This document shows positions 1 to 64,000 of a stretch of 64,000 nucleotides of DNA, one piece after another. Origin of the DNA: Pectinatus haikarae (GTDB taxonomy: Bacteria; Bacillota; Negativicutes; Selenomonadales; Selenomonadaceae); the NCBI RefSeq assembly GCF_015732185.1, contig NZ_WIQM01000004.1, positions 62,001-126,000 of the forward strand, written 5' to 3'. Numbering within the stretch: the first letter of the stretch is position 1; every line of letters starts with the position of its first letter. The translations under genes and the position numbers were made by a program. Under the pieces are notes generated by a model. It made no database searches and was not told the DNA's origin. It saw only the letters and a program-made list of their open reading frames with translations.

Positions 1-139
1 CGGTTAACGCATTTTGCATTTCATTGACAGGATTAACATTAAAGGCTTGTTTTATTTCCGTCTGGGATTTATCAAGTTCTTTTGACAGTCCAGACGAATC
101 AGCGCCTATTTTTACCATCAGTTCGGATATTACTGACAT
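1..139 (-). CDS. Phage tail tape measure protein, N-terminus (partial)
   Basis: Only the first 46 codons are in the window, reading leftward off the edge. The start is an ATG at 139 preceded by an AAAGGA ribosome binding site. The N-terminus contains MVKIGADSSGLSKELDK, a pattern typical of the opening of tail tape measure proteins. The position directly after the tail assembly chaperone pair fits the usual siphophage order. The protein would set tail length and occupy the tail tube. An exported moron gene on the other strand is inserted between it and the chaperones. Confidence 0.75.
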   Translation of the reverse strand, partial: MSVISELMVKIGADSSGLSKELDKSQTEIKQAFNVNPVNEMQNALT

Positions 140-252
140 ATTTATTTCCTTTACACAATAATTTTATTTTTAATCTCAGAAAAAAGTATTTATAAAGGGA
201 TTTTTATTTATTGTCACGAATAATTTTATACTATAAAAGGAGGTATGGTTTT

Positions 253-684
253 ATGAAAAAAATATTATTAAACATTATAGCAACCCTATTTTTACTTACT
301 TCTTTCTGCTATGCAGCCCAATTCCCTGATAAAAATAATATGGATAGCGTTGATTGGACATATGGCGGCACAACAGGAACGGCAATTACATTTTATTACG
401 CACCAAGTCTAACAACACTATCGCCACAAGGAAAATTAGAAACTTGGATTAAAATGGTAATAAAAGATTCTAACGGCAATGTAACCGAAACAGATATAGG
501 TCACAATTTTGTAAATTATACTTTCGAAAACTATAAAGAAATAGAAAGCTTGGAATATGATAGTGACGGAAAGTTAAGAGCAGATTATAGTTATACAGAT
601 GCAAATTGGAAAAATATGCCAGACGGCACCCCATTTGAATCGACGCTACAATCCGCGTTGCAATATGTCAAGGATAATCAATAA
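253..684 (+). CDS. Secreted small protein, moron-like insertion in the tail operon
   Basis: The start is the ATG at 253, behind an AAAGGAGG site; an upstream in-frame start at 211 lacks one. Residues 1-21 are a clear signal peptide ending near CYAA, leaving about 122 mature residues. The mature part has the pattern W(I)K....GN...YdsdGkl....W..mPdGTpfEs, resembling the surface-adhesin E-like fold, but this is tentative. The gene opposes all neighbouring late genes and lies between tail chaperones and tape measure, the classic place for a lysogenic-conversion moron. A second secreted protein with similar features is at 22463. The function is unknown; export is well supported. Confidence 0.7.
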   Translation: MKKILLNIIATLFLLTSFCYAAQFPDKNNMDSVDWTYGGTTGTAITFYYAPSLTTLSPQGKLETWIKMVIKDSNGNVTETDIGHNFVNYTFENYKEIESLEYDSDGKLRADYSYTDANWKNMPDGTPFESTLQSALQYVKDNQ

Positions 685-696
685 TAACATTTAGAC

Positions 697-722
697 GCCG
701 ACAATTGTCAGCGGCCTTTTTT
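697..722 (+). terminator. Probable terminator after the secreted moron
   Basis: A GCCG/CGGC stem with an internal self-complementary ACAATTGT is followed by six T residues, 13 bases after the stop of the secreted protein gene. It sits between two converging genes, so it would insulate the moron from the late operon. Confidence 0.6.
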
Positions 723-728
723 GCATAT

Positions 729-989
729 TTATTTTCTTTCCGGCTCCCGCAGACCAAATTCTTTTAGAAGAATGTTTCTGTCTTCAGCAGCCTTTTTTAA
801 TTGATCTTCCCTGCTCTCATGAAGCGGTTTCATTATTTGCTGCACCGTTATCGGTTCTTTCAGGTGCGGAGCAATAAGCCATGAGGTAAAATATGCACGT
901 TTGAAATCATTTTCTTTTTCTCTTGCCTCATATCCATCAATAAGCTTATAAAATTCATGCGGCTGTAGTTTTTCAAATTGATCCGGCAA
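729..989 (-). CDS. Tail assembly chaperone, downstream (T) part reached by -1 frameshift
   Basis: This 86-codon frame begins at a TTG (989) without a convincing ribosome binding site. Its frame stays open upstream to the stop of the preceding chaperone gene at 1049. Reading back one base at the C AAA AAA TAA site of that gene continues into this frame as IRSFAHWIERSER and on into LPDQFEKLQPHEFYKL. It is therefore best read as the T half of a GT fusion (729-1429), as in lambda G/GT. The fusion recruits tail tube subunits to the tape measure during tail assembly. The residues are helical and charged, as in other T domains. Confidence 0.8.
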   Translation of the reverse strand: MPDQFEKLQPHEFYKLIDGYEAREKENDFKRAYFTSWLIAPHLKEPITVQQIMKPLHESREDQLKKAAEDRNILLKEFGLREPERK

Positions 990-1048
990 TAAATTGAGCG
1001 GTCCGTATGCTATTCTTTCGGACCGCTCAATCCAATGTGCAAATGATC

Positions 1049-1058
1049 TTATTTTTTG
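1049..1058 (-). promoter_or_regulatory. Programmed -1 ribosomal frameshift site
   Basis: On the minus strand the last codons of the chaperone are AGC AAA AAA TAA. A lysine tRNA on the second AAA can slip back one base and re-pair perfectly while the stop codon waits in the A site. The new frame is open for 107 further codons to 729. The position, at the end of the first tail chaperone gene, is where siphophages normally carry this signal. Confidence 0.75.
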
Positions 1059-1429
1059 CTCTCGTACACCACTTCCGGGGGCTTTTCCTTCACCCCCGGA
1101 ATAAAAAGACCGGTTTCATTTATTGCTGTGATTATTTTTGCATTCAGACGATCAAGTGTACCACCGTTGTCACAAAATTCCTGAATAATATCATAGGCTT
1201 GTTCTATGTCTATCCCTTTATCGTCCACAATGCCGTTTTGCAGTGCCGCAGTGGTGACATTGATATCAAGCTGCTGTACTAATCCCCTCGGACCTGCTGC
1301 AAACAAAGATGTGATTGATTTACCTATTGCCCTTTCCATTCTTGCAAGCGATTTTATATTAAAACATAGCTCATATTTTTTGATTGGCTTATCGGCTTTA
1401 CCGATTACAATATCTACACTGTTTTTCAT
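1049..1429 (-). CDS. Phage tail assembly chaperone (G-like)
   Basis: A 126-residue protein encoded between the tail tube gene and the tape measure gene, the standard place of the tail assembly chaperone. The N-terminus is beta-rich and the middle contains LARMERAIGKSITSLF, typical of the GP-G/TAC families that begin with a tail-tube-binding domain. The gene ends on a slippery A6 run next to the stop, so most ribosomes should make this short form and a minority the extended form. The start at 1429 follows an AAGGGG-containing leader. Confidence 0.75.
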   Translation of the reverse strand: MKNSVDIVIGKADKPIKKYELCFNIKSLARMERAIGKSITSLFAAGPRGLVQQLDINVTTAALQNGIVDDKGIDIEQAYDIIQEFCDNGGTLDRLNAKIITAINETGLFIPGVKEKPPEVVYESKK

Positions 1430-1445
1430 TATTTATTCCCCTTTT

Positions 1446-2168
1446 TTATGCACTCACTGCGATAGTCAAGGTAAATGCCGTGGTGTCGGTAGCCACGGCA
1501 AGAACTACATCACCGTTGCTTTGTGCATCGAGATAAGACTGCTTAATTGTCAGAGTGCCGCTGCTATAGCTGTAATCAGTGCCGGCCGTAAGTGCAGTGC
1601 TGCCGTTTTTAACAGTGCTTACCGCTGTTGTCGACGGTGAAATAGTAAACACAGCATCAGTAGGAACAGCTTTGCTAAATGCAGCGGTTGTTTTATCAAT
1701 AGTTGCTGCCGTGATAAGTTCAGAGATCGGCCCGTTGCCTTCGAGTGTTATTTTCACTGTGCCTATCGCATCATGGGCATTGTCGTCATTGTACTCAGTG
1801 ATATAGGCCCAGCCTGTACGGTAAGAACCGTTTTTATAAGCAATTTTTACATGCGCTTGTTTATCATTTATAAAGCAGTAATCGATCATCTGTAAGGCTT
1901 CATCGCTCATGATCTGCAAGCCGCTGTAGTCTATCGACCAGCTTTTGAGTCCCGGCACGGTCGAACCCCAGCCGCCGGAGGTTTTATGCGATGCGTCAAG
2001 TGTATTTGCTTTTCTGCTGAGCGGAGTGTTCCTCTGCCCGCCAATGATAAGCCAATCGGGAGCATCAACAGTTCCCTTGTTCAAATAGAGCAGTGTATCT
2101 TTGCCTGCCTCGGCCACGGATACGTTCGGGTTATCCGGTAAATTATTCAATTCCTGATCTGTTAACAT
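1446..2168 (-). CDS. Major tail tube protein with C-terminal X2/Ig-like domain
   Basis: A 240-residue protein. Residues about 1-155 match phage major tail (tube) proteins: a DLLYLNKG-like start, KSWSIDYSGLQI, then TVKITLEGNGPI. Residues about 160-240 form a separate domain with the signature P.DAVFTISPS..AVSTVKNGS.ALT.GTDYSYSSG.LTIK, the pattern of CBM_X2/Ig-like modules. Subunits would stack into the tail tube and display the extra domain on the outside. It precedes the chaperone pair, as usual. The decoration domain may bind carbohydrate or surface polymers; that is an inference from the family, not shown here. Confidence 0.85.
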   Translation of the reverse strand: MLTDQELNNLPDNPNVSVAEAGKDTLLYLNKGTVDAPDWLIIGGQRNTPLSRKANTLDASHKTSGGWGSTVPGLKSWSIDYSGLQIMSDEALQMIDYCFINDKQAHVKIAYKNGSYRTGWAYITEYNDDNAHDAIGTVKITLEGNGPISELITAATIDKTTAAFSKAVPTDAVFTISPSTTAVSTVKNGSTALTAGTDYSYSSGTLTIKQSYLDAQSNGDVVLAVATDTTAFTLTIAVSA

Positions 2169-2177
2169 ATTTTTTCC

Positions 2178-2579
2178 TCATTTCTTCTGCAATTTAAAGA
2201 TCGCCGTTAGTACGCCATGATATCCATACGTTTCTTCCGGGAATGTTTCAACAAAATCAACATCGCAGTCAATAACGGTATAACCTTCTACTTCAAGTTT
2301 CCGTCCTTTTGCCGTGATAAGCACCGATACATCATTCAGAATACTATTTACAACTTCCTTGTCATTATTGCCGGCCCATATATCTATCTGCATTGATGCA
2401 TTCCAGATTACTGCATTTTTTACACCGGCATTTTTGAAGGTTATCGCACCTATTGTCATATACGGTAATGACGTTTTTTCCGGCACATTACCATATATAG
2501 GCTTATCCTGTCCTGTTTTGATAAGGGCAAATACCGCTTTTTGCAACGGCACAAGCGGTATATCCTTAATAATAATCAT
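2178..2579 (-). CDS. Tail terminator / completion protein (DUF3168-like)
   Basis: A 133-residue protein between the gp10-like head-tail protein and the tail tube, where tail terminators are found. It has the family pattern of an N-terminal helix, then PIYGNVPEKTSLPYMTIG, then a beta-strand stretch WNASMQIDIWAG. It would cap the tail tube after length is set and make the interface with the head connector. Its ATG overlaps the stop of the upstream gene (ATGA), indicating translational coupling. Confidence 0.72.
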   Translation of the reverse strand: MIIIKDIPLVPLQKAVFALIKTGQDKPIYGNVPEKTSLPYMTIGAITFKNAGVKNAVIWNASMQIDIWAGNNDKEVVNSILNDVSVLITAKGRKLEVEGYTVIDCDVDFVETFPEETYGYHGVLTAIFKLQKK

Positions 2580-3016
2580 TGCAGAACCTTCTTAATGCTT
2601 TCCTCAATGCCCGGACGTTCTTTATCCATTGCCGGACGCAGGAAAGGTTTTTTTGGCATTGCACCGTTATTTACATAGCCTTTTACAAAATGTCCGTTTA
2701 TGACCATTGCTTTGCGCCTTACAGGATATACAATACGTCCGCGTGTGCCAAATTCAACAAGATGCGAATGTGGAGCGGTAGATTTTACAATACCGCTTGC
2801 ATAGCTGTAATTGGTATTCGTTTCCATTTTGATGCCCTTTTTCAGATTGCCCGTTGCCGACATTGGGGCGTTTCTCACCGCCTGCTCAAAAACTGCGGTG
2901 GTCCCATTCTTAACGGCTGCTTTAATTTTTTCCTGAGTGGCGGCATCATATTTTTCGATCTGAGCCGTTGCCTTAAATACACCTTCTTCGATATTAGCAT
3001 ATATAAATCGCGGCAT
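2576..3016 (-). CDS. HK97 gp10-like head-tail (neck) protein
   Basis: A 146-residue protein with the HK97-gp10-like pattern: an amphipathic N-terminal helix, APMSATGNLKKGI, then SHLVEFGTRG and a C-terminal PKKPFLRPAMD. It lies between the head closure and tail terminator genes. Members of the family sit at the neck where the capsid joins the tail. Start and stop overlap both neighbours by a few bases, so the whole connector block is one coupled operon. Confidence 0.82.
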   Translation of the reverse strand: MPRFIYANIEEGVFKATAQIEKYDAATQEKIKAAVKNGTTAVFEQAVRNAPMSATGNLKKGIKMETNTNYSYASGIVKSTAPHSHLVEFGTRGRIVYPVRRKAMVINGHFVKGYVNNGAMPKKPFLRPAMDKERPGIEESIKKVLQ

Positions 3017-3333
3017 TACGGATCGACCTCCTTTGTTGTCAGTATAATTTCCCCTGGGGTTGATGTATCGACATGCAGCACCTTATAGGTATGCTCACCT
3101 TCAATAATTTCCCAGCCTTTTTCAATATTACGGGGACGTATGCGCATACCCTGCGTTGTCTCGACTGTTTCACCGCTGCCGATCATTGCCGTTGAAACAA
3201 TCCTGACTCGTAAAAACTCCGCCCAAACATCACCGTCAGAGGTAAAGCTTATCGGCTCACCAAAGCCTTCATCTGCTCCGCCCGATACCGGTTTCATAAT
3301 TTTTATTCTATGCGACATTTTATTTATTTTCAT
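3016..3333 (-). CDS. Head closure / head-tail adaptor protein
   Basis: About 105 residues of the SPP1 gp16/head-tail joining family: MSHRIKIMKPVSG at the N-terminus, a central DVWAEFLRV stretch and C-terminal beta strands with G..TYKVLHVD. The ATG at 3333 is preferred because it lies 6 bases after a GGAG and overlaps the upstream stop as ATGA; an in-frame codon at 3345 lacks a site. The protein plugs the connector to keep DNA in the filled head. Confidence 0.78.
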   Translation of the reverse strand: MKINKMSHRIKIMKPVSGGADEGFGEPISFTSDGDVWAEFLRVRIVSTAMIGSGETVETTQGMRIRPRNIEKGWEIIEGEHTYKVLHVDTSTPGEIILTTKEVDP

Positions 3334-3620
3334 GAGCTGCTCCAATACTGCATTTGCGTAATCAGTGTTCTTATCGCATAACCATAATCTTTTGCTCCGT
3401 CCTGCGTTGAATTACGGTTTTCGTACATTTCTGTAATAACGGCCAATTGTGCAATTTTTGCCTTTGCCGCAAAACCGCTGTCGGTTATATTTGTTGCATA
3501 ATCTGTCACAGCGTCCTTTAAATATGACTCGGACGCTGCAATAAGATTATTTATTAAATCATCCTCAACAGTGCTGTCAACACGCAAATAAAGCTTTGCT
3601 TCATCAAGTGTCACGCTCAT
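3330..3620 (-). CDS. Head-tail connector protein (HK97 gp6-like)
   Basis: A 96-residue helical protein with the gp6-like opening VTLDEAKLYLRVD..EDDLINNLI, followed by AAESYL-type helices. It lies immediately downstream of the capsid gene. Members form a ring below the portal through which DNA passes. The order capsid, gp6-like, closure, gp10-like, terminator is conserved among HK97-type phages, and the neighbours support the call. Confidence 0.82.
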   Translation of the reverse strand: MSVTLDEAKLYLRVDSTVEDDLINNLIAASESYLKDAVTDYATNITDSGFAAKAKIAQLAVITEMYENRNSTQDGAKDYGYAIRTLITQMQYWSSS

Positions 3621-3629
3621 AATGTCACC

Positions 3630-4808
3630 TTAATCGCCAACATCAAGTTTGAGATAAGTCATTGCCGCGGAATCTACTTCCTGCACGTCAAAGCGTTCTA
3701 TTGCCCTGACAAAAGTTGCATTTTTAGTAAATCCGGCTTCAGTAGACACCGCAATTTCAATTCCCACACGGTCAAAAAAGTGTATCAAGTCAGACATAGA
3801 ACCGACAACAAACGGAGCAAGAGTTTTGCCGGCTTCGGTGGTGGTGTCATTAGCTAAAAGCGTATCCTTCAGCATGACGATACGGCGCCCTTTGAAAAGA
3901 TACTGCGTGGGATCGGCAAGACTGGCAGTAAGCAGCGGACGTTTATTGCTGTCTGTTAGCTGGTCAAGATAATCGTATCCCGTCTGGTTTGTAAAAATAG
4001 TCGCACCTGCGGATATTGCCGGGTCGAGTGTTTTATTTAAAGCGGTCTGAATCGACTTATAACCAGTCGTCGGTACCGTTGCGGTAAGAGCATTGATAAT
4101 GGCCAGTATCTGCGCATTTTCGGTATTGATCGCTTTTCTGGCGAAACGCTGGCCGATAACAGACATAATATCAATATCCACATCTTCGAGCAGCTGGTTT
4201 GCTATGGGGATAATATCGCCATAATCCTTCACCGCATATTTTATTTGTGCAAAGTCCAGATCGCTCTGTGCTATTTCGTTGAGTTCTTCAAAGTTAGTCA
4301 GGGTACCGTCTTCTTCACCTATCGTCGGCTGCTGTCCGTTGCGGCTGCCGGCAGTTCTGATTGTGCAGAAGCTTTTCAGCGCGGTATAGGAGCGTCGGAA
4401 TTCCAAAAGCTGGGCAAACTGTTCAGTCGGTATCAGATAACCGCCTTTTGCCGGAGTCGCGCCAACCTGCCCCGGAGTTCCCGCGGCATTAACAATTTTA
4501 TCTGCCACGCTTTTTTCTTCATCGGTCAAAGTCCAGTTAAATACCTGACCAAACACAAGCTTGTTAAATGTGCGGTTGATAAGCTTTTTGTCGTTTTTAT
4601 CAGCAATTGTGTTTATTGGTGTCATGCTCTGCGTGAAATTACTGAAATCACTGTCCTCCATTGCTTTTACGGTATTATATTCCCGGACAAGGTCTGTCAG
4701 TTCTTTTGCCTTAGCCGCGGCATCGTCAAATTTCTCTGCGGCCTGCAATTTTTCAATTTCAGCACGTACCTGCGTAATCTGATTCTTGATTTCATCGGAT
4801 TTTTTCAT
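3630..4808 (-). CDS. Major capsid protein, HK97 fold
   Basis: A 392-residue protein. Residues 1-50 form a charged coiled coil (EIKNQITQVRAEIEKLQ), the delta/scaffold-like domain of HK97-type capsids. After a linker, the fold core begins near GGYLIPTEQFAQLL and includes PTIGEEDGT and the E-loop-like region. The C-terminal part has the HK97 pattern with FDRVGIEIAVSTEAGFTKN. The N-terminal domain is probably removed by the adjacent ClpP-like protease during maturation. Downstream are the connector genes and upstream the protease and portal. Confidence 0.93.
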   Translation of the reverse strand: MKKSDEIKNQITQVRAEIEKLQAAEKFDDAAAKAKELTDLVREYNTVKAMEDSDFSNFTQSMTPINTIADKNDKKLINRTFNKLVFGQVFNWTLTDEEKSVADKIVNAAGTPGQVGATPAKGGYLIPTEQFAQLLEFRRSYTALKSFCTIRTAGSRNGQQPTIGEEDGTLTNFEELNEIAQSDLDFAQIKYAVKDYGDIIPIANQLLEDVDIDIMSVIGQRFARKAINTENAQILAIINALTATVPTTGYKSIQTALNKTLDPAISAGATIFTNQTGYDYLDQLTDSNKRPLLTASLADPTQYLFKGRRIVMLKDTLLANDTTTEAGKTLAPFVVGSMSDLIHFFDRVGIEIAVSTEAGFTKNATFVRAIERFDVQEVDSAAMTYLKLDVGD

Positions 4809-4824
4809 GTTTTATACCTCTTTT

Positions 4825-5613
4825 TTATATTATTTGAGCCATTGCCAGGGCAACAGCTATGTCATTTTTCTGCCTTTTGAGCTTATATTCTGCCAGTTTT
4901 TCAATGTTTTTATCATTGTTTTCCGGCTGTTTTACAGGTTTTTTCGGCATATTTTCCGCTACAAATTTGATATTTTCCGGTATATTGCCTATATTTTCAG
5001 GGAGTTTACCGGCGCATGCCACCATTTGCAGCGCATCTGTGACGTCGACATTAAACAGTTCTGCTGCCTCTACGCCGGTCAGCCATGTTGAATTATTTAC
5101 CAGCTCATGAATCTGATCAGCCGTCACATCTTTTTTTGCATTATCCTGATAGGTTGTTTCAAGTCCCTTTTGAATAGTGTCCAGAACGCTTGCCGCCTGC
5201 AGCAGATCGTTTGCATTTCCCGCGGCCGCCATGCTCGGCTTGTGTATCATGAGATAGGCGTTTTTCGGTATCTGTTTATTGTCGCAGGAAAAAAATATCT
5301 GCGTGGCAATGCTGCCCGCCAGTCCATCAACAATGGCATTGGTCGGTCCGTCATGGCGCTTTAGCATATTTGCTATAGCAGTACCGGCAAATACAGAGCC
5401 GCCCCCGCTGTTGATATAGACATTCAAGGTTTTCCCCTTCAGGCTGTCCAGCTGGTTTTTTATATCGACTGGAAATACATAGCCGTTTACATTGCCGTCT
5501 TCATCACCCAGCCACCAAGACAATAAATTTTTATCCTCATCGTCACATATCTGTCCGGTGACATATAAATCCGCTGATGTGTCAGTCACATTCTTAATTG
5601 CAAATCCTTTCAT
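4825..5613 (-). CDS. Prohead maturation protease, ClpP/SppA-like
   Basis: A 262-residue protein. The ClpP-like domain spans about residues 15-190, with NVYINSGGGSVFAG forming the oxyanion region. The nucleophile is Ser101 in DGLAGSIAT and the general base His124 in MIHKPSM. The C-terminal 60 residues are charged and likely hold a scaffold-like tail. It sits between portal and capsid, and its start overlaps the portal stop (ATGA). It would cleave capsid N-terminal domains inside the prohead. Confidence 0.9.
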   Translation of the reverse strand: MKGFAIKNVTDTSADLYVTGQICDDEDKNLLSWWLGDEDGNVNGYVFPVDIKNQLDSLKGKTLNVYINSGGGSVFAGTAIANMLKRHDGPTNAIVDGLAGSIATQIFFSCDNKQIPKNAYLMIHKPSMAAAGNANDLLQAASVLDTIQKGLETTYQDNAKKDVTADQIHELVNNSTWLTGVEAAELFNVDVTDALQMVACAGKLPENIGNIPENIKFVAENMPKKPVKQPENNDKNIEKLAEYKLKRQKNDIAVALAMAQII

Positions 5614-6866
5614 TCCCCACCTTCGCCTCCTTTCAGTGCAGCATTATTTTTTTTATAAGCACTCCCCAGATCCTGCAGCTTTACATAGCTGCCGTTGGCA
5701 ATGATCACATTGCCGGCTTTATCCGGCGGCATACCCGCATAACGGCGCGCTTCGTTGACTGTATAGACGCTGCCCGCCACATATTTATTAAGCATATCCG
5801 CCTGGGATGCCGGATCACCGCGCAGTATCACGCTGACATTAAATTCATAGCTGAGTCCACGCTGCAGCTCTTTTGTTGTCAATAACTTGCGGTTTAGTTC
5901 CTGCTCATAAAGCGTGATGTTATAAAGCAGCGTATCAACGTAAAAAGTCAAGTTTTGCATGGAGCTGTTTGCATAACTTGACTTATCGTAATTATTTAAA
6001 TGGTTTGGCATGATGCCAAAGGCTGCGGCCACCTGCAGGCTCGAAAACTTTTTTAACTCGTAAAACTGGCTGTCCGTAAGTTTTAATTCCAATGGCACTA
6101 TATCCCAATTTGGCGGCAGCGGTATAATTCTGTCTGTGCGTTGTCCAGCTAATTCGGTTAATTGGGCAATAACATTTTGCATGCTTTTTTTATCTAAATC
6201 ACCAGTATATTTAACGACGGCATTTGCCGTCAATCCTTTTTGGTAAAGATCATTTAAAAAACGCTGCGATGCTTTATTGCCTTGCATGTATGACGCCAAT
6301 ATTTCTCTAACGCTTTTACCGGCGAACCCGTTTCTGCCCAGTTTCCAGCTTTTTACATGTATTACATCATCTGGGTAAAACCAGTAACTTTGCCCGCTCA
6401 CGCTGTCAGTATAAAAATAATAATATTGTCTTTGAGTAAACTGGCTTGTATTGTTAACCCATATCTGCACCATGCGCGGATCAAGGATATATAACCCTTC
6501 CATACTTCCGTCCGGATTACGGTTAATGTAAGCATAGCCGTTACCGTAATGATTCCGACAGTATTCGAGGGATGTGAAAAACTGTGCCGGTGTTAAAACG
6601 GCATTTGGCTGCACATTCAGATATTGATAAGTGTTATGGTCCGTTATCCTGTTTTTGTCGCTGTCTTTTAAGGCAATCGGCATTTTGCCCAGCGATTCAG
6701 ACAGTTTTTTCATGCAAATAAAATAGGTTATCTCCGATATATCCGGTCCGTCGGTGCCGATACGATTATTAAAAAATAAAGCATTTACATCAGAAAGAGT
6801 AAAACCGCCCGAATCATTTTTGATATTTGATCTAAACGCACCGACCATTTTATTTAAAAATGACAC
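5610..6866 (-). CDS. Phage portal protein, HK97 family
   Basis: A 418-residue portal. Motifs typical of the family include ISEITYFICMKKLSESLGKMPIAL near residues 40-65, NGYAYINR near 110, and a DVIHVKSW..DG-like region near 165. The subunits form the dodecameric ring at one capsid vertex that docks TerL and lets DNA in and out. It lies between terL and the protease. The C-terminus is GGEGGE-like and overlaps the protease start. Confidence 0.93.
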   Translation of the reverse strand: MSFLNKMVGAFRSNIKNDSGGFTLSDVNALFFNNRIGTDGPDISEITYFICMKKLSESLGKMPIALKDSDKNRITDHNTYQYLNVQPNAVLTPAQFFTSLEYCRNHYGNGYAYINRNPDGSMEGLYILDPRMVQIWVNNTSQFTQRQYYYFYTDSVSGQSYWFYPDDVIHVKSWKLGRNGFAGKSVREILASYMQGNKASQRFLNDLYQKGLTANAVVKYTGDLDKKSMQNVIAQLTELAGQRTDRIIPLPPNWDIVPLELKLTDSQFYELKKFSSLQVAAAFGIMPNHLNNYDKSSYANSSMQNLTFYVDTLLYNITLYEQELNRKLLTTKELQRGLSYEFNVSVILRGDPASQADMLNKYVAGSVYTVNEARRYAGMPPDKAGNVIIANGSYVKLQDLGSAYKKNNAALKGGEGGE

Positions 6867-6928
6867 TCTTTAGCCTCCTTTCTTTTAATTTTTTATTGGT
6901 TATATATTCTTACCTCTATACGTGGACA

Positions 6929-8668
6929 TTATTCAATATTTTTTGCCGCCTGCATGGCTTTTTCCCACATATCGTAGGCTTCATCGGCTGATATCTGCCC
7001 GTCATCCCTATTCATGAAATACAGTTTCCAAGCATCAAGCACACAGTCGACCGGATCAATACGGTCTGTCTGCGTTATTTTGTCGACCTTTATTTCACCA
7101 AAACTGTTTTTTGTGGTTATGGCGTTGACCATGCTCCACGTTAAGAGCGCATTGTTTTTATCATAGAACACCATGCATGCTTTGACAGACAGCTGAAAAT
7201 CCACTGTTGCATCATTTAAACTTCTTGCCGATTGCACGACTTCGGTCAGATCGCAAGGCATGATATCTTCCAGATCAGCAAGAAAAGTATCAGCATTGTG
7301 ATTGTCATAGCCACAGCCGATGATTTTCAGACCATAATCGGCAATCGCTTGTTTAAGATACTCAATAATCGCTTTATAGTCTGTCTTTATGCCGTACAAA
7401 CCGCTGGTCAAGGTAATAAGGCCTTGGTTCACCCAAACACGGTACGGTGCGTCATCTGTCTTTTCGTGTTCTGCTAGCCGTAGTTCTGGCATAAAGCTAT
7501 GCGAGAAGATATAGACTTTATCGCCCTCAAGCGGGAACACCAGCGCAATGCTGGTTAAATCACCGCCGGAAGATAGGTCAATGCCAAGATAGCATTCCCT
7601 GCCTTTCATATCATGCAATGTCAGATCGGATTCGCACATTTTCCATTTATCAAGGTTGAGCAGTGCGCCGCCCGCGTATGTCACCCAGACGTTAAGCGAT
7701 TTAGTCAAAAAATTAACAAGGTCATCGCCTTGTTTTTCTTTTGCATCTATTGCTTTTTCGGCCATGCGGGCAAGCATGTTTTGATTTAGGGTATTATCCG
7801 CATGCCACAGATGCAGCGGATTTGCTTTTGCCCAGTTTTTTGAGTCCCATATATCATCATCTTTATCCATTTCGGCAATGAAAATAAACAGGGAATCCTT
7901 TTTTATTGTCCCTTCCAACACCTTTTTGCAGAATTGATACTGTTTATAACAGGGACTGTTTAAATCAAATCCTGCCGTTGTTATCGCAATTGTGAGCGCA
8001 TTGTCAACGGTAATCTGCCCATCAAGCATGAGCTTGTACATCTGATTCGTGGGGTGTGCATGATATTCATCAATTATAGCTAAAATACTACGGAACCCAT
8101 CCGCACTTTTGGTGTCCCGCCCGATTGCCTTTATGACAGTACCCGTGACTCGGCTTGTAATCGTGCGGTCATGCGTCCTGATTTTATACAACTCTTTTAA
8201 ATCATCGTCGGACTCTATAAATTTATCTATTTCATCCCAGACAATATTTGCCTGTTCCTGCTTTGTCGCCGTGCAGAATATGCGCCCGAATTGATAACCG
8301 GAAAATCCTGCAAAGTCGTTGCCTAGTTCGCCGGCGATAAATGATTTGCCGTTTTGCCGGCCCATCTGCACATATGCTTCACGGAATCTCCGCTCTTTGC
8401 TGTGCTTTTTACGCCAGCCAAATAACGCGCCGATTATAAAATCCTGAAAGCCGCGTGTTTTTAGCGGCTTTTTCTCTTCACCTTCGCCGATTGTCAGTGT
8501 ATTTGCGATATCTATATGTTTTTCTGCAGCTTTTTTGTCAAAGATATATGCCGAATCTTTATTTGCTATGTCGTCAAGATGCCGCCTGCAGGCAAGGTAT
8601 TCACTGCGCCCGGCTATTTTCTCGCCCGAAACAATCAGCTTTGCATAGGTAGTCGTCCGATCTACCAT
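6929..8668 (-). CDS. terL: Terminase large subunit
   Basis: A 579-residue packaging motor. The ATPase half has a Walker A-like QMGRQNGKS near residues 101-109, Walker B LAIIDEYH near 196-203, and coupling motif IAITTAG near 227. The nuclease half has the first catalytic Asp in LGIDLSSGGDLT near 361-372, a second acidic cluster at GCGYDNHNAD and a final Asp in VDCVLDAWK. Its ATG overlaps the terS stop. It drives DNA into the procapsid via the portal and cuts concatemers. Confidence 0.95.
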   Translation of the reverse strand: MVDRTTTYAKLIVSGEKIAGRSEYLACRRHLDDIANKDSAYIFDKKAAEKHIDIANTLTIGEGEEKKPLKTRGFQDFIIGALFGWRKKHSKERRFREAYVQMGRQNGKSFIAGELGNDFAGFSGYQFGRIFCTATKQEQANIVWDEIDKFIESDDDLKELYKIRTHDRTITSRVTGTVIKAIGRDTKSADGFRSILAIIDEYHAHPTNQMYKLMLDGQITVDNALTIAITTAGFDLNSPCYKQYQFCKKVLEGTIKKDSLFIFIAEMDKDDDIWDSKNWAKANPLHLWHADNTLNQNMLARMAEKAIDAKEKQGDDLVNFLTKSLNVWVTYAGGALLNLDKWKMCESDLTLHDMKGRECYLGIDLSSGGDLTSIALVFPLEGDKVYIFSHSFMPELRLAEHEKTDDAPYRVWVNQGLITLTSGLYGIKTDYKAIIEYLKQAIADYGLKIIGCGYDNHNADTFLADLEDIMPCDLTEVVQSARSLNDATVDFQLSVKACMVFYDKNNALLTWSMVNAITTKNSFGEIKVDKITQTDRIDPVDCVLDAWKLYFMNRDDGQISADEAYDMWEKAMQAAKNIE

Positions 8669-9147
8669 TACGCATCCAAAAATTTGAGGAATTTATTGAC
8701 GGCCTTATCTTCTTTGACCGGCACGATCAGCTTGAGCCGGTCTGTCGTGGCAAGGCCAAGCTTTGTACTGCACTGCATGATCTGTTTGACATAGCGTTCC
8801 TGCGCTGACAGGTAAGGCGACACCGTTTCATATTTCCCATAACCATTTTTGCGGTAACCGGTATCGCCATATTCCCGGATATGCTGCACAAGCTTCATAT
8901 ACCGGCTCCAGGCATTTGCATATATCGCAAGGATAGCCAGATCAAGATTATCCAGCAGATCAATCTGTCCAGCCTCGGCAGCAACGCGGGTAAATTCGGC
9001 TGCGGCATCTTCATCGAGCCATCCAGGCGGTGAAAGCGCATCGCGCGGCAGTTTTATTTTCTTTTCCTGTTGCTTTCGTGCACTGCGTTTATTCTTCCCT
9101 ATTTTTCCGGTCGATATATCTACAACTTTTCGCGGTCTTCCCGGCAT
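8668..9147 (-). CDS. terS: Terminase small subunit, P27 family
   Basis: A 159-residue protein starting MPGRPRKVVD, a hallmark of P27-type small terminases. It continues with ALSPPGWLDEDAAAEFTRVA and a helical core ending RLKLIVP. It has an AAAGGGGTG ribosome binding site and directly precedes terL. It recognises the packaging site and regulates TerL. The HNH gene just upstream suggests a cos-type packaging strategy. Confidence 0.9.
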   Translation of the reverse strand: MPGRPRKVVDISTGKIGKNKRSARKQQEKKIKLPRDALSPPGWLDEDAAAEFTRVAAEAGQIDLLDNLDLAILAIYANAWSRYMKLVQHIREYGDTGYRKNGYGKYETVSPYLSAQERYVKQIMQCSTKLGLATTDRLKLIVPVKEDKAVNKFLKFLDA

Positions 9148-9238
9148 GCGATCACCCCTTTTTATAATTTTTCATTTCTGGCATTTTTGCGCGAAAAAAG
9201 ACCATGCGCGGTACTATATTTTCATCTCTGAAACTTTT
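9148..9238. other. Possible cos/packaging site interval
   Basis: A 91-base non-coding gap between the HNH endonuclease gene and terS. In cos phages with the HNH-TerS-TerL order the packaging site lies near here. The gap has several short repeats around GCGCG (TTTTGCGCG and CATGCGCGG). No exact cos sequence can be assigned from one integrated copy. Confidence 0.3.
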
Positions 9239-9649
9239 TCAGGTACCCCCGCCGGCCTTAATGATATCAAAGAGAATCCCCTGCATTTTCTTCTTTGACA
9301 TTTCTGATTCTTTATAGGCTTCATGTATCTCTGCATGGCTTTTATCGCTCAGATAAATGAGATTGGACTGGTCATAGGCGCCGTTCTTGTCTTCTGTTAC
9401 CTCAATGATGTGATGACTCAGCGTGCCTTTTACAAGTTTATGCTTAACATGCAGCGCGTATAAGTCCAGGCCATTACCTTTGCGTTTGCAGTCATCTGAC
9501 AGCAGCTTCCACATCTTGCTGTGGTAAATAGCTGCTGATTCTTTATTGCGGCTGTGTCTGTCATATTCTTTGTGCCGCTGCTTCTGGCATTCGCATTGCT
9601 CATTGATTTGCAGCTTTCGACCACAGCGTCCGCATATCTTTGTCAGCAT
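9239..9649 (-). CDS. HNH endonuclease associated with packaging
   Basis: A 136-residue protein. Residues 5-25 hold a zinc-ribbon half (CGRCG...CEC). The HNH core is LSHHIIEV, then QSNLIYLSDKSHAEIHE. The ATG at 9649 is chosen because it follows AGGAGGT by about 9 bases; an upstream in-frame ATG at 9682 has none. HNH proteins next to terminase genes stimulate cos cleavage by TerL in HK97-type phages. The gene is separated from the next gene upstream by a terminator. Confidence 0.88.
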   Translation of the reverse strand: MLTKICGRCGRKLQINEQCECQKQRHKEYDRHSRNKESAAIYHSKMWKLLSDDCKRKGNGLDLYALHVKHKLVKGTLSHHIIEVTEDKNGAYDQSNLIYLSDKSHAEIHEAYKESEMSKKKMQGILFDIIKAGGGT

Positions 9650-9683
9650 TCTTTCGCTACCTCCTGGTTGAAATTTGGGCATT

Positions 9684-9706
9684 AAAAAAGCACCCTTCAG
9701 GGTGCC
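9684..9706 (-). terminator. Intrinsic terminator
   Basis: GCACCC-TGAA-GGGTGC hairpin followed by six T on the minus strand. It lies just after the stop of the unknown gene at 9724-10446 and partly upstream of the HNH gene, so the late operon probably starts or is antiterminated near here. Confidence 0.85.
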
Positions 9707-9723
9707 AAAATCTTAATTATAAA

Positions 9724-10446
9724 TTATTTGCTATCACTAATTGCATTAAAAATCATTCTGCCAGTGTATGTTCGTTTATATTGTCTTTTAATATTATTAT
9801 GTTGTATTTCTAATGACAGTTCTTCTTTTAATAATCCCTTCCCGGATAATCTTCCTAAAAAGAAATTTAAATTATCACTAAACTCTGGGACTATTCTTAT
9901 AAGATTGGATTCATCTAATAATTCAAACTGATTTATGCTCATCTCAAACGGTTTAGTTAATGGTTTACTATAATCTGGTGAATCTTGGCTTCGGAACGAA
10001 TTATATATTTTAAACAGTATTATTGCTTCATTTTCACTTAATTCACTAATTATATTAATGCAGTCTTCTGCATCATCATATCCTAGTTGATTAGAAAAAT
10101 TTCCGTTTAAAATATCAGCTATGCGATATATTTGTTTCTTCTTACTACAACGTATAGCCTTGAAAACTGCATGTGTTACTAATTCAACTTGGGCATTATT
10201 CCCTTCATCAAATTTTTCATCAAGATTTTTATCTGCCCACGCTTCAGCTAAATAAAATAAATTTTGCTGTTCTAAATTTTTTATACAAGATTCACCTATC
10301 GCACTAAATAGCGCAACTGCTGGTGCTATATCTGGTATAGCTGCCACTAATCCTATAGCTCCTATTTTGAATAGTTTACCACATTTCCCATTTGTTAATT
10401 TTAAAATAGATTCTTCAAATGAATTTGGTTTTTCTATTTTAGACAT
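9724..10446 (-). CDS. Unknown protein with a hydrophobic segment; possible moron
   Basis: A 240-residue protein not recognised as a known family. Residues about 25-50 are hydrophobic and glycine/alanine-rich (KIGAIGLVAAIPDIAPAVAL), suggesting a membrane-inserting hairpin. The rest is helical and acidic. The ATG at 10446 follows AAAGGAG by 8 bases. The gene has its own terminator and is more AT-rich than the adjacent packaging genes, both signs of an independently acquired cassette. A superinfection-exclusion or defence role is conceivable but unproven. Confidence 0.6.
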   Translation of the reverse strand: MSKIEKPNSFEESILKLTNGKCGKLFKIGAIGLVAAIPDIAPAVALFSAIGESCIKNLEQQNLFYLAEAWADKNLDEKFDEGNNAQVELVTHAVFKAIRCSKKKQIYRIADILNGNFSNQLGYDDAEDCINIISELSENEAIILFKIYNSFRSQDSPDYSKPLTKPFEMSINQFELLDESNLIRIVPEFSDNLNFFLGRLSGKGLLKEELSLEIQHNNIKRQYKRTYTGRMIFNAISDSK

Positions 10447-10633
10447 TGTGTGCACTCCTTTAATATTTTGTTAATATTTCTATAGAGTGTAATTCTATAC
10501 CTGCAATATTTTATATAATGTTTATACACATAAGAAAAGCCACTAACCTTTCGGCTGCGGCTGTGTGTTACTCTTCACTTTTCTATAGTATAGCATATAA
10601 AATGGGGTAGTTATTACCAAAATAAAAATTATT

Positions 10634-11089
10634 TCAAAAAACTTTTACTAATCCTGCCTGGCAAGCGCATGCCAGTGAAAATTGATTTGCTTCACGGATC
10701 ATGCAGTAATATATATTTGGACTTATACCTAAGTTTATACAAGTATAATTATAGTCTTTACCCTTGTAGCGTTGCCACAATAATTTTTCTGTCGATTTTC
10801 CAGAGTAATGTTTGTATGTAGCCTCAATGACTTGCAGCCACTTTTCAGGATGCTTTATTGTTTCAGTTTCGTATTTGCCTGCTTCAATAACCACCGACTT
10901 TATAGGCATAACATCTTTTACAGCCACGTTCGCGGTTGGATCACTAACAAAAGCATGTCCGGTACTATTGCCACCAGTCCTGCCAACACCAGAGTCATTT
11001 CTTGCTTCCCATACAGCTTTCTTTATTTTTTCATACTGGTAAAATCTTTTTTCTATGTAGGATATCAAACTGCTTTTTCTCTGTCTCAT
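10634..11089 (-). CDS. Phage late transcription regulator-like protein
   Basis: A 151-residue protein. The N-terminus is basic and helical. The C-terminal 60 residues read as a sigma region 4-like helix-turn-helix (ATYKHYSGKSTEKLLWQRY, then INLGISPNIYYCMIREANQ), as in the ArpU/RinA group of late activators. It sits at the border between replication and packaging genes, where such regulators switch on the late operon. The ATG at 11089 follows AAGGTGAG; the upstream ATG at 11104 lacks a site. The precise family is uncertain. Confidence 0.6.
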   Translation of the reverse strand: MRQRKSSLISYIEKRFYQYEKIKKAVWEARNDSGVGRTGGNSTGHAFVSDPTANVAVKDVMPIKSVVIEAGKYETETIKHPEKWLQVIEATYKHYSGKSTEKLLWQRYKGKDYNYTCINLGISPNIYYCMIREANQFSLACACQAGLVKVF

Positions 11090-11191
11090 TATCTCACCTT
11101 CCATGAACGCACAAAAGGGACGGTTTATGCCGTCCTTTTTTTAGCGCTGTTTTATATGAAATTAATCTATTATTACCCAAAATTGGGGATA

Positions 11192-11707
11192 TTATTTTGG
11201 GTGAATATAATCCAGAAACATCACTGCTGCCATTGTCCTTTTTACTTGATAAGCATTAATGTCCTGTTGCACTATGTAGCTCCGCCCGAATACAGCTTTC
11301 ATATTGCTCCATATGTTGAATGGAATCATATAATACTTATCTGCGATCCCACAGCATATATAGACAGCCGCCCTTGTTTCCAAGTGCTGTGCCAGCATAT
11401 CAAACTGTGTTTTAGTTAGGACTGATTGCTGGATTCTATCCTTATCAGTGAATTTAGCCTCAAAGATGATTGATTTTCCGCCTCGTAACGTGCCTTGATA
11501 ATCCGGCTGTGCTCTGCCAGTGAACTGTCCGGTGAAACGACCAGAAGGTTTTTTGCTGATGCAACGGAAGCTTTCAGGTGTTTTGTATATTACCGCCCGG
11601 CCGTCGAGCGCGTATTGTCTGCAGGCTGTATCTATTTCATTTTCTAGGAGCCGCCCTGTCATCAAAGACTGTAGCGCTCTATAGCTTCTTTTATTTCCTA
11701 TTTGCAA
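11192..11707 (-). CDS. RecU-like Holliday junction resolvase
   Basis: A 171-residue protein with the RecU/PBP-related factor A nuclease pattern: QPDYQGTLRGG, then IIFEAKFT with the catalytic Asp and Glu-X-Lys, and a later QFDMLAQH. The start is a TTG at 11707 behind AAGGGGTG; the first internal ATG has no ribosome binding site. It would resolve recombination or replication intermediates before packaging. It is the most readily identified DNA-processing enzyme between the HUH Rep and the packaging genes. Confidence 0.82.
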   Translation of the reverse strand: MQIGNKRSYRALQSLMTGRLLENEIDTACRQYALDGRAVIYKTPESFRCISKKPSGRFTGQFTGRAQPDYQGTLRGGKSIIFEAKFTDKDRIQQSVLTKTQFDMLAQHLETRAAVYICCGIADKYYMIPFNIWSNMKAVFGRSYIVQQDINAYQVKRTMAAVMFLDYIHPK

Positions 11708-11719
11708 AATAGCACCCCT

Positions 11720-11989
11720 TTACCATATATATGTTTCATAAATCACTGGATCATCATATTTATTGCGGTTCAATCTGGTATAAAAATCCGGTATCTGCCG
11801 ACGTATTTCTTCCAAGGTATCTTTTGCTATAAATATTTCTGTCAGTTTTATTTTGGAGTTTACAAGAAGTAACCGTCCAACATATTTATCCGGATAATCC
11901 TTTGGTTTTTCATACACAGCAACAATATTTATATATCCGTCTATGCGTCTGCTCAGTATTTCCCTAAATTGTTGGTCTGTTATATTCAT
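11720..11989 (-). CDS. Small phage protein of unknown function
   Basis: An 89-residue protein, not recognised. It appears to alternate beta strands (INIVAVYEKP, YVGRLLLVN, LTEIFIAKD) with a C-terminal helix. A GAGGGATG site precedes the ATG, and the gene follows the DUF3102 gene after only a few bases, so it belongs to the same leftward operon. Confidence 0.65.
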   Translation of the reverse strand: MNITDQQFREILSRRIDGYINIVAVYEKPKDYPDKYVGRLLLVNSKIKLTEIFIAKDTLEEIRRQIPDFYTRLNRNKYDDPVIYETYIW

Positions 11990-11993
11990 CTAT

Positions 11994-13010
11994 TCATCCC
12001 TCAACCGTGCTTTTAATGATATCGGCCAATTTAGCTATTTTATTTTTATAGGTGTCGGCTGTAGCTTTATCCTCTATTTTTTCAAGTGAGCTGATAATGT
12101 CGTTGATATCGCGCTTGAGCAGTTCAAAGCTGACCTTGATCTGCACGGCAGCCTTATCAGCGTCTTTTGCCGATTCGGCTTTGCCCAGCTGGGCACGAAG
12201 TTCTTCAAGTTCCTTTTTTGTTGCTTCCGGGATAACCGGCGGCTTTTCTTTTTCTGCCTGCAGCTTGTTTTCTGCATCTTTGAGCTTCTTTTCCATCTTC
12301 TCAGCTTTTTTGACGGCTTTTTGCAGCTCTGTGTCCTTGGAATCAAGCTGGGAGTGCAGGTTATCCTTTTCTGTTTCCAGTTCCGCCCGCTGCTCATCCG
12401 ACAGGCCGCCGGTCTCAAGCTTTTGCTGCAGATCGGCAATTTCATTTTCAAGGGATTTTATTTGTTCAGCTTTTTCAGTGTTGGCGCTTTCGGCAAGCGA
12501 TTGCTGGTCATTTTGCTCTTTAAGCATGTTGTCAAGCCGGTTTTGCAGATCGGCCGCCCGCTCTTCGGCTTCTTTTTGTGCTTTCACGGCAGCCTGCAGG
12601 TCTCTTGTACTCATGCTGTCTATATCATTATTTTCGATAAAATCAGCTCTGGCATCTTCGGTCGGCAGACCCAGCAGGGCAACAGCCTGCGTATATGATA
12701 ATTTTTCAAATTCCGGACGGTTGGCCGGAGCATCGAAAAGCTCCTGCTGACCAAGCTGGCCATATTCTTTAAATATCCTGACAAGGTTATTTGCCGTACG
12801 CTCGCTGTAATCAACATTTTCTTTGAGCCATGCGCCCCAGTGTCCTTTTTCGACGATGGACTGTGCTTCAACAAGCTTCCTGCCGATATCGATACTGGCA
12901 TTGAGCATTGCCTGCTGTACCTGACGCTTGATGCTGTTTATTTCGGCGGCGATTATTTCCGGTGTTCTTATTTTTACTGCTTTTGCGTTTACGTCTATCA
13001 TGTTGCTCAT
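11994..13010 (-). CDS. DUF3102 protein with long coiled coil
   Basis: A 338-residue protein. Residues about 15-130 match DUF3102: INSIKRQVQQAMLNASIDIGRKL, GHWGAWLKENVDYSERTANN and LSYTQAVALLGLP, resembling a ParB/KfrA-like DNA-binding head. Residues about 140-265 are a continuous coiled coil rich in Glu, Lys and Gln, and the C-terminus is helical. Such proteins are common in Firmicute phages and conjugative elements and may organise replicating DNA. The function is not established. The ATG follows GGGAG. Confidence 0.8.
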   Translation of the reverse strand: MSNMIDVNAKAVKIRTPEIIAAEINSIKRQVQQAMLNASIDIGRKLVEAQSIVEKGHWGAWLKENVDYSERTANNLVRIFKEYGQLGQQELFDAPANRPEFEKLSYTQAVALLGLPTEDARADFIENNDIDSMSTRDLQAAVKAQKEAEERAADLQNRLDNMLKEQNDQQSLAESANTEKAEQIKSLENEIADLQQKLETGGLSDEQRAELETEKDNLHSQLDSKDTELQKAVKKAEKMEKKLKDAENKLQAEKEKPPVIPEATKKELEELRAQLGKAESAKDADKAAVQIKVSFELLKRDINDIISSLEKIEDKATADTYKNKIAKLADIIKSTVEG

Positions 13011-13027
13011 CTTACCAACTCCCCTAT

Positions 13028-14662
13028 TTATACGGCAATAGCCGTTATTTGTTTTGTTTTTGGCTGTATATCTCGGCAGCTTACCCAGTTTATGCCGAGT
13101 TTTTCCGCCCAGTCTATAACGGTATCATTTAATTTCCTGTTATTTCTTACCTGGCTGTTCGCTGCAAGCTTTGCCTGCCTTATTGTATTGGCCTCAACTT
13201 CTATGCAGATAATCAGTTTGCCCTTATTGTCTGCAGCCAAAACAATATTTGTTTCCCGTGCTGCTACTCTGTCAGTGTAGGTACTTACACAGTTTTTAAG
13301 TTTTACACCCGCGTTGAGCAAATCATTTGATGTATGCGGCACTGCAAATTTTATGCTGTTTAACTGCATTTCCATGCTGTGCCGATAATCTGTAATGTCA
13401 AAGGTTATCAACGGATTTTTTTCTTTCTTTTTTTCGATTGCCAGCCAGTCATGGGCATCAGTGATTGACGGTTTATTTTTGTTGAATTTTTTTTTCATTT
13501 TGTCGCTCATGTTAACCAGCATGTCCCCGGTATCATAAAATTCGTGCATTTTATTGTGTTTAATCAGTCTTAGCACATCATCAGCCGGATAATACTGCCT
13601 TATTCTCTTGGAGCTGTTTATAAATCTTCGGGTATCAATATTTCCCGTGTTATCCTCTGTGCATTTTTTATATATTGCCACCAGATGATCAAGATTCTGG
13701 CTTATTTGCATAATGTCTCTAAGCAGTAAATAATCAAAGGGTTCTGCCGCTAATATTTTGCGCAGTATGCGTTTATTTGGCAGCCGGGCAAGTTTGATCA
13801 GTGCCGTTATAGTGTCTTTTTCTTTTCTGATTGTATTGCAAAAGTCAGCGGACATAATTTTTTCATCATTTGGTATATATGTCTCATGTCCTTTTGGTTC
13901 AAGTCTGCTATGCGGATTGCTGTTAAGTATCCGATCTGTTAAATTCGGTGCATCAGTACAGATCATACGGTAAGCAATGTTCATTATCAGGATGGCAAAC
14001 GGGCCGAATTCCGATCCGTATGGCCGATATATGGATTTTATTTTGTGGCCAAGCCTGTTTTTTAGGCCTTTACATATTTCGTTTCTTAATAGATGCGTCA
14101 TATCGGTCATTCTTTTTTTGTATTTTGCTATGCACGGGTGTCCGAATAAAGAAGCGAGATGTGAGTTATCCAGGAAGGTGGTGTCAAATGGATCACCAAG
14201 CTCAATTTCAATTAAATCATCTTGTTTGAATATTGTTTTTCGTTTATTAATGTCAAAAGTTATTGTTTCCGTGTAGCGGCTTTTATTCCAGAGCGTCATG
14301 TCAGCAGCCGGTTTTAGTTCCACTCCGGATATGCTTAGTCTTAGTCCATATTTAAATTTTTCCAGTTTTATTGTCATATCCAGCGGCATAATGTGGTCTT
14401 TTGATTTTATAGCAATATCGAAATTTCTGCCTTTATAACTATATGCTATATATTGTTCACGGCAATGCGGGCAGTATATTACTTTGTCGTCAATATAGTC
14501 ATAGCCCATATTACTTTTTATTTTCAATACAGCGGCAAACATTTGTCCGCATTTTGTGCAGTAGTGGTGCGTTGGCATCAGACCTCCCGTTTCGTTCCAT
14601 CTGAGCATATGGGCAGTATAAAAGGTAAACACTCTGGGGATCTTTATATAATCAAGCAGCAT
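13028..14662 (-). CDS. PcfJ-like protein
   Basis: A 544-residue protein. The N-terminus carries a zinc-ribbon-like CTKCG...CPHCREQ (residues about 35-70). The C-terminus has the PcfJ signature: VPHTSNDLLNAGVKLKNCVSTY, then IICIEVE, then QVRNNRKLN. PcfJ homologues occur beside PcfK in conjugative plasmids such as pCF10, and here a PcfK/AcrIIA9-like gene follows on the 5' side. The biochemical role is unknown; linkage to the Rep suggests DNA replication or transfer. The ATG follows GAGGTGAT. Confidence 0.8.
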   Translation of the reverse strand: MLLDYIKIPRVFTFYTAHMLRWNETGGLMPTHHYCTKCGQMFAAVLKIKSNMGYDYIDDKVIYCPHCREQYIAYSYKGRNFDIAIKSKDHIMPLDMTIKLEKFKYGLRLSISGVELKPAADMTLWNKSRYTETITFDINKRKTIFKQDDLIEIELGDPFDTTFLDNSHLASLFGHPCIAKYKKRMTDMTHLLRNEICKGLKNRLGHKIKSIYRPYGSEFGPFAILIMNIAYRMICTDAPNLTDRILNSNPHSRLEPKGHETYIPNDEKIMSADFCNTIRKEKDTITALIKLARLPNKRILRKILAAEPFDYLLLRDIMQISQNLDHLVAIYKKCTEDNTGNIDTRRFINSSKRIRQYYPADDVLRLIKHNKMHEFYDTGDMLVNMSDKMKKKFNKNKPSITDAHDWLAIEKKKEKNPLITFDITDYRHSMEMQLNSIKFAVPHTSNDLLNAGVKLKNCVSTYTDRVAARETNIVLAADNKGKLIICIEVEANTIRQAKLAANSQVRNNRKLNDTVIDWAEKLGINWVSCRDIQPKTKQITAIAV

Positions 14663-14695
14663 AGCATATCACCTCTGTTTTTTATTTGTCATTTT

Positions 14696-15034
14696 TTATA
14701 AGTCGTCAAAGTCTATATCAAGCCGTTTTGACGCTTGATTTTTACTGTTTTCCGCAAGCGCTTGCGCGCCGAAACCGTAATATTCATCAATGATTTTAAA
14801 TCCTTCATCATCGGTCATGACGTATGAACCGCCCGTTGCCTTTTTCCTTGCAGCAGCAGTCATATGGTCTACCGCGCCTTTTATGTTTTTTTTGCTATCT
14901 ATAATCTGATCGGCCGATACTGTGTTTTCTGCCTGGCGCATCAGGTAATCTAATACGCTCTCATATATGGGTATGTTTTCATGCCCTTTCATTTCATTTA
15001 TCAGTTTTTCGTGTGCCGCTTCAAAATTTGCCAT
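14696..15034 (-). CDS. AcrIIA9/PcfK-like protein
   Basis: A 112-residue protein. The C-terminal half has the family motif AAARKKATGGSYVMTDDEGFKI followed by YYGFG, matching the small PcfK-like family that includes the Cas9 inhibitor AcrIIA9. The ATG at 15034 is preferred; the GTG at 15043 overlaps the ribosome binding site GGAAGGAA. It is paired with PcfJ as in conjugative elements. It might inhibit type II CRISPR or simply be a replication accessory; the sequence alone cannot decide. Confidence 0.7.
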   Translation of the reverse strand: MANFEAAHEKLINEMKGHENIPIYESVLDYLMRQAENTVSADQIIDSKKNIKGAVDHMTAAARKKATGGSYVMTDDEGFKIIDEYYGFGAQALAENSKNQASKRLDIDFDDL

Positions 15035-15096
15035 CAATCGCACTTCCTTCCATTTCTCCTGAGAGATAATATTCCCTTAATCTATTTTTGCTGCTG

Positions 15097-15546
15097 TTAT
15101 GATTCTTGATAATGCCTGATCCTTGCAATGGGCAACCACAGCAATTCGGAGTATGCTACCATGTCTATTCTTTCAGCTTTTGCCGCGATATAGGTAAATC
15201 CGTCCGTATATAAATAGCAGTCCTGCAAAATTATCTGGGTATTGGATAGTTTTTTATCTGTATCAATATCGTTCAGCCATGCGTTATAGCGTTCTTCCCA
15301 TACATTAAGCTCCGGTTCCCAATTTTCCGAGCGCATGAGGTTTTGCTTGATCTGCATCCACCATGAGTTGAGCTCCGGCAGTTCTAATTTGCACTGCACA
15401 GAAAAGAACTGTGTTTCTGTCATGTTGAGCATAAATTGGCTGGTCACAAGCAGATTGCCGGATGGGCATTTGAACATCATAAATTCACCGGCGGTTTTTG
15501 CTTGTTTGGCGACTTTTTTTGTATCAATTAAAATTGCTTCGTTCAT
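15097..15546 (-). CDS. Phage protein of unknown function
   Basis: A 149-residue protein, not recognised. It looks globular, with tryptophan-rich helices (SWWMQIKQNL, WEERYNAWLNDI) and beta strands (LLVTSQFMLNM, CYLYTDGFTYIAA). The ATG follows GAGAGGAG. It sits 10 bases after the HUH Rep gene in the same operon, so it may be a replication accessory. Confidence 0.6.
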   Translation of the reverse strand: MNEAILIDTKKVAKQAKTAGEFMMFKCPSGNLLVTSQFMLNMTETQFFSVQCKLELPELNSWWMQIKQNLMRSENWEPELNVWEERYNAWLNDIDTDKKLSNTQIILQDCYLYTDGFTYIAAKAERIDMVAYSELLWLPIARIRHYQES

Positions 15547-15556
15547 TTTTCTCCTC

Positions 15557-16282
15557 TCAATCTCTTACAAAGATGATTCGCTGGCAGGGATAGCCATCTT
15601 TGGTATAGCTTTGATAGGTCAGCTGCTTATTTACGTGGTATCCCTTTGGCGGTGTTATCCGCTGGCTGTAACATTCCGATCTGGTGACTTTTTCTTTTTC
15701 TTCGACCGGATTTATCAGGTTGGTGCTGGTCCGCAGCCGCCCGCTGTGCTCTTCGACGTCTTCTTTTTTAAAATATGCGGCAAGCCTGGTGCAGTCTTCG
15801 ATCTGACCGCCAAACATTTCTATCCTGAGCCGCCCCAGTGTCCAATATCTTTGCAGTACTGCCATGTCTTCAGGTGCAAGGGAATTTATAAGCATATGGG
15901 CATGCGGTCTGCCCGCTCCTTTGAGATTTTCCAGCACGGCGATATATTTAAGCACGCTGTTTTTTCTTTTATAATAGCGCCGCAGATTTACCATGAAGAG
16001 GTCAAGACTTTTTTTCACTTTTTCTTTCGGCGGCGCTTTGCCGGCTATTGTCATCGTCAGGTACCAGTCACCGATTTTAAAGTTATTGGCTATTTTCAGG
16101 GCAAGTTTATTAGCAGCGTGCAGCCGGTTTATTTCTTTTTGCCGCTCTGGGGTATGATTTACCCGCCCTGCTCTTTTTTCTCTTATTTTTTTATCTTTTG
16201 GTAAAGTCCGATAAGTATAATAAAGTGTTTTTTCTATGACTTTTTTATTTATTGTTTTCCTGATCTTTTTCATGTATGGCAT
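15557..16282 (-). CDS. rep: HUH-family rolling-circle-type replication initiator
   Basis: A 241-residue protein with a lysine-rich N-terminus. The HUH motif is RPHAHMLIN near residue 125, preceded by a strand LKYIAVLENLKG. The nicking motif with a single Tyr is LAAYFKKE (YxxK) near residue 170. These are the marks of Rep/relaxase-like HUH endonucleases that nick an origin through a 5'-phosphotyrosine link. No helicase, primase or DNA polymerase is seen in this prophage, so this is likely its initiator. No strong ribosome binding site precedes the ATG. The upstream leader carries an attenuator-like hairpin and an opposing promoter, described separately. Confidence 0.8.
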   Translation of the reverse strand: MPYMKKIRKTINKKVIEKTLYYTYRTLPKDKKIREKRAGRVNHTPERQKEINRLHAANKLALKIANNFKIGDWYLTMTIAGKAPPKEKVKKSLDLFMVNLRRYYKRKNSVLKYIAVLENLKGAGRPHAHMLINSLAPEDMAVLQRYWTLGRLRIEMFGGQIEDCTRLAAYFKKEDVEEHSGRLRTSTNLINPVEEKEKVTRSECYSQRITPPKGYHVNKQLTYQSYTKDGYPCQRIIFVRD

Positions 16283-16355
16283 ATAGGTGTCAACCCCGTT
16301 GCTGTGAATAAAAATGCATGCTGATTGTTTGACTTATTAATTACTTGATCAAGGG

Positions 16356-16377
16356 AAAAAGAGACCGAAGCCTCTTT
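16356..16377 (-). terminator. Attenuator-like hairpin in the rep leader
   Basis: On the minus strand AAAGAGGC-TTCG-GTCTCTTT forms an 8-bp stem with a UUCG tetraloop ending in a run of T, about 75 bases upstream of the rep start. It would stop leftward transcripts before rep unless an alternative structure prevents it. Confidence 0.6.
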
Positions 16378-16385
16378 AATTTTTA

Positions 16386-16444
16386 GGCTGACAAATTACA
16401 TGAAAAATAGTATAATAATTATAAATAAGTTGTAATTGTCAGCC
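16386..16444. repeat. Inverted repeat around the antisense promoter
   Basis: GGCTGACAAATTAC (16386-16399) and GTAATTGTCAGCC (16432-16444) are inverted copies differing by one base, separated by 32 AT-rich bases. The left arm contains the -35 element and the spacer contains the -10. In the rep leader RNA the arms would make a large hairpin next to the attenuator; in DNA the same palindrome could be the Rep nicking origin. Confidence 0.65.
16388..16416 (+). promoter_or_regulatory. Strong sigma-A-type promoter opposing rep
   Basis: CTGACA, 17 bases, TATAAT. This directs transcription rightward, away from rep and antisense to its leader. The only downstream feature before a terminator is a stretch of about 107 bases with no ORF. 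Confidence 0.75.
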
Positions 16445-16529
16445 CTTCTGTACTGATGCTCTAACATCAGCACATTTCTTTATGAAATTTTTACTCTTGA
16501 CGTTGCCAGCACATGGCAGCGTCTTTTTT
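16423..16529 (+). ncRNA. Candidate antisense/small RNA over the rep leader
   Basis: The predicted transcript starts about 7 bases after the -10 and ends at a strong terminator (16499-16529). It contains a CTGATG-CTCTAA-CATCAG hairpin (16453-16470) and no ORF with a ribosome binding site. Leftward transcription into rep must cross it, so it is antisense to the rep leader. The layout matches copy-control antisense RNAs of rolling-circle plasmids. Expression is inferred only from promoter and terminator. Confidence 0.55.
16499..16529 (+). terminator. Terminator of the candidate antisense RNA
   Basis: GACGTTGCCA-GCACA-TGGCAGCGTC, a 10-bp stem with one G-T pair, followed by six T. It has no coding sequence just before it, which is what points to a small RNA. 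Confidence 0.85.
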
Positions 16530-16565
16530 CATGTGTTTTTCATTTACTATTTCATTCCCATGTCC

Positions 16566-16673
16566 TTAGCAGCAGCCAAGATAACTGATACCTTGCTTAC
16601 AATAATGTTTGACTAAATCGTATGGCAGGCCGCAATGTTCTGCGTACTTTAATGCGCTTATAGCTTTTTGCAT
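16566..16673 (-). CDS. 35-residue helix-turn-helix-like peptide
   Basis: The ORF starts at ATG 16673 behind AAAGGGAAG and ends at TAA 16566. It reads MQKAISALKYAEHCG, then LPYDLVKHYCKQG, which resembles the recognition half of MerR/excisionase-like proteins (compare LATVKRYCKKG in the gene at 17898-18173). At 35 residues it could be a minimal DNA-binding peptide or the remnant of a longer excisionase. It is the last leftward ORF before the rep leader. Confidence 0.45.
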   Translation of the reverse strand: MQKAISALKYAEHCGLPYDLVKHYCKQGISYLGCC

Positions 16674-16704
16674 GGTTACTTCCCTTTCATGTTTTTTAAT
16701 ATGA

Positions 16705-16731
16705 TATAATCACCTACAGGAGATGATTATA
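16705..16731 (+). promoter_or_regulatory. Palindromic extended -10 promoter, copy 1
   Basis: TGATATAATCACC, a spacer TACAGGA, then GATGATTATA. The left arm TATAATCACC contains a TGn-extended -10 box and the right arm is its near-complement (one mismatch). Transcription would begin between the arms, so the arms act as a DNA dyad rather than an RNA hairpin. The right arm also overlaps the ribosome binding site GGAG. Copies 2 and 3 are at 18865 and 19785. Confidence 0.7.
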
Positions 16732-17277
16732 TTGGAACATATACAAGATAAAATTTTTTATCATATTAGAGTAGTTACAACAAAAGAAATTCCTTTTTCA
16801 CTGAGTAAAACTTACACTTTTGGTAAAAAATTAAATAACTACTACTCTTTCTATGAAAGTATGTCTAATCAAACTATCCCTCAATTAGCCAATGAATATA
16901 TTCGTTATGCTCAAGAGATGATCTTTGAAGAAATGCGACAAAAAGATTTCCCTAGTCTCCCATCAAGGAAAACATGTTTATGGTTGATTCCTAATTCTGA
17001 GAATCTATCACAGGCTTTGGTTTTCTGGTTTAAGCAAATGTATAATCCCACCATGTCATCTCTCAAAATATTAAAATTTAGCTGCACCGGAAACATTCAT
17101 TATGCCAATCAAAAATACTTAACTTTAAACATAAATGATGTCAAATTGTTGCGCGAAGATGCCGTAAAATATTGGCAAGGGGATAATGCATCGTGCGATA
17201 ATATTGATACAGAAGTATTATTTGAAGGAACGGCCAAAGTAATTGAAATCAGAGATCCTTTTACAATTAATTTTTGA
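16732..17277 (+). CDS. DUF2441 protein, paralogue 1
   Basis: A 181-residue protein. I choose the TTG at 16732 because GGAG lies 9 bases upstream; the in-frame ATG at 16723 abuts the GGAG. Motifs shared with the paralogue at 18892 are EHIQDKIFYHI at the N-terminus, KTYTFG, a central FPSLPSRKTCLWLIP, then SCTGNIHYA, DAVKYWQG and EVLFEGTAKVIE. This matches DUF2441. The His strand, the CLWL...W segment and the C-terminal Glu strand resemble an ADP-ribosyltransferase-like layout; that is my inference. It is transcribed against the early operon and ends 11 bases inside the gene at 17267-17461. Confidence 0.75.
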   Translation: MEHIQDKIFYHIRVVTTKEIPFSLSKTYTFGKKLNNYYSFYESMSNQTIPQLANEYIRYAQEMIFEEMRQKDFPSLPSRKTCLWLIPNSENLSQALVFWFKQMYNPTMSSLKILKFSCTGNIHYANQKYLTLNINDVKLLREDAVKYWQGDNASCDNIDTEVLFEGTAKVIEIRDPFTINF

Positions 17278-17461
17278 TTAATTCTTCCACATGATATGGA
17301 TCAATAATTTGTCCATGGTAAGTATTTGGATGCACATGAGTACGCGCCGCCATAAGCAGCTGCTCTAACCTATATATTTCTTTTTCATATTCGCTCATTT
17401 CAGCTATCCTTTTTAATTCGTCTTTGCTTACATCGCAGGGATACTTGATAGAATCCTTCAT
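17267..17461 (-). CDS. Small protein convergent with DUF2441 copy 1
   Basis: A 64-residue protein, not recognised. The N-terminal half is helical and acidic (SEYEKEIYRLEQLLMAA); the C-terminal half is histidine-rich (THVHPNTYHG). The ATG follows AGGAGGTGAG inside a leader shared with two other leftward genes. Its 3' end overlaps that of the DUF2441 gene tail to tail by 11 bases, so the two mRNAs are complementary there. It could be an early gene or a partner of DUF2441; no evidence distinguishes these. Confidence 0.6.
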   Translation of the reverse strand: MKDSIKYPCDVSKDELKRIAEMSEYEKEIYRLEQLLMAARTHVHPNTYHGQIIDPYHVEELIKN

Positions 17462-17464
17462 TTT

Positions 17465-17485
17465 CTCACCTCCTATGCTGATTTT
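17465..17485 (-). repeat. Shared leader motif B, copy 1
   Basis: On the minus strand AATCAGCATAGGAGGTGAG immediately precedes the start codon of the gene at 17267-17461. Close copies precede the genes at 19416-19751 and 19983-20174 (AATCAGCATAGGAGTGA and AACCAGTATAGGAGTGAG). The match extends beyond a simple ribosome binding site. Confidence 0.6.
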
Positions 17486-17597
17486 TGGTCACGGTTGTCA
17501 ATGGGTTTAGAAAATAAATAGGTTAAAGAATAAAATTGAAAACCGTAAATACTGGATTAATTCAGTGAAACTCCAATCGCTGTTGCTATTGTGACGA

Positions 17598-17720
17598 CTA
17601 TTTTAACGGTTTTAATAACCAAATAGTGGTATAAGCAGTTGCGACACTTGCAATAACTGATACCGTGATTGATGTTACCGTCGGATGGTTAAACCACCAT
17701 TCAAGTTTAAAAATTTTCAC
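17598..17720 (-). CDS. 40-residue single-pass membrane peptide
   Basis: A GTG start at 17720 follows GGGGGTGAG; translation gives MKIFKLEWWFNHPTVTS, then a hydrophobic stretch ITVSVIASVATAYTTIWLL and KPLK. It is too short for standard gene callers. With the 43-residue ORF just upstream it fills an otherwise empty 436-base gap. A small early membrane protein, for instance one altering the host envelope, is possible. The remaining sequence of the gap, 17462-17597, shows nothing convincing beyond leader motif B. Confidence 0.4.
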   Translation of the reverse strand: MKIFKLEWWFNHPTVTSITVSVIASVATAYTTIWLLKPLK

Positions 17721-17766
17721 CTGCTCACCCCCATCATGATCACCATTAAAATAAAATCTGCATTTG

Positions 17767-17898
17767 TCACTTCATCACAGCCCCCATCAGCACGGTAGCC
17801 ACGACTATCATTAAGACAACCTGTAATGCTTTTTCAAATATAGATGGCTCTTTTGCAAGCCACTTGTTCGTCTGATGCATGACTTTTGTTATTTTCAT
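17767..17898 (-). CDS. 43-residue membrane peptide
   Basis: The ATG at 17898 overlaps the TGA of the upstream gene (TGATG) and has GAGGGATAG before it. The peptide begins MKITKVMHQTNKWLAKEP and ends with a transmembrane-like segment QVVLMIVVATVLMGAVMK. Coupling to the preceding helix-turn-helix gene supports translation. The function is unknown. Confidence 0.45.
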   Translation of the reverse strand: MKITKVMHQTNKWLAKEPSIFEKALQVVLMIVVATVLMGAVMK

Positions 17899-18173
17899 CA
17901 CGCTATCCCTCTTTTTAGATCATCAAGAGCCTTTAGATAATCATCAGGCGTGTTTATTCTTCTGCTCTGTCTGCGTGGCACTGGATTCATAGGCTTGCTC
18001 AATGCTGCCTGTTGTTCGTCCAGATCAGCTAGTGCTTTCAAAGCACAAGAAACGTCAATACTGTATTTCCGGCCAATTCTGTGGCAGCGGAACAGGCCTT
18101 TCTTGCAATACCGTTTCACTGTTGCCAACGGCATATTATTTTTGAGTGCAAATTCTTTTGCAGTCATTCTCAT
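17898..18173 (-). CDS. Excisionase-like helix-turn-helix protein
   Basis: A 91-residue protein with an N-terminal winged helix-turn-helix: MTAKEFALKNNMPLATVKRYCKKG, then a wing with CHRIGRKYSIDV. This is the pattern of phage excisionases and related MerR-like DNA-binding proteins. The C-terminal half is basic, then acidic. The start follows GGAGGCG. It is an early gene in the leftward operon and could bias the integrase to excision or regulate early genes. Confidence 0.65.
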   Translation of the reverse strand: MRMTAKEFALKNNMPLATVKRYCKKGLFRCHRIGRKYSIDVSCALKALADLDEQQAALSKPMNPVPRRQSRRINTPDDYLKALDDLKRGIA

Positions 18174-18234
18174 ATAATCGCCTCCATTGATTTCTATCTG
18201 AAAATCAAATATAATGAACGTAAGTTAATTTTTC

Positions 18235-18789
18235 CTATGAAGCCGTCAGACGTTCCCGCGTCTGCGGCTTTTCTTTTTCCCCGCGTAAATATTTTTCTAG
18301 ATCAAGTTTATATTTTGTATCAAGTTCCATAATGAGGTTGATATTAGAGTTTGTGCGATCAACAAGCCTTTCAGCAATTATTTTTACTTGGGCATAATCG
18401 TCATCAGCCATATCATCGCGACTATTTTTGTTCAGCAGCAGCACAGGTAATTTTTCTAAATCTTTATAAGCAATATTATCTGTAACCTTTAGACTGACGA
18501 TCATGCTTTGTATATGCCGGTCTATTTTTCTGTATCCAAATAATCTTATAAACCCTGTTGATTCAAGCGCAACAGTCGCAGCCGCTGTGAAATTTAGCTT
18601 TGACAGTTTTTTTCTGACTTTAATAGGAATTGTTCTTGTGCCTTTCATTGCTTCGTATATTGCACTCAGGCTGCATCCTACATCTATTGCAAGAGCTTTA
18701 GGAGGCCTGTCACAGCACATTATTGCAAGCTGAAGCATATCTGACACATTTTCAACAAATGAGCTGTCTAACATCGAAGGATCAATCAT
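18235..18789 (-). CDS. Phage regulatory protein, CII-like
   Basis: A 184-residue protein. The ATG at 18789 follows AAGGGAGGTGAT; the longer frame to 18852 has no support. Residues about 10-65 look like a lambda-repressor-type helix-turn-helix (MLQLAIMCCD, LAIDVGCSLSAIYEAMKG). The rest is mixed alpha and the C-terminus is charged. The CII (P2-type) resemblance is weak. It lies divergently from the palindromic promoter of DUF2441 copy 2. Confidence 0.5.
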   Translation of the reverse strand: MIDPSMLDSSFVENVSDMLQLAIMCCDRPPKALAIDVGCSLSAIYEAMKGTRTIPIKVRKKLSKLNFTAAATVALESTGFIRLFGYRKIDRHIQSMIVSLKVTDNIAYKDLEKLPVLLLNKNSRDDMADDDYAQVKIIAERLVDRTNSNINLIMELDTKYKLDLEKYLRGEKEKPQTRERLTAS

Positions 18790-18864
18790 TTCATCACCTC
18801 CCTTGTGTAATTTATTGTCACCATTTGCACAAAAAACACTGGTATAATTCAATTAAAGAAATGC

Positions 18865-18891
18865 TATAATCATCTACAGGAGATGATTATA
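18865..18891 (+). promoter_or_regulatory. Palindromic extended -10 promoter, copy 2
   Basis: TGCTATAATCATC, spacer TACAGGA, then GATGATTATA. Arms TATAATCATC and GATGATTATA are perfectly complementary. Compared with copy 3 the arm base T/A pair is replaced by C/G on both sides, so symmetry is kept. The left arm includes the extended -10 box. Confidence 0.75.
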
Positions 18892-19422
18892 GTGGAACAT
18901 ATACAAGACAAGATTTTTTATCATATTGGCAATTTCGATTGTGGTAAAACTTATACTATAGGATGTCAATTAAATCCATTCTTTGATTATTTCAATCATT
19001 TTGGTTATGAAGGAGCAATCGATTGGGACGAAACAAAAAAATTATTATCTGCGTATCAGTTATATGCACGAGAGCGAATTTTTGAAGATGTGCGTACTGA
19101 AATGTTTCCAAATTTTCCGTCAAGAATGTCATGCATATGGTTAATTCCTTCTGATAACCTATCTAATCGAATCGCTTTTTGGAATACAAATATTTCTCAT
19201 AACTCAAAAATATGCAAACTATCTTGTACTGGAAGGATTCATATTGCAGATGAATCTTTTCTAGCTTCAAGATTCGGTTATCTTCCAACATATCGCACTG
19301 ATGCAATACAATATTGGTCAGGAAAATTTCAATCTAATTCGTTTGTTCATCAAGAAGTTATATTTACTGGCACAATATACGTAATAGAAAAGTACGCTAC
19401 TCTTAACGATATTGTTCAATGA
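18892..19422 (+). CDS. DUF2441 protein, paralogue 2
   Basis: A 176-residue paralogue of the protein at 16732-17277. The GTG at 18892 has GGAG 9 bases upstream and matches the TTG start of copy 1. Shared blocks are EHIQDKIFYHI, GKTYTIG, RERIFEDVR, FPSRMSCIWLIP, CKLSCTGRIHIA, DAIQYWSG and EVIFTGTIYVIE. The divergence is large enough for old duplication or independent capture, while the promoter and first 11 codons are nearly identical. The gene converges on the leftward gene at 19416-19751, overlapping by 7 bases. Confidence 0.75.
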   Translation: MEHIQDKIFYHIGNFDCGKTYTIGCQLNPFFDYFNHFGYEGAIDWDETKKLLSAYQLYARERIFEDVRTEMFPNFPSRMSCIWLIPSDNLSNRIAFWNTNISHNSKICKLSCTGRIHIADESFLASRFGYLPTYRTDAIQYWSGKFQSNSFVHQEVIFTGTIYVIEKYATLNDIVQ

Positions 19423-19751
19423 TGGAGCCTTGGCATATCACTTTCTGATAATGTTCTTTTTTGACATTCTTCAAGTTTTTGCTTAAGTTCGACATTTTCT
19501 TTTTTCAATTCCTGAATTTGATTTATCGTAAAATAGTCATTTTGGTTCTTGCATAAATAAGAGCTAGGATGCCCAAAATTATGTTCAAATTTATCATCAT
19601 TAACTAATGTAGAAGGCGGGATGTCATTTTGTTTTACAGATACAGTCTTCTCTAAATGAGTATGTGTTCCACCTGTTTGAGTCTTGCTGATACAAAGTTC
19701 TTCTTTTTTTATAAGTCGTTTAAATTCTTCTGGCGTACATTTTATTATCAA
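19416..19751 (-). CDS. Small coiled-coil protein convergent with DUF2441 copy 2
   Basis: A 111-residue protein. The start is taken as TTG 19751, eight bases after AGGAG; the longer frame to 19862 would overlap the promoter of the next cassette. It begins IIKCTPEEFKRLIKKEEL, has a His-rich middle (GGTHTHLEK), and ends in a leucine-zipper-like helix INQIQELKKENVELKQKL. It is not recognised. The His-rich patch recalls THVHP in the partner of copy 1, though similarity is slight. Confidence 0.6.
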   Translation of the reverse strand: MIIKCTPEEFKRLIKKEELCISKTQTGGTHTHLEKTVSVKQNDIPPSTLVNDDKFEHNFGHPSSYLCKNQNDYFTINQIQELKKENVELKQKLEECQKRTLSESDMPRLHH

Positions 19752-19756
19752 TATTG

Positions 19757-19775
19757 TCACTCCTATGCTGATTTT
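19757..19775 (-). repeat. Shared leader motif B, copy 2
   Basis: AATCAGCATAGGAGTGA on the minus strand, immediately before the TTG start of the gene at 19416-19751. It abuts palindromic promoter copy 3 with only about 10 bases between, so cassettes 2 and 3 are packed head to tail. Confidence 0.6.
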
Positions 19776-19784
19776 AAAATATGC

Positions 19785-19814
19785 TATAATCACCGTAGAT
19801 GGGAGGTGATTATA
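19785..19814 (+). promoter_or_regulatory. Palindromic extended -10 promoter, copy 3
   Basis: TGCTATAATCACC, a 10-base spacer, then GGTGATTATA; the arms are perfectly complementary. GGGAGG in and beside the right arm lies 9 bases before the ATG at 19816. The spacer differs in length from copies 1 and 2 (10 against 7). Confidence 0.7.
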
Positions 19815-19815
19815 G

Positions 19816-19986
19816 ATGTCAGGGACAGCTAGTACTAAGATTGTAAAAGATAATATAGGCACATTAGCTATTCACATTCTTAACAGTAAAAGAGATTTAG
19901 CTAAAATGTCTTATTCTGAAATACTCAGAGAGTTATCGAATATCATTTGTGATTTACAGGCTGAAATAGATGATTTACATTTTTAA
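19816..19986 (+). CDS. 56-residue protein downstream of palindromic promoter 3
   Basis: Starts MSGTASTKIVKDNIGTLA and ends DLQAEIDDLHF; probably helical. It is shorter than usual gene-finder limits, but it has a promoter, a good ribosome binding site and the same tail-to-tail arrangement (4-base overlap) with a leftward gene. It shows no resemblance to DUF2441, so the promoter unit, not the protein, is what the three cassettes share. Confidence 0.6.
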   Translation: MSGTASTKIVKDNIGTLAIHILNSKRDLAKMSYSEILRELSNIICDLQAEIDDLHF

Positions 19987-20174
19987 AAAAGTCGTTCTTT
20001 TCTTTCTGTTTTTACTTCCGCTATCTCTTGAATTTTAGTGGAATTCAAGAGATAGTTCCCTTTTTCTGAATATGATTCTGATAAAATACGCAGTATCCAT
20101 TGCACATCTTCATATGTTGCCTTTTCTTTAATAAAAATACCGTTAATTGTTTTTACAGCTTTTTCACAATCCAT
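19983..20174 (-). CDS. Small early protein, cassette 3 partner
   Basis: A 63-residue protein starting at ATG 20174, nine bases after AGGAG within leader motif B. Helical: MDCEKAVKTINGIFIKEKA, then VQWILRILSESYS, with a basic C-terminus. Not recognised. It lies directly downstream of the Cro-like gene and should be among the first leftward transcripts. Confidence 0.6.
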   Translation of the reverse strand: MDCEKAVKTINGIFIKEKATYEDVQWILRILSESYSEKGNYLLNSTKIQEIAEVKTERKERLF

Positions 20175-20177
20175 TCG

Positions 20178-20197
20178 CTCACTCCTATACTGGTTTT
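20178..20197 (-). repeat. Shared leader motif B, copy 3
   Basis: AACCAGTATAGGAGTGAG on the minus strand, before the gene at 19983-20174 and overlapping the 3' end of the Cro-like gene. It differs from copies 1 and 2 at two positions. Confidence 0.55.
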
Positions 20198-20409
20198 GAA
20201 TCTTTCCAAGACACTTCATTGCTAAAAAAAATGGTATCTATACTGGCTTTGAATAAATCTGACACCTTCTTCGCTTCTATCAAACTAAAGGGCGTTTTCC
20301 CTAGTTCTCTTTTACTATAGCTTGATTTATTTGATAGTCCAATCTCCTTTGCCATGTAGTCACATGTGTATCCTTTTGTTTTTCGCATTTTGCGGAGGTT
20401 GTTGAACAT
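20185..20409 (-). CDS. Cro-like XRE-family regulator
   Basis: A 74-residue helix-turn-helix protein: LRKMRKTKGYTCDYMAKEIGL, then SYSKRELGKTPFSLIEAKKVS. The ATG at 20409 follows AGGTGAT; the frame to 20460 would cross the promoter. It is the first gene of the leftward early operon, divergent from the CI-like repressor. By position it should act as Cro, turning down repressor synthesis on induction. Confidence 0.82.
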   Translation of the reverse strand: MFNNLRKMRKTKGYTCDYMAKEIGLSNKSSYSKRELGKTPFSLIEAKKVSDLFKASIDTIFFSNEVSWKDSKPV

Positions 20410-20440
20410 ATGATCACCTACTCTCTTTAAGTGTCTTTTT

Positions 20441-20529
20441 AAGATACTTAGATTATACACGGCTTTTAGTATCTTGTAAAGATATATTTAATATTTATTT
20501 CCACATAAGATACTTTCATTGTGTATCTT
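20441..20529. promoter_or_regulatory. Operator cluster of the genetic switch
   Basis: Five half-sites of the form AAGATAC/GTATCTT occur at 20441, 20469, 20479, 20507 and 20523. Two pairs form dyads: GTATCTT with AAGATAT around the leftward -35, and AAGATAC with GTATCTT around the rightward -35. The arrangement is typical of a CI/Cro switch between divergent promoters. Confidence 0.8.
20452..20480 (-). promoter_or_regulatory. Early leftward promoter
   Basis: TTTACA, 17 bases, TATAAT on the minus strand, about 40 bases before the cro-like start. Operator half-sites overlap the -35 and lie just downstream of the -10, so repressor binding would block it. Confidence 0.8.
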
Positions 20530-20547
20530 TAGAAGAAACTTTATAAT
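20519..20547 (+). promoter_or_regulatory. Repressor promoter
   Basis: TTGTGT, 17 bases, TATAAT, ending 17 bases before the CI-like start. The -35 overlaps the operator half-site at 20523, allowing autoregulation or Cro repression. Confidence 0.65.
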
Positions 20548-20563
20548 AAGAATTGAGGTGTAA

Positions 20564-20944
20564 ATGATGAATATTATAAAGAGCCTACGACAACAAAATA
20601 ATTTTACACAAGAAGAACTAGGGCAAAAATTAAATATACAAAAATCTGCTATTTCCAAATATGAAACTGGTAGAACACGTCCCAGCATGGAAACATTGCA
20701 AAAGCTATCAGACGTTTTTAAGGTACCCATTAATGTATTATTAAATGGTTTTGGAATAAAGACCGAAATTTCCGAACAAGAAACTAAGCAGCCTAAGGAT
20801 TTGGCAAAATTCCTTGATCAAACAGAAATTATGTTTGACGGCGAAGTCCACAAGCTGAATGATGAATCACGGCAAAAACTAAGAAATGCTCTGGAATTTG
20901 CATTTTATGAAGCAAAAAAAATGAATAAACGTAAAAAGGATTGA
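20564..20944 (+). CDS. CI-like repressor, XRE family
   Basis: A 126-residue protein. Residues 1-60 are an XRE helix-turn-helix (IKSLRQQNNFTQEELGQKL, KSAISKYETGRTRPSM). The C-terminus is short and helical, with no LexA-type autoprotease. Repressors of this shape are often inactivated by an ImmA/IrrE protease, and one is encoded at 22006-22449. An ATG pair at 20564/20567 follows GAGGTG; either could be used. Confidence 0.82.
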   Translation: MMNIIKSLRQQNNFTQEELGQKLNIQKSAISKYETGRTRPSMETLQKLSDVFKVPINVLLNGFGIKTEISEQETKQPKDLAKFLDQTEIMFDGEVHKLNDESRQKLRNALEFAFYEAKKMNKRKKD

Positions 20945-20974
20945 CCAGTCAAAATAAGTGAGGTGGTTTTTGGT

Positions 20975-21814
20975 ATGCCTAAAAAAATGAAAGCTGAATT
21001 AAATGCAAATGGCCATTCTATTGAAGTATTATCTAGCGGAGATGAAAACGATTATGTCTCTTTAACAGATATTGCAAAATATAAGGATAGTATTAATCCC
21101 AGATTTATAATTCAAAACTGGATGCGTAATAGAAACACTATCGAATTTCTTGGCACATGGGAAAATTTGTATAATAAAAATTTTAAACGTGTCGAATTCG
21201 AGGCGGTTAAAAATGAATCAGGATTAAATAGCTTTGTTTTGACTCCGCAAAAATGGATATCATCTACGGATGCAATAGGTATAGTTTCAAAATCTGGTCG
21301 ATATGGTGGAACGTATGCTCACAAAGATATTGCTTTTGAATTTGCTTCATGGATATCTGCGGAATTTAAGCTTTATATTATAAAAGAATATCAACGATTA
21401 AAGTCCGATGAAAATAGTCATTTGTCACTGGATTGGAATGTTAAGCGGACACTATCAAAAATAAATTATAAAGTTCATACTGATGCCGTAAAAGATAATT
21501 TAATAACAGATTCGCTTTCGAAGAAGGAAATTGGGATAACTTATGCGAATGAAGCAGATGTATTAAATATGGCTTTGTTTGGCGTGACAGCTAAAGAGTG
21601 GAAACAATCTCACAAAAATATTGAGGGAAATATCCGCGATAACGCTTCGCTGCATCAGCTCTTGGTAATGGTGAATTTGGAAGCTGTCAATGCTGAGTTT
21701 ATAAAACAAGGATTGCCTCAACAGGAAAGACTTATACAACTTCGTAGAATAGCAGTTGAGCAGATGAGAAAAATATCATCTAACCCCAGTGTAAAAGGAC
21801 TTACTAAACAGTAA
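20975..21814 (+). CDS. KilA-N domain protein
   Basis: A 279-residue protein. The N-terminal half contains the KilA-N fold: DYVSLTDIAKYKDSINPRF, WMRNRNTIEFLGTWE, GGTYAHKDIAFEFASWISAEFKLYI. The C-terminal half is helical. The ATG at 20975 follows GAGGTGG by nine bases. KilA-N proteins bind DNA and are common in phage regulatory regions. It is co-oriented with the repressor and probably co-transcribed. Confidence 0.85.
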   Translation: MPKKMKAELNANGHSIEVLSSGDENDYVSLTDIAKYKDSINPRFIIQNWMRNRNTIEFLGTWENLYNKNFKRVEFEAVKNESGLNSFVLTPQKWISSTDAIGIVSKSGRYGGTYAHKDIAFEFASWISAEFKLYIIKEYQRLKSDENSHLSLDWNVKRTLSKINYKVHTDAVKDNLITDSLSKKEIGITYANEADVLNMALFGVTAKEWKQSHKNIEGNIRDNASLHQLLVMVNLEAVNAEFIKQGLPQQERLIQLRRIAVEQMRKISSNPSVKGLTKQ

Positions 21815-21835
21815 TAATATATATTTTACCGTAGA

Positions 21836-21974
21836 TAAAGAGAATCAGAGGACGGAACGGGCAGCCGTCGCCGGATAACCGAAAGGTTTGATTAGGAGAT
21901 GTGGAAATGTCACCCCACCTATTCTCAGCCGAAAAGCCAAGCTACAGTAAAATTGTAGCCTGGCTTTTATTTTG
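21836..21974 (+). ncRNA. Candidate structured RNA with terminator
   Basis: A GC-richer island in AT-rich DNA. GAGAAT (21840-21845) pairs with ATTCTC (21921-21926), enclosing GACGG/CCGTC (21851/21865), AACC-GAAA-GGTT (21877-21888, a GNRA loop) and GTGG/CCAC (21901/21915). An intrinsic terminator follows directly. I could not match it to a riboswitch or known phage RNA. It lies in the gap between kilA-N and immA. It could be a regulatory leader, a trans-acting RNA or a genomic RNA element; covariation data are needed. Confidence 0.5.
21934..21974 (+). terminator. Terminator after the structured RNA
   Basis: AGCCA and GCTACA pair with TGTAGC and TGGCT around a 7-base loop, followed by TTTTATTTT. 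It lies before the immA start, so transcripts from the left would end here unless read through. Confidence 0.8.
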
Positions 21975-22005
21975 CATTGACAAGCGTAAAAAAGGATTGA
22001 TGCGT

Positions 22006-22449
22006 ATGTTTAATATTCCCATTCGGGTAAAAAATCTTATAAGGAAATATGATACCTCAAGTCCCTACGAATTAGCTAAATATTTAAATATAACAATTTA
22101 CGAATATGATTTGCCACCAGAATTAAGAGGGTTCTGTGTCCGAGTTTTACGGCGCAAAATGATTTTTCTCAGTCAGTCTATGACTGAGATTGAAAAAACA
22201 ATTGTTTTATGTCACGAACTTGGGCACATAAGATTACATAGCGAATATGGTTATCATTTTTCTGCCAATACAATATATTTTGTGAAAAGCCGCTGTGAAG
22301 CAGAAGCAAATCTATATGCTGCATATCTGCTATCTTATAGGCACGATATTGACAGTGGGTTAATTCATCGAATAATATCTGAGAAACATCCTGATCCCAA
22401 AACGGTTCATACGATGCTGAATGATATTATGAGGTGCGAGTTTAATTAG
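22006..22449 (+). CDS. ImmA/IrrE family metallopeptidase
   Basis: A 147-residue zinc protease with LCHELGHIRLH (HExxH) and a downstream EAEANLYAAYLL helix carrying the third ligand, the pattern of ImmA/IrrE. The ATG at 22006 is nine bases after AAAGGA; the longer frame from 21901 runs through a terminator hairpin and is rejected. It probably cleaves the CI-like repressor to induce the prophage, as ImmA does for ImmR in ICEBs1. That link is inference from context. Confidence 0.85.
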   Translation: MFNIPIRVKNLIRKYDTSSPYELAKYLNITIYEYDLPPELRGFCVRVLRRKMIFLSQSMTEIEKTIVLCHELGHIRLHSEYGYHFSANTIYFVKSRCEAEANLYAAYLLSYRHDIDSGLIHRIISEKHPDPKTVHTMLNDIMRCEFN

Positions 22450-22462
22450 GGAAGTGATAAAA

Positions 22463-23323
22463 ATGAGAAGGATTTCTCTATTATTTTTTATTTTCTTTAT
22501 TATTTTTATACCTTTTAGTCATGCTGCAAAGGTTAATTGGACATGGATAGATTCTGATAATTATTCTAGTAGATTTATTGATATGGATAGCATAACTTCT
22601 ACAGAGATGCCATCTGCCTATGTTTATAATGCTCGTCCTTATGTCGGTACGGCTGATATATGGGTAAAGTTAACTTATAACTCCGAAGGCGGTTTACAGG
22701 AATTAAATAGTTATGGATTATCTGTACCAGATTCGGCATCAGTATATTCTATTATAAGATTACATTGCGACCTTGATAATCATACGATTCAACTTGTTGA
22801 AGGGCACATATATAATTTAAATGGAAAAAGCATATATGATTATTTCCCTCAAACTTATATTCCTGAGATGAGTCGCTATCAAGGTGTTTACTATTATGTA
22901 TTGTCTCAACTTAATCATACAGATGATTTTAAGCAATATAAGTCATGGATTATCCCTATTGATTATTATCATGATGACAATGGAAAAGTACATAATGTTG
23001 TTATAAATAAAATGACTATTAAAAAAAATATCAATCATATTTATTATTCTATTTATTTTGTAGGACTTGCTCCTGATAATAGTATTAGCGATATTCTCAT
23101 AAATAATAATGATTTGAATATAGAAAATAGTACTATAACGACAATATCAAATTCAGTTTATAAAAAAAATAATGGATGGATCGAAATTAATAATTATGTC
23201 AATCGACAATCATTAATTTATCCGGGATCTAATGGAGCAATGCTGCGTGATAAACTAATGAAATATTGTGCAGAAAATAAAGCATGGATTCATCGTTATG
23301 ACAGTAATATAAGTGGAACATAA
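22463..23323 (+). CDS. Secreted protein, surface-adhesin E-like N-terminal half
   Basis: A 286-residue exported protein; signal peptide with ISLLFFIFFIIFIPFSHAA. The ATG follows GGGAAGTGAT. The mature N-terminus WTWIDSDNYSSRFIDMDSI, followed by IWVKLTYNSEGG, and the end with a Cys and AWIHRY, recall the surface-adhesin E fold. It is the first of three exported proteins between immA and the integrase. This is the usual place for lysogenic-conversion genes, so it may modify the host surface. Confidence 0.65.
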   Translation: MRRISLLFFIFFIIFIPFSHAAKVNWTWIDSDNYSSRFIDMDSITSTEMPSAYVYNARPYVGTADIWVKLTYNSEGGLQELNSYGLSVPDSASVYSIIRLHCDLDNHTIQLVEGHIYNLNGKSIYDYFPQTYIPEMSRYQGVYYYVLSQLNHTDDFKQYKSWIIPIDYYHDDNGKVHNVVINKMTIKKNINHIYYSIYFVGLAPDNSISDILINNNDLNIENSTITTISNSVYKKNNGWIEINNYVNRQSLIYPGSNGAMLRDKLMKYCAENKAWIHRYDSNISGT

Positions 23324-23343
23324 TTTGAAAGGAAGAATTCTAA

Positions 23344-23901
23344 ATGAAACGGATTTTAATGTTAGTAATTTTATTATGTATTATATCCTCTACTTGTTTT
23401 GCGGCAAAACTTGCATATGAACCAGAATCGCCGACCAGTGCGTCATTTTCTGCCACGGATGAATATATGCCCTTCATTTTTATTACCTTTGTTAATTATG
23501 CAAAATCAGATGAAAACAGCGATTACTGGGTGAGATTTACCATTACCGAGGACTATACCAAAATTCTCTACAACGCAGCGCTTAATATTGATGGAACTAT
23601 TTATGATTTACATCCAGTGTATAACATTGAATCAAAATATTATTATGCCGCTTCTAGTAATATTCCTAATCATATATTTACCAATATGCATGGTACGCAG
23701 CCATTTCGATACTACGTAATTCCGTTAGCAGTTGTAAATAAATTAAAAACTGCTAAAAAGATAACGTTCATTTATAATCGTGTTGATAAGCTTAATTTGC
23801 AAGTGCCACTATATGATAACTATGTGGAGAAAATAAAAAGCATATTAGATTTAAAGTATGCTGACTTGGGTACTTATTTTCATCCTTCATCGGCAGATTA
23901 A
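23344..23901 (+). CDS. Secreted protein, unknown
   Basis: A 185-residue protein with signal peptide MKRILMLVILLCIISSTCFAA. The mature part is beta-rich and has no recognised domain. AAAGGAAG precedes the ATG. It follows the previous secreted gene by 20 bases and is likely co-transcribed. The mature chain contains no Cys. Its role as phage cargo is inferred from location and export. Confidence 0.6.
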   Translation: MKRILMLVILLCIISSTCFAAKLAYEPESPTSASFSATDEYMPFIFITFVNYAKSDENSDYWVRFTITEDYTKILYNAALNIDGTIYDLHPVYNIESKYYYAASSNIPNHIFTNMHGTQPFRYYVIPLAVVNKLKTAKKITFIYNRVDKLNLQVPLYDNYVEKIKSILDLKYADLGTYFHPSSAD

Positions 23902-23931
23902 CGCAATATATTAGGAGAAGGAGTGACAAAT

Positions 23932-24624
23932 ATGATTTATTGTAACCACAAAAAGAAGGATTGGGTTTTTCTTTATTTTTCTCTATTCATTTTCGCATCT
24001 ATATTATTTATACCTTCAGCATATGCAAAAAGAATAAATGGAAGTGCAACTCAGATTGTTGCAAATTCAATACAATTTAGTTCTAGTAGCTCTACCTTTA
24101 ATTTACTGGGAAATGGATTAGACATAACATTTTCTGGATTATTAGCTGGTAGTTATTACGTTTACTCTGATGAGCAAACTTTAAATAATTTTGTTTGGTA
24201 TAAAGCAGGTGCCTTTGGTCAGAAATTTATTTATGGAGTTCACGGTACAAAACTAATAATAAAAAATACTACTAATACTGTTAGGGTTATTTCATGGAAG
24301 GATTCAAATATTACAATAGGTTCATACACTTGTATGCCTGCAATTGGTGGTATGCAATATACAAATTTAGGTGATCCGGCAAAAACACCAAATACTGTAG
24401 TACCGCCCAATTCAACAATTAGTATTAATATAACCTTATCACATGCTAATTGGATTAATTCTATGTGGCAGATGGATCACATGGCAATTAATCCATCTGA
24501 TCCATTTAATGTGCAGTTAAGCATGAAAATATCAGATGAAAACGATAAAGCTACATATTACACAATAAATAGTCCTTACATTATTATCCCACTTAATATT
24601 ATACAAAAGTATGAGAAAAACTAA
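23932..24624 (+). CDS. Secreted protein, unknown
   Basis: A 230-residue protein. The ATG at 23932 follows AAGGAG; an upstream GTG overlaps the site. A signal peptide of about 35 residues has a polar CNHKKKDW start, a hydrophobic FLYFSLFIFASILFI core and ends AYAK. The mature part is rich in Ser, Asn and Thr with alternating beta strands (TFSGLLAGSYYVYSDE, KLIIKNTTNTVRVISW), consistent with a beta-sandwich. Not recognised. Confidence 0.6.
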   Translation: MIYCNHKKKDWVFLYFSLFIFASILFIPSAYAKRINGSATQIVANSIQFSSSSSTFNLLGNGLDITFSGLLAGSYYVYSDEQTLNNFVWYKAGAFGQKFIYGVHGTKLIIKNTTNTVRVISWKDSNITIGSYTCMPAIGGMQYTNLGDPAKTPNTVVPPNSTISINITLSHANWINSMWQMDHMAINPSDPFNVQLSMKISDENDKATYYTINSPYIIIPLNIIQKYEKN

Positions 24625-24642
24625 TTTTAGGAGGCGCTGGAT

Positions 24643-24906
24643 ATGCATGGCAAACTCATGGAAGATTTACCTCCACTTACTAAAAAAGATATGCGCAATA
24701 TAAGAAAGGATTTTGATAAAACCTTCTATGCGCGTTTTAGTCCAGATGATCCAGAGCTGGATGAAGAATCAATGAAATTATTGAAAAAAAGTTACATGAC
24801 ATCAATGATATATGCCAGGCGCATGGCAAAAAAGAAATTTACTCCTAAAAAATATAGGCATGGTGGATATTGGGATAATCAGGAGATTGGCAAATGGATG
24901 GATTAA
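24643..24906 (+). CDS. Small basic protein, unknown
   Basis: An 87-residue protein with MHGKLMEDLPPLTKKDMRN and a basic helical middle (MIYARRMAKKKFTPKKY). A TAGGAGG site precedes it. The gene overlaps the next by 13 bases, so the two are coupled. The function is unknown. Confidence 0.55.
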   Translation: MHGKLMEDLPPLTKKDMRNIRKDFDKTFYARFSPDDPELDEESMKLLKKSYMTSMIYARRMAKKKFTPKKYRHGGYWDNQEIGKWMD

Positions 24907-25490
24907 TTGCGGAGATTATACCCATTATTACCGATGACAAGTTTATTATATCTTTTATAACGTCTGTATTTACATTTGCTATAACATCTGGTTTTACTAT
25001 TTGTAGAGATCGTGGAAAAGAGAAAAAGGATCTCAAACAAAATCGTAGTAAGCTTGCAAAAGCATTATACTCTGAAATTAAGGCTTTCATTGATATGTAT
25101 CAGGAATATAAATTAACAAAAAAACTTCCCCAAAACGGTGATGATATAAAAATAGTTCGTCTTGAATGTAACTATGTTGTGACATTTGATAATAATACGG
25201 ATAAATTGGGAATTTTAGATGAAGATGATATCCCTAGAATAATTTTTTTCTACATGCAATTGAAAAGTTTGATAGACACATTGATGGTACTAGCTGAACG
25301 TTGGGAAAAATATGCCTCATATTGTAATGCGAATGCACCTACTACTCAAGCCAAAGATATCACTATAGTAAGAATATTAAAGAAAAATATAGATGATACA
25401 CATAAATTGGCATTTAACATACAAGAAAAAGTTTTAAAAGATGCTGGGGAAGCATTATCAGCATTAGAAAAATATAAACAAAAAGCTTAA
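24894..25490 (+). CDS. Membrane-anchored cytoplasmic helical protein
   Basis: A 198-residue protein. Residues about 17-37 (FIISFITSVFTFAITSGFTI) form one N-terminal membrane segment; the remainder is a charged, mostly helical cytoplasmic domain. The design resembles small phage- or plasmid-encoded exclusion or defence proteins, but no family is recognised. It is the last cargo gene before the integrase. Confidence 0.55.
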   Translation: MDGLIAEIIPIITDDKFIISFITSVFTFAITSGFTICRDRGKEKKDLKQNRSKLAKALYSEIKAFIDMYQEYKLTKKLPQNGDDIKIVRLECNYVVTFDNNTDKLGILDEDDIPRIIFFYMQLKSLIDTLMVLAERWEKYASYCNANAPTTQAKDITIVRILKKNIDDTHKLAFNIQEKVLKDAGEALSALEKYKQKA

Positions 25491-25545
25491 AAGTAAAAAC
25501 AATTTATTATTATAAATGATCAAAAACAGAATGAAGGTGATATAA

Positions 25546-26658
25546 ATGCCTAAAAATCGAAAACATGGGGAAGGGTCAGTGTCCTTTGATAATACCCGCA
25601 AAAAATGGCAAGTTGCTTTCTTTGACACCGAGGGGAAGCGGCATTATAAGCGCTTTGACGATGAAAAAGAAGCCAGAGCTTATTTAATTAGCCAAATAAA
25701 CGACATAAACAAAGGTACTTTTATAGCACCGTCAGAAATTACGATAGGTAATTGGGCCGTAGAATATTTACAAACATATAAAAAAAATAGCGTCAAAGCA
25801 ACAACTTATCAGCATTATGTTGATCAAGCGCGGCATTTATCAGCTATTGCGAACATACGATTACAGGATATTGCGGCAAGACATATAAACAAGTTATATG
25901 TGAATTTGCAAGACACATTGTCATTACACACGATCCATAAAACACATAAATTTTTATCATCTATTTTTAAAAAAGCCTATGAAACTGAAATTATTAAGAA
26001 AAACATCATGCTTGCCATTCCTGCTCCAAAATTCGAAAAAAAAGAAATTGAAATTTTTACAAAAGAAGAAATTAATAATATCCTCTTAACATGTAAAAAG
26101 CATGTTTTGATGAAACAACGTTATCCATTATTTTTGCTTGCGGTAACAACTGGAATGAGACTTGGTGAAATTCTCGCCTTGCGGTGGTGTGATGTAGACT
26201 TTAAGCAGATGGAAATATCTATAAAATATACTCTGTCTTATTTACCAAGCGTTGGAATACAAATAACAACTCCGAAAACAAAATCATCAATTAGAAAAAT
26301 AGCAATACCTATAGAAACAGTGTCCGAACTACGCAATTTGAAATCACAGGTAATTGATATTAACATAAATCAATCTACACAGTGCTTTCGTACAAAGCGC
26401 GGTAAGCTTATTTATCCGCGTAATATTGATAGAGCATGGGAAGATTTGTTGCGCTGTGCAAATGTGCCATATCGTAAGTTTCACGCTTTACGCCATACCC
26501 ACGCAACGACATTGCTGGCCGAAGGTGTTCCAATCGTTGAAGTCGCAAGAAGATTAGGGCATGCGAAAGTGGCTTATACGCTAGATTTGTATGGCCAAGC
26601 CATAAAAGGCTATGATAAAAAAATAGCTGATAAAATCAGCACCATTTATAAGTTATAG
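25546..26658 (+). CDS. int: Phage integrase, tyrosine recombinase
   Basis: A 370-residue protein with three domains: an AP2-like arm-binding domain (1-50, GSVSFDNTRKKWQVAFF), a SAM-like core-binding domain (about 65-160), and the catalytic domain (170-370). Catalytic residues are Arg205 (TGMRLGEI), Lys244, His313 and Arg316 (HALRHTHA), His339 (LGHA) and Tyr349 (LDLYG). GAAGGTG precedes the ATG. It would integrate and excise the prophage; repeats next to its 3' end look like arm sites. Confidence 0.96.
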   Translation: MPKNRKHGEGSVSFDNTRKKWQVAFFDTEGKRHYKRFDDEKEARAYLISQINDINKGTFIAPSEITIGNWAVEYLQTYKKNSVKATTYQHYVDQARHLSAIANIRLQDIAARHINKLYVNLQDTLSLHTIHKTHKFLSSIFKKAYETEIIKKNIMLAIPAPKFEKKEIEIFTKEEINNILLTCKKHVLMKQRYPLFLLAVTTGMRLGEILALRWCDVDFKQMEISIKYTLSYLPSVGIQITTPKTKSSIRKIAIPIETVSELRNLKSQVIDININQSTQCFRTKRGKLIYPRNIDRAWEDLLRCANVPYRKFHALRHTHATTLLAEGVPIVEVARRLGHAKVAYTLDLYGQAIKGYDKKIADKISTIYKL

Positions 26659-26660
26659 TC

Positions 26661-26766
26661 GGCAACAAACTGGCAACAAATTAGTTGCCAATACTATTGA
26701 AAACATTGATATATCAAGCAACTAAAAATATCCTAAATACTGTTGCCATAAGTGTCGACGCTTATG
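26661..26766. other. Candidate attachment region with integrase arm-type repeats
   Basis: GGCAACAAA at 26661 and 26672 and inverted TTGCCA at 26685 and TGTTGCCA at 26741 form four similar sites beginning three bases after the integrase stop. At 26747-26766 a 20-base near-perfect palindrome has arms CATAAG and CTTATG around GTCGAC. Together they suit an att site with arm-type and core-type binding sites. The exact core cannot be fixed without the other end. Confidence 0.5.
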
Positions 26767-26906
26767 ATAGTTGGTTTTAAGCTATGTTAAGCCATAATTC
26801 TGCGCAGCTCTTATTTTTCTATTTATTTGATTAATGATAACATAGGCAATGTCTTTTAGCAAGAGACAAAAGAAAGTGATGGTGTTTTATTGTGTGAAAA
26901 AATATT

Positions 26907-28790
26907 TTATATAAAAGAGTGCACAGTATCTTTTTTGTGCCAATTCAATAATAAGGATGAGTTTATTATTACAAATACGGATCCTGCATTATGAACTAAA
27001 GCACCGGCTACTGGATCCAGAAAACCTGTTGCAGCCATGATTACAGCAAGAAAATTAAGCAGCATGGAAAAAGTCAAATTAAATTTTATTGTTGTCATCA
27101 TTTTTTTTGCAAGATAAAGTAAATGTGGTACTTCCTTAATACTGTCATTGATAAGCGTAATATCTGCAGCATCTATCGCAATATCACTGCCGGTTTCGCC
27201 CATTGCAATGCCGACAAAAGCTTTTTTCAAAGCGGGTGCGTCATTAACGCCATCACCGATCATGCAAATTTTATTACCAGACTGTTGATATGTATCGATT
27301 TGTTTTAATTTATCAGCAGGAAGACAATTGGCATGAACACTGTCGACTCCTGAATGAACAGCAGCATTTTTGGCGGAATATTCATTATCTCCGGTCAAAA
27401 GTGCTGTGGTAAAGCCGCATTCCTTTATTGATGCTATGGTTTTTTTTATATCAGGACGCAGCGTATCCGTTAACGTGAAAATGGCGGCAAGAATGCCATC
27501 TACTGCCATATAAATAATCGTATAGCCGTCGGTCAAATATTTTTCTATAAAGGAATGATAAAGACGGCTGATATGTATTTGCTGTTCTGATAACATTCTT
27601 ATATTACCGGCGATTATATTTTTCCCGTTGATAGTAGCCTGCAAACCACGACCGGGAAATATTTGAAAATTTTCCAATGAAAATAGATTTTGTTCAGGTT
27701 TCTCATAATAGGCTGACACCATAGCTTTTCCCAAAGGATGTTCAGATCTGGATTCAATAGTCGCTGCATATGTGAAAAGTTCATCTTCCGTATAGTCGGA
27801 AGAAAACTTTTGCATGCCGGATAATTGAAGACTGCCACAGGTCAGCGTGCCCGTTTTATCAAATACAATTTTTGATACGGAAGCCAGCCGTTCCAGGGCG
27901 TCGCCGTTTTTAATAAGAATATTGTGCTTTGTAGCGTTTCCTATGGCGGCAACTATTGCCGTCGGTGTAGCTAAAACTAAAGCACAGGGACAGAAAACTA
28001 CTAATATAGTCACAGCGCGTATAATTTCTCCCGTGATGAACCAGGTTAATAAAGATGTGATTAATGCGGCAATTACTATCCAGGTGGCCCATTTATCAGC
28101 AAGGCCGACAATTTTTGCCTTCCCTGCATCTGCCGAGCGGACCAATTGGACAATACGCTGTATAGAGCTGTCATTGCCTACCCTTGTTGCTTTCATGTCA
28201 AAAGAACCAAAGAGATTTGTTGTGCCGCTCAGAACAGTGTCACCGGGGTTTTTATCGACGGGCAGTGATTCGCCTGTCATAACAGCCTGATCGACAGAGG
28301 TAGTTCCTGATACGATTATCCCGTCAACAGAGATCATTTCTCCTGGAAAAACACGCAAAATATCGTCTACTGCTACTTTTTCGGCAGAAATTGTCATCTC
28401 CTGGCCATTTAATATTTTCCGTGCTGTCTGGGGAGTCAAATGTAACAAATTTTCTATGCCAGCTTTTGCTCTTGCAACAGTTATTTCTTCCAGAAGACTG
28501 CCTAATTTCATGATTAGAGCAATTTCTCCTGCTGCAAAGAATTCACCAATACTGACGGAGGCTATCAGGGCTATTGATACCAAAATATCTGCTTTGATAT
28601 CAAAAGAAGAAATCAGCTTCGAAGCAGCTTCCCTGATAATAGGAATACCGCAAAGAAATATGGCTATCCATGCCATATCAAATGAAAAAGAGAAGGTATT
28701 TAGGAAGCTGAGAAGCAGAGAAACAGAAGAAATAATAAGAAATATGATATCTTTTGATACAAATTTATTTTGCCGAAGTTTATAAAACAT
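26907..28790 (-). CDS. P1B-type heavy-metal translocating ATPase
   Basis: A 627-residue transporter. It has TGES (172-175, actuator), CPC (267-269, metal site in TM6), phosphorylated Asp311 in DKTGTLT, SEHPLGKA and GDGVNDAPAL. No N-terminal CxxC metal-binding domain is present. The last helices contain FSMLLNF and HNAGSVFVIINSSLLL, which do not match the classical Cu or Zn/Cd signatures I know, so the metal is uncertain. The neighbouring CsoR with a C-H-C site suggests Cu. It exports metal from the cytoplasm. Transcription starts at a CsoR-type promoter. Confidence 0.9.
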   Translation of the reverse strand: MFYKLRQNKFVSKDIIFLIISSVSLLLSFLNTFSFSFDMAWIAIFLCGIPIIREAASKLISSFDIKADILVSIALIASVSIGEFFAAGEIALIMKLGSLLEEITVARAKAGIENLLHLTPQTARKILNGQEMTISAEKVAVDDILRVFPGEMISVDGIIVSGTTSVDQAVMTGESLPVDKNPGDTVLSGTTNLFGSFDMKATRVGNDSSIQRIVQLVRSADAGKAKIVGLADKWATWIVIAALITSLLTWFITGEIIRAVTILVVFCPCALVLATPTAIVAAIGNATKHNILIKNGDALERLASVSKIVFDKTGTLTCGSLQLSGMQKFSSDYTEDELFTYAATIESRSEHPLGKAMVSAYYEKPEQNLFSLENFQIFPGRGLQATINGKNIIAGNIRMLSEQQIHISRLYHSFIEKYLTDGYTIIYMAVDGILAAIFTLTDTLRPDIKKTIASIKECGFTTALLTGDNEYSAKNAAVHSGVDSVHANCLPADKLKQIDTYQQSGNKICMIGDGVNDAPALKKAFVGIAMGETGSDIAIDAADITLINDSIKEVPHLLYLAKKMMTTIKFNLTFSMLLNFLAVIMAATGFLDPVAGALVHNAGSVFVIINSSLLLNWHKKDTVHSFI

Positions 28791-28805
28791 CTAGCATCAC
28801 CTCTC

Positions 28806-28850
28806 TATACCTATAGGGGTATATGTATATAATACATATACCCCTATAGG
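28806..28850. promoter_or_regulatory. CsoR-type operators
   Basis: TATACCTATAGGGGTATA at 28806-28823 and TATACCCCTATAGG at 28837-28850 carry the C-run/G-run dyad typical of CsoR/RcnR family operators. The second lies entirely between the -35 and -10 of the ATPase promoter, so regulator binding should block polymerase. Confidence 0.75.
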
Positions 28851-28857
28851 TTGTCAA
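28829..28857 (-). promoter_or_regulatory. Promoter of the metal ATPase gene
   Basis: TTGACA, 17 bases, TATTAT on the minus strand, starting transcription about 30 bases before the ATPase ATG and within the two CsoR-type sites. Confidence 0.85.
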
Positions 28858-28904
28858 GAGAAAAATTATATATCAAAAGAATATATTGCCCTTTTTATTA
28901 TGAA

Positions 28905-29180
28905 TCAAGTTATATTGGCAAAGCGTTCAACGGCTTTTGTAAAATTATCTATGGTTTTATTCACATCACCGTGTTCAATACCGTCAAGTACACAATGACG
29001 TATATGGCCTTCAAGAATTACCTGACCCGATTTATGCAAGGCAGATTTTGCTGCGTTTATTTGCGAAAGAATATCTTCACATGGCACATCTTCATCTACC
29101 ATACGATCAATTGCCTGCACTTGACCTATGATTTTTTTCAGACGGCGGTGAAGATTTTCAGCGTCCATACATTGTTTCAT
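28905..29180 (-). CDS. csoR: CsoR/FrmR-family metal-sensing repressor
   Basis: A 91-residue all-helical regulator: LHRRLKKIIGQVQAIDRMV, DVPCEDILSQI, LEGHIRHCVLDGI. The Cys in VPC, His in EGHI and Cys in RHC reproduce the C-H-C copper site of CsoR rather than the sites of RcnR or FrmR. The ATG at 29180 follows GGAGG; the upstream ATG at 29192 has no site. It lies immediately upstream of the metal ATPase, with the operators between them. It is likely a Cu(I)-responsive repressor of the exporter. Confidence 0.88.
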   Translation of the reverse strand: MKQCMDAENLHRRLKKIIGQVQAIDRMVDEDVPCEDILSQINAAKSALHKSGQVILEGHIRHCVLDGIEHGDVNKTIDNFTKAVERFANIT

Positions 29181-29261
29181 TTTGGCCTCCATATAAATGA
29201 AAATATTAAAATATACTATAATTTATATTCTATCATATAATTTAAACATGGCAATCATAAA

Positions 29262-29292
29262 TAAAAATCCCGCAACCTTGTGGTTGCGGGAT
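29262..29292 (-). terminator. Terminator after rpsI
   Basis: ATCCCGCAACC-ACAA-GGTTGCGGGAT, an 11-bp perfect stem, followed by TTTTTATTT on the minus strand. It ends the rplM-rpsI operon. Confidence 0.93.
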
Positions 29293-29311
29293 AAAAAAAT
29301 ACCATAAAATA

Positions 29312-29704
29312 TTAACGTTTGGAAAACTGTGAAGCCTTGCGGGCTTTTTTTAAACCGTATTTACGACGTTCTTTTTCACGCGGATCACGTGTCAGAAAAC
29401 CGGCTTTTTTTAATGATTTACGTAATTCAGCATCAACAAGAAGAAGTGCACGAGAAATGCCATGACGAATTGCTCCGGCCTGACCGGAAGCTCCGCCGCC
29501 TTCTACCTTAGCGATCACATCGTATTTTCCTTCAGTTTCGGTCAATACGAGCGGCTGTTTTATTATTAATTCCAATGTTTTAAGACCGAAATATTCACCC
29601 ATATCACGGCCATTTATTTTAATGTTGCCTTCACCTGGAACCAAGCGAACTCTGGCAACAGAAGTTTTTCTGCGACCTGTGCCGTAGTAAGTAACTAATG
29701 CCAT
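29312..29704 (-). CDS. rpsI: 30S ribosomal protein S9
   Basis: 130 residues, the usual length. It has [19 protein letters not shown] at the N-terminus, [20 protein letters not shown] in the middle, and the conserved C-terminal [12 protein letters not shown] whose last Arg contacts P-site tRNA. It follows rplM, as in nearly all bacteria. Confidence 0.98.
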
Positions 29705-29729
29705 TTAAATTTGTTCTCCCTTCCAGTTA

Positions 29730-30170
29730 TTAACGAATGTTAAACTCAAGTACTTCGGGTTTCTGAGCAGCATGAGGATGTTCAGAACCGACATATACAC
29801 TGAGTTTTTTATACATTTGAGCACCGAGACGATTCTTTGGAAGCATACCGCGAATAGCAGATTCCAAAACTTTAGCAGGCTGTTTTTCGAGCATTTGTCC
29901 CGCTGAAGTAAAAGTAGTACCTCCCGGATAGCCAGAATGACGGAAATAAGTCTTGTGGACTAATTTTTTCCCACTGAAATTCACCTTTTCAGCATTTACA
30001 ATAATAACAAAATCACCAGTATCGACATGCGGAGTGAAAGTGGGTTTATGTTTACCGCGGAGTACTTTAGCGATTTCGGCAGCGAGGCGGCCTACTGTCT
30101 GACCTTCAGCATCCACGATGTACCATTTGCGTTCAACATTTTGGCTGTTAGCCATGAATGTGGTTTTCAT
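29730..30170 (-). CDS. rplM: 50S ribosomal protein L13
   Basis: 146 residues with [53 protein letters not shown] and [10 protein letters not shown]. It is a standard large-subunit protein, first gene of the rplM-rpsI pair. A leader of about 110 bases separates it from its promoter. Confidence 0.98.
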
Positions 30171-30279
30171 CGATATCTCCTTCCCTATAATGCGATTAAC
30201 TAAAATAATTTATAAATATAATTATATAAAGCCTCATCACGATTACCGGGGCTGGAAATCACAAGAGAAAACTTCATAC
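30171..30279 (-). promoter_or_regulatory. rplM leader region
   Basis: The transcript leader between the predicted start near 30279 and the L13 gene. It contains AGCC ... GGCT pairing and a CCCCGG-centred region in otherwise AT-rich DNA. In Firmicutes an L13 leader can be an autoregulatory site. Whether this one is cannot be judged without alignment. Confidence 0.35.
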
Positions 30280-30285
30280 TCAATT

Positions 30286-30314
30286 ATTATAATAAAAGAG
30301 AATGATAGAGTCAA
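30286..30314 (-). promoter_or_regulatory. Promoter of rplM-rpsI
   Basis: TTGACT, 17 bases, TATAAT on the minus strand, a near-consensus housekeeping promoter as expected for ribosomal protein genes. Confidence 0.8.
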
Positions 30315-30374
30315 GGAATTTTTGCGGTAATACAATAGATTTTGAACGGATCTTGAAATTTTGCTGTGATGACA

Positions 30375-31763
30375 TCAATCTATCCATTCATGACCGAAGC
30401 CGCGCAGTAATTCATTAGCCTGTTCCGGTCCGGTCGTACCGGCTGCATATTTGAATATAGGAAGTTTTTCCCATATGTATAATTCATGGAGTTTATCTAT
30501 AAAATTCCAGCTCAATTCTATTTGATCCCATTGTGAAAACCAGGAAGTATTATCATTTATGCAGGCTTTTATAAGACGTTCATAAGCTTCCGGTGTGTTG
30601 AGTTTATTAACATAGTCATTTTGACAGAAATCCATTTTTGCCTGGATTATTTCGTCCGTGTCACCGGGTTTTTTTATATTGAATTGAAGATATACACCTT
30701 CACTGGGTTGTATTTTTATTATTAGAATATTTTGAGCGGCCTTTTCAAGAAAGGAAGGGCGAAATATAATCGCAATTTTAATTTCCCTTCTGTCCAGCTT
30801 TTTCCCGGTGCGTATATAAAATGGAGTGCCCCACCACCGTTCGTTGTCTACGAATAAACGCAGCGCGGCGTAAGTTTCTGTGGATGAATGCGGTTTTACG
30901 AGCTGTTCCTGATGATAACCTTCATACTGCCCCAGCACCAATGTTTCACGGATGTCTGCCACCGGGCGCAGTGCGCGAAGCACTCTGATCTGAGCATCAT
31001 GCATTGCGTCAGCGGAAAATTTTTCGGGCCATTCCATTGCTACTATGGATAATATTTGAAATAAATGATTTTGGACCATGTCTTTCAAAGCACCGCTTGC
31101 GTCATAATAGCCGCCTCGTCCTTCTATTCCCATATCTTCAGAAGCGGATATCTGGATAGATTCAATGTAGCGGGAATTCCATAAATTTGAAAAAATAGGA
31201 TTGCTGAAACGAAGCGTTTGAATATTTCTGATCATTTCTTTGCCTAAATAATGATCAATCCGAAAAATGTTTTTTGCGGAGAAAAATTTTTCCAACTGGA
31301 TATTAAGAACTTTTGCCGAATCTAAATCCTCACCGAATGGTTTTTCTAAAATGACTTTACCATGACAGGCGTTTTTCACATTAGTAAGGCCGCTGGCGAT
31401 GATGCTGAAAAAACGGGGAGCAACGGCAAAGTAAAATATATGATCGTTCAAATCTCTTTCTTTATAATAAAGATTCAATGAAGAGTAGGCATTGCTGTCG
31501 ATAAAGTCCATTTTGTAATAGCTGATTTGAGCAGAAAATTTCTCAAAATCTTCATCGGTATACGGGAGTCTGGAAAATTTTCTCACCCAATCTCTGGCTT
31601 TTCCACAATATTCCTCCGTGCTGTAATCACGGCGTCCGATAATAATGATCTGACGATCGTCTGCACTGTCCTTTGCTGTGTGCATATTGTAAAGTGCAGG
31701 CAGCAGTTTTCGAAAAGTCAGGTCTCCCGTTCCTCCGAATATTGTAAATGTTGGTGTTGACAT
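30375..31763 (-). CDS. zwf: Glucose-6-phosphate 1-dehydrogenase
   Basis: A 462-residue enzyme. The NADP-binding GGTGDLTFRKLLP is at 10-22, EKPFGED near 140, and the substrate/catalytic RIDHYLGKE at 168-176. It oxidises glucose-6-phosphate to 6-phosphogluconolactone, making NADPH. The ATG follows GGGAGGAA and starts just after the stop of the lactonase gene, so the first two steps of the oxidative pentose phosphate pathway form one operon. Confidence 0.96.
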   Translation of the reverse strand: MSTPTFTIFGGTGDLTFRKLLPALYNMHTAKDSADDRQIIIIGRRDYSTEEYCGKARDWVRKFSRLPYTDEDFEKFSAQISYYKMDFIDSNAYSSLNLYYKERDLNDHIFYFAVAPRFFSIIASGLTNVKNACHGKVILEKPFGEDLDSAKVLNIQLEKFFSAKNIFRIDHYLGKEMIRNIQTLRFSNPIFSNLWNSRYIESIQISASEDMGIEGRGGYYDASGALKDMVQNHLFQILSIVAMEWPEKFSADAMHDAQIRVLRALRPVADIRETLVLGQYEGYHQEQLVKPHSSTETYAALRLFVDNERWWGTPFYIRTGKKLDRREIKIAIIFRPSFLEKAAQNILIIKIQPSEGVYLQFNIKKPGDTDEIIQAKMDFCQNDYVNKLNTPEAYERLIKACINDNTSWFSQWDQIELSWNFIDKLHELYIWEKLPIFKYAAGTTGPEQANELLRGFGHEWID

Positions 31764-31764
31764 G

Positions 31765-32733
31765 TTAAATTCCTCCCTGTTTCAATGTTATTCCTACCCC
31801 TTCATGTACTGTCGTACTGTCAATAATAGCAGTGATGAGGCCGCTGGATTTGTCAATATGCATACTGAGTAAGTTATTTGATAATCTATTGACAACTAAG
31901 AGATAACTGCCGCTGGGGCTTAGAAGAAAGTCTCGAGGATGGTCTCCGCCGCAGGATACTTGCTGAATTTGTTCAGGTATGTTGTCAGATATCGAAAAAA
32001 CTGATAATATATTATCGCCCCGTGTTGAAATATAAATAAAACGCTCATCTTGCGAAAGGCGTATAGCGGCAGACGCATTTGCCGTGCCCTTTAACCAAAT
32101 GGGTAATTGTTTCATCAACTGCCAGGATTTATCCGGTTGCAATTTAAAATAAAATAATTCATTACTGAGCTCGCTGACTAAGTAAAGTCGCTTTTCATCG
32201 GAAGTAAAAACTCCGTGGCGCGGTCCGGTACCGGCAGAAAAGGTTATTTTTCCAGTCAGAGAAAAGTCATTTGCGGCATCATATATATTGACGCAGTCAA
32301 GATTGAGACATGGTACAAAAAGCAAATTATGCAAAAGCAGAACTTGATGGCATCCTGCCTCATTTCCCATAGATAAACGTTTTATGATCTGCAGGTTATT
32401 ACCGTTTACTTTATAGATCATGACAACGCCGTCATGATAATTGGCAGTATATATATTATTATCGTGAAAAGCAATAAAGCATGGAGATGCTTTCTCAGTG
32501 AGAAGTTCTGATAATGAATTTGTCTTATTATCTATTAACGTAATTCCCGATTTGGCAGAAGACTCTTTGGTGAATAAAATTTTATCGTCGGCAATAGCCA
32601 CACATTTGCCACCCTTTGTTTTATAAAACAGACTGGGTTCTGAAAGCCGTCCTGTGTTGTCATCAAAGACAAACTGATAAATACCAAAACTTTCAAATGA
32701 ATCGTAAGTACCTATATAGCCTGTAAATTTCAT
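31765..32733 (-). CDS. pgl: 6-phosphogluconolactonase, beta-propeller (lactonase) family
   Basis: A 322-residue seven-bladed propeller of the YbhE/lactonase type: MKFTGYIGTYDSFESFGIY, then TGPRHGVFTSDEKRLYLVSEL and GGDHPRDFLLSPSG, a repeated blade motif with His and Arg in the active-site face. It hydrolyses 6-phosphogluconolactone, the product of Zwf encoded right behind it. The operon link supports the assignment over other lactonases. Confidence 0.85.
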   Translation of the reverse strand: MKFTGYIGTYDSFESFGIYQFVFDDNTGRLSEPSLFYKTKGGKCVAIADDKILFTKESSAKSGITLIDNKTNSLSELLTEKASPCFIAFHDNNIYTANYHDGVVMIYKVNGNNLQIIKRLSMGNEAGCHQVLLLHNLLFVPCLNLDCVNIYDAANDFSLTGKITFSAGTGPRHGVFTSDEKRLYLVSELSNELFYFKLQPDKSWQLMKQLPIWLKGTANASAAIRLSQDERFIYISTRGDNILSVFSISDNIPEQIQQVSCGGDHPRDFLLSPSGSYLLVVNRLSNNLLSMHIDKSSGLITAIIDSTTVHEGVGITLKQGGI

Positions 32734-32821
32734 TGCAAACCGTCCTTTCTGTTACAGAAAATCTTTAAAATACTGAATTCTCAGGGAATAAAATATCATA
32801 TTAAAGAAATAACTTACTAAT

Positions 32822-32850
32822 ATTATATGTTTTATAAGTGCTGAAAGCAA
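32822..32850 (-). promoter_or_regulatory. Promoter of pgl-zwf
   Basis: TTGCTT, 17 bases, TATAAT on the minus strand, about 85 bases before the lactonase ATG and just after the ATP synthase terminator. Confidence 0.6.
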
Positions 32851-32852
32851 AT

Positions 32853-32884
32853 AAAAAAACCACGGCTATAAGATCAGCCGCGGT
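32853..32884 (-). terminator. Terminator of the ATP synthase operon
   Basis: ACCGCGGCT and AGCCGTGGT form a 9-bp stem around an 8-base loop, followed by a run of seven T on the minus strand, 14 bases after atpC. Confidence 0.92.
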
Positions 32885-32897
32885 CAAAAATAAACTG

Positions 32898-33317
32898 CTA
32901 TATATTTTTTGTTGCATGCAGACGGGCCTTGGCACGGTCTAGTGCCGCATGAGCACGCATTGAATCTATATCTTGATGTTCTTCAGGCGTTTTTTGCAGG
33001 ATTTCCAGTCGTTCCTTTGCCCTGTCATATGCCTTTTGGGCACGATTTATGTCAATATTTATAGGCAGTTCGGCAGCAGATGCCAGCAAAGTTATTTTAT
33101 GCGGAGTTACCTCCATAAAGCCACCGCAGACAGCTATCAGCTCTTCACCGCCATTCCTTTTTACACGCATAGCATGGGGCAGGATGCCGGTCAGCAATGG
33201 AGCATGTCCGGAAAGAATACCTAATTCTCCACCGGTAGAATAGACAATAGCCATTTCGACGTCTTCAGAATAGACCATTTTATCAGGAGAAACAATTTCC
33301 AATTTAATTGTTGACAT
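32898..33317 (-). CDS. atpC: F1Fo ATP synthase epsilon subunit
   Basis: 139 residues. The N-terminal beta-sandwich (IKLEIVSPDKMVYSEDVEM, GELGILSGHAPLLTGI) is followed by the two-helix C-terminal domain (RAQKAYDRAKERLEIL). It couples the central stalk to catalysis and may inhibit hydrolysis. Last gene of the operon. Confidence 0.96.
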   Translation of the reverse strand: MSTIKLEIVSPDKMVYSEDVEMAIVYSTGGELGILSGHAPLLTGILPHAMRVKRNGGEELIAVCGGFMEVTPHKITLLASAAELPINIDINRAQKAYDRAKERLEILQKTPEEHQDIDSMRAHAALDRAKARLHATKNI

Positions 33318-33320
33318 GGA

Positions 33321-34736
<1,416 letters not shown>

Positions 34737-34748
34737 TTAAAAACCTCC

Positions 34749-35753
34749 TCACTTAAGTGCTTCCGCACCACCCACGATTTCGGTGATTTCGCGGGTAATG
34801 TTGGCCTGACGTACTTTATTATAGTGCAGATCCAGCCTGGACATAAGATCCTGAGCATTATCTGTAGCATTGCTCATGGCAGTCATTCTGCTGGACAATT
34901 CGCTGGCAGCGGCCTGCAGCAATGCGGCATAGATCATGGTAACGATATACTGCGGCAATAAAAAGCCGAGTACCGTTTCGGCTGAAGGCTCGTAAATATA
35001 TTCGGCGTGCGGTATATTCGCAGCTTCTGCACCTACATTTTCAAACGGCAACAGCTTCACTGTTTCAGGAACGGCAGACATGGCGGAAACAAAACGTGTA
35101 TAGATCATATATACAGCCTTATATTTCCCTTCAGTGAAAAGCGTTGTAATTTCTGCAGCGATAGTGCGGGCATTGTCGTATTTAGGTCTTTCGCTGAACC
35201 CAGTATAGCTTTTTACCACATTGTAGCCATGTCCCTTAAAATGTTCAGACGCTTTTCGACCAATAGCAATAATATCAAGATCATTTTTTGCCACAGTCTC
35301 TAGAATGGTTTTTTCCAAAAGGTTTTCAGAATCTGTCTTTGTAGGCTGTTTTTGTGGTGCTAGCTCCGATGCTGTTTTAGTACCAATTTTGGCAGTAGAT
35401 TTTTTATGTTCCAGTATAAAGTTTTCTGCTTCATTGGTACCGGTAATATGAATTTTTGCTTCTTTGAAAATATTACTGGAATAAGCACCAGCAAGTCCCT
35501 TGTCAGAAGATAGAATGACGAACAGTATTTTTCCTGTGTCGTGTTTTTCCAGTAGAGGATGAGAGGTGCCTGATATATTCGAAGCAACCTCGCCAATCAC
35601 CTGATACATTTTTTCGGCATAGGGTTTATTAGCTACCGCGGCTGCCTGAGCTCTTCTCAGCCGGGCAGAGGCTACCATTTTCATGGCTTTAGTGATCTGC
35701 TGGATATTCTTTACGCTTTTTATACGATGGCGTATATCCTGTAAACTGGCCAA
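34749..35753 (-). CDS. atpG: F1Fo ATP synthase gamma subunit (long form)
   Basis: 334 residues, about 45 longer than usual. The N-terminal SLQDIRHRIKSVKNIQQITKAM and C-terminal YNKVRQANITREITEIVGGAEA helices that form the rotor shaft are intact. The extra length is an insertion at about residues 105-150, rich in Lys, Thr and Glu (HKKSTAKIGTKTASELAP), between strands of the globular Rossmann-like domain. It turns inside the alpha3beta3 ring. Confidence 0.95.
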   Translation of the reverse strand: MASLQDIRHRIKSVKNIQQITKAMKMVASARLRRAQAAAVANKPYAEKMYQVIGEVASNISGTSHPLLEKHDTGKILFVILSSDKGLAGAYSSNIFKEAKIHITGTNEAENFILEHKKSTAKIGTKTASELAPQKQPTKTDSENLLEKTILETVAKNDLDIIAIGRKASEHFKGHGYNVVKSYTGFSERPKYDNARTIAAEITTLFTEGKYKAVYMIYTRFVSAMSAVPETVKLLPFENVGAEAANIPHAEYIYEPSAETVLGFLLPQYIVTMIYAALLQAAASELSSRMTAMSNATDNAQDLMSRLDLHYNKVRQANITREITEIVGGAEALK

Positions 35754-35804
35754 AAGTTAATCACCTCGCCTTTTATTTGGCAAATATACTTAGAAAATAG
35801 TTGA

Positions 35805-37313
35805 TTAAAAGGTATATGATGATTTGAATTCTTCAATAGATTTATTTATCTGGGCTTCTAAATCATCATCAAGTTTTTTCTGTTTATTGATAAGGTCAAT
35901 AAGTTCGGAATGTGATGAGTTGATAAATTTAAGATAATCCTGCTGGAAAGATGCTACTTTTTCTGTTGGAACATCAGTCAGAAAACCACGAACAGCAGTA
36001 TAGACTACCAAGACCTGTTCTGCTACATTCAGCGGCGAGTATTGGGCCTGCTTCAGAGTTTCGACCATACGGGCACCGCGATCCAACTGATCTTTCGTTG
36101 CTTTATCAAGATCGGAACCGAATTGAGCAAAAGCGGCCAATTCACGGTATTGTGCCAAATCAAGGCGCATGCGGCCTGCAACTTGTTTCATCGCTTTTAT
36201 CTGGGCACTGCCGCCGACACGGGAAACAGAAAGACCGACATCAATTGCGGGTCTTATCCCTGAATAAAACATTTCTGTCTGCAGCATTATCTGTCCGTCA
36301 GTGATGGAAATAACATTTGTAGGAATATAACCGGACACATCACCGGCCAAAGTTTCGATTATAGGGAGTGCAGTAATAGAGCCGCCTCCCAATTCATCCG
36401 ATAATTTTGCAGCACGTTCCAATAGTCTGGAATGTAAATAAAATACATCACCCGGATATGCTTCGCGCCCTGGCGGTCTGCGCAGAAGCAAACTCATTGC
36501 ACGGTAGGCAGCTGCGTGTTTTGACAAATCATCATAAACACATAAAGCATGCTTGCCCTTGTACATAAAGTATTCGGCCATTGCAACACCGGCATAAGGA
36601 GCTATATATTGAAGCGGAGCACTGTCTGCCGCCGTAGCAGCTACAACAATACTGTATTGCATAGCGCCATTGTCTTCAAGTGTTTTGACTACACGAGCTA
36701 CGGTAGAAGCTTTCTGACCTATGGCAACATAGATGCAAATACAATTTTGGCCTTTCTGGTTCAAAATTGTGTCAACTGCTATAGCTGTCTTACCTGTGCC
36801 GCGGTCACCTATGATCAGTTCACGCTGACCTCTTCCGATGGGAACAAGTGCATCAATTGCCTTTAGACCAGTCTGCAGAGGTTCATGTACGGATTTTCTA
36901 TCGGCAATTCCGGGGGCGGGATATTCAACGGGACGATTTTCCTGCGAAGCTATGGGACCTTTACCGTCGATGGGACGCCCGAGTGCATCGACAACACGGC
37001 CTATCATAGCGTCGCCGACAGGGACCTGCATTATTTTTCCGGTACGTTTTACAGACGCACCTTCTTTTATTTTATTTTCACCACCGAGCAAAACAGCACC
37101 AACGCTGTCCTGATCAAGATTAAGTACTAGACCATATATATCACTGCCAAAATCGAGAAGTTCGCCTGACATGGCTTTATCAAGACCATGAATATGAGCG
37201 ATACCATCACCGATTTCCATAACAGTGCCAACATCATCAACGTTCAAATCAACATTGTAGTTTTTGATTTGTTCCTTGATGATGGCTGTTATTTCCTCAG
37301 GATTCATTTTCAT
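35805..37313 (-). CDS. atpA: F1Fo ATP synthase alpha subunit
   Basis: 502 residues with P-loop [17 protein letters not shown]-like arginine-finger region ([15 protein letters not shown]) and a C-terminal helical domain. The ATG at 37313 is ten bases after GAGGTGA; a second ATG two codons later is less well spaced. It provides the non-catalytic nucleotide sites. Confidence 0.98.
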
Positions 37314-37332
37314 AAGAAGTTAGTCACCTCAA

Positions 37333-37875
37333 TCAACAATTTGCCACCAGTTGTTTTTTTATAGATTTTATTTGGCCCACAACACTGCCGTCGATGAGCC
37401 TGTCACCTATTTTTACAATTACGCCGCCTATTATAGAAGAATCAATATTTATTTTCAGCTGTATAGTTTTCGCAGTAATGGTTTCCAATTTTTTCAACAA
37501 AGTGGTATGCTGAGCTTCTGTCAAAGGAAAAGCTGTTTTAACATAAGCAATTTGGATACCTTGAGCTTCATTGGAAAGCGCATGGAAACTGGTGATTATC
37601 TCCGAAAGCAGTGATATGCGATGTTTATCAATTAGCAAAAGCATAAAATTACATATCTCTGAATCAAAGGAATCAGTTAATATCTGCGACATAAGTTCCT
37701 TTTTTGCCTGTGATTTAATCTGAGGATTATCCATGAAGGTTTTTAATTCGCGGTTATCCTCAAATAATTTACTGAGTTGTGCCAGCTGGCTGTCATGTAG
37801 TGCCAGCTTATTTTTTTCCTGTGATAATTCAAACATAGCGGCAGCGTATTTTTTGGCTAACTGAATATTCAGCAT
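37333..37875 (-). CDS. atpH: F1Fo ATP synthase delta subunit
   Basis: 180 residues: AKKYAAAMFELSQEKNK at the N-terminus, NFMLLLIDKHRISLLSEII in the middle and a C-terminal IIGGVIVKIGDRLIDGS strand pair. It links F1 to the b-subunit stator. Its start overlaps the end of atpF. Confidence 0.95.
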   Translation of the reverse strand: MLNIQLAKKYAAAMFELSQEKNKLALHDSQLAQLSKLFEDNRELKTFMDNPQIKSQAKKELMSQILTDSFDSEICNFMLLLIDKHRISLLSEIITSFHALSNEAQGIQIAYVKTAFPLTEAQHTTLLKKLETITAKTIQLKINIDSSIIGGVIVKIGDRLIDGSVVGQIKSIKKQLVANC

Positions 37876-38372
37876 GATAAATCACCCAGCTTGTTTTTAT
37901 CAAGCTTTTCAATGAATTCACCGATCAGTTTCTGATTGGCAGCATCATCTATATTGGTCGCAATGATTTTGCTTGCAGCCGCCATCGATAAAGAAACCAC
38001 TTCGCCTTTAAGCTGTGTGGCAGCGCGAGCGCGTTCACGAACAATATCTTCTTTTGCATTTTGGCGCATCTGTTCAATTTCCTGCTTAGTCTGAACGACG
38101 GAAGCATCATATTCCTGCTGAGCGCGTTTCATTGCTTTATCAATTATTTCCTGGGCTTTCAGACGGGCTTCAGCAAGCTGCTTCTGATATTCATCTAAGG
38201 TTTGTTTGGCTTTTTTTTCATCATTTTCTGCTGATTCTATAGAATTTGCAATTTTTGCTTCACGGTCATGGAGCATTTTCATGATCGGCTTATAGGCGAA
38301 TATTCTAAGAAGAATAACCAGTACAATGAAATTGACAAGCTGCGCTAAAAGCGTTCCATCAATATTTATCAA
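37869..38372 (-). CDS. atpF: F1Fo ATP synthase b subunit
   Basis: 167 residues. One N-terminal membrane helix (LLAQLVNFIVLVILLRIF) is followed by a long charged helix (ANSIESAENDEKKAKQTLDEYQK) forming the peripheral stalk. It sits between atpE and atpH. Confidence 0.96.
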   Translation of the reverse strand: MINIDGTLLAQLVNFIVLVILLRIFAYKPIMKMLHDREAKIANSIESAENDEKKAKQTLDEYQKQLAEARLKAQEIIDKAMKRAQQEYDASVVQTKQEIEQMRQNAKEDIVRERARAATQLKGEVVSLSMAAASKIIATNIDDAANQKLIGEFIEKLDKNKLGDLSC

Positions 38373-38416
38373 TTTTACTGTCCTCCTTTTATTGTAAACT
38401 GAAATAAAGTTTAAAA

Positions 38417-38665
38417 TCAGAGGACTTTTGCAGCACTTAAGATAATGAAGCCGACAACGAGAGCGATGATAGGCATAGCTTCAATAAGACCAACTGAGAT
38501 CAGTGTGTTGACAAATAACGTATTTTTAGCTTCCGGTTGACGGGAAATACCTTCAATAAGCCTTCCTGTTACGAGACCGTCACCGATAGCCGCACCGAAT
38601 GCTGCCAAACCTAACATGATACCGACTCCCAATAAAGCTGCTGCTGTCGCAATTGAATTTTCCAT
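38417..38665 (-). CDS. atpE: F1Fo ATP synthase c subunit
   Basis: 82 residues with two membrane helices and the polar loop SRQPEAKN. The ion-binding Glu is in GLIEAMPII. The residues that define Na+ binding (Gln in helix 1, Ser-Thr after Glu) are absent, so H+ use is more likely. An Asp occurs in helix 1 (AIGDGLVTG) at about the position of the Na+ ligand Gln, which is unusual. Confidence 0.96.
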   Translation of the reverse strand: MENSIATAAALLGVGIMLGLAAFGAAIGDGLVTGRLIEGISRQPEAKNTLFVNTLISVGLIEAMPIIALVVGFIILSAAKVL

Positions 38666-38733
38666 TAAAGAAATCCTCCTCAGAGTTATTAATATAATAT
38701 TATGCCGGTTACGGCACTTTAAACGAATTAAAA

Positions 38734-39411
38734 TTAGGCGTCTTCCTCGTCATTGACACCATCGGCGAGATAGGACATTGAAAGCATTGTAAAAACAAAT
38801 GCCTGTACGATACCGACAAAAGTGCTGAATGCAAGCCAAATTACGCCTGGTATCACTTCCGCAAAAATATTTGGCAGGAGTTTAGGCAGGATGTGAATCA
38901 AGAGTTCACCTGCCACGATATTACCGAAAAGACGGAAAGAAAGAGTGATAGGTTTTGCTATTTCTTCAATCAATTTTATAATTACGAAAGGGGCGAATGG
39001 TTCAAAAAAATGTTTTATATATTTTGTCCCCTTATAATAGAGCCCTAGTACATGAAGCATTACCACTACTAAAAGCGCCAGACCCAAATTAGTATTTAGC
39101 GTATTAGTGGGCGATGCCATACCTGGAATAAGACCCCACCAGTTAGAAATAAGAAGAAAAAGAAACAATGAAATTAAAAATGGAGCGAATAAAACTCCTC
39201 TCTTTCCCAGATTTGCATTGATCTGGCTGTTAAGACTTGTTATGATCAGCTCGAATATGTTTTGCAGTCCGACCGGAACCAGTTTCATATTACGGGTCGC
39301 GACTATTGACATAATAACAACGACAGCCATGACCATCCATGTCATCTTTAAAGTTTCCATGTTAAAAGATAAACCGAATAACATGAGTTCATGAGCCGCA
39401 CTTTCAGGCAT
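38734..39411 (-). CDS. atpB: F1Fo ATP synthase a subunit
   Basis: 225 residues, five to six membrane helices. The essential Arg is in LSFRLFGNIVAGELL, and the C-terminal helix holds WLAFSTFVGIVQAFVF. It forms the two half-channels facing the c-ring. The protein ends with an acidic tail NDEEDA. Confidence 0.96.
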   Translation of the reverse strand: MPESAAHELMLFGLSFNMETLKMTWMVMAVVVIMSIVATRNMKLVPVGLQNIFELIITSLNSQINANLGKRGVLFAPFLISLFLFLLISNWWGLIPGMASPTNTLNTNLGLALLVVVMLHVLGLYYKGTKYIKHFFEPFAPFVIIKLIEEIAKPITLSFRLFGNIVAGELLIHILPKLLPNIFAEVIPGVIWLAFSTFVGIVQAFVFTMLSMSYLADGVNDEEDA

Positions 39412-39482
39412 AAAATCACTCCCTATATTAAATTTTGAAATAAAGCTCTATATAACAGCTCCTGATATAGGAACTATATAGA

Positions 39483-39863
39483 CTAATGAATTTTTTTCTG
39501 GTAAGAAAAAATTATAAGATTAATAAATATTACAAGATGCATAATGAAAAAACCTGTGATAAAGGCAATAAAAAAAACCTTGGAAAATTTTATTACGATT
39601 AATAAAATCAGCAGAAGAAAGACAATACGGAATAAAATGCCGGACCGAGCACTTCGTTTGGCGGCAGGTTGAGACAGCAGCATTATTTTTCTTATACGTA
39701 CTGCAAGCATAAAAGCGTAATATACAGCGGCAAGATACCCGCAGATAATAGCTGTAAACAAATAAACATCACTGTTTAGGAATAGATTAATAAAAATCAG
39801 CAGTGTGATCGCTAAAATTGAAATTATAATTGAGCGGCCGCGCACAGCCGCAAAATCGTGCAT
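39483..39863 (-). CDS. atpI: ATP synthase subunit I-like membrane protein
   Basis: 126 residues with four hydrophobic segments (IIISILAITLLIFINLF, AIICGYLAAVYYAFML and two more near the C-terminus). Sequence similarity to AtpI is weak, but length, topology and position directly upstream of atpB fit. AtpI proteins assist c-ring assembly or Mg2+ uptake. Confidence 0.75.
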   Translation of the reverse strand: MHDFAAVRGRSIIISILAITLLIFINLFLNSDVYLFTAIICGYLAAVYYAFMLAVRIRKIMLLSQPAAKRSARSGILFRIVFLLLILLIVIKFSKVFFIAFITGFFIMHLVIFINLIIFSYQKKIH

Positions 39864-39922
39864 ATGTAGCCTGCCTTTCCTTTAATATCGTATTAAAACA
39901 ACTGCTATAAATATAGCATATA

Positions 39923-39952
39923 ATTATTCCTATAACAAGGGATTTATGTCAA
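39923..39952 (-). promoter_or_regulatory. Promoter of the ATP synthase operon
   Basis: TTGACA, 18 bases, AATAAT on the minus strand, about 60 bases before atpI. A consensus -35 and a near-consensus -10. Confidence 0.65.
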
Positions 39953-40025
39953 GTGAAATAATGCGATAAAGACAAGAGCCACAACCTAAAAATCATTTTA
40001 TATATAAATAATTTAGATGATATCA

Positions 40026-40631
40026 TTAGTTATTATTGCTCGATTGAATGTAATAATACAATGATATATGTAAAAGCAGGAGGTAAAGTAAAAGTTCTCC
40101 CAATTCTTCGAGAAGTTCCCCCTTATATTTCCCAAAAAAATGTCCGGAGTCGCCTGTAATGGAAAAAAGTGTGCAAATGCAGGAATATACAAGCAACTTT
40201 ACAGGAAACAGATGGTATGAGAAAATTTTATACCAAGGCGTTGTAAAGATAAAACCAGCTAAAACGACCATAATAAATATGCCGATAATTATATTTATTA
40301 TGGCATGATGTGGGATTTGATTCATAGGTACAAGAATAGGACCATCAGGACCAATACCCAGAGGGAAAAAGCAACGGCCCCAATTTAATTCTCTTCCGGT
40401 AAGTAATAGAAAGAAACCACTGATTGTCAGTTGGAAATTATGACGTCTTTTATAAAAAAAATAAAAATTTATTAGTGCGGCTGCTGCAAGAACAATTACC
40501 TGTGTACTTTCCAGAGGTCCATTTTCCCATGCAAAAGAGTCCGGAAGTATAAATGACAGTGGCAAAATAAATATTAATAATAAGATCTCAAATGAATTAA
40601 CGGCCTGCTTTTTCCAAAATAGTCCATCCAT
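40026..40631 (-). CDS. Multi-pass membrane protein, unknown
   Basis: A 201-residue protein with about six hydrophobic helices. Polar motifs conserved in appearance are WENGPLESTQ, GRELNWGRCFFP, and EELGELLLYLLLL near the C-terminus; the Glu/His placement (NQIPHHA, GDSGHFFGK) could be functional. No family name recalled. It stands alone between the atp operon and the MscS-like gene. Confidence 0.7.
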   Translation of the reverse strand: MDGLFWKKQAVNSFEILLLIFILPLSFILPDSFAWENGPLESTQVIVLAAAALINFYFFYKRRHNFQLTISGFFLLLTGRELNWGRCFFPLGIGPDGPILVPMNQIPHHAIINIIIGIFIMVVLAGFIFTTPWYKIFSYHLFPVKLLVYSCICTLFSITGDSGHFFGKYKGELLEELGELLLYLLLLHISLYYYIQSSNNN

Positions 40632-40750
40632 ATGGTGTATATCTCCTAAAAATATCCACTACGATAGTAAAGATTTGATTACTATATTGTAAACGAATGC
40701 TTACTATTTTTCAAGTAGAGATTAAAAGATATTTTTCCTGAAGAGAAAAT

Positions 40751-40795
40751 AAAAAATCTCCGTGCTGTTGTATTGAATAGGTACAGCATGGAGAT
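40751..40795 (-). terminator. Terminator after the MscS-like gene
   Basis: ATCTCCATGCTGT and ACAGCACGGAGAT form a 13-bp stem (one mismatch) around a 14-base loop, followed by TTTTTTATTTT on the minus strand. Confidence 0.88.
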
Positions 40796-40845
40796 TCGAA
40801 GAATAAAACAGTCTGTTTGTTTTTGTATTAAATAACGCATCAAAT

Positions 40846-41889
40846 TTATTTTTGAGTAATAACAGTGCGCACAGGAAAGGGAATATTTATATTTTCTTCA
40901 CGATATCTTCTTGTGAGCTCTTTTATAGCCTCATGTTTTATGACATATTGGTTTAAAAATATATTTGATTTCATATTTATATTGAAGTTAATGCTCGAAT
41001 CCGCAAACTCAAAAAATCTTACAGATGGTTCAAAGTCGACATTGCCTTCTATTTTAGTCAGAACAGTACGGGCTGCCTCTATGCTGACTTTTTCGACCAG
41101 TTCGAGATCGCTGTCATAGCTGACACCTACAGTGAGCGAAATAACTATTTCCTGTTTAGGCATATTATAATTGGTTATAGTAGAAGAGGCTATATCCTTA
41201 TTGGGAACGATGATTATATTGTTAGCGGGAGATTGTATTTTTGTAAATCGCCACGTTATATCAACTACCTGACCGACGTTTCCGTTGCCGAGTTTTACGA
41301 AATCGTATAATTGCAGCTGTTTGGACAAAATAATATGCAGTCCGGAAAAAATATTGCTTAACGTATCCTGAAGACCAAGAGCGACAGCCATACCGCCTAC
41401 CCCTAAAGCAGTCAGAAGAGGTGTTACCGATATCCCAAGATACTGCAGCACAATGATCGTGCCAGCTGAATATATTATAAAGGAAATTATATTGCTAAGC
41501 AGTGAAGTTGTTTGAGTATTTTCTTCGGCACGTTTGATGTGCAGTGTTATCATGCCGGATACAGTACGTGCTGCGACACGTGTCAGAGAAAAAATAATGA
41601 CAGCATAAAGCAGGGAAGACAGTAACTGTGTTATAGTGGCATTGATAAATTTTACGGAATTAATAGTCCAATATAATCCCACAGCGGAACACCAAGCTAC
41701 AGGAAGCCCTTTTATTGCGTTGGCGAAAACATAAGGAAGGGTGTGCAGCTCAAGGTGTTCATGCAATTTTTTATTTATAAAACTATTTATTAATTTGCCT
41801 GCTATCAGAGCGGCAACCTGAATAAAAAAAGGAACGATAAGAAGACTCAACCAAGCCTGCCAGCCTTTTATACTCTCGAATATATCCAT
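40846..41889 (-). CDS. MscS-family mechanosensitive ion channel
   Basis: A 347-residue protein. Three or more N-terminal membrane helices precede the pore/beta region: LLTALGVGGMAVALGLQDTL, then FSGLHIILSKQL, VKLGNGNVGQVVDITWRFT and VPNKDIASSTITNY, the MscS signature. The ATG at 41889 follows GGAGGAA; the longer frame lacks a site. It opens on membrane tension to release solutes during osmotic downshock. Confidence 0.92.
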   Translation of the reverse strand: MDIFESIKGWQAWLSLLIVPFFIQVAALIAGKLINSFINKKLHEHLELHTLPYVFANAIKGLPVAWCSAVGLYWTINSVKFINATITQLLSSLLYAVIIFSLTRVAARTVSGMITLHIKRAEENTQTTSLLSNIISFIIYSAGTIIVLQYLGISVTPLLTALGVGGMAVALGLQDTLSNIFSGLHIILSKQLQLYDFVKLGNGNVGQVVDITWRFTKIQSPANNIIIVPNKDIASSTITNYNMPKQEIVISLTVGVSYDSDLELVEKVSIEAARTVLTKIEGNVDFEPSVRFFEFADSSINFNINMKSNIFLNQYVIKHEAIKELTRRYREENINIPFPVRTVITQK

Positions 41890-42080
41890 GATGATTCCTC
41901 CGGTATGATAAAAATTTGTAAACAAACATTATACTGACTATACGTTGATCAACAGATGAGCGCCAAGGCAAAGCAGTATAATTTACATTGAGTTTGTAAT
42001 GTATTATACTAACAATATAAAATTATAGCAATGAAGAACCTTTTGATAACGGCTGAAGGATAATTAGGAGGGGTATTATA

Positions 42081-42617
42081 ATGGACGGCAGGATAATAAA
42101 AAAAGGTACACGGATTCAGTTTCGGCAGGCAGAAAAAGATGATATGGATTACATCATGGAAGTAGAGTACAAACCGGAAAATGCGAAATTCGTAATTCCC
42201 TATACACGAGATGTCCATATGAGTACGCTTAATACAAAAGAAGCAATACATATAATCATCGAAACAATTGATACAAAACAAAAGGTGGGGTTTTTGATGA
42301 TAGCGGGGCTCGACAATCCATCCAAAGAAATTGAATTTACGCGCATTATTCTTGATAAAAAAGGCATAGGTTATGGCCGGGAAACGCTGAAAATGCTTAA
42401 GTCATGGGCATTTGACGATTTAAAGTTCCATCGTGCATGGCTTGACTGCAAGGATCATAATGAACGTGCTCTGCATGTCTACGAATCAGAAGGCTTTATT
42501 CGTGAAGGGTTTATAAGAGAGACTATATTGACTGACGGTGTTTACGAAAGTCTGGTGATATTAGGTATACTCGATAGAGAATATTTTGCCAAAAAAAATA
42601 AAGCGGCTGTTTTATGA
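42081..42617 (+). CDS. GNAT-family N-acetyltransferase
   Basis: A 178-residue protein of the RimJ/RimL or SpeG-like group: IQFRQAEKDDMDYIMEVE, EFTRIILDKKGIGYGRETLKML (acetyl-CoA loop, GIGYGRE), and HNERALHVYESEGFIREG. It transfers an acetyl group to an amine; the substrate is unknown. A TAGGAGGGG site precedes the ATG. It is monocistronic, with a strong terminator after it. Confidence 0.88.
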   Translation: MDGRIIKKGTRIQFRQAEKDDMDYIMEVEYKPENAKFVIPYTRDVHMSTLNTKEAIHIIIETIDTKQKVGFLMIAGLDNPSKEIEFTRIILDKKGIGYGRETLKMLKSWAFDDLKFHRAWLDCKDHNERALHVYESEGFIREGFIRETILTDGVYESLVILGILDREYFAKKNKAAVL

Positions 42618-42659
42618 TGCTGGAAGAGAAGTTATTGAAAGTATTAATATAGCAAGGGT

Positions 42660-42708
42660 AAATGCGGGAATTTTTTCCAATCAAAAAAATTCCCGCATTT
42701 ATTTTTTT
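42660..42708 (+). terminator. Terminator after the acetyltransferase
   Basis: AAATGCGGGAATTTTT pairs with AAAAATTCCCGCATTT, 16 bp, and is followed by ATTTTTTT. Confidence 0.95.
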
Positions 42709-42747
42709 ATGGTCATGCTCAAGCCTGCTGCTGATGTGAAATATATA

Positions 42748-42776
42748 TTGATAATGTCTTTATAATATTATATAGT
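42748..42776 (+). promoter_or_regulatory. Promoter of the mbl-flagellar genes
   Basis: TTGATA, 17 bases, TATAGT, about 35 bases before the mbl-like ATG. Confidence 0.55.
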
Positions 42777-42815
42777 AGTACACATACAGGTTTTTAGTTT
42801 TAGGAGGAATATTTA

Positions 42816-43829
42816 ATGTTTGGAATGGCTAAGGATATCGGTATAGACCTGGGCACTGCCAATGTTTTAATATATGTCAAGGGCAAGGGAATTGTTCTGC
42901 GTGAACCCTCAGTTGTCGCGGTTGATAAAGATACCAATCGTATCCTTGAGATAGGCGAAGCGGCAAAAAAGATGATCGGACGCACACCGGGGAATATAGT
43001 AGCAATAAGACCGTTGCGCGATGGCGTGATTGCTGATTATGACATAACGGAAAAAATGATTCAATATTTTATTGAAAAAGTTGCCGGACATAGTTTCCTT
43101 GTGAAACCGCGCATAATGATATGTGTGCCTTCAAAAGTCACAACTGTTGAGAAAAGAGCTGTAAATCAGGCAGCAAAACAAGCAGGTGCAGCTGCGTCGT
43201 TTTTAATTGAAGAACCGATGGCTGCGGCATTGGGGGTAGGAATAGATGTTTCCGAACCTCAGGGCGTAATGGTGATAGATATAGGCGGTGGTACGACAGA
43301 TGTAGCAGTGATAAGTTTAGGCGGTGTCGTTGTAAGCGAATCGCTGCGAGTTGCCGGTGATAAATTTGACGAGGCTATAATAAAATACATAAAAGCCAAT
43401 CACAATATTATGATTGGCGAAAGAACTTCCGAAAATATAAAAATGGATGTAGGTACTGCTATAAAAGGGGCCCGCAATGTAAAAATGGAATTTCGCGGCA
43501 GAGATTTACTGAGTGGCCTGCCAAAAACTATTGAATTGACTTCCGATGAAATTGCCGAGGCACTTAAGAGCTCAGTGGATTCAATAGTGCGATGTGTGAA
43601 AAAAACATTGGAGGATACGCCGCCTGAACTTGCGGCTGATATTATGGATCACGGTATTATAATGACGGGAGGAGGCTCTATGCTGCACGGTTTAGATCAG
43701 CTTATACAAAAGGAAACGGCAATTCCAACATATTTGGCAGATGATCCGTTGTCCTGCGTAGCGATAGGAACCGGAAAAGCACTTGAATGGGTGGATAAGC
43801 TCGGAAAAAATAATAAAAGAATCAAATGA
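42816..43829 (+). CDS. mbl: MreB/Mbl-like bacterial actin
   Basis: A 337-residue actin homologue. Phosphate 1 is [20 protein letters not shown], phosphate 2 [20 protein letters not shown], adenosine [18 protein letters not shown]; the EEPMAAALG connect motif is present. It guides cell-wall synthesis for rod shape. The order mbl-flhO-flhP matches Bacillus subtilis, which favours the Mbl name over MreB. TTTAGGAGGAAT precedes the ATG. Confidence 0.93.
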
Positions 43830-43951
43830 TTTGCTGTGCGATTTATTTTCCGAATGAGTAATATTATGCTGGTGCAAAAAAGGATAGGCAATAATTTTAG
43901 CGAATATATATTTATAATTTGTAGTTTTGTATTTGAATTAGGAGTGATGAT

Positions 43952-44794
43952 ATGCTGCGTGGGCTGTATACGGCTGCAACAGGGATGATGACTGAACAAA
44001 TACGTACTGATACGATAGCCAATAACCTGGCAAACGTCAATACTAATGGTTATAAAAAGGATGAAATGATAAGCGAAGAGTTTGAATCGGTCCTTTTACA
44101 TCGTATTAATGATGATTCACAGCAGGGCAGTATACTCGATCTGCAAAACATCGATACAGCACGAAAATATCTTTTGAAAGGAACTGTGGCTGCAGATGAA
44201 GGCGGTACGGCACCTTCCATAGGTTCTTTGGGACGCGGCGCAAAAGTTGCTGAAATAGCTGTTGTCCGTGATCAGGGAGCACTTGAAAACACGGGAAATA
44301 AGTTGGATCTTGCCATCACCGGAGATGGATATTTTTCTGTAAATACACCGCAGGGAGTCCGTTATACACGCGACGGCAATTTTTATCGTTCTGCCGCGGG
44401 GCAACTGGTGACAGCAAATAATCAGGCGGTGCTGAATACAGCGGGACAAGCTATAAATCTGCCTCCCGATACAGCGGACATCAATATTGGCGCTGACGGA
44501 ACGGTAAATGCGGGCGGACAGAATTTGGGACAGATCGGATTGGCCGGTTTTGCTGACCGCGGGGCTTTGCTGAAAGAGGGAGATAATTTATATCGCCCGC
44601 AAAATGGGGCACAGCCGCAGCAGGCGGCAGGTTCAATTCAGCAGGGCTGGCTGGAGAGATCCAATGTTAATGTGGCAAGAGAAATGGTTGAGCTTATTAA
44701 TAATTACCGCACATATGAAGCTGATTCTAAGGCACTGGTGACGCAGGATTCTTTGTTGGATAAAGCTGTTAATGATGTAGGCCGGGTATCGTAA
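43952..44794 (+). CDS. flgF: Flagellar basal-body rod protein FlgF/FlhO
   Basis: 280 residues: [20 protein letters not shown] and [13 protein letters not shown] at the N-terminus (rod signature), [24 protein letters not shown] in the middle, and the C-terminal helix [20 protein letters not shown]. It is the first of two paralogous rod genes behind mbl and corresponds to the proximal rod protein FlgF. TAGGAGTG precedes the ATG. Confidence 0.93.
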
Positions 44795-44834
44795 AAAATA
44801 TTTATGTTATGGTTTTGAAAGGAGTCTTACGATT

Positions 44835-45629
44835 ATGATGAGAGCGCTTTGGACTGCTGCCACAGGAATGACTACGCAGCAGCAAAATATGGATGTTATT
44901 TCTAATAATCTTGCCAATGTAAACACTACAGGCTATAAGAAACAACGTGCTGAATTTCAGGATTTGATATACCAGACACTCCGTCAGCCGGGAGCAACAA
45001 GCGGGCCGAACACTATTTATCCTGCTGCCATGCAGGCCGGACATGGAGCACGGCTGTCCGCTACAAATAGAATTTTTACACAAGGCAGCTATCAGTCGAC
45101 AGGCAATCCGACTGATATGGTCATTGATGGCGACGGTTTTTTTCAGATAACGATGCCTGACGGTACGATAGGTTATACGAGGGATGGGTCATTTAAATTG
45201 GATGAAACACGTCGTTTAGTCACATCTGACGGATATCCGCTGGACCCTGAAATTGTCATTCCGGAAGATGCGCCATCGGATACAATAACAATTGGCTCGG
45301 ATGGGACTGTTTCGGCAACACCGGCAGGGCAGGATACTCCGGAAGAAGTCGGCCAGATAAATTTGGCAAGATTTGTAAACCCGGCGGGACTGTCTGCACA
45401 GGGAAAAAATATTTTTTATCAGACTAATGCCTCGGGTGACGCTATTGTCAATAATCCGGGTGAAGACGGAGCGGGAACGATAACCCAGGGGTATCTCGAA
45501 ATGTCAAATGTGCAGGTGGCAGATGAGATGGTTAATATGATAGTTGCCCAGCGCGCTTATGAGTCAAATTCAAAAGCTATCACAACCAGCGATTCTATGC
45601 TGGAAATAGCCAATGGACTTAAACGGTAA
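44835..45629 (+). CDS. flgG: Flagellar distal rod protein FlgG/FlhP
   Basis: 264 residues: [31 protein letters not shown] (the FlgG-typical RAEFQDL), [15 protein letters not shown], and [20 protein letters not shown]. FlgG forms the distal rod crossing the periplasm and the rings. AAAGGAG precedes a double ATG. Confidence 0.96.
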
Positions 45630-45640
45630 CTGAGATACTT

Positions 45641-46624
45641 ATGATGAGAGAGAAAATTGTTATTGCAGTTGCATTTGCCATTTTTTCTTTTGTATCCTCA
45701 GCATCCGCTGCGGCGCCAGCATGGGTGACTGTTAATAGTACAGGGGTGATATGGGGCGAAGACATCCTTCTGGGATCAATAGCCAATATTGCCTGTGATG
45801 ATGGTCAGCGTCTGCAAGACCTGATAAATATGAAGCTTGGAACTATTTTACAGCCGGGCGGTATAAAAAATATTTCTGCATATGTATTGAAATTAAAGAT
45901 ACAGTCTTCTGGTGTGGATAGTGACAATATAACGTGGTCCATACCGGATAATATAACAGTTACAAGAATGTCACAGACAGTAACTTCAGCACAGATAATC
46001 ACTGAGGCTAAGATAAAGATGGAGCAGGCTGTCAAGGAAAGCGGTGAGCAGAGAGGATGGGAGCTTGAACCATTGAACGGTACTTCTGATATGGTTATTC
46101 CACCCGGCGAATTGCAAATGGATGCAGAAATCCCTTACGGAATAAAATATGCGGTGCCCACCATAGTTTACGTTAATTTCAAGGTAAAGGGCAAAGATGC
46201 GGGTAAGGCTGTATGCAGATTGCAGCTGCATATATTTGATAATGTTGTTGTTGCAGCCAGAGCAGTGAGGGCAAATAGCATTTTGACAACGGATGATCTG
46301 CGCCTTGAAAAAAAAGAAGTAAGTGCCGTAAATATATATTATATGACTGATCTTGATAAGGCTGTGGGGGAAATGCCTCGTTATCCGCTTAAACCCGGTG
46401 ATGTAGTGAGAGAAAATTTATTGGCAAGCCCTGTTCTGATTGCAAGAGGGGCACCAGTCCACATTATAGTCAACCATAACGGATTGAAAATACAGACGGA
46501 TGGAACCGCAATGACTAACGGCAGCAAAGATGAATTTATTAAAGTAAAAAATTCAATAACGGGAATTGTTGTTAATGGACGGGTAGTTGATCAAAATACT
46601 GTTGAAATTCAAATGGATAATTAA
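45641..46624 (+). CDS. flgA: P-ring assembly chaperone FlgA
   Basis: 327 residues with a signal peptide ending SSASAAAP. The C-terminal SAF domain carries VVVAARAVRANSILTTDDLRLE, the diagnostic motif, then GEMPRYPLKPGDVVRENLL and a final GIVVNGRVVDQNTVEIQ. The N-terminal half is longer than in enterics. It helps polymerise the FlgI P-ring. Next are flgH and flgI. Confidence 0.93.
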   Translation: MMREKIVIAVAFAIFSFVSSASAAAPAWVTVNSTGVIWGEDILLGSIANIACDDGQRLQDLINMKLGTILQPGGIKNISAYVLKLKIQSSGVDSDNITWSIPDNITVTRMSQTVTSAQIITEAKIKMEQAVKESGEQRGWELEPLNGTSDMVIPPGELQMDAEIPYGIKYAVPTIVYVNFKVKGKDAGKAVCRLQLHIFDNVVVAARAVRANSILTTDDLRLEKKEVSAVNIYYMTDLDKAVGEMPRYPLKPGDVVRENLLASPVLIARGAPVHIIVNHNGLKIQTDGTAMTNGSKDEFIKVKNSITGIVVNGRVVDQNTVEIQMDN

Positions 46625-46646
46625 GATATTGATCGCAGGTGATACA

Positions 46647-47246
46647 ATGAAAAGTGGACGGCTAATAATCATAGTGTTCTTCTTATTTACTGCACTGGGT
46701 TTTCAGCAGCCATCGGCTGATGCACAGTCATTATGGGCCGATACGCAGAACAATTCATCTATGAGTTTATTTGCTGACAGGAAAGCGCATGGCATAGGTG
46801 ACATCTTGACTGTTGTTATAAGCGAATCATCTTCAACGAGTGCCACAAAATCGACAAGCAACGGGAAAACAGCGAGTAATTCACTGAATGCAGGAGCCGG
46901 AATCTTTAGTTTCTTGGCACAGGCCAGTGCGGGTCAGACCGACAGTTTTAAGGCCACAGGTTCGGCAAAAGATACGAATACGGTAAGCGGCAGAATAACG
47001 GTGACTGTGGTTGATGTGCAGCCGAATGGGAATATGATAATAGAAGGAACGCAGTCTATCTGGCAGAATAAAGACGAACATAAAATCACTTTGCGCGGTG
47101 TAGTGCGGCAGGATGATGTAGCTTATGATAATACTATTTCTTCCTACTTGGTTTCTGACGCCACTCTCAAATTTGACGGAAAAGGTCCTTTAAATGCGAA
47201 ACAAAGACAGGGTATTCTGTCACAGATATTTAATATACTTTTTTGA
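46647..47246 (+). CDS. flgH: Flagellar L-ring protein FlgH (no lipobox)
   Basis: 199 residues. The ATG at 46647 follows GCAGGTGAT; the frame from 46587 overlaps flgA. It has LWADTQNNSSMSLFADRKA and GDILTVVISESSSTSATKST near the N-terminus and VVDVQPNGNMIIEGTQ, then GVVRQDDV, near the C-terminus. The signal peptide ends in SADAQ and there is no cysteine, whereas proteobacterial FlgH is a lipoprotein. It forms the outer-membrane ring. Confidence 0.92.
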   Translation: MKSGRLIIIVFFLFTALGFQQPSADAQSLWADTQNNSSMSLFADRKAHGIGDILTVVISESSSTSATKSTSNGKTASNSLNAGAGIFSFLAQASAGQTDSFKATGSAKDTNTVSGRITVTVVDVQPNGNMIIEGTQSIWQNKDEHKITLRGVVRQDDVAYDNTISSYLVSDATLKFDGKGPLNAKQRQGILSQIFNILF

Positions 47247-47268
47247 TATATGAAAAAGAGGATGTTAT

Positions 47269-48393
47269 ATGCAAAATATATTGAGAACAATAGCCTTTGC
47301 CGCAGTAGTCTTTTTTATCGCTGGATCGGCCGGAAATGTTTTTGCTGCTGATGCTTCTGCGGCAAGGATAAAAGATATTGCAAAGGTAGAAGGCGTACGT
47401 TCAAATCAGCTGGTGGGTTATGGCTTGGTTGTGGGCCTTCCAGGTACGGGTGACAGCAATAAGACCATTGAGACTTTAAACTCTGTAGTCAATATGCTGA
47501 AAAACTTTGGAGTAAGTATTGACAGCACAGCAGTGGGGACCTCCACGTTAAAGACAAAGAATGTTGCGGCTGTTATGGTGACCGCGACTCTTCCGGCTTT
47601 TTCTCATGCGGGTGATAATATAGACTTTACTGTGTCATCAATGGGAGATGCGAAAAGTCTGACAGGAGGAGTTCTGTTACAGACACCTCTGAAAGCGGGT
47701 AATGGGCAGGTTTACGCTGTGGCGCAGGGACCGATAGCTACAGGAGGATATTCTACTTCGGGCGGAAGTAAAAATATAACGACAGTCGGGACTGCAAGCG
47801 ATGGAGCAATAGTGGAACAGACAGTAGAGGACAGTCTTGGACAGAATGGAACCATTTCTTTATCCGTAAATAATGCTGATTTTTCGACAGCGGCACGTAT
47901 TGCGGGAGCGATTAATTCAAACTTTGGCGGAGTAGCTTCGGCAGTCAGCCCAGGAAGAATTAATGTATCAGTGCCGGCTTATTATCGCAACAATATTGTA
48001 GGCTTTGTCGCCAATCTCGAAAATTTGCCGGTAGTGCCGGATTCTCCTGCAAAAGTAGTTGTCAATGAGAGGACAGGTACTATTGTTATGGGCGGCAATG
48101 TCAGTGTTGATGAGGTCGCTATTGCGCAGGGTGGATTAAGTATAAGTATAGATAAAACGACAAATGTTTATCAGCCGGCGCCATACAGTTTAGGCAAAAC
48201 AATTGTTACAAAAAATAATACTACCAATGTGAAGGAAGAAAAGGCCAATACGGTTGTACTCGGAGCAACGGCTGATGTAAATGATGTAGTAGGAGCACTT
48301 AATGCTGTTGGTGCAACGCCAAGAGATATTATTTCTATTTTGCAGGCTATGAAGGCATCTGGGGCATTGCATGCCGAGCTGCAGGTTATTTGA
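47269..48393 (+). CDS. flgI: Flagellar P-ring protein FlgI
   Basis: 374 residues; signal peptide ending NVFAAD. The FlgI signature is VEGVRSNQLVGYGLVVGLPG near the N-terminus, followed by MLKNFGVSI, KTKNVAAVMVTATLP and VVVNERTGTIVMGGNV. It forms the ring in the peptidoglycan layer around the rod. The stop is just before the next start. Confidence 0.97.
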   Translation: MQNILRTIAFAAVVFFIAGSAGNVFAADASAARIKDIAKVEGVRSNQLVGYGLVVGLPGTGDSNKTIETLNSVVNMLKNFGVSIDSTAVGTSTLKTKNVAAVMVTATLPAFSHAGDNIDFTVSSMGDAKSLTGGVLLQTPLKAGNGQVYAVAQGPIATGGYSTSGGSKNITTVGTASDGAIVEQTVEDSLGQNGTISLSVNNADFSTAARIAGAINSNFGGVASAVSPGRINVSVPAYYRNNIVGFVANLENLPVVPDSPAKVVVNERTGTIVMGGNVSVDEVAIAQGGLSISIDKTTNVYQPAPYSLGKTIVTKNNTTNVKEEKANTVVLGATADVNDVVGALNAVGATPRDIISILQAMKASGALHAELQVI

Positions 48394-48403
48394 GGACTTG
48401 AAA

Positions 48404-48799
48404 ATGGAAAAAATAAATTCTATAACGACAATACCCGCCATGGAGCAGGTCAAGCAGGCACAAGAACTGAAACAGCTGAAAGCGGCTGGGGAAAGTCTTG
48501 AAAAAACCGCAGGAAATGCTGATACAGCCAGAGGCGCTTCTAAATTGAAGGATGCGTGTGTGCAATTTGAGGCGATGTTTCTTGACTTGATGTATAAAGA
48601 AATGAGAAAGACGGTACCTGAAGATTCGCTGCTGGGAGATTCAAATGCGGATAATATTCTGCGCTCAATGCATGATACAGAGATGACAAAAAATTTGGCG
48701 CAGGCTGGAGGCGTCGGGTTGGCTGATATGCTCTATCGGCAGATACAAAAGCAGGATGTAAAACCACCGCTGATGGCAGTAAATACGTATAAGAAATAG
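48404..48799 (+). CDS. flgJ: Rod-binding protein (FlgJ N-terminal type)
   Basis: 131 residues. The rod-binding domain is ACVQFEAMFLDLMYKEMRKT, then MHDTEMTKNLAQAGGVGLADML. The C-terminal muramidase domain of enteric FlgJ is absent, so a separate enzyme must open the peptidoglycan. The ATG at 48404 follows GAGG; the frame from 48371 lies within flgI. Confidence 0.9.
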   Translation: MEKINSITTIPAMEQVKQAQELKQLKAAGESLEKTAGNADTARGASKLKDACVQFEAMFLDLMYKEMRKTVPEDSLLGDSNADNILRSMHDTEMTKNLAQAGGVGLADMLYRQIQKQDVKPPLMAVNTYKK

Positions 48800-48816
48800 A
48801 TTTGGCTGATATCAGA

Positions 48817-48899
48817 GAGGCTGTTGCAAAATATAAATTTGTGAGCTGATTGTTTATTCTTCAGGCTGCAAATCAATGCATTTTGCAATAGGCTCTTTT
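48817..48899 (+). repeat. Long inverted repeat after the flagellar genes
   Basis: GAGGCTGTTGCAAAAT (48817-48832) and ATTTTGCAATAGGCTC (48880-48895) are inverted with two mismatches and 47 bases between, and are followed by TTTT. It could end the flagellar transcript. The arm GAGGCTGTTGCAAAA also resembles insertion-sequence ends seen in Firmicutes, so a MITE remnant is possible. Confidence 0.5.
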
Positions 48900-48932
48900 G
48901 TTTTAATTACTATAAAAAGAGGGATATATTCG

Positions 48933-50336
48933 GTGATAAAAAATTTAAATAAATTTGTTAATATCATAACGTTTTTGGCTATTATATTTCCGTCAATAGC
49001 ATTTGCGGCAAATCGTCCACTCAATATGACAGAAGCCCGTTCGGGGATCTCTGAGGAAAATGTGCGTATAGTCCTTCAATTTGATAGTGTACCAACATAT
49101 CAAGTAACTGCAGATCCTTCAGGAAAAAATATTCGTATGGATTTTTCAGGTGTGGATGCGGCCAGAGCTAAAAATAATGTAGCTGTCGATGGCGATATAG
49201 TACAATCTGTGGATATTACAAATACGCAGTCAGGCTGTAACGTCCTTATTGCATTGAATCAGGCGGTGCCTTATACGGTAAATACTCTGCAGAATCCGGC
49301 AAGAGTATTTATAGATATAAAAAGATATTATGAACATACAACAAAGCGCAGTATTGAAAGCGGACTTGATTATACGGCATACGACAGACGTAATGCTGAT
49401 GGAGTGCTCAAAGCATATATACTTGATATAGATCCTTCCAAATTTGAATTAATTCCTGTACTTGGCGGCGGACGAACCCTGGGGAAAAATACGGTTTCAA
49501 ATATGGTACACTATTATAATGCTGAAGCAGGAGTCAATGCTTCTTATTTCGGCGGGCAAAAAGATGTATACGGTTTGACAAAAATTGATGGGACTGTTGC
49601 TACGACTACATATCTGGCCCGAACAGCATTTGGCATGGATACTGCCGGAAAAGCGATAATCGGAATAGTAAATTATAGTGGAAGTGTTCACACTAAAAAC
49701 GGGGATTTTCCCATCAGCGGAGTTAATTGTGATCGCAGTGCTGATACGATAGTGGAATACAATTCTTTTTATGGGAACAGTACGGGAACTAATGAATATG
49801 GAATAGAATATGTTGTTCAGGATAATAAAATAGTGAGGATAAATACCAATGATACAGCCCTGAGGGACGGACAAATTGTAATTTCAGCACATGGTGTAAT
49901 GAAAGATGCTTTGAGCGGTATGAAAGTCGGAGATGAAATGACTGTCAACGAAGATCTCGGCGATATTTGGAAAAATGCGGTTCAAATTGTGGGAGTGGGA
50001 CCGCAGCTTGTCAAAGATGGAAAGGTAGATGTAACTGCCGATGATGAACAGATAGGACCAGATGTAACAGGCGGAAGAGCACCTCGTACTGCTGCAGCAA
50101 TCAAGGCAGATGGTCATGTGATGCTGGTAGTTGTTGATGGTCGTCAATCGCAAAGCTCTGGTCTGACGTTAAACGGATTTGCACAATTGCTGATTGATTC
50201 AGGGGCAATTGAGGCAGTAAATTTTGATGGTGGCGGTTCTTCGGAAATGGTGATAGGCGGGCAAATTACCAATTCGCCGTCAGATGGAATGGAAAGACCT
50301 GTGGGAGTGGCACTGGCTGTTGTGAAAAAAAAATGA
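48933..50336 (+). CDS. AMIN-NAGPA exported phosphodiester glycosidase
   Basis: A 467-residue exported protein. The GTG at 48933 follows GAGGG and starts a signal peptide ending SIAFAA. An AMIN-like domain (RPLNMTEARSG to ARVFIDIKRYYE, about residues 27-135) probably binds peptidoglycan. The NAGPA domain follows, with GVNASYFGG, GRAPRTAAAIKADGHVML and VNFDGGGSSEMVIGG. NAGPA enzymes cleave phosphodiester-linked sugars; in bacteria some act on wall polymers. The substrate here is unknown. Confidence 0.88.
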   Translation: MIKNLNKFVNIITFLAIIFPSIAFAANRPLNMTEARSGISEENVRIVLQFDSVPTYQVTADPSGKNIRMDFSGVDAARAKNNVAVDGDIVQSVDITNTQSGCNVLIALNQAVPYTVNTLQNPARVFIDIKRYYEHTTKRSIESGLDYTAYDRRNADGVLKAYILDIDPSKFELIPVLGGGRTLGKNTVSNMVHYYNAEAGVNASYFGGQKDVYGLTKIDGTVATTTYLARTAFGMDTAGKAIIGIVNYSGSVHTKNGDFPISGVNCDRSADTIVEYNSFYGNSTGTNEYGIEYVVQDNKIVRINTNDTALRDGQIVISAHGVMKDALSGMKVGDEMTVNEDLGDIWKNAVQIVGVGPQLVKDGKVDVTADDEQIGPDVTGGRAPRTAAAIKADGHVMLVVVDGRQSQSSGLTLNGFAQLLIDSGAIEAVNFDGGGSSEMVIGGQITNSPSDGMERPVGVALAVVKKK

Positions 50337-50478
50337 TAGAAAATATTTGAGGCAAAGCAAAAATATTCTGCTTGCTATTAAAGTATGCTAATGTATAATG
50401 AAAAGAAAAGGCTTATAAGAATTAATTGCTATAGTAATAATATGATATATGTTTTTATAGCGAAAGGAGCTGCTTGAA

Positions 50479-50772
50479 TTGAAAAAAAAGTTGTTGATTT
50501 TATTTTTTATAGTTATTATGGCGGGAATTTATCATATGGCACAGGCTCAATCCATAATTGAGGAAAAATCCGCTTTAACGGGAACTGTATCATGGACAGC
50601 ACAAGCTGGAAGTATGGTAAAGGAAGGCAGCGATTTAGTAAAAATAGACACAATGACAGGAGAAACGGCAGCCAGCAGGGCTTCGTCGGACGGAACGGTA
50701 AGGGAGATCCTGGTGCATCCGGGTGAAAAAATAGCAGTTGGGCAGATCGTGGCCAGGATTACAGCCGAATAG
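50479..50772 (+). CDS. Exported biotin/lipoyl-like domain protein
   Basis: A 97-residue protein with a TTG start nine bases after AAAGGAG. Signal peptide (LLILFFIVIMAGIYHMAQA), then a lipoyl/HlyD-like hammerhead fold: GTVSWTAQAGSMVKEGSDL and SDGTVREILVHPGEKIAVG. The turn lacks the MKM/DKA lysine, so it is not expected to be biotinylated or lipoylated. A free periplasmic hammerhead unit is unusual; it may be part of an export adaptor. Confidence 0.75.
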   Translation: MKKKLLILFFIVIMAGIYHMAQAQSIIEEKSALTGTVSWTAQAGSMVKEGSDLVKIDTMTGETAASRASSDGTVREILVHPGEKIAVGQIVARITAE

Positions 50773-50888
50773 CAGATAATTTTCTAGTTTGGAAGAAAAA
50801 ATGTGCAGGGCGTTTATTTGTTGTCGATATGATGTGGGCAATTGCATGAGTCGGTATATAGAATCCAGTAAATTTTGAGGTGAATTTT

Positions 50889-52832
50889 TTGCAAAAAATT
50901 GGGAAGAGTTTTTTTGTGTTATTAATTGCGTGCATTTTATCAGTACCTGTCACTGGTATGGCAGCTATGCCGCCAATATTGACAGCACAGCAATTGCAGC
51001 CTGGAATGATAGGAACGGCTGAGACTGTGGTGCAGGGTAACGAAGTGGAAAGCTTCAATGTAAAAATAATAGGTGTAACTGATAACGGGAAGGGCGCGGC
51101 CAGGCAGATCATGGCAGAAGCTTACGGACCGGTTATAAATGATACAAACGGTGTCATACATGGAATGAGCGGCAGTCCCGTGTATGTAAATGGATACTTG
51201 ATAGGTGCTATTGCCCGCGGTATTGGCAGTGATACAAATCCCCGTGTATTTTATATAACACCAATAGAAGATATGTTAAAACTTTGGAATCTGCCTGATC
51301 CAAAAGCTGATGAAGGCTCAATCAAACAGGTAAAGATAAATCCATTAGACAGAAAAGAAATGCTTGCAAAGGATGAAGCTAAGCTGGAGGCTATATTCAA
51401 AAAGAAAAAAGATATATCGGATAAAATGATAATAGGTACCAAACCGAAAATCAATCAAGAGGAAAGCAGTAAAATGCAATTTGTCGATACGACTGATTGG
51501 AAAAAGACATATGGATATGAAAGCACACCTAATGATGTATCAGTCGGCATACCATTGGCTGTAAACGGTTTTTATGGTGCAGGAATGAGTTTTTTGAAAA
51601 AAGAGCTTTTGCCATTTAATATGTATCCGTATGCCGCGAGCTTAGGGTCGGGCGTTTCTTCAAATGATGACAGTCCTGTCGGTCCGGCTGATGTGATCCC
51701 TGGAAGTTCTGTCGGAGTGGCATTATCTTATGGAGATTTTTCCGTAGGGGCAGTGGGTACCATTACGGCAGTGGATGAAAATCGAATACTGGCCTTCGGC
51801 CATCCCTTTACATATAAGGGCAATGTTAACTATTTTATGACGGATGCAAGCATTGTCGGTACAGCGAGCGGCTTAGTGAACGGACAAAAGGTCTCATCTT
51901 TTGGAAAAATAATCGGACGTATAAATCAGGATCGCTACTCTGGTGTGAGCGGTATATTGGGCAGATATCCCTCTGTAGTTCCGATGAAGGTTACGGTTAC
52001 TGATAAACAGACGGGAAAACAATCAGTTTTTGCCACGAGTATTGCTTATGATGAAGAGCTGCTGCCTAATTTAGCAGCAAGCGTTGCTTATGCGTCATTG
52101 GACAGGACTATAGATAGCCTCAGCTCTGGCACTGCAAATGTCAAATTTGCCATAAGAACAAATGCTGTTGATAATGGAGAAATAGACAGAAGCAATATGT
52201 ACTATAACAGTACCGATGTGGGGCAATTTGCTGTTTCTGAATTAGGGCAGCTGCTGAATATTATTTGTACCGATACAAATAGACAGTATGATGTCACAGG
52301 TATAAGTATTGATATGATATTTAATGAAAAAAGAAAAACAGCCTCCATTATTAGTGTAATTCCCGATAAATCTGTGGTTCATCCGGGAGAAGTGGTAAAC
52401 TTGAAGGTTATTCTTGAACCATACAGAAGTCCGCAGGAACAGATACTTATCCCGTATACTGTCCCGCAAAATCAGGCGTCAGGCAATATGACACTGGAAG
52501 TGAGAGGCGGCGGTCTTGTGCCGGTGGTTATTTCTCCGTTGCAGGGATTGGATTTGACGCCTGAGGAGAATAAATCATTGTCAGCTGCCGATAAAATAAA
52601 GGGATTTTTACAAACTGACAAGAATAATGAAATCATTGTGGCAGCAGCTGTTCCCGCAATGATAAGCGAAAAAGATCAGGAAAAGGCTATAGCCAGCGCT
52701 TTGGAAATGCAAAAAAAATTGGAAGCGGACGGACAAATGGGGAAAAAAAGCTTCGAACCAAAAGAAAATAAAGCAGTGACGAGCTATATTATTGATAATG
52801 TGGTACGTATAAATTTAAATGTAAAAAAATAA
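50889..52832 (+). CDS. SpoIVB-type S55 peptidase, exported
   Basis: A 647-residue protein. I choose TTG 50889, seven bases after GAGGTG; the GTG at 50880 overlaps the site. Signal peptide, then the S55 domain: LQPGMIGTAETVVQGNEVESF, the Ser motif VIHGMSGSPVYVNG near residues 89-102, and ILAFGHPFTYKG. The C-terminal half is beta-rich. Homologues occur in non-sporulating Negativicutes with a presumed envelope role. It precedes the mla genes but is separated by a terminator. Confidence 0.85.
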   Translation: MQKIGKSFFVLLIACILSVPVTGMAAMPPILTAQQLQPGMIGTAETVVQGNEVESFNVKIIGVTDNGKGAARQIMAEAYGPVINDTNGVIHGMSGSPVYVNGYLIGAIARGIGSDTNPRVFYITPIEDMLKLWNLPDPKADEGSIKQVKINPLDRKEMLAKDEAKLEAIFKKKKDISDKMIIGTKPKINQEESSKMQFVDTTDWKKTYGYESTPNDVSVGIPLAVNGFYGAGMSFLKKELLPFNMYPYAASLGSGVSSNDDSPVGPADVIPGSSVGVALSYGDFSVGAVGTITAVDENRILAFGHPFTYKGNVNYFMTDASIVGTASGLVNGQKVSSFGKIIGRINQDRYSGVSGILGRYPSVVPMKVTVTDKQTGKQSVFATSIAYDEELLPNLAASVAYASLDRTIDSLSSGTANVKFAIRTNAVDNGEIDRSNMYYNSTDVGQFAVSELGQLLNIICTDTNRQYDVTGISIDMIFNEKRKTASIISVIPDKSVVHPGEVVNLKVILEPYRSPQEQILIPYTVPQNQASGNMTLEVRGGGLVPVVISPLQGLDLTPEENKSLSAADKIKGFLQTDKNNEIIVAAAVPAMISEKDQEKAIASALEMQKKLEADGQMGKKSFEPKENKAVTSYIIDNVVRINLNVKK

Positions 52833-52848
52833 TAGTATTGCTTTTTAA

Positions 52849-52882
52849 AAAAAATAGTAAATTAGTATTTACTATTTTTTTT
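52849..52882 (+). terminator. Terminator before the mla genes
   Basis: AAATAGTAAAT-TAGT-ATTTACTATTT followed by T residues and TTATTATT. AU-rich, so moderately strong. Confidence 0.65.
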
Positions 52883-53051
52883 ATTATTGTTAAAATCATG
52901 TAATAGAATGTTTTTACATATGAGTATTGCAGATACCTTGTTTTAAAATCTAAGGGATGATTTTGGTGTGAAAATAGTGTAGGTGAATTAAAAACTATTG
53001 CTGAGCATGTTTTGAAGCAAAGTGTTTTTATGAAGTGAAGGTGGTGTTTGG

Positions 53052-53816
53052 ATGTTTATGCTGGAAGCTGTTGGAACTGCTGTTCTGAAAGTTTTAGGGA
53101 CATGGGGCGGCTTTATCATGCTTTTCTTTCAAACGCTGAGCCAGTGCCGGCGGATGCCAAGGATACATCATATTCTTCAGCAGATGGCGCATCTTGGAGT
53201 TGATACACTGCCGATAGTGGCATTAACGATGCTTTTTACGGGAATGGTACTGACTTTACAGATCGTTATTGAGTTTATAAGGTTCGGTGCGCAGTCTACT
53301 ATAGGCGGTGTAGTGACTATCGCCGTTGGGCGTGAACTTGGACCGGTTCTGGTAGGCGTGGTAGCAGCAGGCCGTGTCGGTGCGGCTATTACGGCAGAAA
53401 TAAGTACTATGAAGGTGACTGAACAAATTGATGCTCTGAAGGTCATGGCTACTAATCCGATCAGGTATTTAGTGGCACCAAGACTGCTTGCCTGTATGTT
53501 GATGCTGCCTCTTCTTGTTGTCTTTGGCGATGTCGTTGGTTCCTTTGGCGGATGGCTGGTCGCAAATTATTATGATATTTCTTCTTTTATGTATAAGCAG
53601 TCGATAGGTACCTTTGTTATAGTGCATGATTTTACGGGCGGGCTTATAAAAGCGGTGGTGTTTGGTATTATTATTGCTGTTATTGGCTGTTATTATGGAT
53701 TGAATGCGGAAAATGGGGCTGAGGGAGTTGGCAAGGCAGCAACAAAATCAGTAGTGGATGCAATTATGGCAATCTTTTTTTTCAATTGTTTCTTATCTGC
53801 AATTTTATATCGATGA
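53052..53816 (+). CDS. mlaE: Phospholipid ABC transporter permease MlaE
   Basis: 254 residues, five to six membrane helices, with the MlaE signature VGRELGPVLVGVVAAGRVGAA then AEISTMKVTEQIDALKVMA. It is the inner-membrane permease of the retrograde or anterograde phospholipid transporter. First gene of an mlaE-mlaF-mlaD set; no mlaA, mlaB or mlaC is seen. AAGGTGG precedes the ATG. Confidence 0.95.
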   Translation: MFMLEAVGTAVLKVLGTWGGFIMLFFQTLSQCRRMPRIHHILQQMAHLGVDTLPIVALTMLFTGMVLTLQIVIEFIRFGAQSTIGGVVTIAVGRELGPVLVGVVAAGRVGAAITAEISTMKVTEQIDALKVMATNPIRYLVAPRLLACMLMLPLLVVFGDVVGSFGGWLVANYYDISSFMYKQSIGTFVIVHDFTGGLIKAVVFGIIIAVIGCYYGLNAENGAEGVGKAATKSVVDAIMAIFFFNCFLSAILYR

Positions 53817-53825
53817 GGTGACTGG

Positions 53826-54560
53826 ATGATAATAAATTTGACAGATGTGAACAAGTCTTATAGAGACCACAGTGTTTTAAGGAATATAAATTTATCTATA
53901 GATAAAGGAGAGACCCTTGCAATAATAGGAGCCAGCGGTTCTGGGAAAAGCACCTTGCTGAAACTGATGATCGGCTTGGAACAGCCGAGCAGCGGTCATG
54001 TCTGGATAAAGGATAAAGATATATCGAGCTTAAGAGAAGAAGAACTTGATAAAGTCAGGTTGAATATGGGAATGGTCTTTCAATATTCGGCACTTTTTGA
54101 TTCCATGACAGTTGCCGACAATGTAGCATTTGGCTTAAGAGAACATAGTTCACTGGCTGAAAAAGAAATAGAGAGTATAGTAGAAAAGAAATTACATACG
54201 GTCGGCTTGGATCAATTTGGACAGTATATGCCGAACCAACTATCCGGGGGTATGAAAAAACGTGTAAGTTTGGCCCGGGCGATAGCCTTTGAACCTGAAA
54301 TAATATTATATGATGAGCCCACATCCGGGCTTGATCCAGTTATGGCGGGGAAAATAGATAAGCTTATAAAATATACACAGGAAAAAATGGGAGTGACATC
54401 GGTAGTAGTCACACACGATATGAACAGTGCTTATTATATTGCTGATCGTATTGCGATGATTTACGAAGGGAAAATTATAGCTGTGGGGGATGCAAAGGCT
54501 ATAAAAACTTCTGCTGATGAACGAGTACAGGAATTTATAAATGGTGGACGAATAATATAA
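53826..54560 (+). CDS. mlaF: Phospholipid ABC transporter ATPase MlaF
   Basis: 244 residues. Walker A IIGASGSGKSTLLKL, Q-loop MVFQYSALFDSMTV, signature QLSGGMKKRVSLARA, Walker B ILYDEPTSGLDP, switch His VVVTHDM. It powers MlaE. It starts nine bases after mlaE. Confidence 0.97.
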   Translation: MIINLTDVNKSYRDHSVLRNINLSIDKGETLAIIGASGSGKSTLLKLMIGLEQPSSGHVWIKDKDISSLREEELDKVRLNMGMVFQYSALFDSMTVADNVAFGLREHSSLAEKEIESIVEKKLHTVGLDQFGQYMPNQLSGGMKKRVSLARAIAFEPEIILYDEPTSGLDPVMAGKIDKLIKYTQEKMGVTSVVVTHDMNSAYYIADRIAMIYEGKIIAVGDAKAIKTSADERVQEFINGGRII

Positions 54561-54625
54561 AATGGATTGAGCTTATTGTTAAATAGGATGGTTTCGTCTA
54601 TTAATCCTGTGGTGGAGGTGATTAT

Positions 54626-55903
54626 ATGACAACAGAGGCTAAAGTTGGTCTTTTTACGATCTTGGCGTTAGTGCTGGCAATAGCTATCATAATGCAGTTA
54701 GGCCACATCAGCTTTGGGGGAGAACCAAATTATAAGATAACAGCATCGTTTAAATATGTTAATGGATTGAAACCCGGCGCACTGGTCAGATATGCGGGGG
54801 TTGATGTGGGAAAGGTGCGGACTGTTAATACAAATGGGCTTGGTGCGGATGTTCTCATGGAAATAAAAGACAATATAAAGATACCAAAAAGTTCGGTAAT
54901 AACTATATCCAGTGATGGGCTTATGGGAGAAAAATTCGTCAATATATATGCTGATGGACAGGAAGATTATACTTATTTGTCTGATGGAGAGATGGTAAAG
55001 GGGACGGAAGAACACAGTATTGAATCTTTGGTTGCATCAGCGTCTCAAACATTGGAAAAAGTTGATAAAATGATTACCTCAATGAATAATATCATCGGCA
55101 ATCAGCAGGTGCAGGAATCGTTGATCGCATCAGCAGTCAATCTGAAAAATATCACAGAAAGCATGGATCAAGCCGCTGCGGTAATAGCCCGTATGGCGGG
55201 CAATAATGAGGGAAATATCAATGATATAATACAGAATATGGTATTGCTGACTTCAAGTATGCAACGCACATCCTATAGTGTAGAAAATATGGTTAATGAA
55301 ATGAATGGTGACGGTCAAATGACTGAAAACATGAGGACGGCAGTTGCCAATCTGGCCAGTACCAGCAACAGAATTGAGAAAATGGCAGCGAATTTAGAGC
55401 CTGTTATATCTGATCCGCAGACAGCGGAAGAGCTGCAAAGCATGATTCATAATGCCAGTGATGTTTCGAAAAGGGCCAATAAAATAATGACTAAGATCAG
55501 TTCTATCCAAACAAAAGTGGGCACGGATGTTTTGTACAGCGGGAAAAAATCCGATTTGATGGTTAATGCTGATCTTAGAATTTATGATAATCCTAATGAT
55601 TTTTTATTAATTGGAGGAGATGATATCGGGGGGGATAATCCAACCACGAATTTGCAGATAGGTTCCGGAAATAATTTTTTTTCAGGCCGCATGGGTCTCA
55701 TCGATAATAAACCCGGAGTGGGGATTGATACATACAGCGGGCCATGGAGATTTTCTGTTGATGCGTATGATTCTGATGACATTCGAATTAAACTGCGGGG
55801 ACAGTATAGAATAGCACCAGATGTTTATCTTCTTGGCCAGGTCAATGATGTCAACAGCAAGGCTGACCGAACGACCTATTTGGGCATACGCAGGGAATTT
55901 TAA
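54626..55903 (+). CDS. mlaD: MlaD: MCE protein with C-terminal beta-barrel-like extension
   Basis: A 425-residue protein. An N-terminal membrane anchor (AKVGLFTILALVLAIAIIM) is followed by one MCE domain at about 30-115 (GLKPGALVRYAGVDVGKV). Residues 130-300 form a long helix-rich segment. The last 120 residues are amphipathic beta strands (DLMVNADLRIYDNPN, PWRFSVDAYDSDDIRIKLRG) ending TTYLGIRREF, with the terminal Phe typical of outer-membrane proteins. MlaD of E. coli is about 180 residues. It could bridge inner and outer membranes alone. Confidence 0.92.
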   Translation: MTTEAKVGLFTILALVLAIAIIMQLGHISFGGEPNYKITASFKYVNGLKPGALVRYAGVDVGKVRTVNTNGLGADVLMEIKDNIKIPKSSVITISSDGLMGEKFVNIYADGQEDYTYLSDGEMVKGTEEHSIESLVASASQTLEKVDKMITSMNNIIGNQQVQESLIASAVNLKNITESMDQAAAVIARMAGNNEGNINDIIQNMVLLTSSMQRTSYSVENMVNEMNGDGQMTENMRTAVANLASTSNRIEKMAANLEPVISDPQTAEELQSMIHNASDVSKRANKIMTKISSIQTKVGTDVLYSGKKSDLMVNADLRIYDNPNDFLLIGGDDIGGDNPTTNLQIGSGNNFFSGRMGLIDNKPGVGIDTYSGPWRFSVDAYDSDDIRIKLRGQYRIAPDVYLLGQVNDVNSKADRTTYLGIRREF

Positions 55904-55947
55904 AAAGTGTTTTGATTATACACGTTCATATTTGGGAGGCAGCAGTT

Positions 55948-57351
55948 TTGATAAAGAATAAAAATAAGTGGACAAAAAAATTGACCGCATTGGTTTTAAG
56001 TGGAATTTTAACGGTATCATTAAGCTCTACGGTGTTTGCGCGCGCGATGTCTTTGCAGGAAAGTATCACGGAAGCGTTGAATAATAACCATAGCATAAAA
56101 CAAGAAGAGGCTGATCTTGATAAGGCGAAGGCCGTTTTGGGAGAAGCGCAGGGCAAACGCGGCGTTACATTGACGTGGGCAGGGTCGGCCTACAAAGTGG
56201 CCGGTCATTATTACAATGATCTGAACATTGATCATTCATATAGTAATTCTTTGGAAGCAAGTATTCCCATATATACTGGCGGACAACTTGAAAATAATGT
56301 AAAAAGTGCCAGACTGGGTGTGGATATAAGTGCACTTACCTTAAAAAATGAACAGCAAAGTATAGAACTTCAAACATTACAGGCGTACTATAGCATTTTA
56401 AATTATCAAAATATAAAAAAAGTCGATGAAGATACTGTCACACAGTATAATGAACATGTACAGATTGCCAATGCTAAATATAGTGCCGGAGTTGTTCCTA
56501 AAGTAGATTTACTTGAAGCTGAAGTGAACCTCGCAAATGCGCAGCAGGATCTTGTTACGGCAGATAATAATTTGCAGATAGCTGTGACAAGCTTTAATAA
56601 GATCATAGGGCAGAATCTTATGACTGCCGTTGAACCGAGTGATAATTACTTGATGGATACAGGTTTTTCTAAGACGATGCAGGAATGCACAGATATAGCG
56701 ATTGAAAACAGACCCGATGGCATAGCCTCGCAAAAGACGGTTGAGCAGGCTGAAACAGCGATAGCCGCGGCAAGAGCTGGTTATATACCGCAGGTTTCGG
56801 CAGTGGCGGAAAAAAGCATAGATGGCAATAACATGCTGAATAATGATCAAAGTGATAAATCCTGGTATGGTGTTCAAGCAAGCTGGAATATATTTGACAG
56901 CAATGTTACCCATTCTCAGGTAAAGCAGGCTGAAGCGGCACTTGTGCGCGCTCAGCAGGAACAAGCTGATACAAATGACCAAATACGTCTTGATGTACGT
57001 CAGGCTTACTTGTCTATGGATGCAGCTCGTCAAAATATTATAACAACTAAAACGGCTGTTGATCAGGCAGCAGAAAATAACAGGATAGCTGATGTACGTT
57101 ATCAGGCAGGAGTTGGCACTAACAGTGACAGGCTTGATGCTATTACCTATTATACGAATGCACGCATGAATTATAATCAGGCCTTATACAACTATACTAC
57201 CAGTAAGGCAGCTTTGTACAAAGCTATGGGAATATCAGCACAATTAGTGGCTAAGGATATTACTGTGCCAGGTACTGATGATATCGATGCAGAGAAAAAT
57301 GATTCCTCAGGACTTAATGTACTTGACCGCGGTACGGAATCAAATAACTAA
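55948..57351 (+). CDS. tolC: TolC-like outer-membrane efflux protein
   Basis: A 467-residue protein. The TTG at 55948, eight bases after GGGAGG, begins a signal peptide ending TVFARA; the frame from 55912 has no site. The outer membrane efflux protein repeats follow: SLQESITEALNNNHSIKQ, LLEAEVNLANAQQDL, then AGVGTNSDRLDAITYYTNA. It forms a trimeric channel for efflux or secretion. Placement between mlaD and tamB marks the Negativicutes outer-membrane gene cluster. Confidence 0.93.
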   Translation: MIKNKNKWTKKLTALVLSGILTVSLSSTVFARAMSLQESITEALNNNHSIKQEEADLDKAKAVLGEAQGKRGVTLTWAGSAYKVAGHYYNDLNIDHSYSNSLEASIPIYTGGQLENNVKSARLGVDISALTLKNEQQSIELQTLQAYYSILNYQNIKKVDEDTVTQYNEHVQIANAKYSAGVVPKVDLLEAEVNLANAQQDLVTADNNLQIAVTSFNKIIGQNLMTAVEPSDNYLMDTGFSKTMQECTDIAIENRPDGIASQKTVEQAETAIAAARAGYIPQVSAVAEKSIDGNNMLNNDQSDKSWYGVQASWNIFDSNVTHSQVKQAEAALVRAQQEQADTNDQIRLDVRQAYLSMDAARQNIITTKTAVDQAAENNRIADVRYQAGVGTNSDRLDAITYYTNARMNYNQALYNYTTSKAALYKAMGISAQLVAKDITVPGTDDIDAEKNDSSGLNVLDRGTESNN

Positions 57352-57387
57352 AATATATTTTATGGGTGCTTGGCAGGAGGATAATGA

Positions 57388-60300
57388 ATGAAGATGCCGC
57401 AAAAAAAGGTTGCGATAATTGTATTTGCATTTATCGGTATATTGATTGCGGCTTCTTTTTTTTATGTAAGCCGCTCAAATGCTTTTATGGAATCCGCTGC
57501 ACGGGCGATCAGTGATATTTTGACGCAGACTGTACATACAAAGGTTGAAATAGGTTCTTTGCGGGTAATTTCTTTATCAAGCATAAGAGCAGATAAAATA
57601 ATTATTTATGATAAAAATGGCGATAGGATCATTTCGTCAGATGAGGCTGTTGTTTTTTTCAATCCGGTATCAATCATTTTTGGCGATATGGCAGGCAGCA
57701 TCACCTCTGTAAATATAAACAGACCTATAGCCGATATAATAAAAAGAGAAGACGGTACGTGGAATTATAACGACATCACTACAGATAGTCAGACAGAGAG
57801 TACCTTTAAAGGAAATATAAAAGCAGAAAATGGGGAGATGAATATTGGACTTGAGGGTAAAAAATTTGATTTTGCAAATGTAAACGCAGATATTGATATG
57901 TCAGATTTTCCTCAGACATTTATAAAAGCGGATTTTACAAATGCGGGTACTAAAATTGTTCTTTCGGGAAGTATGGAAAATGATAAAAAACATTTTAGTG
58001 TAAAATCAGATAAAATTGACGTTTCCTCGTATCTGTATCTTATACCGGAAAATATGCTGCCGCAGAATGTCACCATAAACGGCGGCATTATAAAAAATGC
58101 GGATATTGTTGCCGATCTGGATGGCGAAGAATTGACAGCCCTCAGGGGGAAAGCGGATATTGAGGATGCATCGTGCAGAGTGATGGGGATGGATGTCGAT
58201 GGCATTAAAAGCCAGATTATTTTCAATAAAGATTATCTGACTGTTTTTGCAAAGGCAGCAGTAGAAGGAGAGACAGTGAATCTCCATGGAAAAGTAGATT
58301 TTGCAGATGATCCCAAATTAGCTTTGACAGTACAGTCAGATGCAATAAATCCTAAACACATATTAAAAGATATTCCTTTTGACGGAGATACGGCATTTTC
58401 TGCTGAGGTAGAGGGAACAGTCAGTTCACCAATAATTTATGCGGATTTATCTGTAAAGGAGGCAAGCCTTTATGGATATACACTCAGCAATGCACGAGTA
58501 AAAGGAAGTTTTGCGGATAATGTTTTATATATAAAGGACAGCTCCTTTGATTTCGCGGGTGGGAAAGTCATGGCCAATGGAATATATCATATAAATGATG
58601 AATCATATAAGGTATATGCTGTTGTGGAAAATATACAATGTGACGCATTAAAAGAATATCTGCCGAAACTTTCGGGAACAATTTCGGCTAATGCCGTTTT
58701 TACAGGGAAAACAACAGATTTTGACAGTATAGAAGGATATGCGTCGGCTTCTTTAAAAAATGCAGCATATAATGGAATCGCCATAGATAAAGCAGATGTT
58801 TCTCTGATGAAAAAAGGGCAGCATATTGACATAGGAGCGCTGACCGTATCACTTGACGGCAGGGGAAATGCCTCAGCGGCCGGGACTATTGACGGGCGGC
58901 AGCTGAATTTGGAATTTTATGGTTCAAATATAGATCTGGCGTTACTTCAGAATTTTACAACTATGCCAGCAACCGGATCTGCGGCATTTTACGGACATTT
59001 GAGCGGGAATATGGATAACCCGTATTTAGAACTGGAATTGGGAGCTGCAGACGGACAGATATTGAATCAACCTTATCATAATCTGCGGGTTTCTGCCGTT
59101 GGCAGTATGGATGGAGTACAGATAAAGAAATTTACGGTCAGAAATAAAGACAATGAGATTGTACACAGTGCGCAAGGCGTTGTGGGTTTCAAGGGAAGCC
59201 GAGGCATCGATTTGTTAATAAATACTAAGAATGCGCGAATAGAAAATTTTGCAGCTATACTTTTTCCCGGGCAGCCTATAACAGGAAATATTGATAATAC
59301 ACTGCATCTGACAGGATCACTGGATAATATTGCGGCATCAGGACATATACTTTTTCACGAGGGCAGTTATCATGGACTCCTTTTGACTGCAGCGGAGGGT
59401 GATTATACTTATTCAAACGGGAATGCGACTCTCCGGAATTTCAGTGTAAAATCACCGTTTGCCAATGTGAAAATCAGTGGTCAGATATATAACAGCAATA
59501 CACTGGACTTTGATGTGCTGATAGATGATATAGAGCTTGCCAAAATGCCGTCTTATCTGCCATATCCCATTGAGGGGCGGGCAAATTTTACAGGACATAT
59601 CGGGGGAACTTTTGATAATATAAATTTTTCCGGTAATTTGCAGGCAGAAAAATTAATTTTTAACGGAGAATCTGTGACTTCAGTAAATGGACAATGCAAT
59701 TATCAAAATGGAGTATTGGCAGTCAACAACCTGCAGTGGCTGCAAGGGGATGGCAGCGTGTCACTGCACGGGCAGGCCGATATCTTTAATGGAGCTTTGA
59801 TGGGAAAATTAGAGGTAAATGGCGTAAAGGCTGAAACATTAGCAGCAATGGCTAATTTGAAAAATGATTATTTGCGGGGAACATTTAATGGCAGTGTCGA
59901 TCTAAGCGGCAATTTGGATAATCCTGATATGCATTTATCGGGAGGAATAGAAAATGGTTATTTGAAAGAGTATCCGCTGCAAAAGATCACTATTGATGCA
60001 TCTTATAATAATAATATGATAACGGTTAATAAATTTTATGGAGAACAAAATGGCGGAAAGGCAGCGGCAAAGGGGACCTGGGTAATAAACGGTCCTATAG
60101 ATATGACTTTTTCCACGGAGGGCTTGGACGCAAAACTGTTGACAGGTCTTGTAAATTATAATGCGGATGTCACTGGTACAATGAATGCATATGCCCAATT
60201 GAGCGGAACTGCTGATGATCCGGAGGCCAATGTGTCTTTTGAAATAATCAATGGCGGGGTGGGAACGGCAACCTTTGATAAGATGACGGGCCTGATAAAT

Positions 60301-61698
60301 ATGGATAAGGGTGTTATCAATGTCAGACAAATATTGCTGAACAAGGGTGAATATAGGGCTTCAGCGAGCGGAAAGATTCCTCTCGCAGCATTAAAGGCAA
60401 AACCGTGGGAGATGCTGACAAACTATGAACAGGTAGATTTGAATATATCTTTGGATAATGCTGATCTGAACATTATTCCTTTGCTGACAAAGCATGTGGA
60501 TTGGGCAACAGGACCATTGAAAGGAAATCTGAAAATAAATGGAACGTTGGCTCATCCATTGTTTTCAGGAGCTTTAAAAATGGATAATGGGGCAATGAAA
60601 ATAAAAGAGCTGGGGCTGCCGATACAGAATATGCAAATGGATATAATTTTTGACCGTGAGAAGATGAAAATAAATAATTTCAGCGGGCAAATGGGCAGCG
60701 GAACGTATTCTCTCACAGGAGATACATTAATAACAGGCGGCGGACTGAGACAGTACAATTTTTCTTTAAATGCCGATAAGCTTTCTATTGACAGCAGCTT
60801 TTACCGCGGGCCGTTCAGTGCTCAAATTTCTTTGAGCGAAGGGCAGTTTTTTGATAGAGTTATGCCCAAACTGACAGGCAATATTGATATAGAAAAAGCT
60901 ACAGTATCTTTTCCGGGAATCCCTGACAGTAATTCTTCCTTTTTACCGGAAATGCTGATTGATATGGGCATAAATATAGGCAATGATGTTCGTTTTTACA
61001 AGTCGATGCTTTATGATATGGACATAAGTGGAAAAGCGCATTTTGCAGGGACAACAAGCCATCCGATGCCGTCAGGAGAAATCAATGTACTGCGGGGCAG
61101 TGTTGAATATCTAAGGACAGTTTTTAAAATAAGAGAAGGAAGCGCTTATTTTAACCAAGTCGGCTCATTTTTGCCTAGCATAACGTTTAAGGCTGATGCA
61201 AATTTGTCTCAGACAAAGGTAAATTTAGCCATAGACGGGCCGGTAGACAATATGCAGTTCCTGCTTACTTCGGAGCCCCAGATGAGTCAGGAAGAAATAA
61301 TAAAACTTTTGACCTTCCGCAATGCATATAGGCAGGGAGAAAATGTCAACTCTTCTGATTTGACACAGCTGGCTACAATTGGACTGCAAATGAGTTTTTT
61401 CAATGAGATAGAAAATTTTGTGAGAGATACCCTGCAGCTTGATGAATTTAATATCGTAAGTGATACGGTTTACAATGAAAATGAGCATAGCGGGCAAAAC
61501 AATTATGATGAAGTATACAATATTGAAGTCGGTAAATATATTTCCAGTAAAACTATGCTTAAATATACAAACAGTATAAATTATGATGATCATAAATTCG
61601 GGATACAATATGACATCAATAAAAGCATGAGTATCCTCAATGAGTGGGATAGCAGAGATGGTTACAGGATGACGCTGGAAGCAAATATAAAGTTTTGA
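57388..61698 (+). CDS. tamB: TamB/AsmA-like translocation or lipid-bridge protein
   Basis: A 1436-residue protein with an N-terminal anchor (VAIIVFAFIGILIAASFFYV). It is built of repeated beta-strand units with G.l.l.G....p.~~g~~~ patterns (GNIDNTLHLTGSLDNIAASG, GTFNGSVDLSGNLDNPDMHL). The C-terminal DUF490 domain includes KINGTLAHPLFSGALKMDNG-like repeats, AHFAGTTSHPMPSGEINVL, MSQEEIIKLLTFR, and ends EANIKF. Long beta-taco proteins such as this carry lipids between membranes. It is the longest gene in the window. Confidence 0.93.
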   Translation: MKMPQKKVAIIVFAFIGILIAASFFYVSRSNAFMESAARAISDILTQTVHTKVEIGSLRVISLSSIRADKIIIYDKNGDRIISSDEAVVFFNPVSIIFGDMAGSITSVNINRPIADIIKREDGTWNYNDITTDSQTESTFKGNIKAENGEMNIGLEGKKFDFANVNADIDMSDFPQTFIKADFTNAGTKIVLSGSMENDKKHFSVKSDKIDVSSYLYLIPENMLPQNVTINGGIIKNADIVADLDGEELTALRGKADIEDASCRVMGMDVDGIKSQIIFNKDYLTVFAKAAVEGETVNLHGKVDFADDPKLALTVQSDAINPKHILKDIPFDGDTAFSAEVEGTVSSPIIYADLSVKEASLYGYTLSNARVKGSFADNVLYIKDSSFDFAGGKVMANGIYHINDESYKVYAVVENIQCDALKEYLPKLSGTISANAVFTGKTTDFDSIEGYASASLKNAAYNGIAIDKADVSLMKKGQHIDIGALTVSLDGRGNASAAGTIDGRQLNLEFYGSNIDLALLQNFTTMPATGSAAFYGHLSGNMDNPYLELELGAADGQILNQPYHNLRVSAVGSMDGVQIKKFTVRNKDNEIVHSAQGVVGFKGSRGIDLLINTKNARIENFAAILFPGQPITGNIDNTLHLTGSLDNIAASGHILFHEGSYHGLLLTAAEGDYTYSNGNATLRNFSVKSPFANVKISGQIYNSNTLDFDVLIDDIELAKMPSYLPYPIEGRANFTGHIGGTFDNINFSGNLQAEKLIFNGESVTSVNGQCNYQNGVLAVNNLQWLQGDGSVSLHGQADIFNGALMGKLEVNGVKAETLAAMANLKNDYLRGTFNGSVDLSGNLDNPDMHLSGGIENGYLKEYPLQKITIDASYNNNMITVNKFYGEQNGGKAAAKGTWVINGPIDMTFSTEGLDAKLLTGLVNYNADVTGTMNAYAQLSGTADDPEANVSFEIINGGVGTATFDKMTGLINMDKGVINVRQILLNKGEYRASASGKIPLAALKAKPWEMLTNYEQVDLNISLDNADLNIIPLLTKHVDWATGPLKGNLKINGTLAHPLFSGALKMDNGAMKIKELGLPIQNMQMDIIFDREKMKINNFSGQMGSGTYSLTGDTLITGGGLRQYNFSLNADKLSIDSSFYRGPFSAQISLSEGQFFDRVMPKLTGNIDIEKATVSFPGIPDSNSSFLPEMLIDMGINIGNDVRFYKSMLYDMDISGKAHFAGTTSHPMPSGEINVLRGSVEYLRTVFKIREGSAYFNQVGSFLPSITFKADANLSQTKVNLAIDGPVDNMQFLLTSEPQMSQEEIIKLLTFRNAYRQGENVNSSDLTQLATIGLQMSFFNEIENFVRDTLQLDEFNIVSDTVYNENEHSGQNNYDEVYNIEVGKYISSKTMLKYTNSINYDDHKFGIQYDINKSMSILNEWDSRDGYRMTLEANIKF

Positions 61699-61766
61699 GT
61701 AATTACTTAGAGGAGAGTCTTAGGTTTTAAAGCTAAAAATTACATCATGGCAGGAGGTGGTTGATT

Positions 61767-62393
61767 ATGGATATAAATGATTATATGGCTGAAATAAAAA
61801 AAGTAAAATTGCTTACGCAGGAAGAGGAGAAAATTTTATGGAACGCATATAAGCAGGAAAATGACGAGCAGTCCCGATGCAAAATCATAGAAGCCTATCA
61901 GCCCCTCGTATTTAAATGTGTACGACCCTTTTGGAAAATGGAGTCGGCAATGGATTTGATTCAGGAAGGTACAGTGGGACTTATCGAAGCTGTAGAACGA
62001 TATGATCCGGAGAAAAAGGTTGCATTTTCATTATATGCTGTTCATCGGATAAAGGGGCGTGTACTGAATTATATGGGCAGAGAATACGCCGGAGATAATA
62101 AATGCTGCAGCCTGCATGATTTTTGGGATGATATGGTAGCGATAGCAGATATTACAGCAGATGTACAAGATCAAGCCGAAAAAAATTTTTTGACAGGACG
62201 TATACAGGAAGTAATGCTTCGTCTGCCGCCTAAAGAAAGGACGGTTCTTGATGGCGTTTATTTGAAAGATAAGGCACCACAAGAATTGGCTGATACAATG
62301 CAGGTAAGTTTATCTCATGTTTATCGCCTGCAGAAAACAGCAGTGCGCCGTTTGCGCGGAATGATGGCCAAATTTATGCAGCATTGGAATTGA
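61767..62393 (+). CDS. Sigma-70 family factor in the outer-membrane cluster
   Basis: A 208-residue factor. Region 2 spans about 40-110 (VFKCVRPFWKMESAMDLIQEG, VGLIEAVERYDPEKKVAFSLY, VHRIKGRVLNYM); region 4 is near the C-terminus (LRLPPKERTVLDGVYLKDK, QELADTMQVSLSHVYRLQ). Regions 1 and 3 are short or absent. The ATG at 61767 follows GGAGGTGG. Between tamB and bamA, it may control envelope genes, but no target promoter can be seen here. Confidence 0.88.
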   Translation: MDINDYMAEIKKVKLLTQEEEKILWNAYKQENDEQSRCKIIEAYQPLVFKCVRPFWKMESAMDLIQEGTVGLIEAVERYDPEKKVAFSLYAVHRIKGRVLNYMGREYAGDNKCCSLHDFWDDMVAIADITADVQDQAEKNFLTGRIQEVMLRLPPKERTVLDGVYLKDKAPQELADTMQVSLSHVYRLQKTAVRRLRGMMAKFMQHWN

Positions 62394-62572
62394 ATAAATA
62401 TCATATAAAATTAAATAGGTGAGCAATATGTAAGCAATACGTCGTTTGTTGTTATAAAAGCTGTTTAAAAAAGGAATAAGCCTGAATAGAAGCGAATTTA
62501 ATCTAAAATGACATGCGGAAAAATTTTCTGGAAATGGATTTTAATAATAGCATGGATAGGAGGGACAGCTTT

Positions 62573-63136
62573 ATGGCAAAAGTTGACAATGTGATGAAGG
62601 ACCATGTCACTGCAGCCAGAAAATGGTTGGGAAAAGCGGAAAATTCCTTGGAAAATAAGAATAATATACGCGGCGATTTGCATATTATGCTGGCAGAAGC
62701 GGAAATAAAACGCGCCAGAGAAAAAATGACGGAGTTTGCTAAACCGTTTTGGCGAAAATATATAATACCTTTATCTGCAGGTGTTTTACTTTTGGCTGCA
62801 GGCAGTTATCAGCTGACTGTAGTACAAGATAGAGCTGCTGCGGTAAAACCTGTGCCGCCTATTGTCGTTGCAGCAGAAAAACAGGAGGAGAACACTGTAA
62901 CTGCAGTACAGACACCTCCGCCAGAATCTATAAAAGAAATAGCAGGTAATGAGCCCGCTGCTATTAGCCCTATTGTGCAGCAGCCTGCCGCAGAAAAAGA
63001 AATAAAAGAATCTGCCGTAAAAAAAGATCATGAAGAAATAGTTCCTAAAAAAGAGGATACAGAGAAGGCAATACAGGCACCTTCTAAAAAAATGCAGCAA
63101 TTGATGCACACAGCAAAGAGTACTTTGCAGGAATAA
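62573..63136 (+). CDS. Single-pass membrane protein with Pro/Glu-rich periplasmic tail
   Basis: A 187-residue protein. The ATG at 62573 follows GGAGGGA; the frame from 62513 has no site. Residues 1-60 are a charged helix (MKDHVTAARKWLGKAENSLEN), a membrane helix (YIIPLSAGVLLLAAGSYQLTVV) is near 65-87, and the rest is low complexity rich in Pro, Ala, Glu and Lys. With the sigma gene just upstream, an anti-sigma role is worth considering, though no anti-sigma domain is recognised. Confidence 0.7.
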   Translation: MAKVDNVMKDHVTAARKWLGKAENSLENKNNIRGDLHIMLAEAEIKRAREKMTEFAKPFWRKYIIPLSAGVLLLAAGSYQLTVVQDRAAAVKPVPPIVVAAEKQEENTVTAVQTPPPESIKEIAGNEPAAISPIVQQPAAEKEIKESAVKKDHEEIVPKKEDTEKAIQAPSKKMQQLMHTAKSTLQE

Positions 63137-63168
63137 TAAAAATTTAAAAAATTCAGGAGGTAATTTAT

Positions 63169-64000
63169 TTGAATAGAAAAAAGGGTCGTTTGTTAGCCTG
63201 TGCTTTGGCAGTAGCCGTTACTAATTTTGCTTTTGTAAAAGCACCTGTTGTATATGCGCAGGATGATGGTGAAGTCTATACAACCGCTGATGAAGGTACG
63301 ACGAGCGGACAGCAATTGGCAGTAACTGATAGAGCAGAAACAAGTCAGGATACTGGAGCTTCTCCGACAGCAGATGAAGAAACGCTTCATTCTGAGGCGC
63401 CGTCTGGAGCGGAAAGCAGTAATAAAATAAAACCTATTGATATTTGGAAGCAGCAGCGTCCTTCCGAAGACGATCTGACAAAAACAGAAAATCAATATGA
63501 CGGGCAAATTGTGGTCAGTGTTGATGTAACAGGTTTGGAAACATTACCGGCATCAACTGTATCAAATGTTGTGAAAATAAAAGCGGGCGATACCTTTAAG
63601 GGCAGCAATGTAGAAGCAGATCGTCAGGCTATTTATGAAACGGGATTATTTTATGATAATTTTCCTACATATGAAGTAGTGCCTGAAGGAGTAAAAATAA
63701 CATACCACGTTATGGAAAATCCCGTTCTTCATAAAGTGAACATATCCGGCAACAAAGAACTTCCCGAGGATAAAATAAGATCTATGCTGACTGTGAAAGA
63801 AGGGGAGCTTTTAAACAGCAAAACGCTGAGCGATGATATAGCCAATATAGAAGCAGCATATAGAAAAGAAGGATATATTCTTGCGAAGATCGATGACATG
63901 TCAATAAATGAAGATGGCGTATTGAATCTGAAATTTAATGAAGGTGTGCTTGAGGGATATTCTGTAAAGGGCAATGATAAGACAAAGGAAAAAGTCATAA
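63169..64000 (+). CDS. bamA: BamA/Omp85 outer-membrane assembly factor (partial)
   Basis: Open to the window end. The TTG at 63169 follows AGGAGGTAA. Signal peptide MNRKKGRLLACALAVAVTNF ends near YAQD; next is an acidic, Ser/Thr-rich linker of about 75 residues, then POTRA domains: GQIVVSVDVTGLETLPASTV, AIYETGLFYDNF, and HKVNISGNKELPEDKI with YRKEGYILAKI. The barrel lies beyond the window. It inserts beta-barrel proteins, probably including TolC and the MlaD tail. Confidence 0.93.
   Translation, partial: MNRKKGRLLACALAVAVTNFAFVKAPVVYAQDDGEVYTTADEGTTSGQQLAVTDRAETSQDTGASPTADEETLHSEAPSGAESSNKIKPIDIWKQQRPSEDDLTKTENQYDGQIVVSVDVTGLETLPASTVSNVVKIKAGDTFKGSNVEADRQAIYETGLFYDNFPTYEVVPEGVKITYHVMENPVLHKVNISGNKELPEDKIRSMLTVKEGELLNSKTLSDDIANIEAAYRKEGYILAKIDDMSINEDGVLNLKFNEGVLEGYSVKGNDKTKEKVI

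Follow-up and report, generated by a model that had tools for sequence, protein, structure and literature searches.

The window (the whole 64,000-nucleotide stretch of DNA analysed here) contains three copies of a short dyad element, each placed directly before a rightward gene. The same element recurs in phages and genomes of other bacteria, where it precedes genes lying antisense to their neighbours and where the pairing of its arms is preserved through sequence change. By a narrow balance of the evidence, we read the element as a portable promoter and ribosome site, one for each cargo gene, that is silenced in read-through RNA in the manner of phage T4 gene e. Each unit probably lets its gene be translated only from its own promoter.

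A scan with the pattern TATAATCAYC-N7-10-GRTGATTATA gave exactly three matches in the 64-kb window and none in 100 shuffles, and a version with spacers of N5-12 returned the same three sites only in the whole 3.1 Mb genome. These are the positions (16705, 18865 and 19785) at which the original prediction had placed one TGnTATAATCAYC-type element with spacers of 7-10 bases. TGn precedes every TATAAT (16702-16704, 18862-18864 and 19782-19784), and the arm spacers are 7, 7 and 10 bases. In each dyad the left arm is an extended -10 box, and the right arm corresponds to the SD and start-codon spacer of the rightward gene. The features of the region are as follows:

16702..16731, plus strand: element 1, with TGn, -10 box/left arm TATAATCACC, 7-base spacer and right arm GATGATTATA (pattern match 16705-16731)
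16732..17277, plus strand: cargo gene 1, TTG start, 181 aa, DUF2441
17267..17461, minus strand: convergent small gene, 64 aa, 11-base overlap with cargo gene 1
17470..17485, minus strand: Motif B leader of the 64-aa convergent gene, exact match
18862..18891, plus strand: element 2, with TGn, TATAATCATC, 7-base spacer and GATGATTATA; perfect 10-bp dyad (pattern match 18865-18891)
18892..19422, plus strand: cargo gene 2, GTG start, 176 aa, DUF2441 paralogue
19416..19751, minus strand: convergent small gene, TTG start, SD AGGAG, 111 aa, 7-base overlap with cargo gene 2
19760..19775, minus strand: Motif B leader, exact match
19782..19814, plus strand: element 3, with TGn, TATAATCACC, 10-base spacer and GGTGATTATA; perfect 10-bp dyad (pattern match 19785-19814)
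19816..19986, plus strand: cargo gene 3, ATG start, 56 aa, weak family matches only
19983..20174, minus strand: convergent small gene, 63 aa, 4-base overlap with cargo gene 3
20182..20197, minus strand: Motif B leader, exact match
20185..20415, minus strand: Cro-like HTH gene, start uncertain, probably heading the leftward operon
20425..20541, no strand assigned: repeats AGTATCTT/AAGATACT between the Cro-like and CI-like genes, different from the dyad and probably operators
20564..20944, plus strand (as the cargo genes): CI-like repressor gene

The earlier statement that the differing base is matched on both sides is correct for copies 2 and 3 and fails for copy 1, whose arms have a single C/A mismatch. 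Element 1 has its SD, AGGAG, at 16718-16722. We read the cargo starts as TTG 16732, GTG 18892 and ATG 19816, directly after the right arm; in-frame ATG codons at 16723 and 18883 lie inside the right arm and touch the SD. Terminator-like sites are present before elements 1 and 2, and none was found between cassettes 2 and 3. The tail-to-tail overlaps fall within the 4-11 bases first described, and Motif B (AAAAYCAGYATAGGAG) is matched exactly at three sites, each 5' of a leftward start, in agreement with the claim that the leftward genes have this leader in common.

Cargo proteins 1 and 2 match DUF2441 (E 2.4e-10 and 3.2e-8), score 41 and 34.1 bits with its profile (PF10386) against a curated cut-off of 25, and are 44% identical, which upholds their description as paralogues. 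At the DNA level, their genes are near-identical only over the dyad (26/27) and codons 1-12 (33/36). DUF2441 is placed in the Pfam ART clan (PMC7955679). With regard to an ADP-ribosyltransferase fold, a structure predicted for it from a two-sequence alignment was poor (pLDDT 41) and was not used. Cargo protein 3 yielded best matches at E 0.046 (Pfam) and 0.069 (PHROG), and none of the three proteins hit a family among the PADLOC anti-phage defence models at E up to 1. The DUF2441 family occurs in one of 151 genomes of the order, namely this one, and no relatives of DUF2441 protein 1 were confirmed in viral contigs. Absence of the motif from other phages carrying DUF2441 had been named as a result that would count against the original prediction, and it is indeed absent from the sole other such phage found, Cronobacter phiES15, when spacers of 5-13 are scanned; the motif tracks the cassette type rather than DUF2441.

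The unit was found in Streptococcus and Listeria phages, as well as in genomes of Veillonella, Peptoniphilus, Pectinatus and uncultured Clostridia; this host range and the counts of the unit are lower bounds, and loci numbered with L overlap between scans. It precedes at least 69 gene families without BLASTP links between them, a count that required TGn and a start codon, not an SD, and part of which may be chance dyads in coding DNA (e.g., L385 and L449). Single upstream sequences are followed by 6, 5, 5, 3 or 2 families unlinked by BLASTP. Some genome loci share both unit and gene with IMG/VR contigs (L016 and L380; L062 and L367), and no near match to the Veillonella cassettes L380 and L100 was found among phage records. 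One gene preceded by the unit combines a resolvase domain with a weak match to a MerR-type HTH and is presumably IS607-like.

Unit-bearing genes are nearly all lone genes flanked by opposite-strand neighbours: by a crude gene caller, the next gene is convergent in 84 of 99 loci and the previous gene opposite in 87 of 98. Among seven annotated phage records inspected, six have the dyad and Javan173 lacks it. In Javan39, LP-P111, Javan227 and Javan166 it is followed by a lone antisense gene that is annotated; in Javan486 and Javan288 it is followed by open frames (70 and 59 codons, respectively) on the antisense strand that the annotation lacks. As a point against the hairpin reading, six Streptococcus phages not chosen for the dyad supplied ten lone antisense genes, of which one has an anti-SD hairpin. 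The number of families, the near-identical front ends with different genes and the general antisense placement together support the earlier idea of a modular cargo slot.

GGTGAT is part of the SD complement, and TATAAT belongs to the -10 box; conservation extends further to CAYC and the final TATA, the letters that pairing requires. In an open search of 37 genomes selected for the unit (139 sites), CAYC was found at 24 of 24 sites with right arm GGTGATTATA, and this right arm at none of 114 non-CAYC sites. Genomes that were not preselected have CAYC in four of seven left arms, where chance would give about 1/128. TGn is present in 54 of 64 elements with SD and start, versus 10 of 64 other dyads. 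Less favourably for the pairing, with the left arm left free and spacers of 10-24 in viral contigs, CAYC occurred in only 7 of 22 TGn contexts and in 2 of 16 sites without TGn; the other TGn contexts were mostly a second Streptococcus promoter type, and scans with an altered right arm gave mostly sites without TGn.

The arms also vary together. Among 91 distinct elements the pair is C/G in 46, T/G in 36, T/A in 8 and C/A in 1 (p 0.013; p-values throughout take elements as independent and ignore kinship), and the spacers are 5, 7, 8, 9, 10, 11, 12 and 13 bases. Pairing is kept with other letters in L432 (TTAACT/GGTTAA), L293 (AACT/GGTT), L352 (CAC/GTG), L351 (AATCACC/GGTGATT) and, with a bulge, L509, and Javan39 keeps it with an unrelated stem, ACTTATCCT/AGGATAAGT. 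Imperfect pairs in the sense RNA of 71 elements are 37 G-U versus 2 A-C, scored alike, a comparison confounded in the right arm because the SD itself favours G there; non-dyad hairpins alone give 7 versus 1 (p 0.07, some of them related).

We propose that RNA would start about 7 bases downstream of the extended -10 TGnTATAAT, inside the spacer or loop, leaving a leader of some 15-20 bases in which the left arm is missing and the SD free. In RNA entering from upstream, TATAATCAYCT would pair with AGRTGATTATA, the -10 box and following bases doubling as an anti-SD, and this read-through hairpin would sequester the SD-to-start spacer together with the SD's 3' half. Irrespective of its upstream context, the cargo gene would then depend mainly on its own promoter for translation. 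Such a device may suit cargo genes that oppose their surroundings in orientation and follow one another in arrays in which one cassette's transcript can enter the next, here from cassette 2 into cassette 3. Against read-through silencing, few sense transcripts that could read through are obvious for genes placed antisense, and elements 1 and 2 are already preceded by terminator-like sites.

The predicted median cost of opening the SD-to-start region is 14.3 kcal/mol in read-through RNA versus 3.6 in own RNA, and the predicted difference reaches 5 or more in 57 of 59 dyads, compared with 1 of 18 co-directional controls and 8 of 36 non-dyad antisense genes. Swapping halves among dyads left the energy unchanged (-13.5 vs -13.3), a control that is uninformative here because dyads share one sequence. 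The GGAG core lies partly in the loop of the predicted hairpin, and its unpaired probability shows little or no change between read-through and own RNA (copy 1, 0.48/0.44; copy 2, 0.51/0.68; copy 3, 0.66/0.75); for the start codon the values are 0.40/0.32, 0.13/0.44 and 0.05/0.39. We would like to note that copy 1, with its mismatch and the weakest hairpin (-5.4 vs -10.1 and -11.0), fits read-through silencing poorly in these models: accessibility does not predict its silencing, because its core and start do not become less unpaired in read-through RNA, and its opening cost alone differs (8.8 read-through vs 4.0 own).

Alternatively, the pairing could be without present function: homologous recombination would spread an efficient extended -10 and full SD with the cassettes, the front end would serve as a gene-exchange joint and the symmetry would be inherited. 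Near-identical front ends do bear different genes, close similarity between the two DUF2441 genes is confined to the dyad and the first 12 codons, and most dyads share one sequence, hence their swapped halves fold equally well. We nevertheless consider this rather unlikely, as the arms change together, unrelated or shifted sequences keep pairing, and mismatches are nearly all sense G-U.

The original prediction favoured a DNA operator bound by a single regulator common to the cassettes, and perfect dyads over a promoter, the genome's three copies all lying in one prophage-like region, would suit a dimeric protein switching all cassettes together. It also reasoned that the untranscribed left arm spoke for an operator over an RNA hairpin; that arm does not exclude an RNA role, because the hairpin would then depend on read-through. 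The half-site spacing is not fixed: spacers of 5-13 bases among the 91 distinct elements (7-10 in the window) rotate the half-sites by more than half a helical turn relative to each other. The hosts span several orders, the arms covary with T/G mismatches far outnumbering C/A (36 vs 1), sense G-U pairs are kept, and the CI/Cro interval, the one compared, bears AGTATCTT/AAGATACT and not the dyad. A shared operator is therefore improbable. Less probable still is that the right arm, which reads TATAAT on the minus strand, acts as a second, facing -10 box transcribing a divergent neighbour, even with the upstream gene so oriented in 87 of 98 loci: TGn occurs on the minus strand in just 1 of 91 elements, because the start codon occupies that position, and the CAYC/GRTG covariation is left without a reason. 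Equally slight is the chance that the complementary hairpin works in other-strand RNA, as an attenuator or cap for the gene following there. One window copy was scored terminator-like on the minus strand (18892-18864) and the remaining two were not, sense G-U pairs turn into A-C mismatches there, and many streptococcal loci have a plus-strand T-run terminator beyond, which is an A run on the other strand.

More broadly, and with confidence just short of even, we suggest that Firmicutes phages of many orders share a self-insulating front end with its -10 box as anti-SD, and that unrelated accessory genes are plugged backwards into operons, stacked and exchanged, each expressed from its own promoter only. 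If so, a signature of about 25-33 bases would mark cargo genes across these phages, many without assigned function, and they could be listed by promoter rather than by homology; the signature also points to genes overlooked in annotation, as in two of the six annotated phages with the dyad. The unit would likewise be a natural compact insulator, a single sequence combining promoter, ribosome site and read-through lock.

The mechanism, a read-through-silenced start, is already known; a limited literature search covering few subscription journals found no account of its use as a portable front end for antisense genes, and the novelty of the unit is provisional. In IS10/Tn10, a fold-back RNA hairpin over the start protects a mobile gene from outside transcription, as is predicted here; there it serves one transposase with its end sequence, whereas here the front end is common to many cargo genes. 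According to PMC3014915, the late promoter of T4 gene e encodes the 5' strand of the stem, long transcripts yield 100-fold less protein, and translation-start hairpins are also reported for soc, 49 and I-TevI. The predicted likeness is a ribosome site hidden in upstream-initiated RNA: here TGnTATAAT forms the left arm in 54 of 64 elements, and the predicted stem covers the SD-to-start region with the GGAG core partly in the loop. T4 uses phage late promoters for single genes; in contrast, here a host-type extended -10 would itself be the anti-SD, in one portable unit for at least 69 families of antisense cargo genes. Prophage morons and accessory genes, as described in PMC7067206, are single cargo genes among phage genes, often expressed in the lysogen. 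The unit-bearing genes resemble them as single insertions, lone and set apart, with an own promoter predicted from sequence, and differ from them in a defined, shared promoter-SD-hairpin unit and a near-constant antisense orientation.

The three palindromic elements named in the original prediction lie where it had placed them, and a pattern search of the Pectinatus haikarae genome returned no further copies. Each dyad consists of a left arm, made up of an extended -10 box (TGnTATAAT) and CAYC, and a right arm that spans the second half of the Shine-Dalgarno (SD) sequence and the spacer before the start codon (RTGATTATA, followed by TTG, GTG or GATG). The three elements are absent from the list of -35/-10 promoter-like sites, and thus have no good -35 box at the usual distance. 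The cargo genes directly behind them lie on the same strand as the genes of the CI-like repressor, KilA-N and M78 peptidase. The convergent leftward genes seem to be part of an early operon that begins at the Cro-like gene (20185-20415) and continues as far as a match to a replication protein, genes like PcfK (scoring under its cut-off) and PcfJ, and DUF3102. The three convergent genes share a leader, motif B; every module thus has a dyad at one boundary and motif B at the other.

16702-16731, element 1
18862-18891, element 2
19782-19814, element 3
17470-17485, 19760-19775 and 20182-20197, motif B (AAAAYCAGYATAGGAG), leader common to the three convergent genes

Cargo genes 1 and 2 encode DUF2441 paralogues, a family that PMC7955679 places in the Pfam ART (ADP-ribosyltransferase) clan. 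Cargo gene 3 encodes a 56-residue protein with weak matches only, and PADLOC returned zero matches for the three cargo proteins. Between the two DUF2441 genes, the DNA is identical at 26/27 positions of the dyad and 33/36 of codons 1-12, with 297/538 aligned columns matching beyond codon 12 and 32/74 before the dyad. This pair fits cassette exchange at the start codon.

The dyad unit is a real, general module, one instance of which was described in the original prediction. At least 120 loci with a dyad were found in viral contigs, and at least 117 among genomes taken one per species. Among the genome-scan matches listed, an SD and start codon follow 64 of 128 dyads, and TGn is present in 54 of these 64 versus 10 of the remaining 64; hosts among them include Veillonella, Megasphaera, Pectinatus, Peptoniphilus, Tissierella, uncultured Clostridia and one Fusobacteria MAG. 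Matching phage records belong to Streptococcus and Listeria phages. Units may be clustered by twos or threes (L415, L423, L425, L352, L362, L452 and L062). TGn dyads, including those of the window, precede at least 108 distinct proteins in at least 69 families (BLASTP, 1e-3). Ten of these proteins, some cut at 110 residues, were searched against Pfam at E up to 0.01; seven had no match, and the others matched DUF2513 (a protein from the largest family, with 14 proteins), DUF2188 and a resolvase domain. In five clusters, a single upstream sequence is common to 6, 5, 5, 3 and 2 families, as would be the expected trace of cassette exchange at the start codon. The idea of a modular cargo slot stands, with families not linked by BLASTP behind a shared upstream sequence.

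At L017, L047 and L049, the gene behind the dyad carries a resolvase domain and is presumably IS607-like; it would be reasonable for such a gene to be shielded from transcription entering from outside. In the sister species Pectinatus frisingensis (L124 / L387), the gene after a unit starts out like the Veillonella protein MSVFLISYDLN... but is interrupted by an early stop.

Crude gene calling around 101 distinct elements put the next gene convergent to the dyad-driven gene in 84/99 cases and the preceding gene on the opposite strand in 87/98, versus 407 and 504, respectively, of 2106 other genes in 171 loci (p below 1e-39, genes taken as independent). Deposited annotations agree, showing a lone antisense dyad gene in four of seven phage records.

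Javan39, 5082-5390, plus strand, dyad gene alone among minus-strand genes, overlapping its neighbour
Javan227 and Javan166, dyad gene, lone antisense placement as in Javan39
Listeria LP-P111, dyad gene, backwards, with portal and terminase genes either side
Javan486 (L521), 2050-2291, 70-codon open frame behind a dyad, missing from the deposited annotation
Javan288 (L522), 2033-2241, 59-codon open frame behind a dyad, missing from the deposited annotation

Javan173 lacks the dyad, despite its lone antisense genes. Across six Streptococcus phages, a dyad lies upstream of 3 of 13 annotated lone antisense genes, these three being the ones that led to the phages. Read by eye, the other ten include one with an unrelated anti-SD hairpin and eight with TGn before a TATAAT-like box; antisense placement with an extended -10 is therefore more general than the hairpin.

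An open search (TATAAT-N4-14-GGAGGTG-N4-8-ATG) of 37 genomes picked for carrying the unit gave 139 sites. The right arm was GGTGATTATA in 24 of the 25 sites with CAYC and GGTGATTGTA in one, versus GGTGATTATA in 0 of the 114 sites without CAYC. With the right arm fixed and the left free, 618 genomes near known carriers yielded 20 sites, 17 with CAYC, although 15 of the 20 fall in genomes used as the starting point; the five outside have CAYC in two, and CTCC, CGAC and AATA in the others. A further 398 genomes (spacer 10-24) gave CAYC in 2/2 sites, so that non-starting genomes pooled stand at 4/7 against 1/128 by chance. In viral contigs (spacer 10-24), CAYC occurred in 7/22 TGn contexts.

A DNA operator bound by one shared regulator, as originally proposed, is not supported. 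Among 91 distinct TGn elements that have an SD and a start codon, the spacer between the arms varies from 5 to 13, and the window's own copies show a difference of 3. The arms covary, with left/right combinations C/G 46, T/G 36, T/A 8 and C/A 1 (p 0.013, relatedness of elements uncorrected), the sole C/A being element 1; genome loci alone give C/G 36, T/G 13, T/A 5 and C/A 0 (p 0.003, likewise uncorrected). Imperfect pairs in 71 hairpins comprise 37 G-U versus 2 A-C, both scored alike, although the excess at the Y/R position is confounded by SD preference for G; 12 non-dyad hairpins alone show 7 versus 1 (p 0.07). Pairing is also kept with other letters (TTAACT/GGTTAA in L432, AACT/GGTT in L293, CAC/GTG in L352) or with shifted arms (AATCACC/GGTGATT in L351), L509 has a bulged stem, and an unrelated stem, ACTTATCCT/AGGATAAGT, lies upstream of a second lone antisense gene of Javan39. 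Spacer range, covariation, kept pairing and G-U excess are four results that favour base pairing within the sense RNA.

Two other palindrome types were encountered. In a second palindromic promoter type, from Streptococcus phages (L131, L134, L141, L165, L177 and others; L515 near 7591), short arms such as CTGC/GCAG, CCGTG/CACGG and CCGT/ACGG flank TATAAT itself, vary by phage yet remain complementary, and leave the SD uncovered; this type also precedes lone antisense genes like those behind dyads. Near-identical dyads without TGn, TATAATCATCCC...GGGATGATTATA, in uncultured Oscillospiraceae and Lachnospiraceae (L390, L395, L405, L410, L428) precede a gene of 120 residues common to these loci (MNKxELQ...), HTH-like on inspection. 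Such a dyad may serve as an operator for autoregulation, in contrast to the TGn units.

Under RNA pairing, transcription is predicted to start 6-8 bases past TATAAT, inside the spacer, and the unit's own mRNA would therefore lack the left arm. In read-through RNA entering from upstream, the stem would occupy the SD 3' half and the SD-start spacer. The predicted median cost of opening SD-to-start across 59 dyads is 14.3 kcal/mol in read-through versus 3.6 in own RNA, compared with 4.0 versus 2.4 for 18 co-directional controls and 6.5 versus 4.3 for 36 non-dyad antisense genes. Predicted start-codon accessibility (read-through versus own) is 0.13 versus 0.44 for copy 2 and 0.05 versus 0.39 for copy 3; copy 1 has no predicted loss (0.40 versus 0.32), and the GGAG core is predicted to be barely altered in all three. 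Terminator-like sites in the window are as follows.

16499-16523, plus strand, upstream of element 1
e.g. 18247-18264, plus strand, between gene 1 and element 2
20020-20056, plus strand, 17-pair hairpin after cargo gene 3, within the convergent gene's coding part

The stretch from gene 2 to element 3 showed no plus-strand terminator-like site, and cassette 3 would therefore be most exposed to read-through.

We judge the chance barely better than even that the dyad unit is a ribosome site silenced by read-through. The open-access literature searched held no description of the unit. The mechanism itself is already known; the antisense cassette setting is the surprising part. For T4 gene e, PMC3014915 describes longer transcripts that fold, with 100-fold less lysozyme, the 5' part of the stem being encoded by the late promoters. 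By analogy, this would be the same mode of action as that proposed for the dyad unit.
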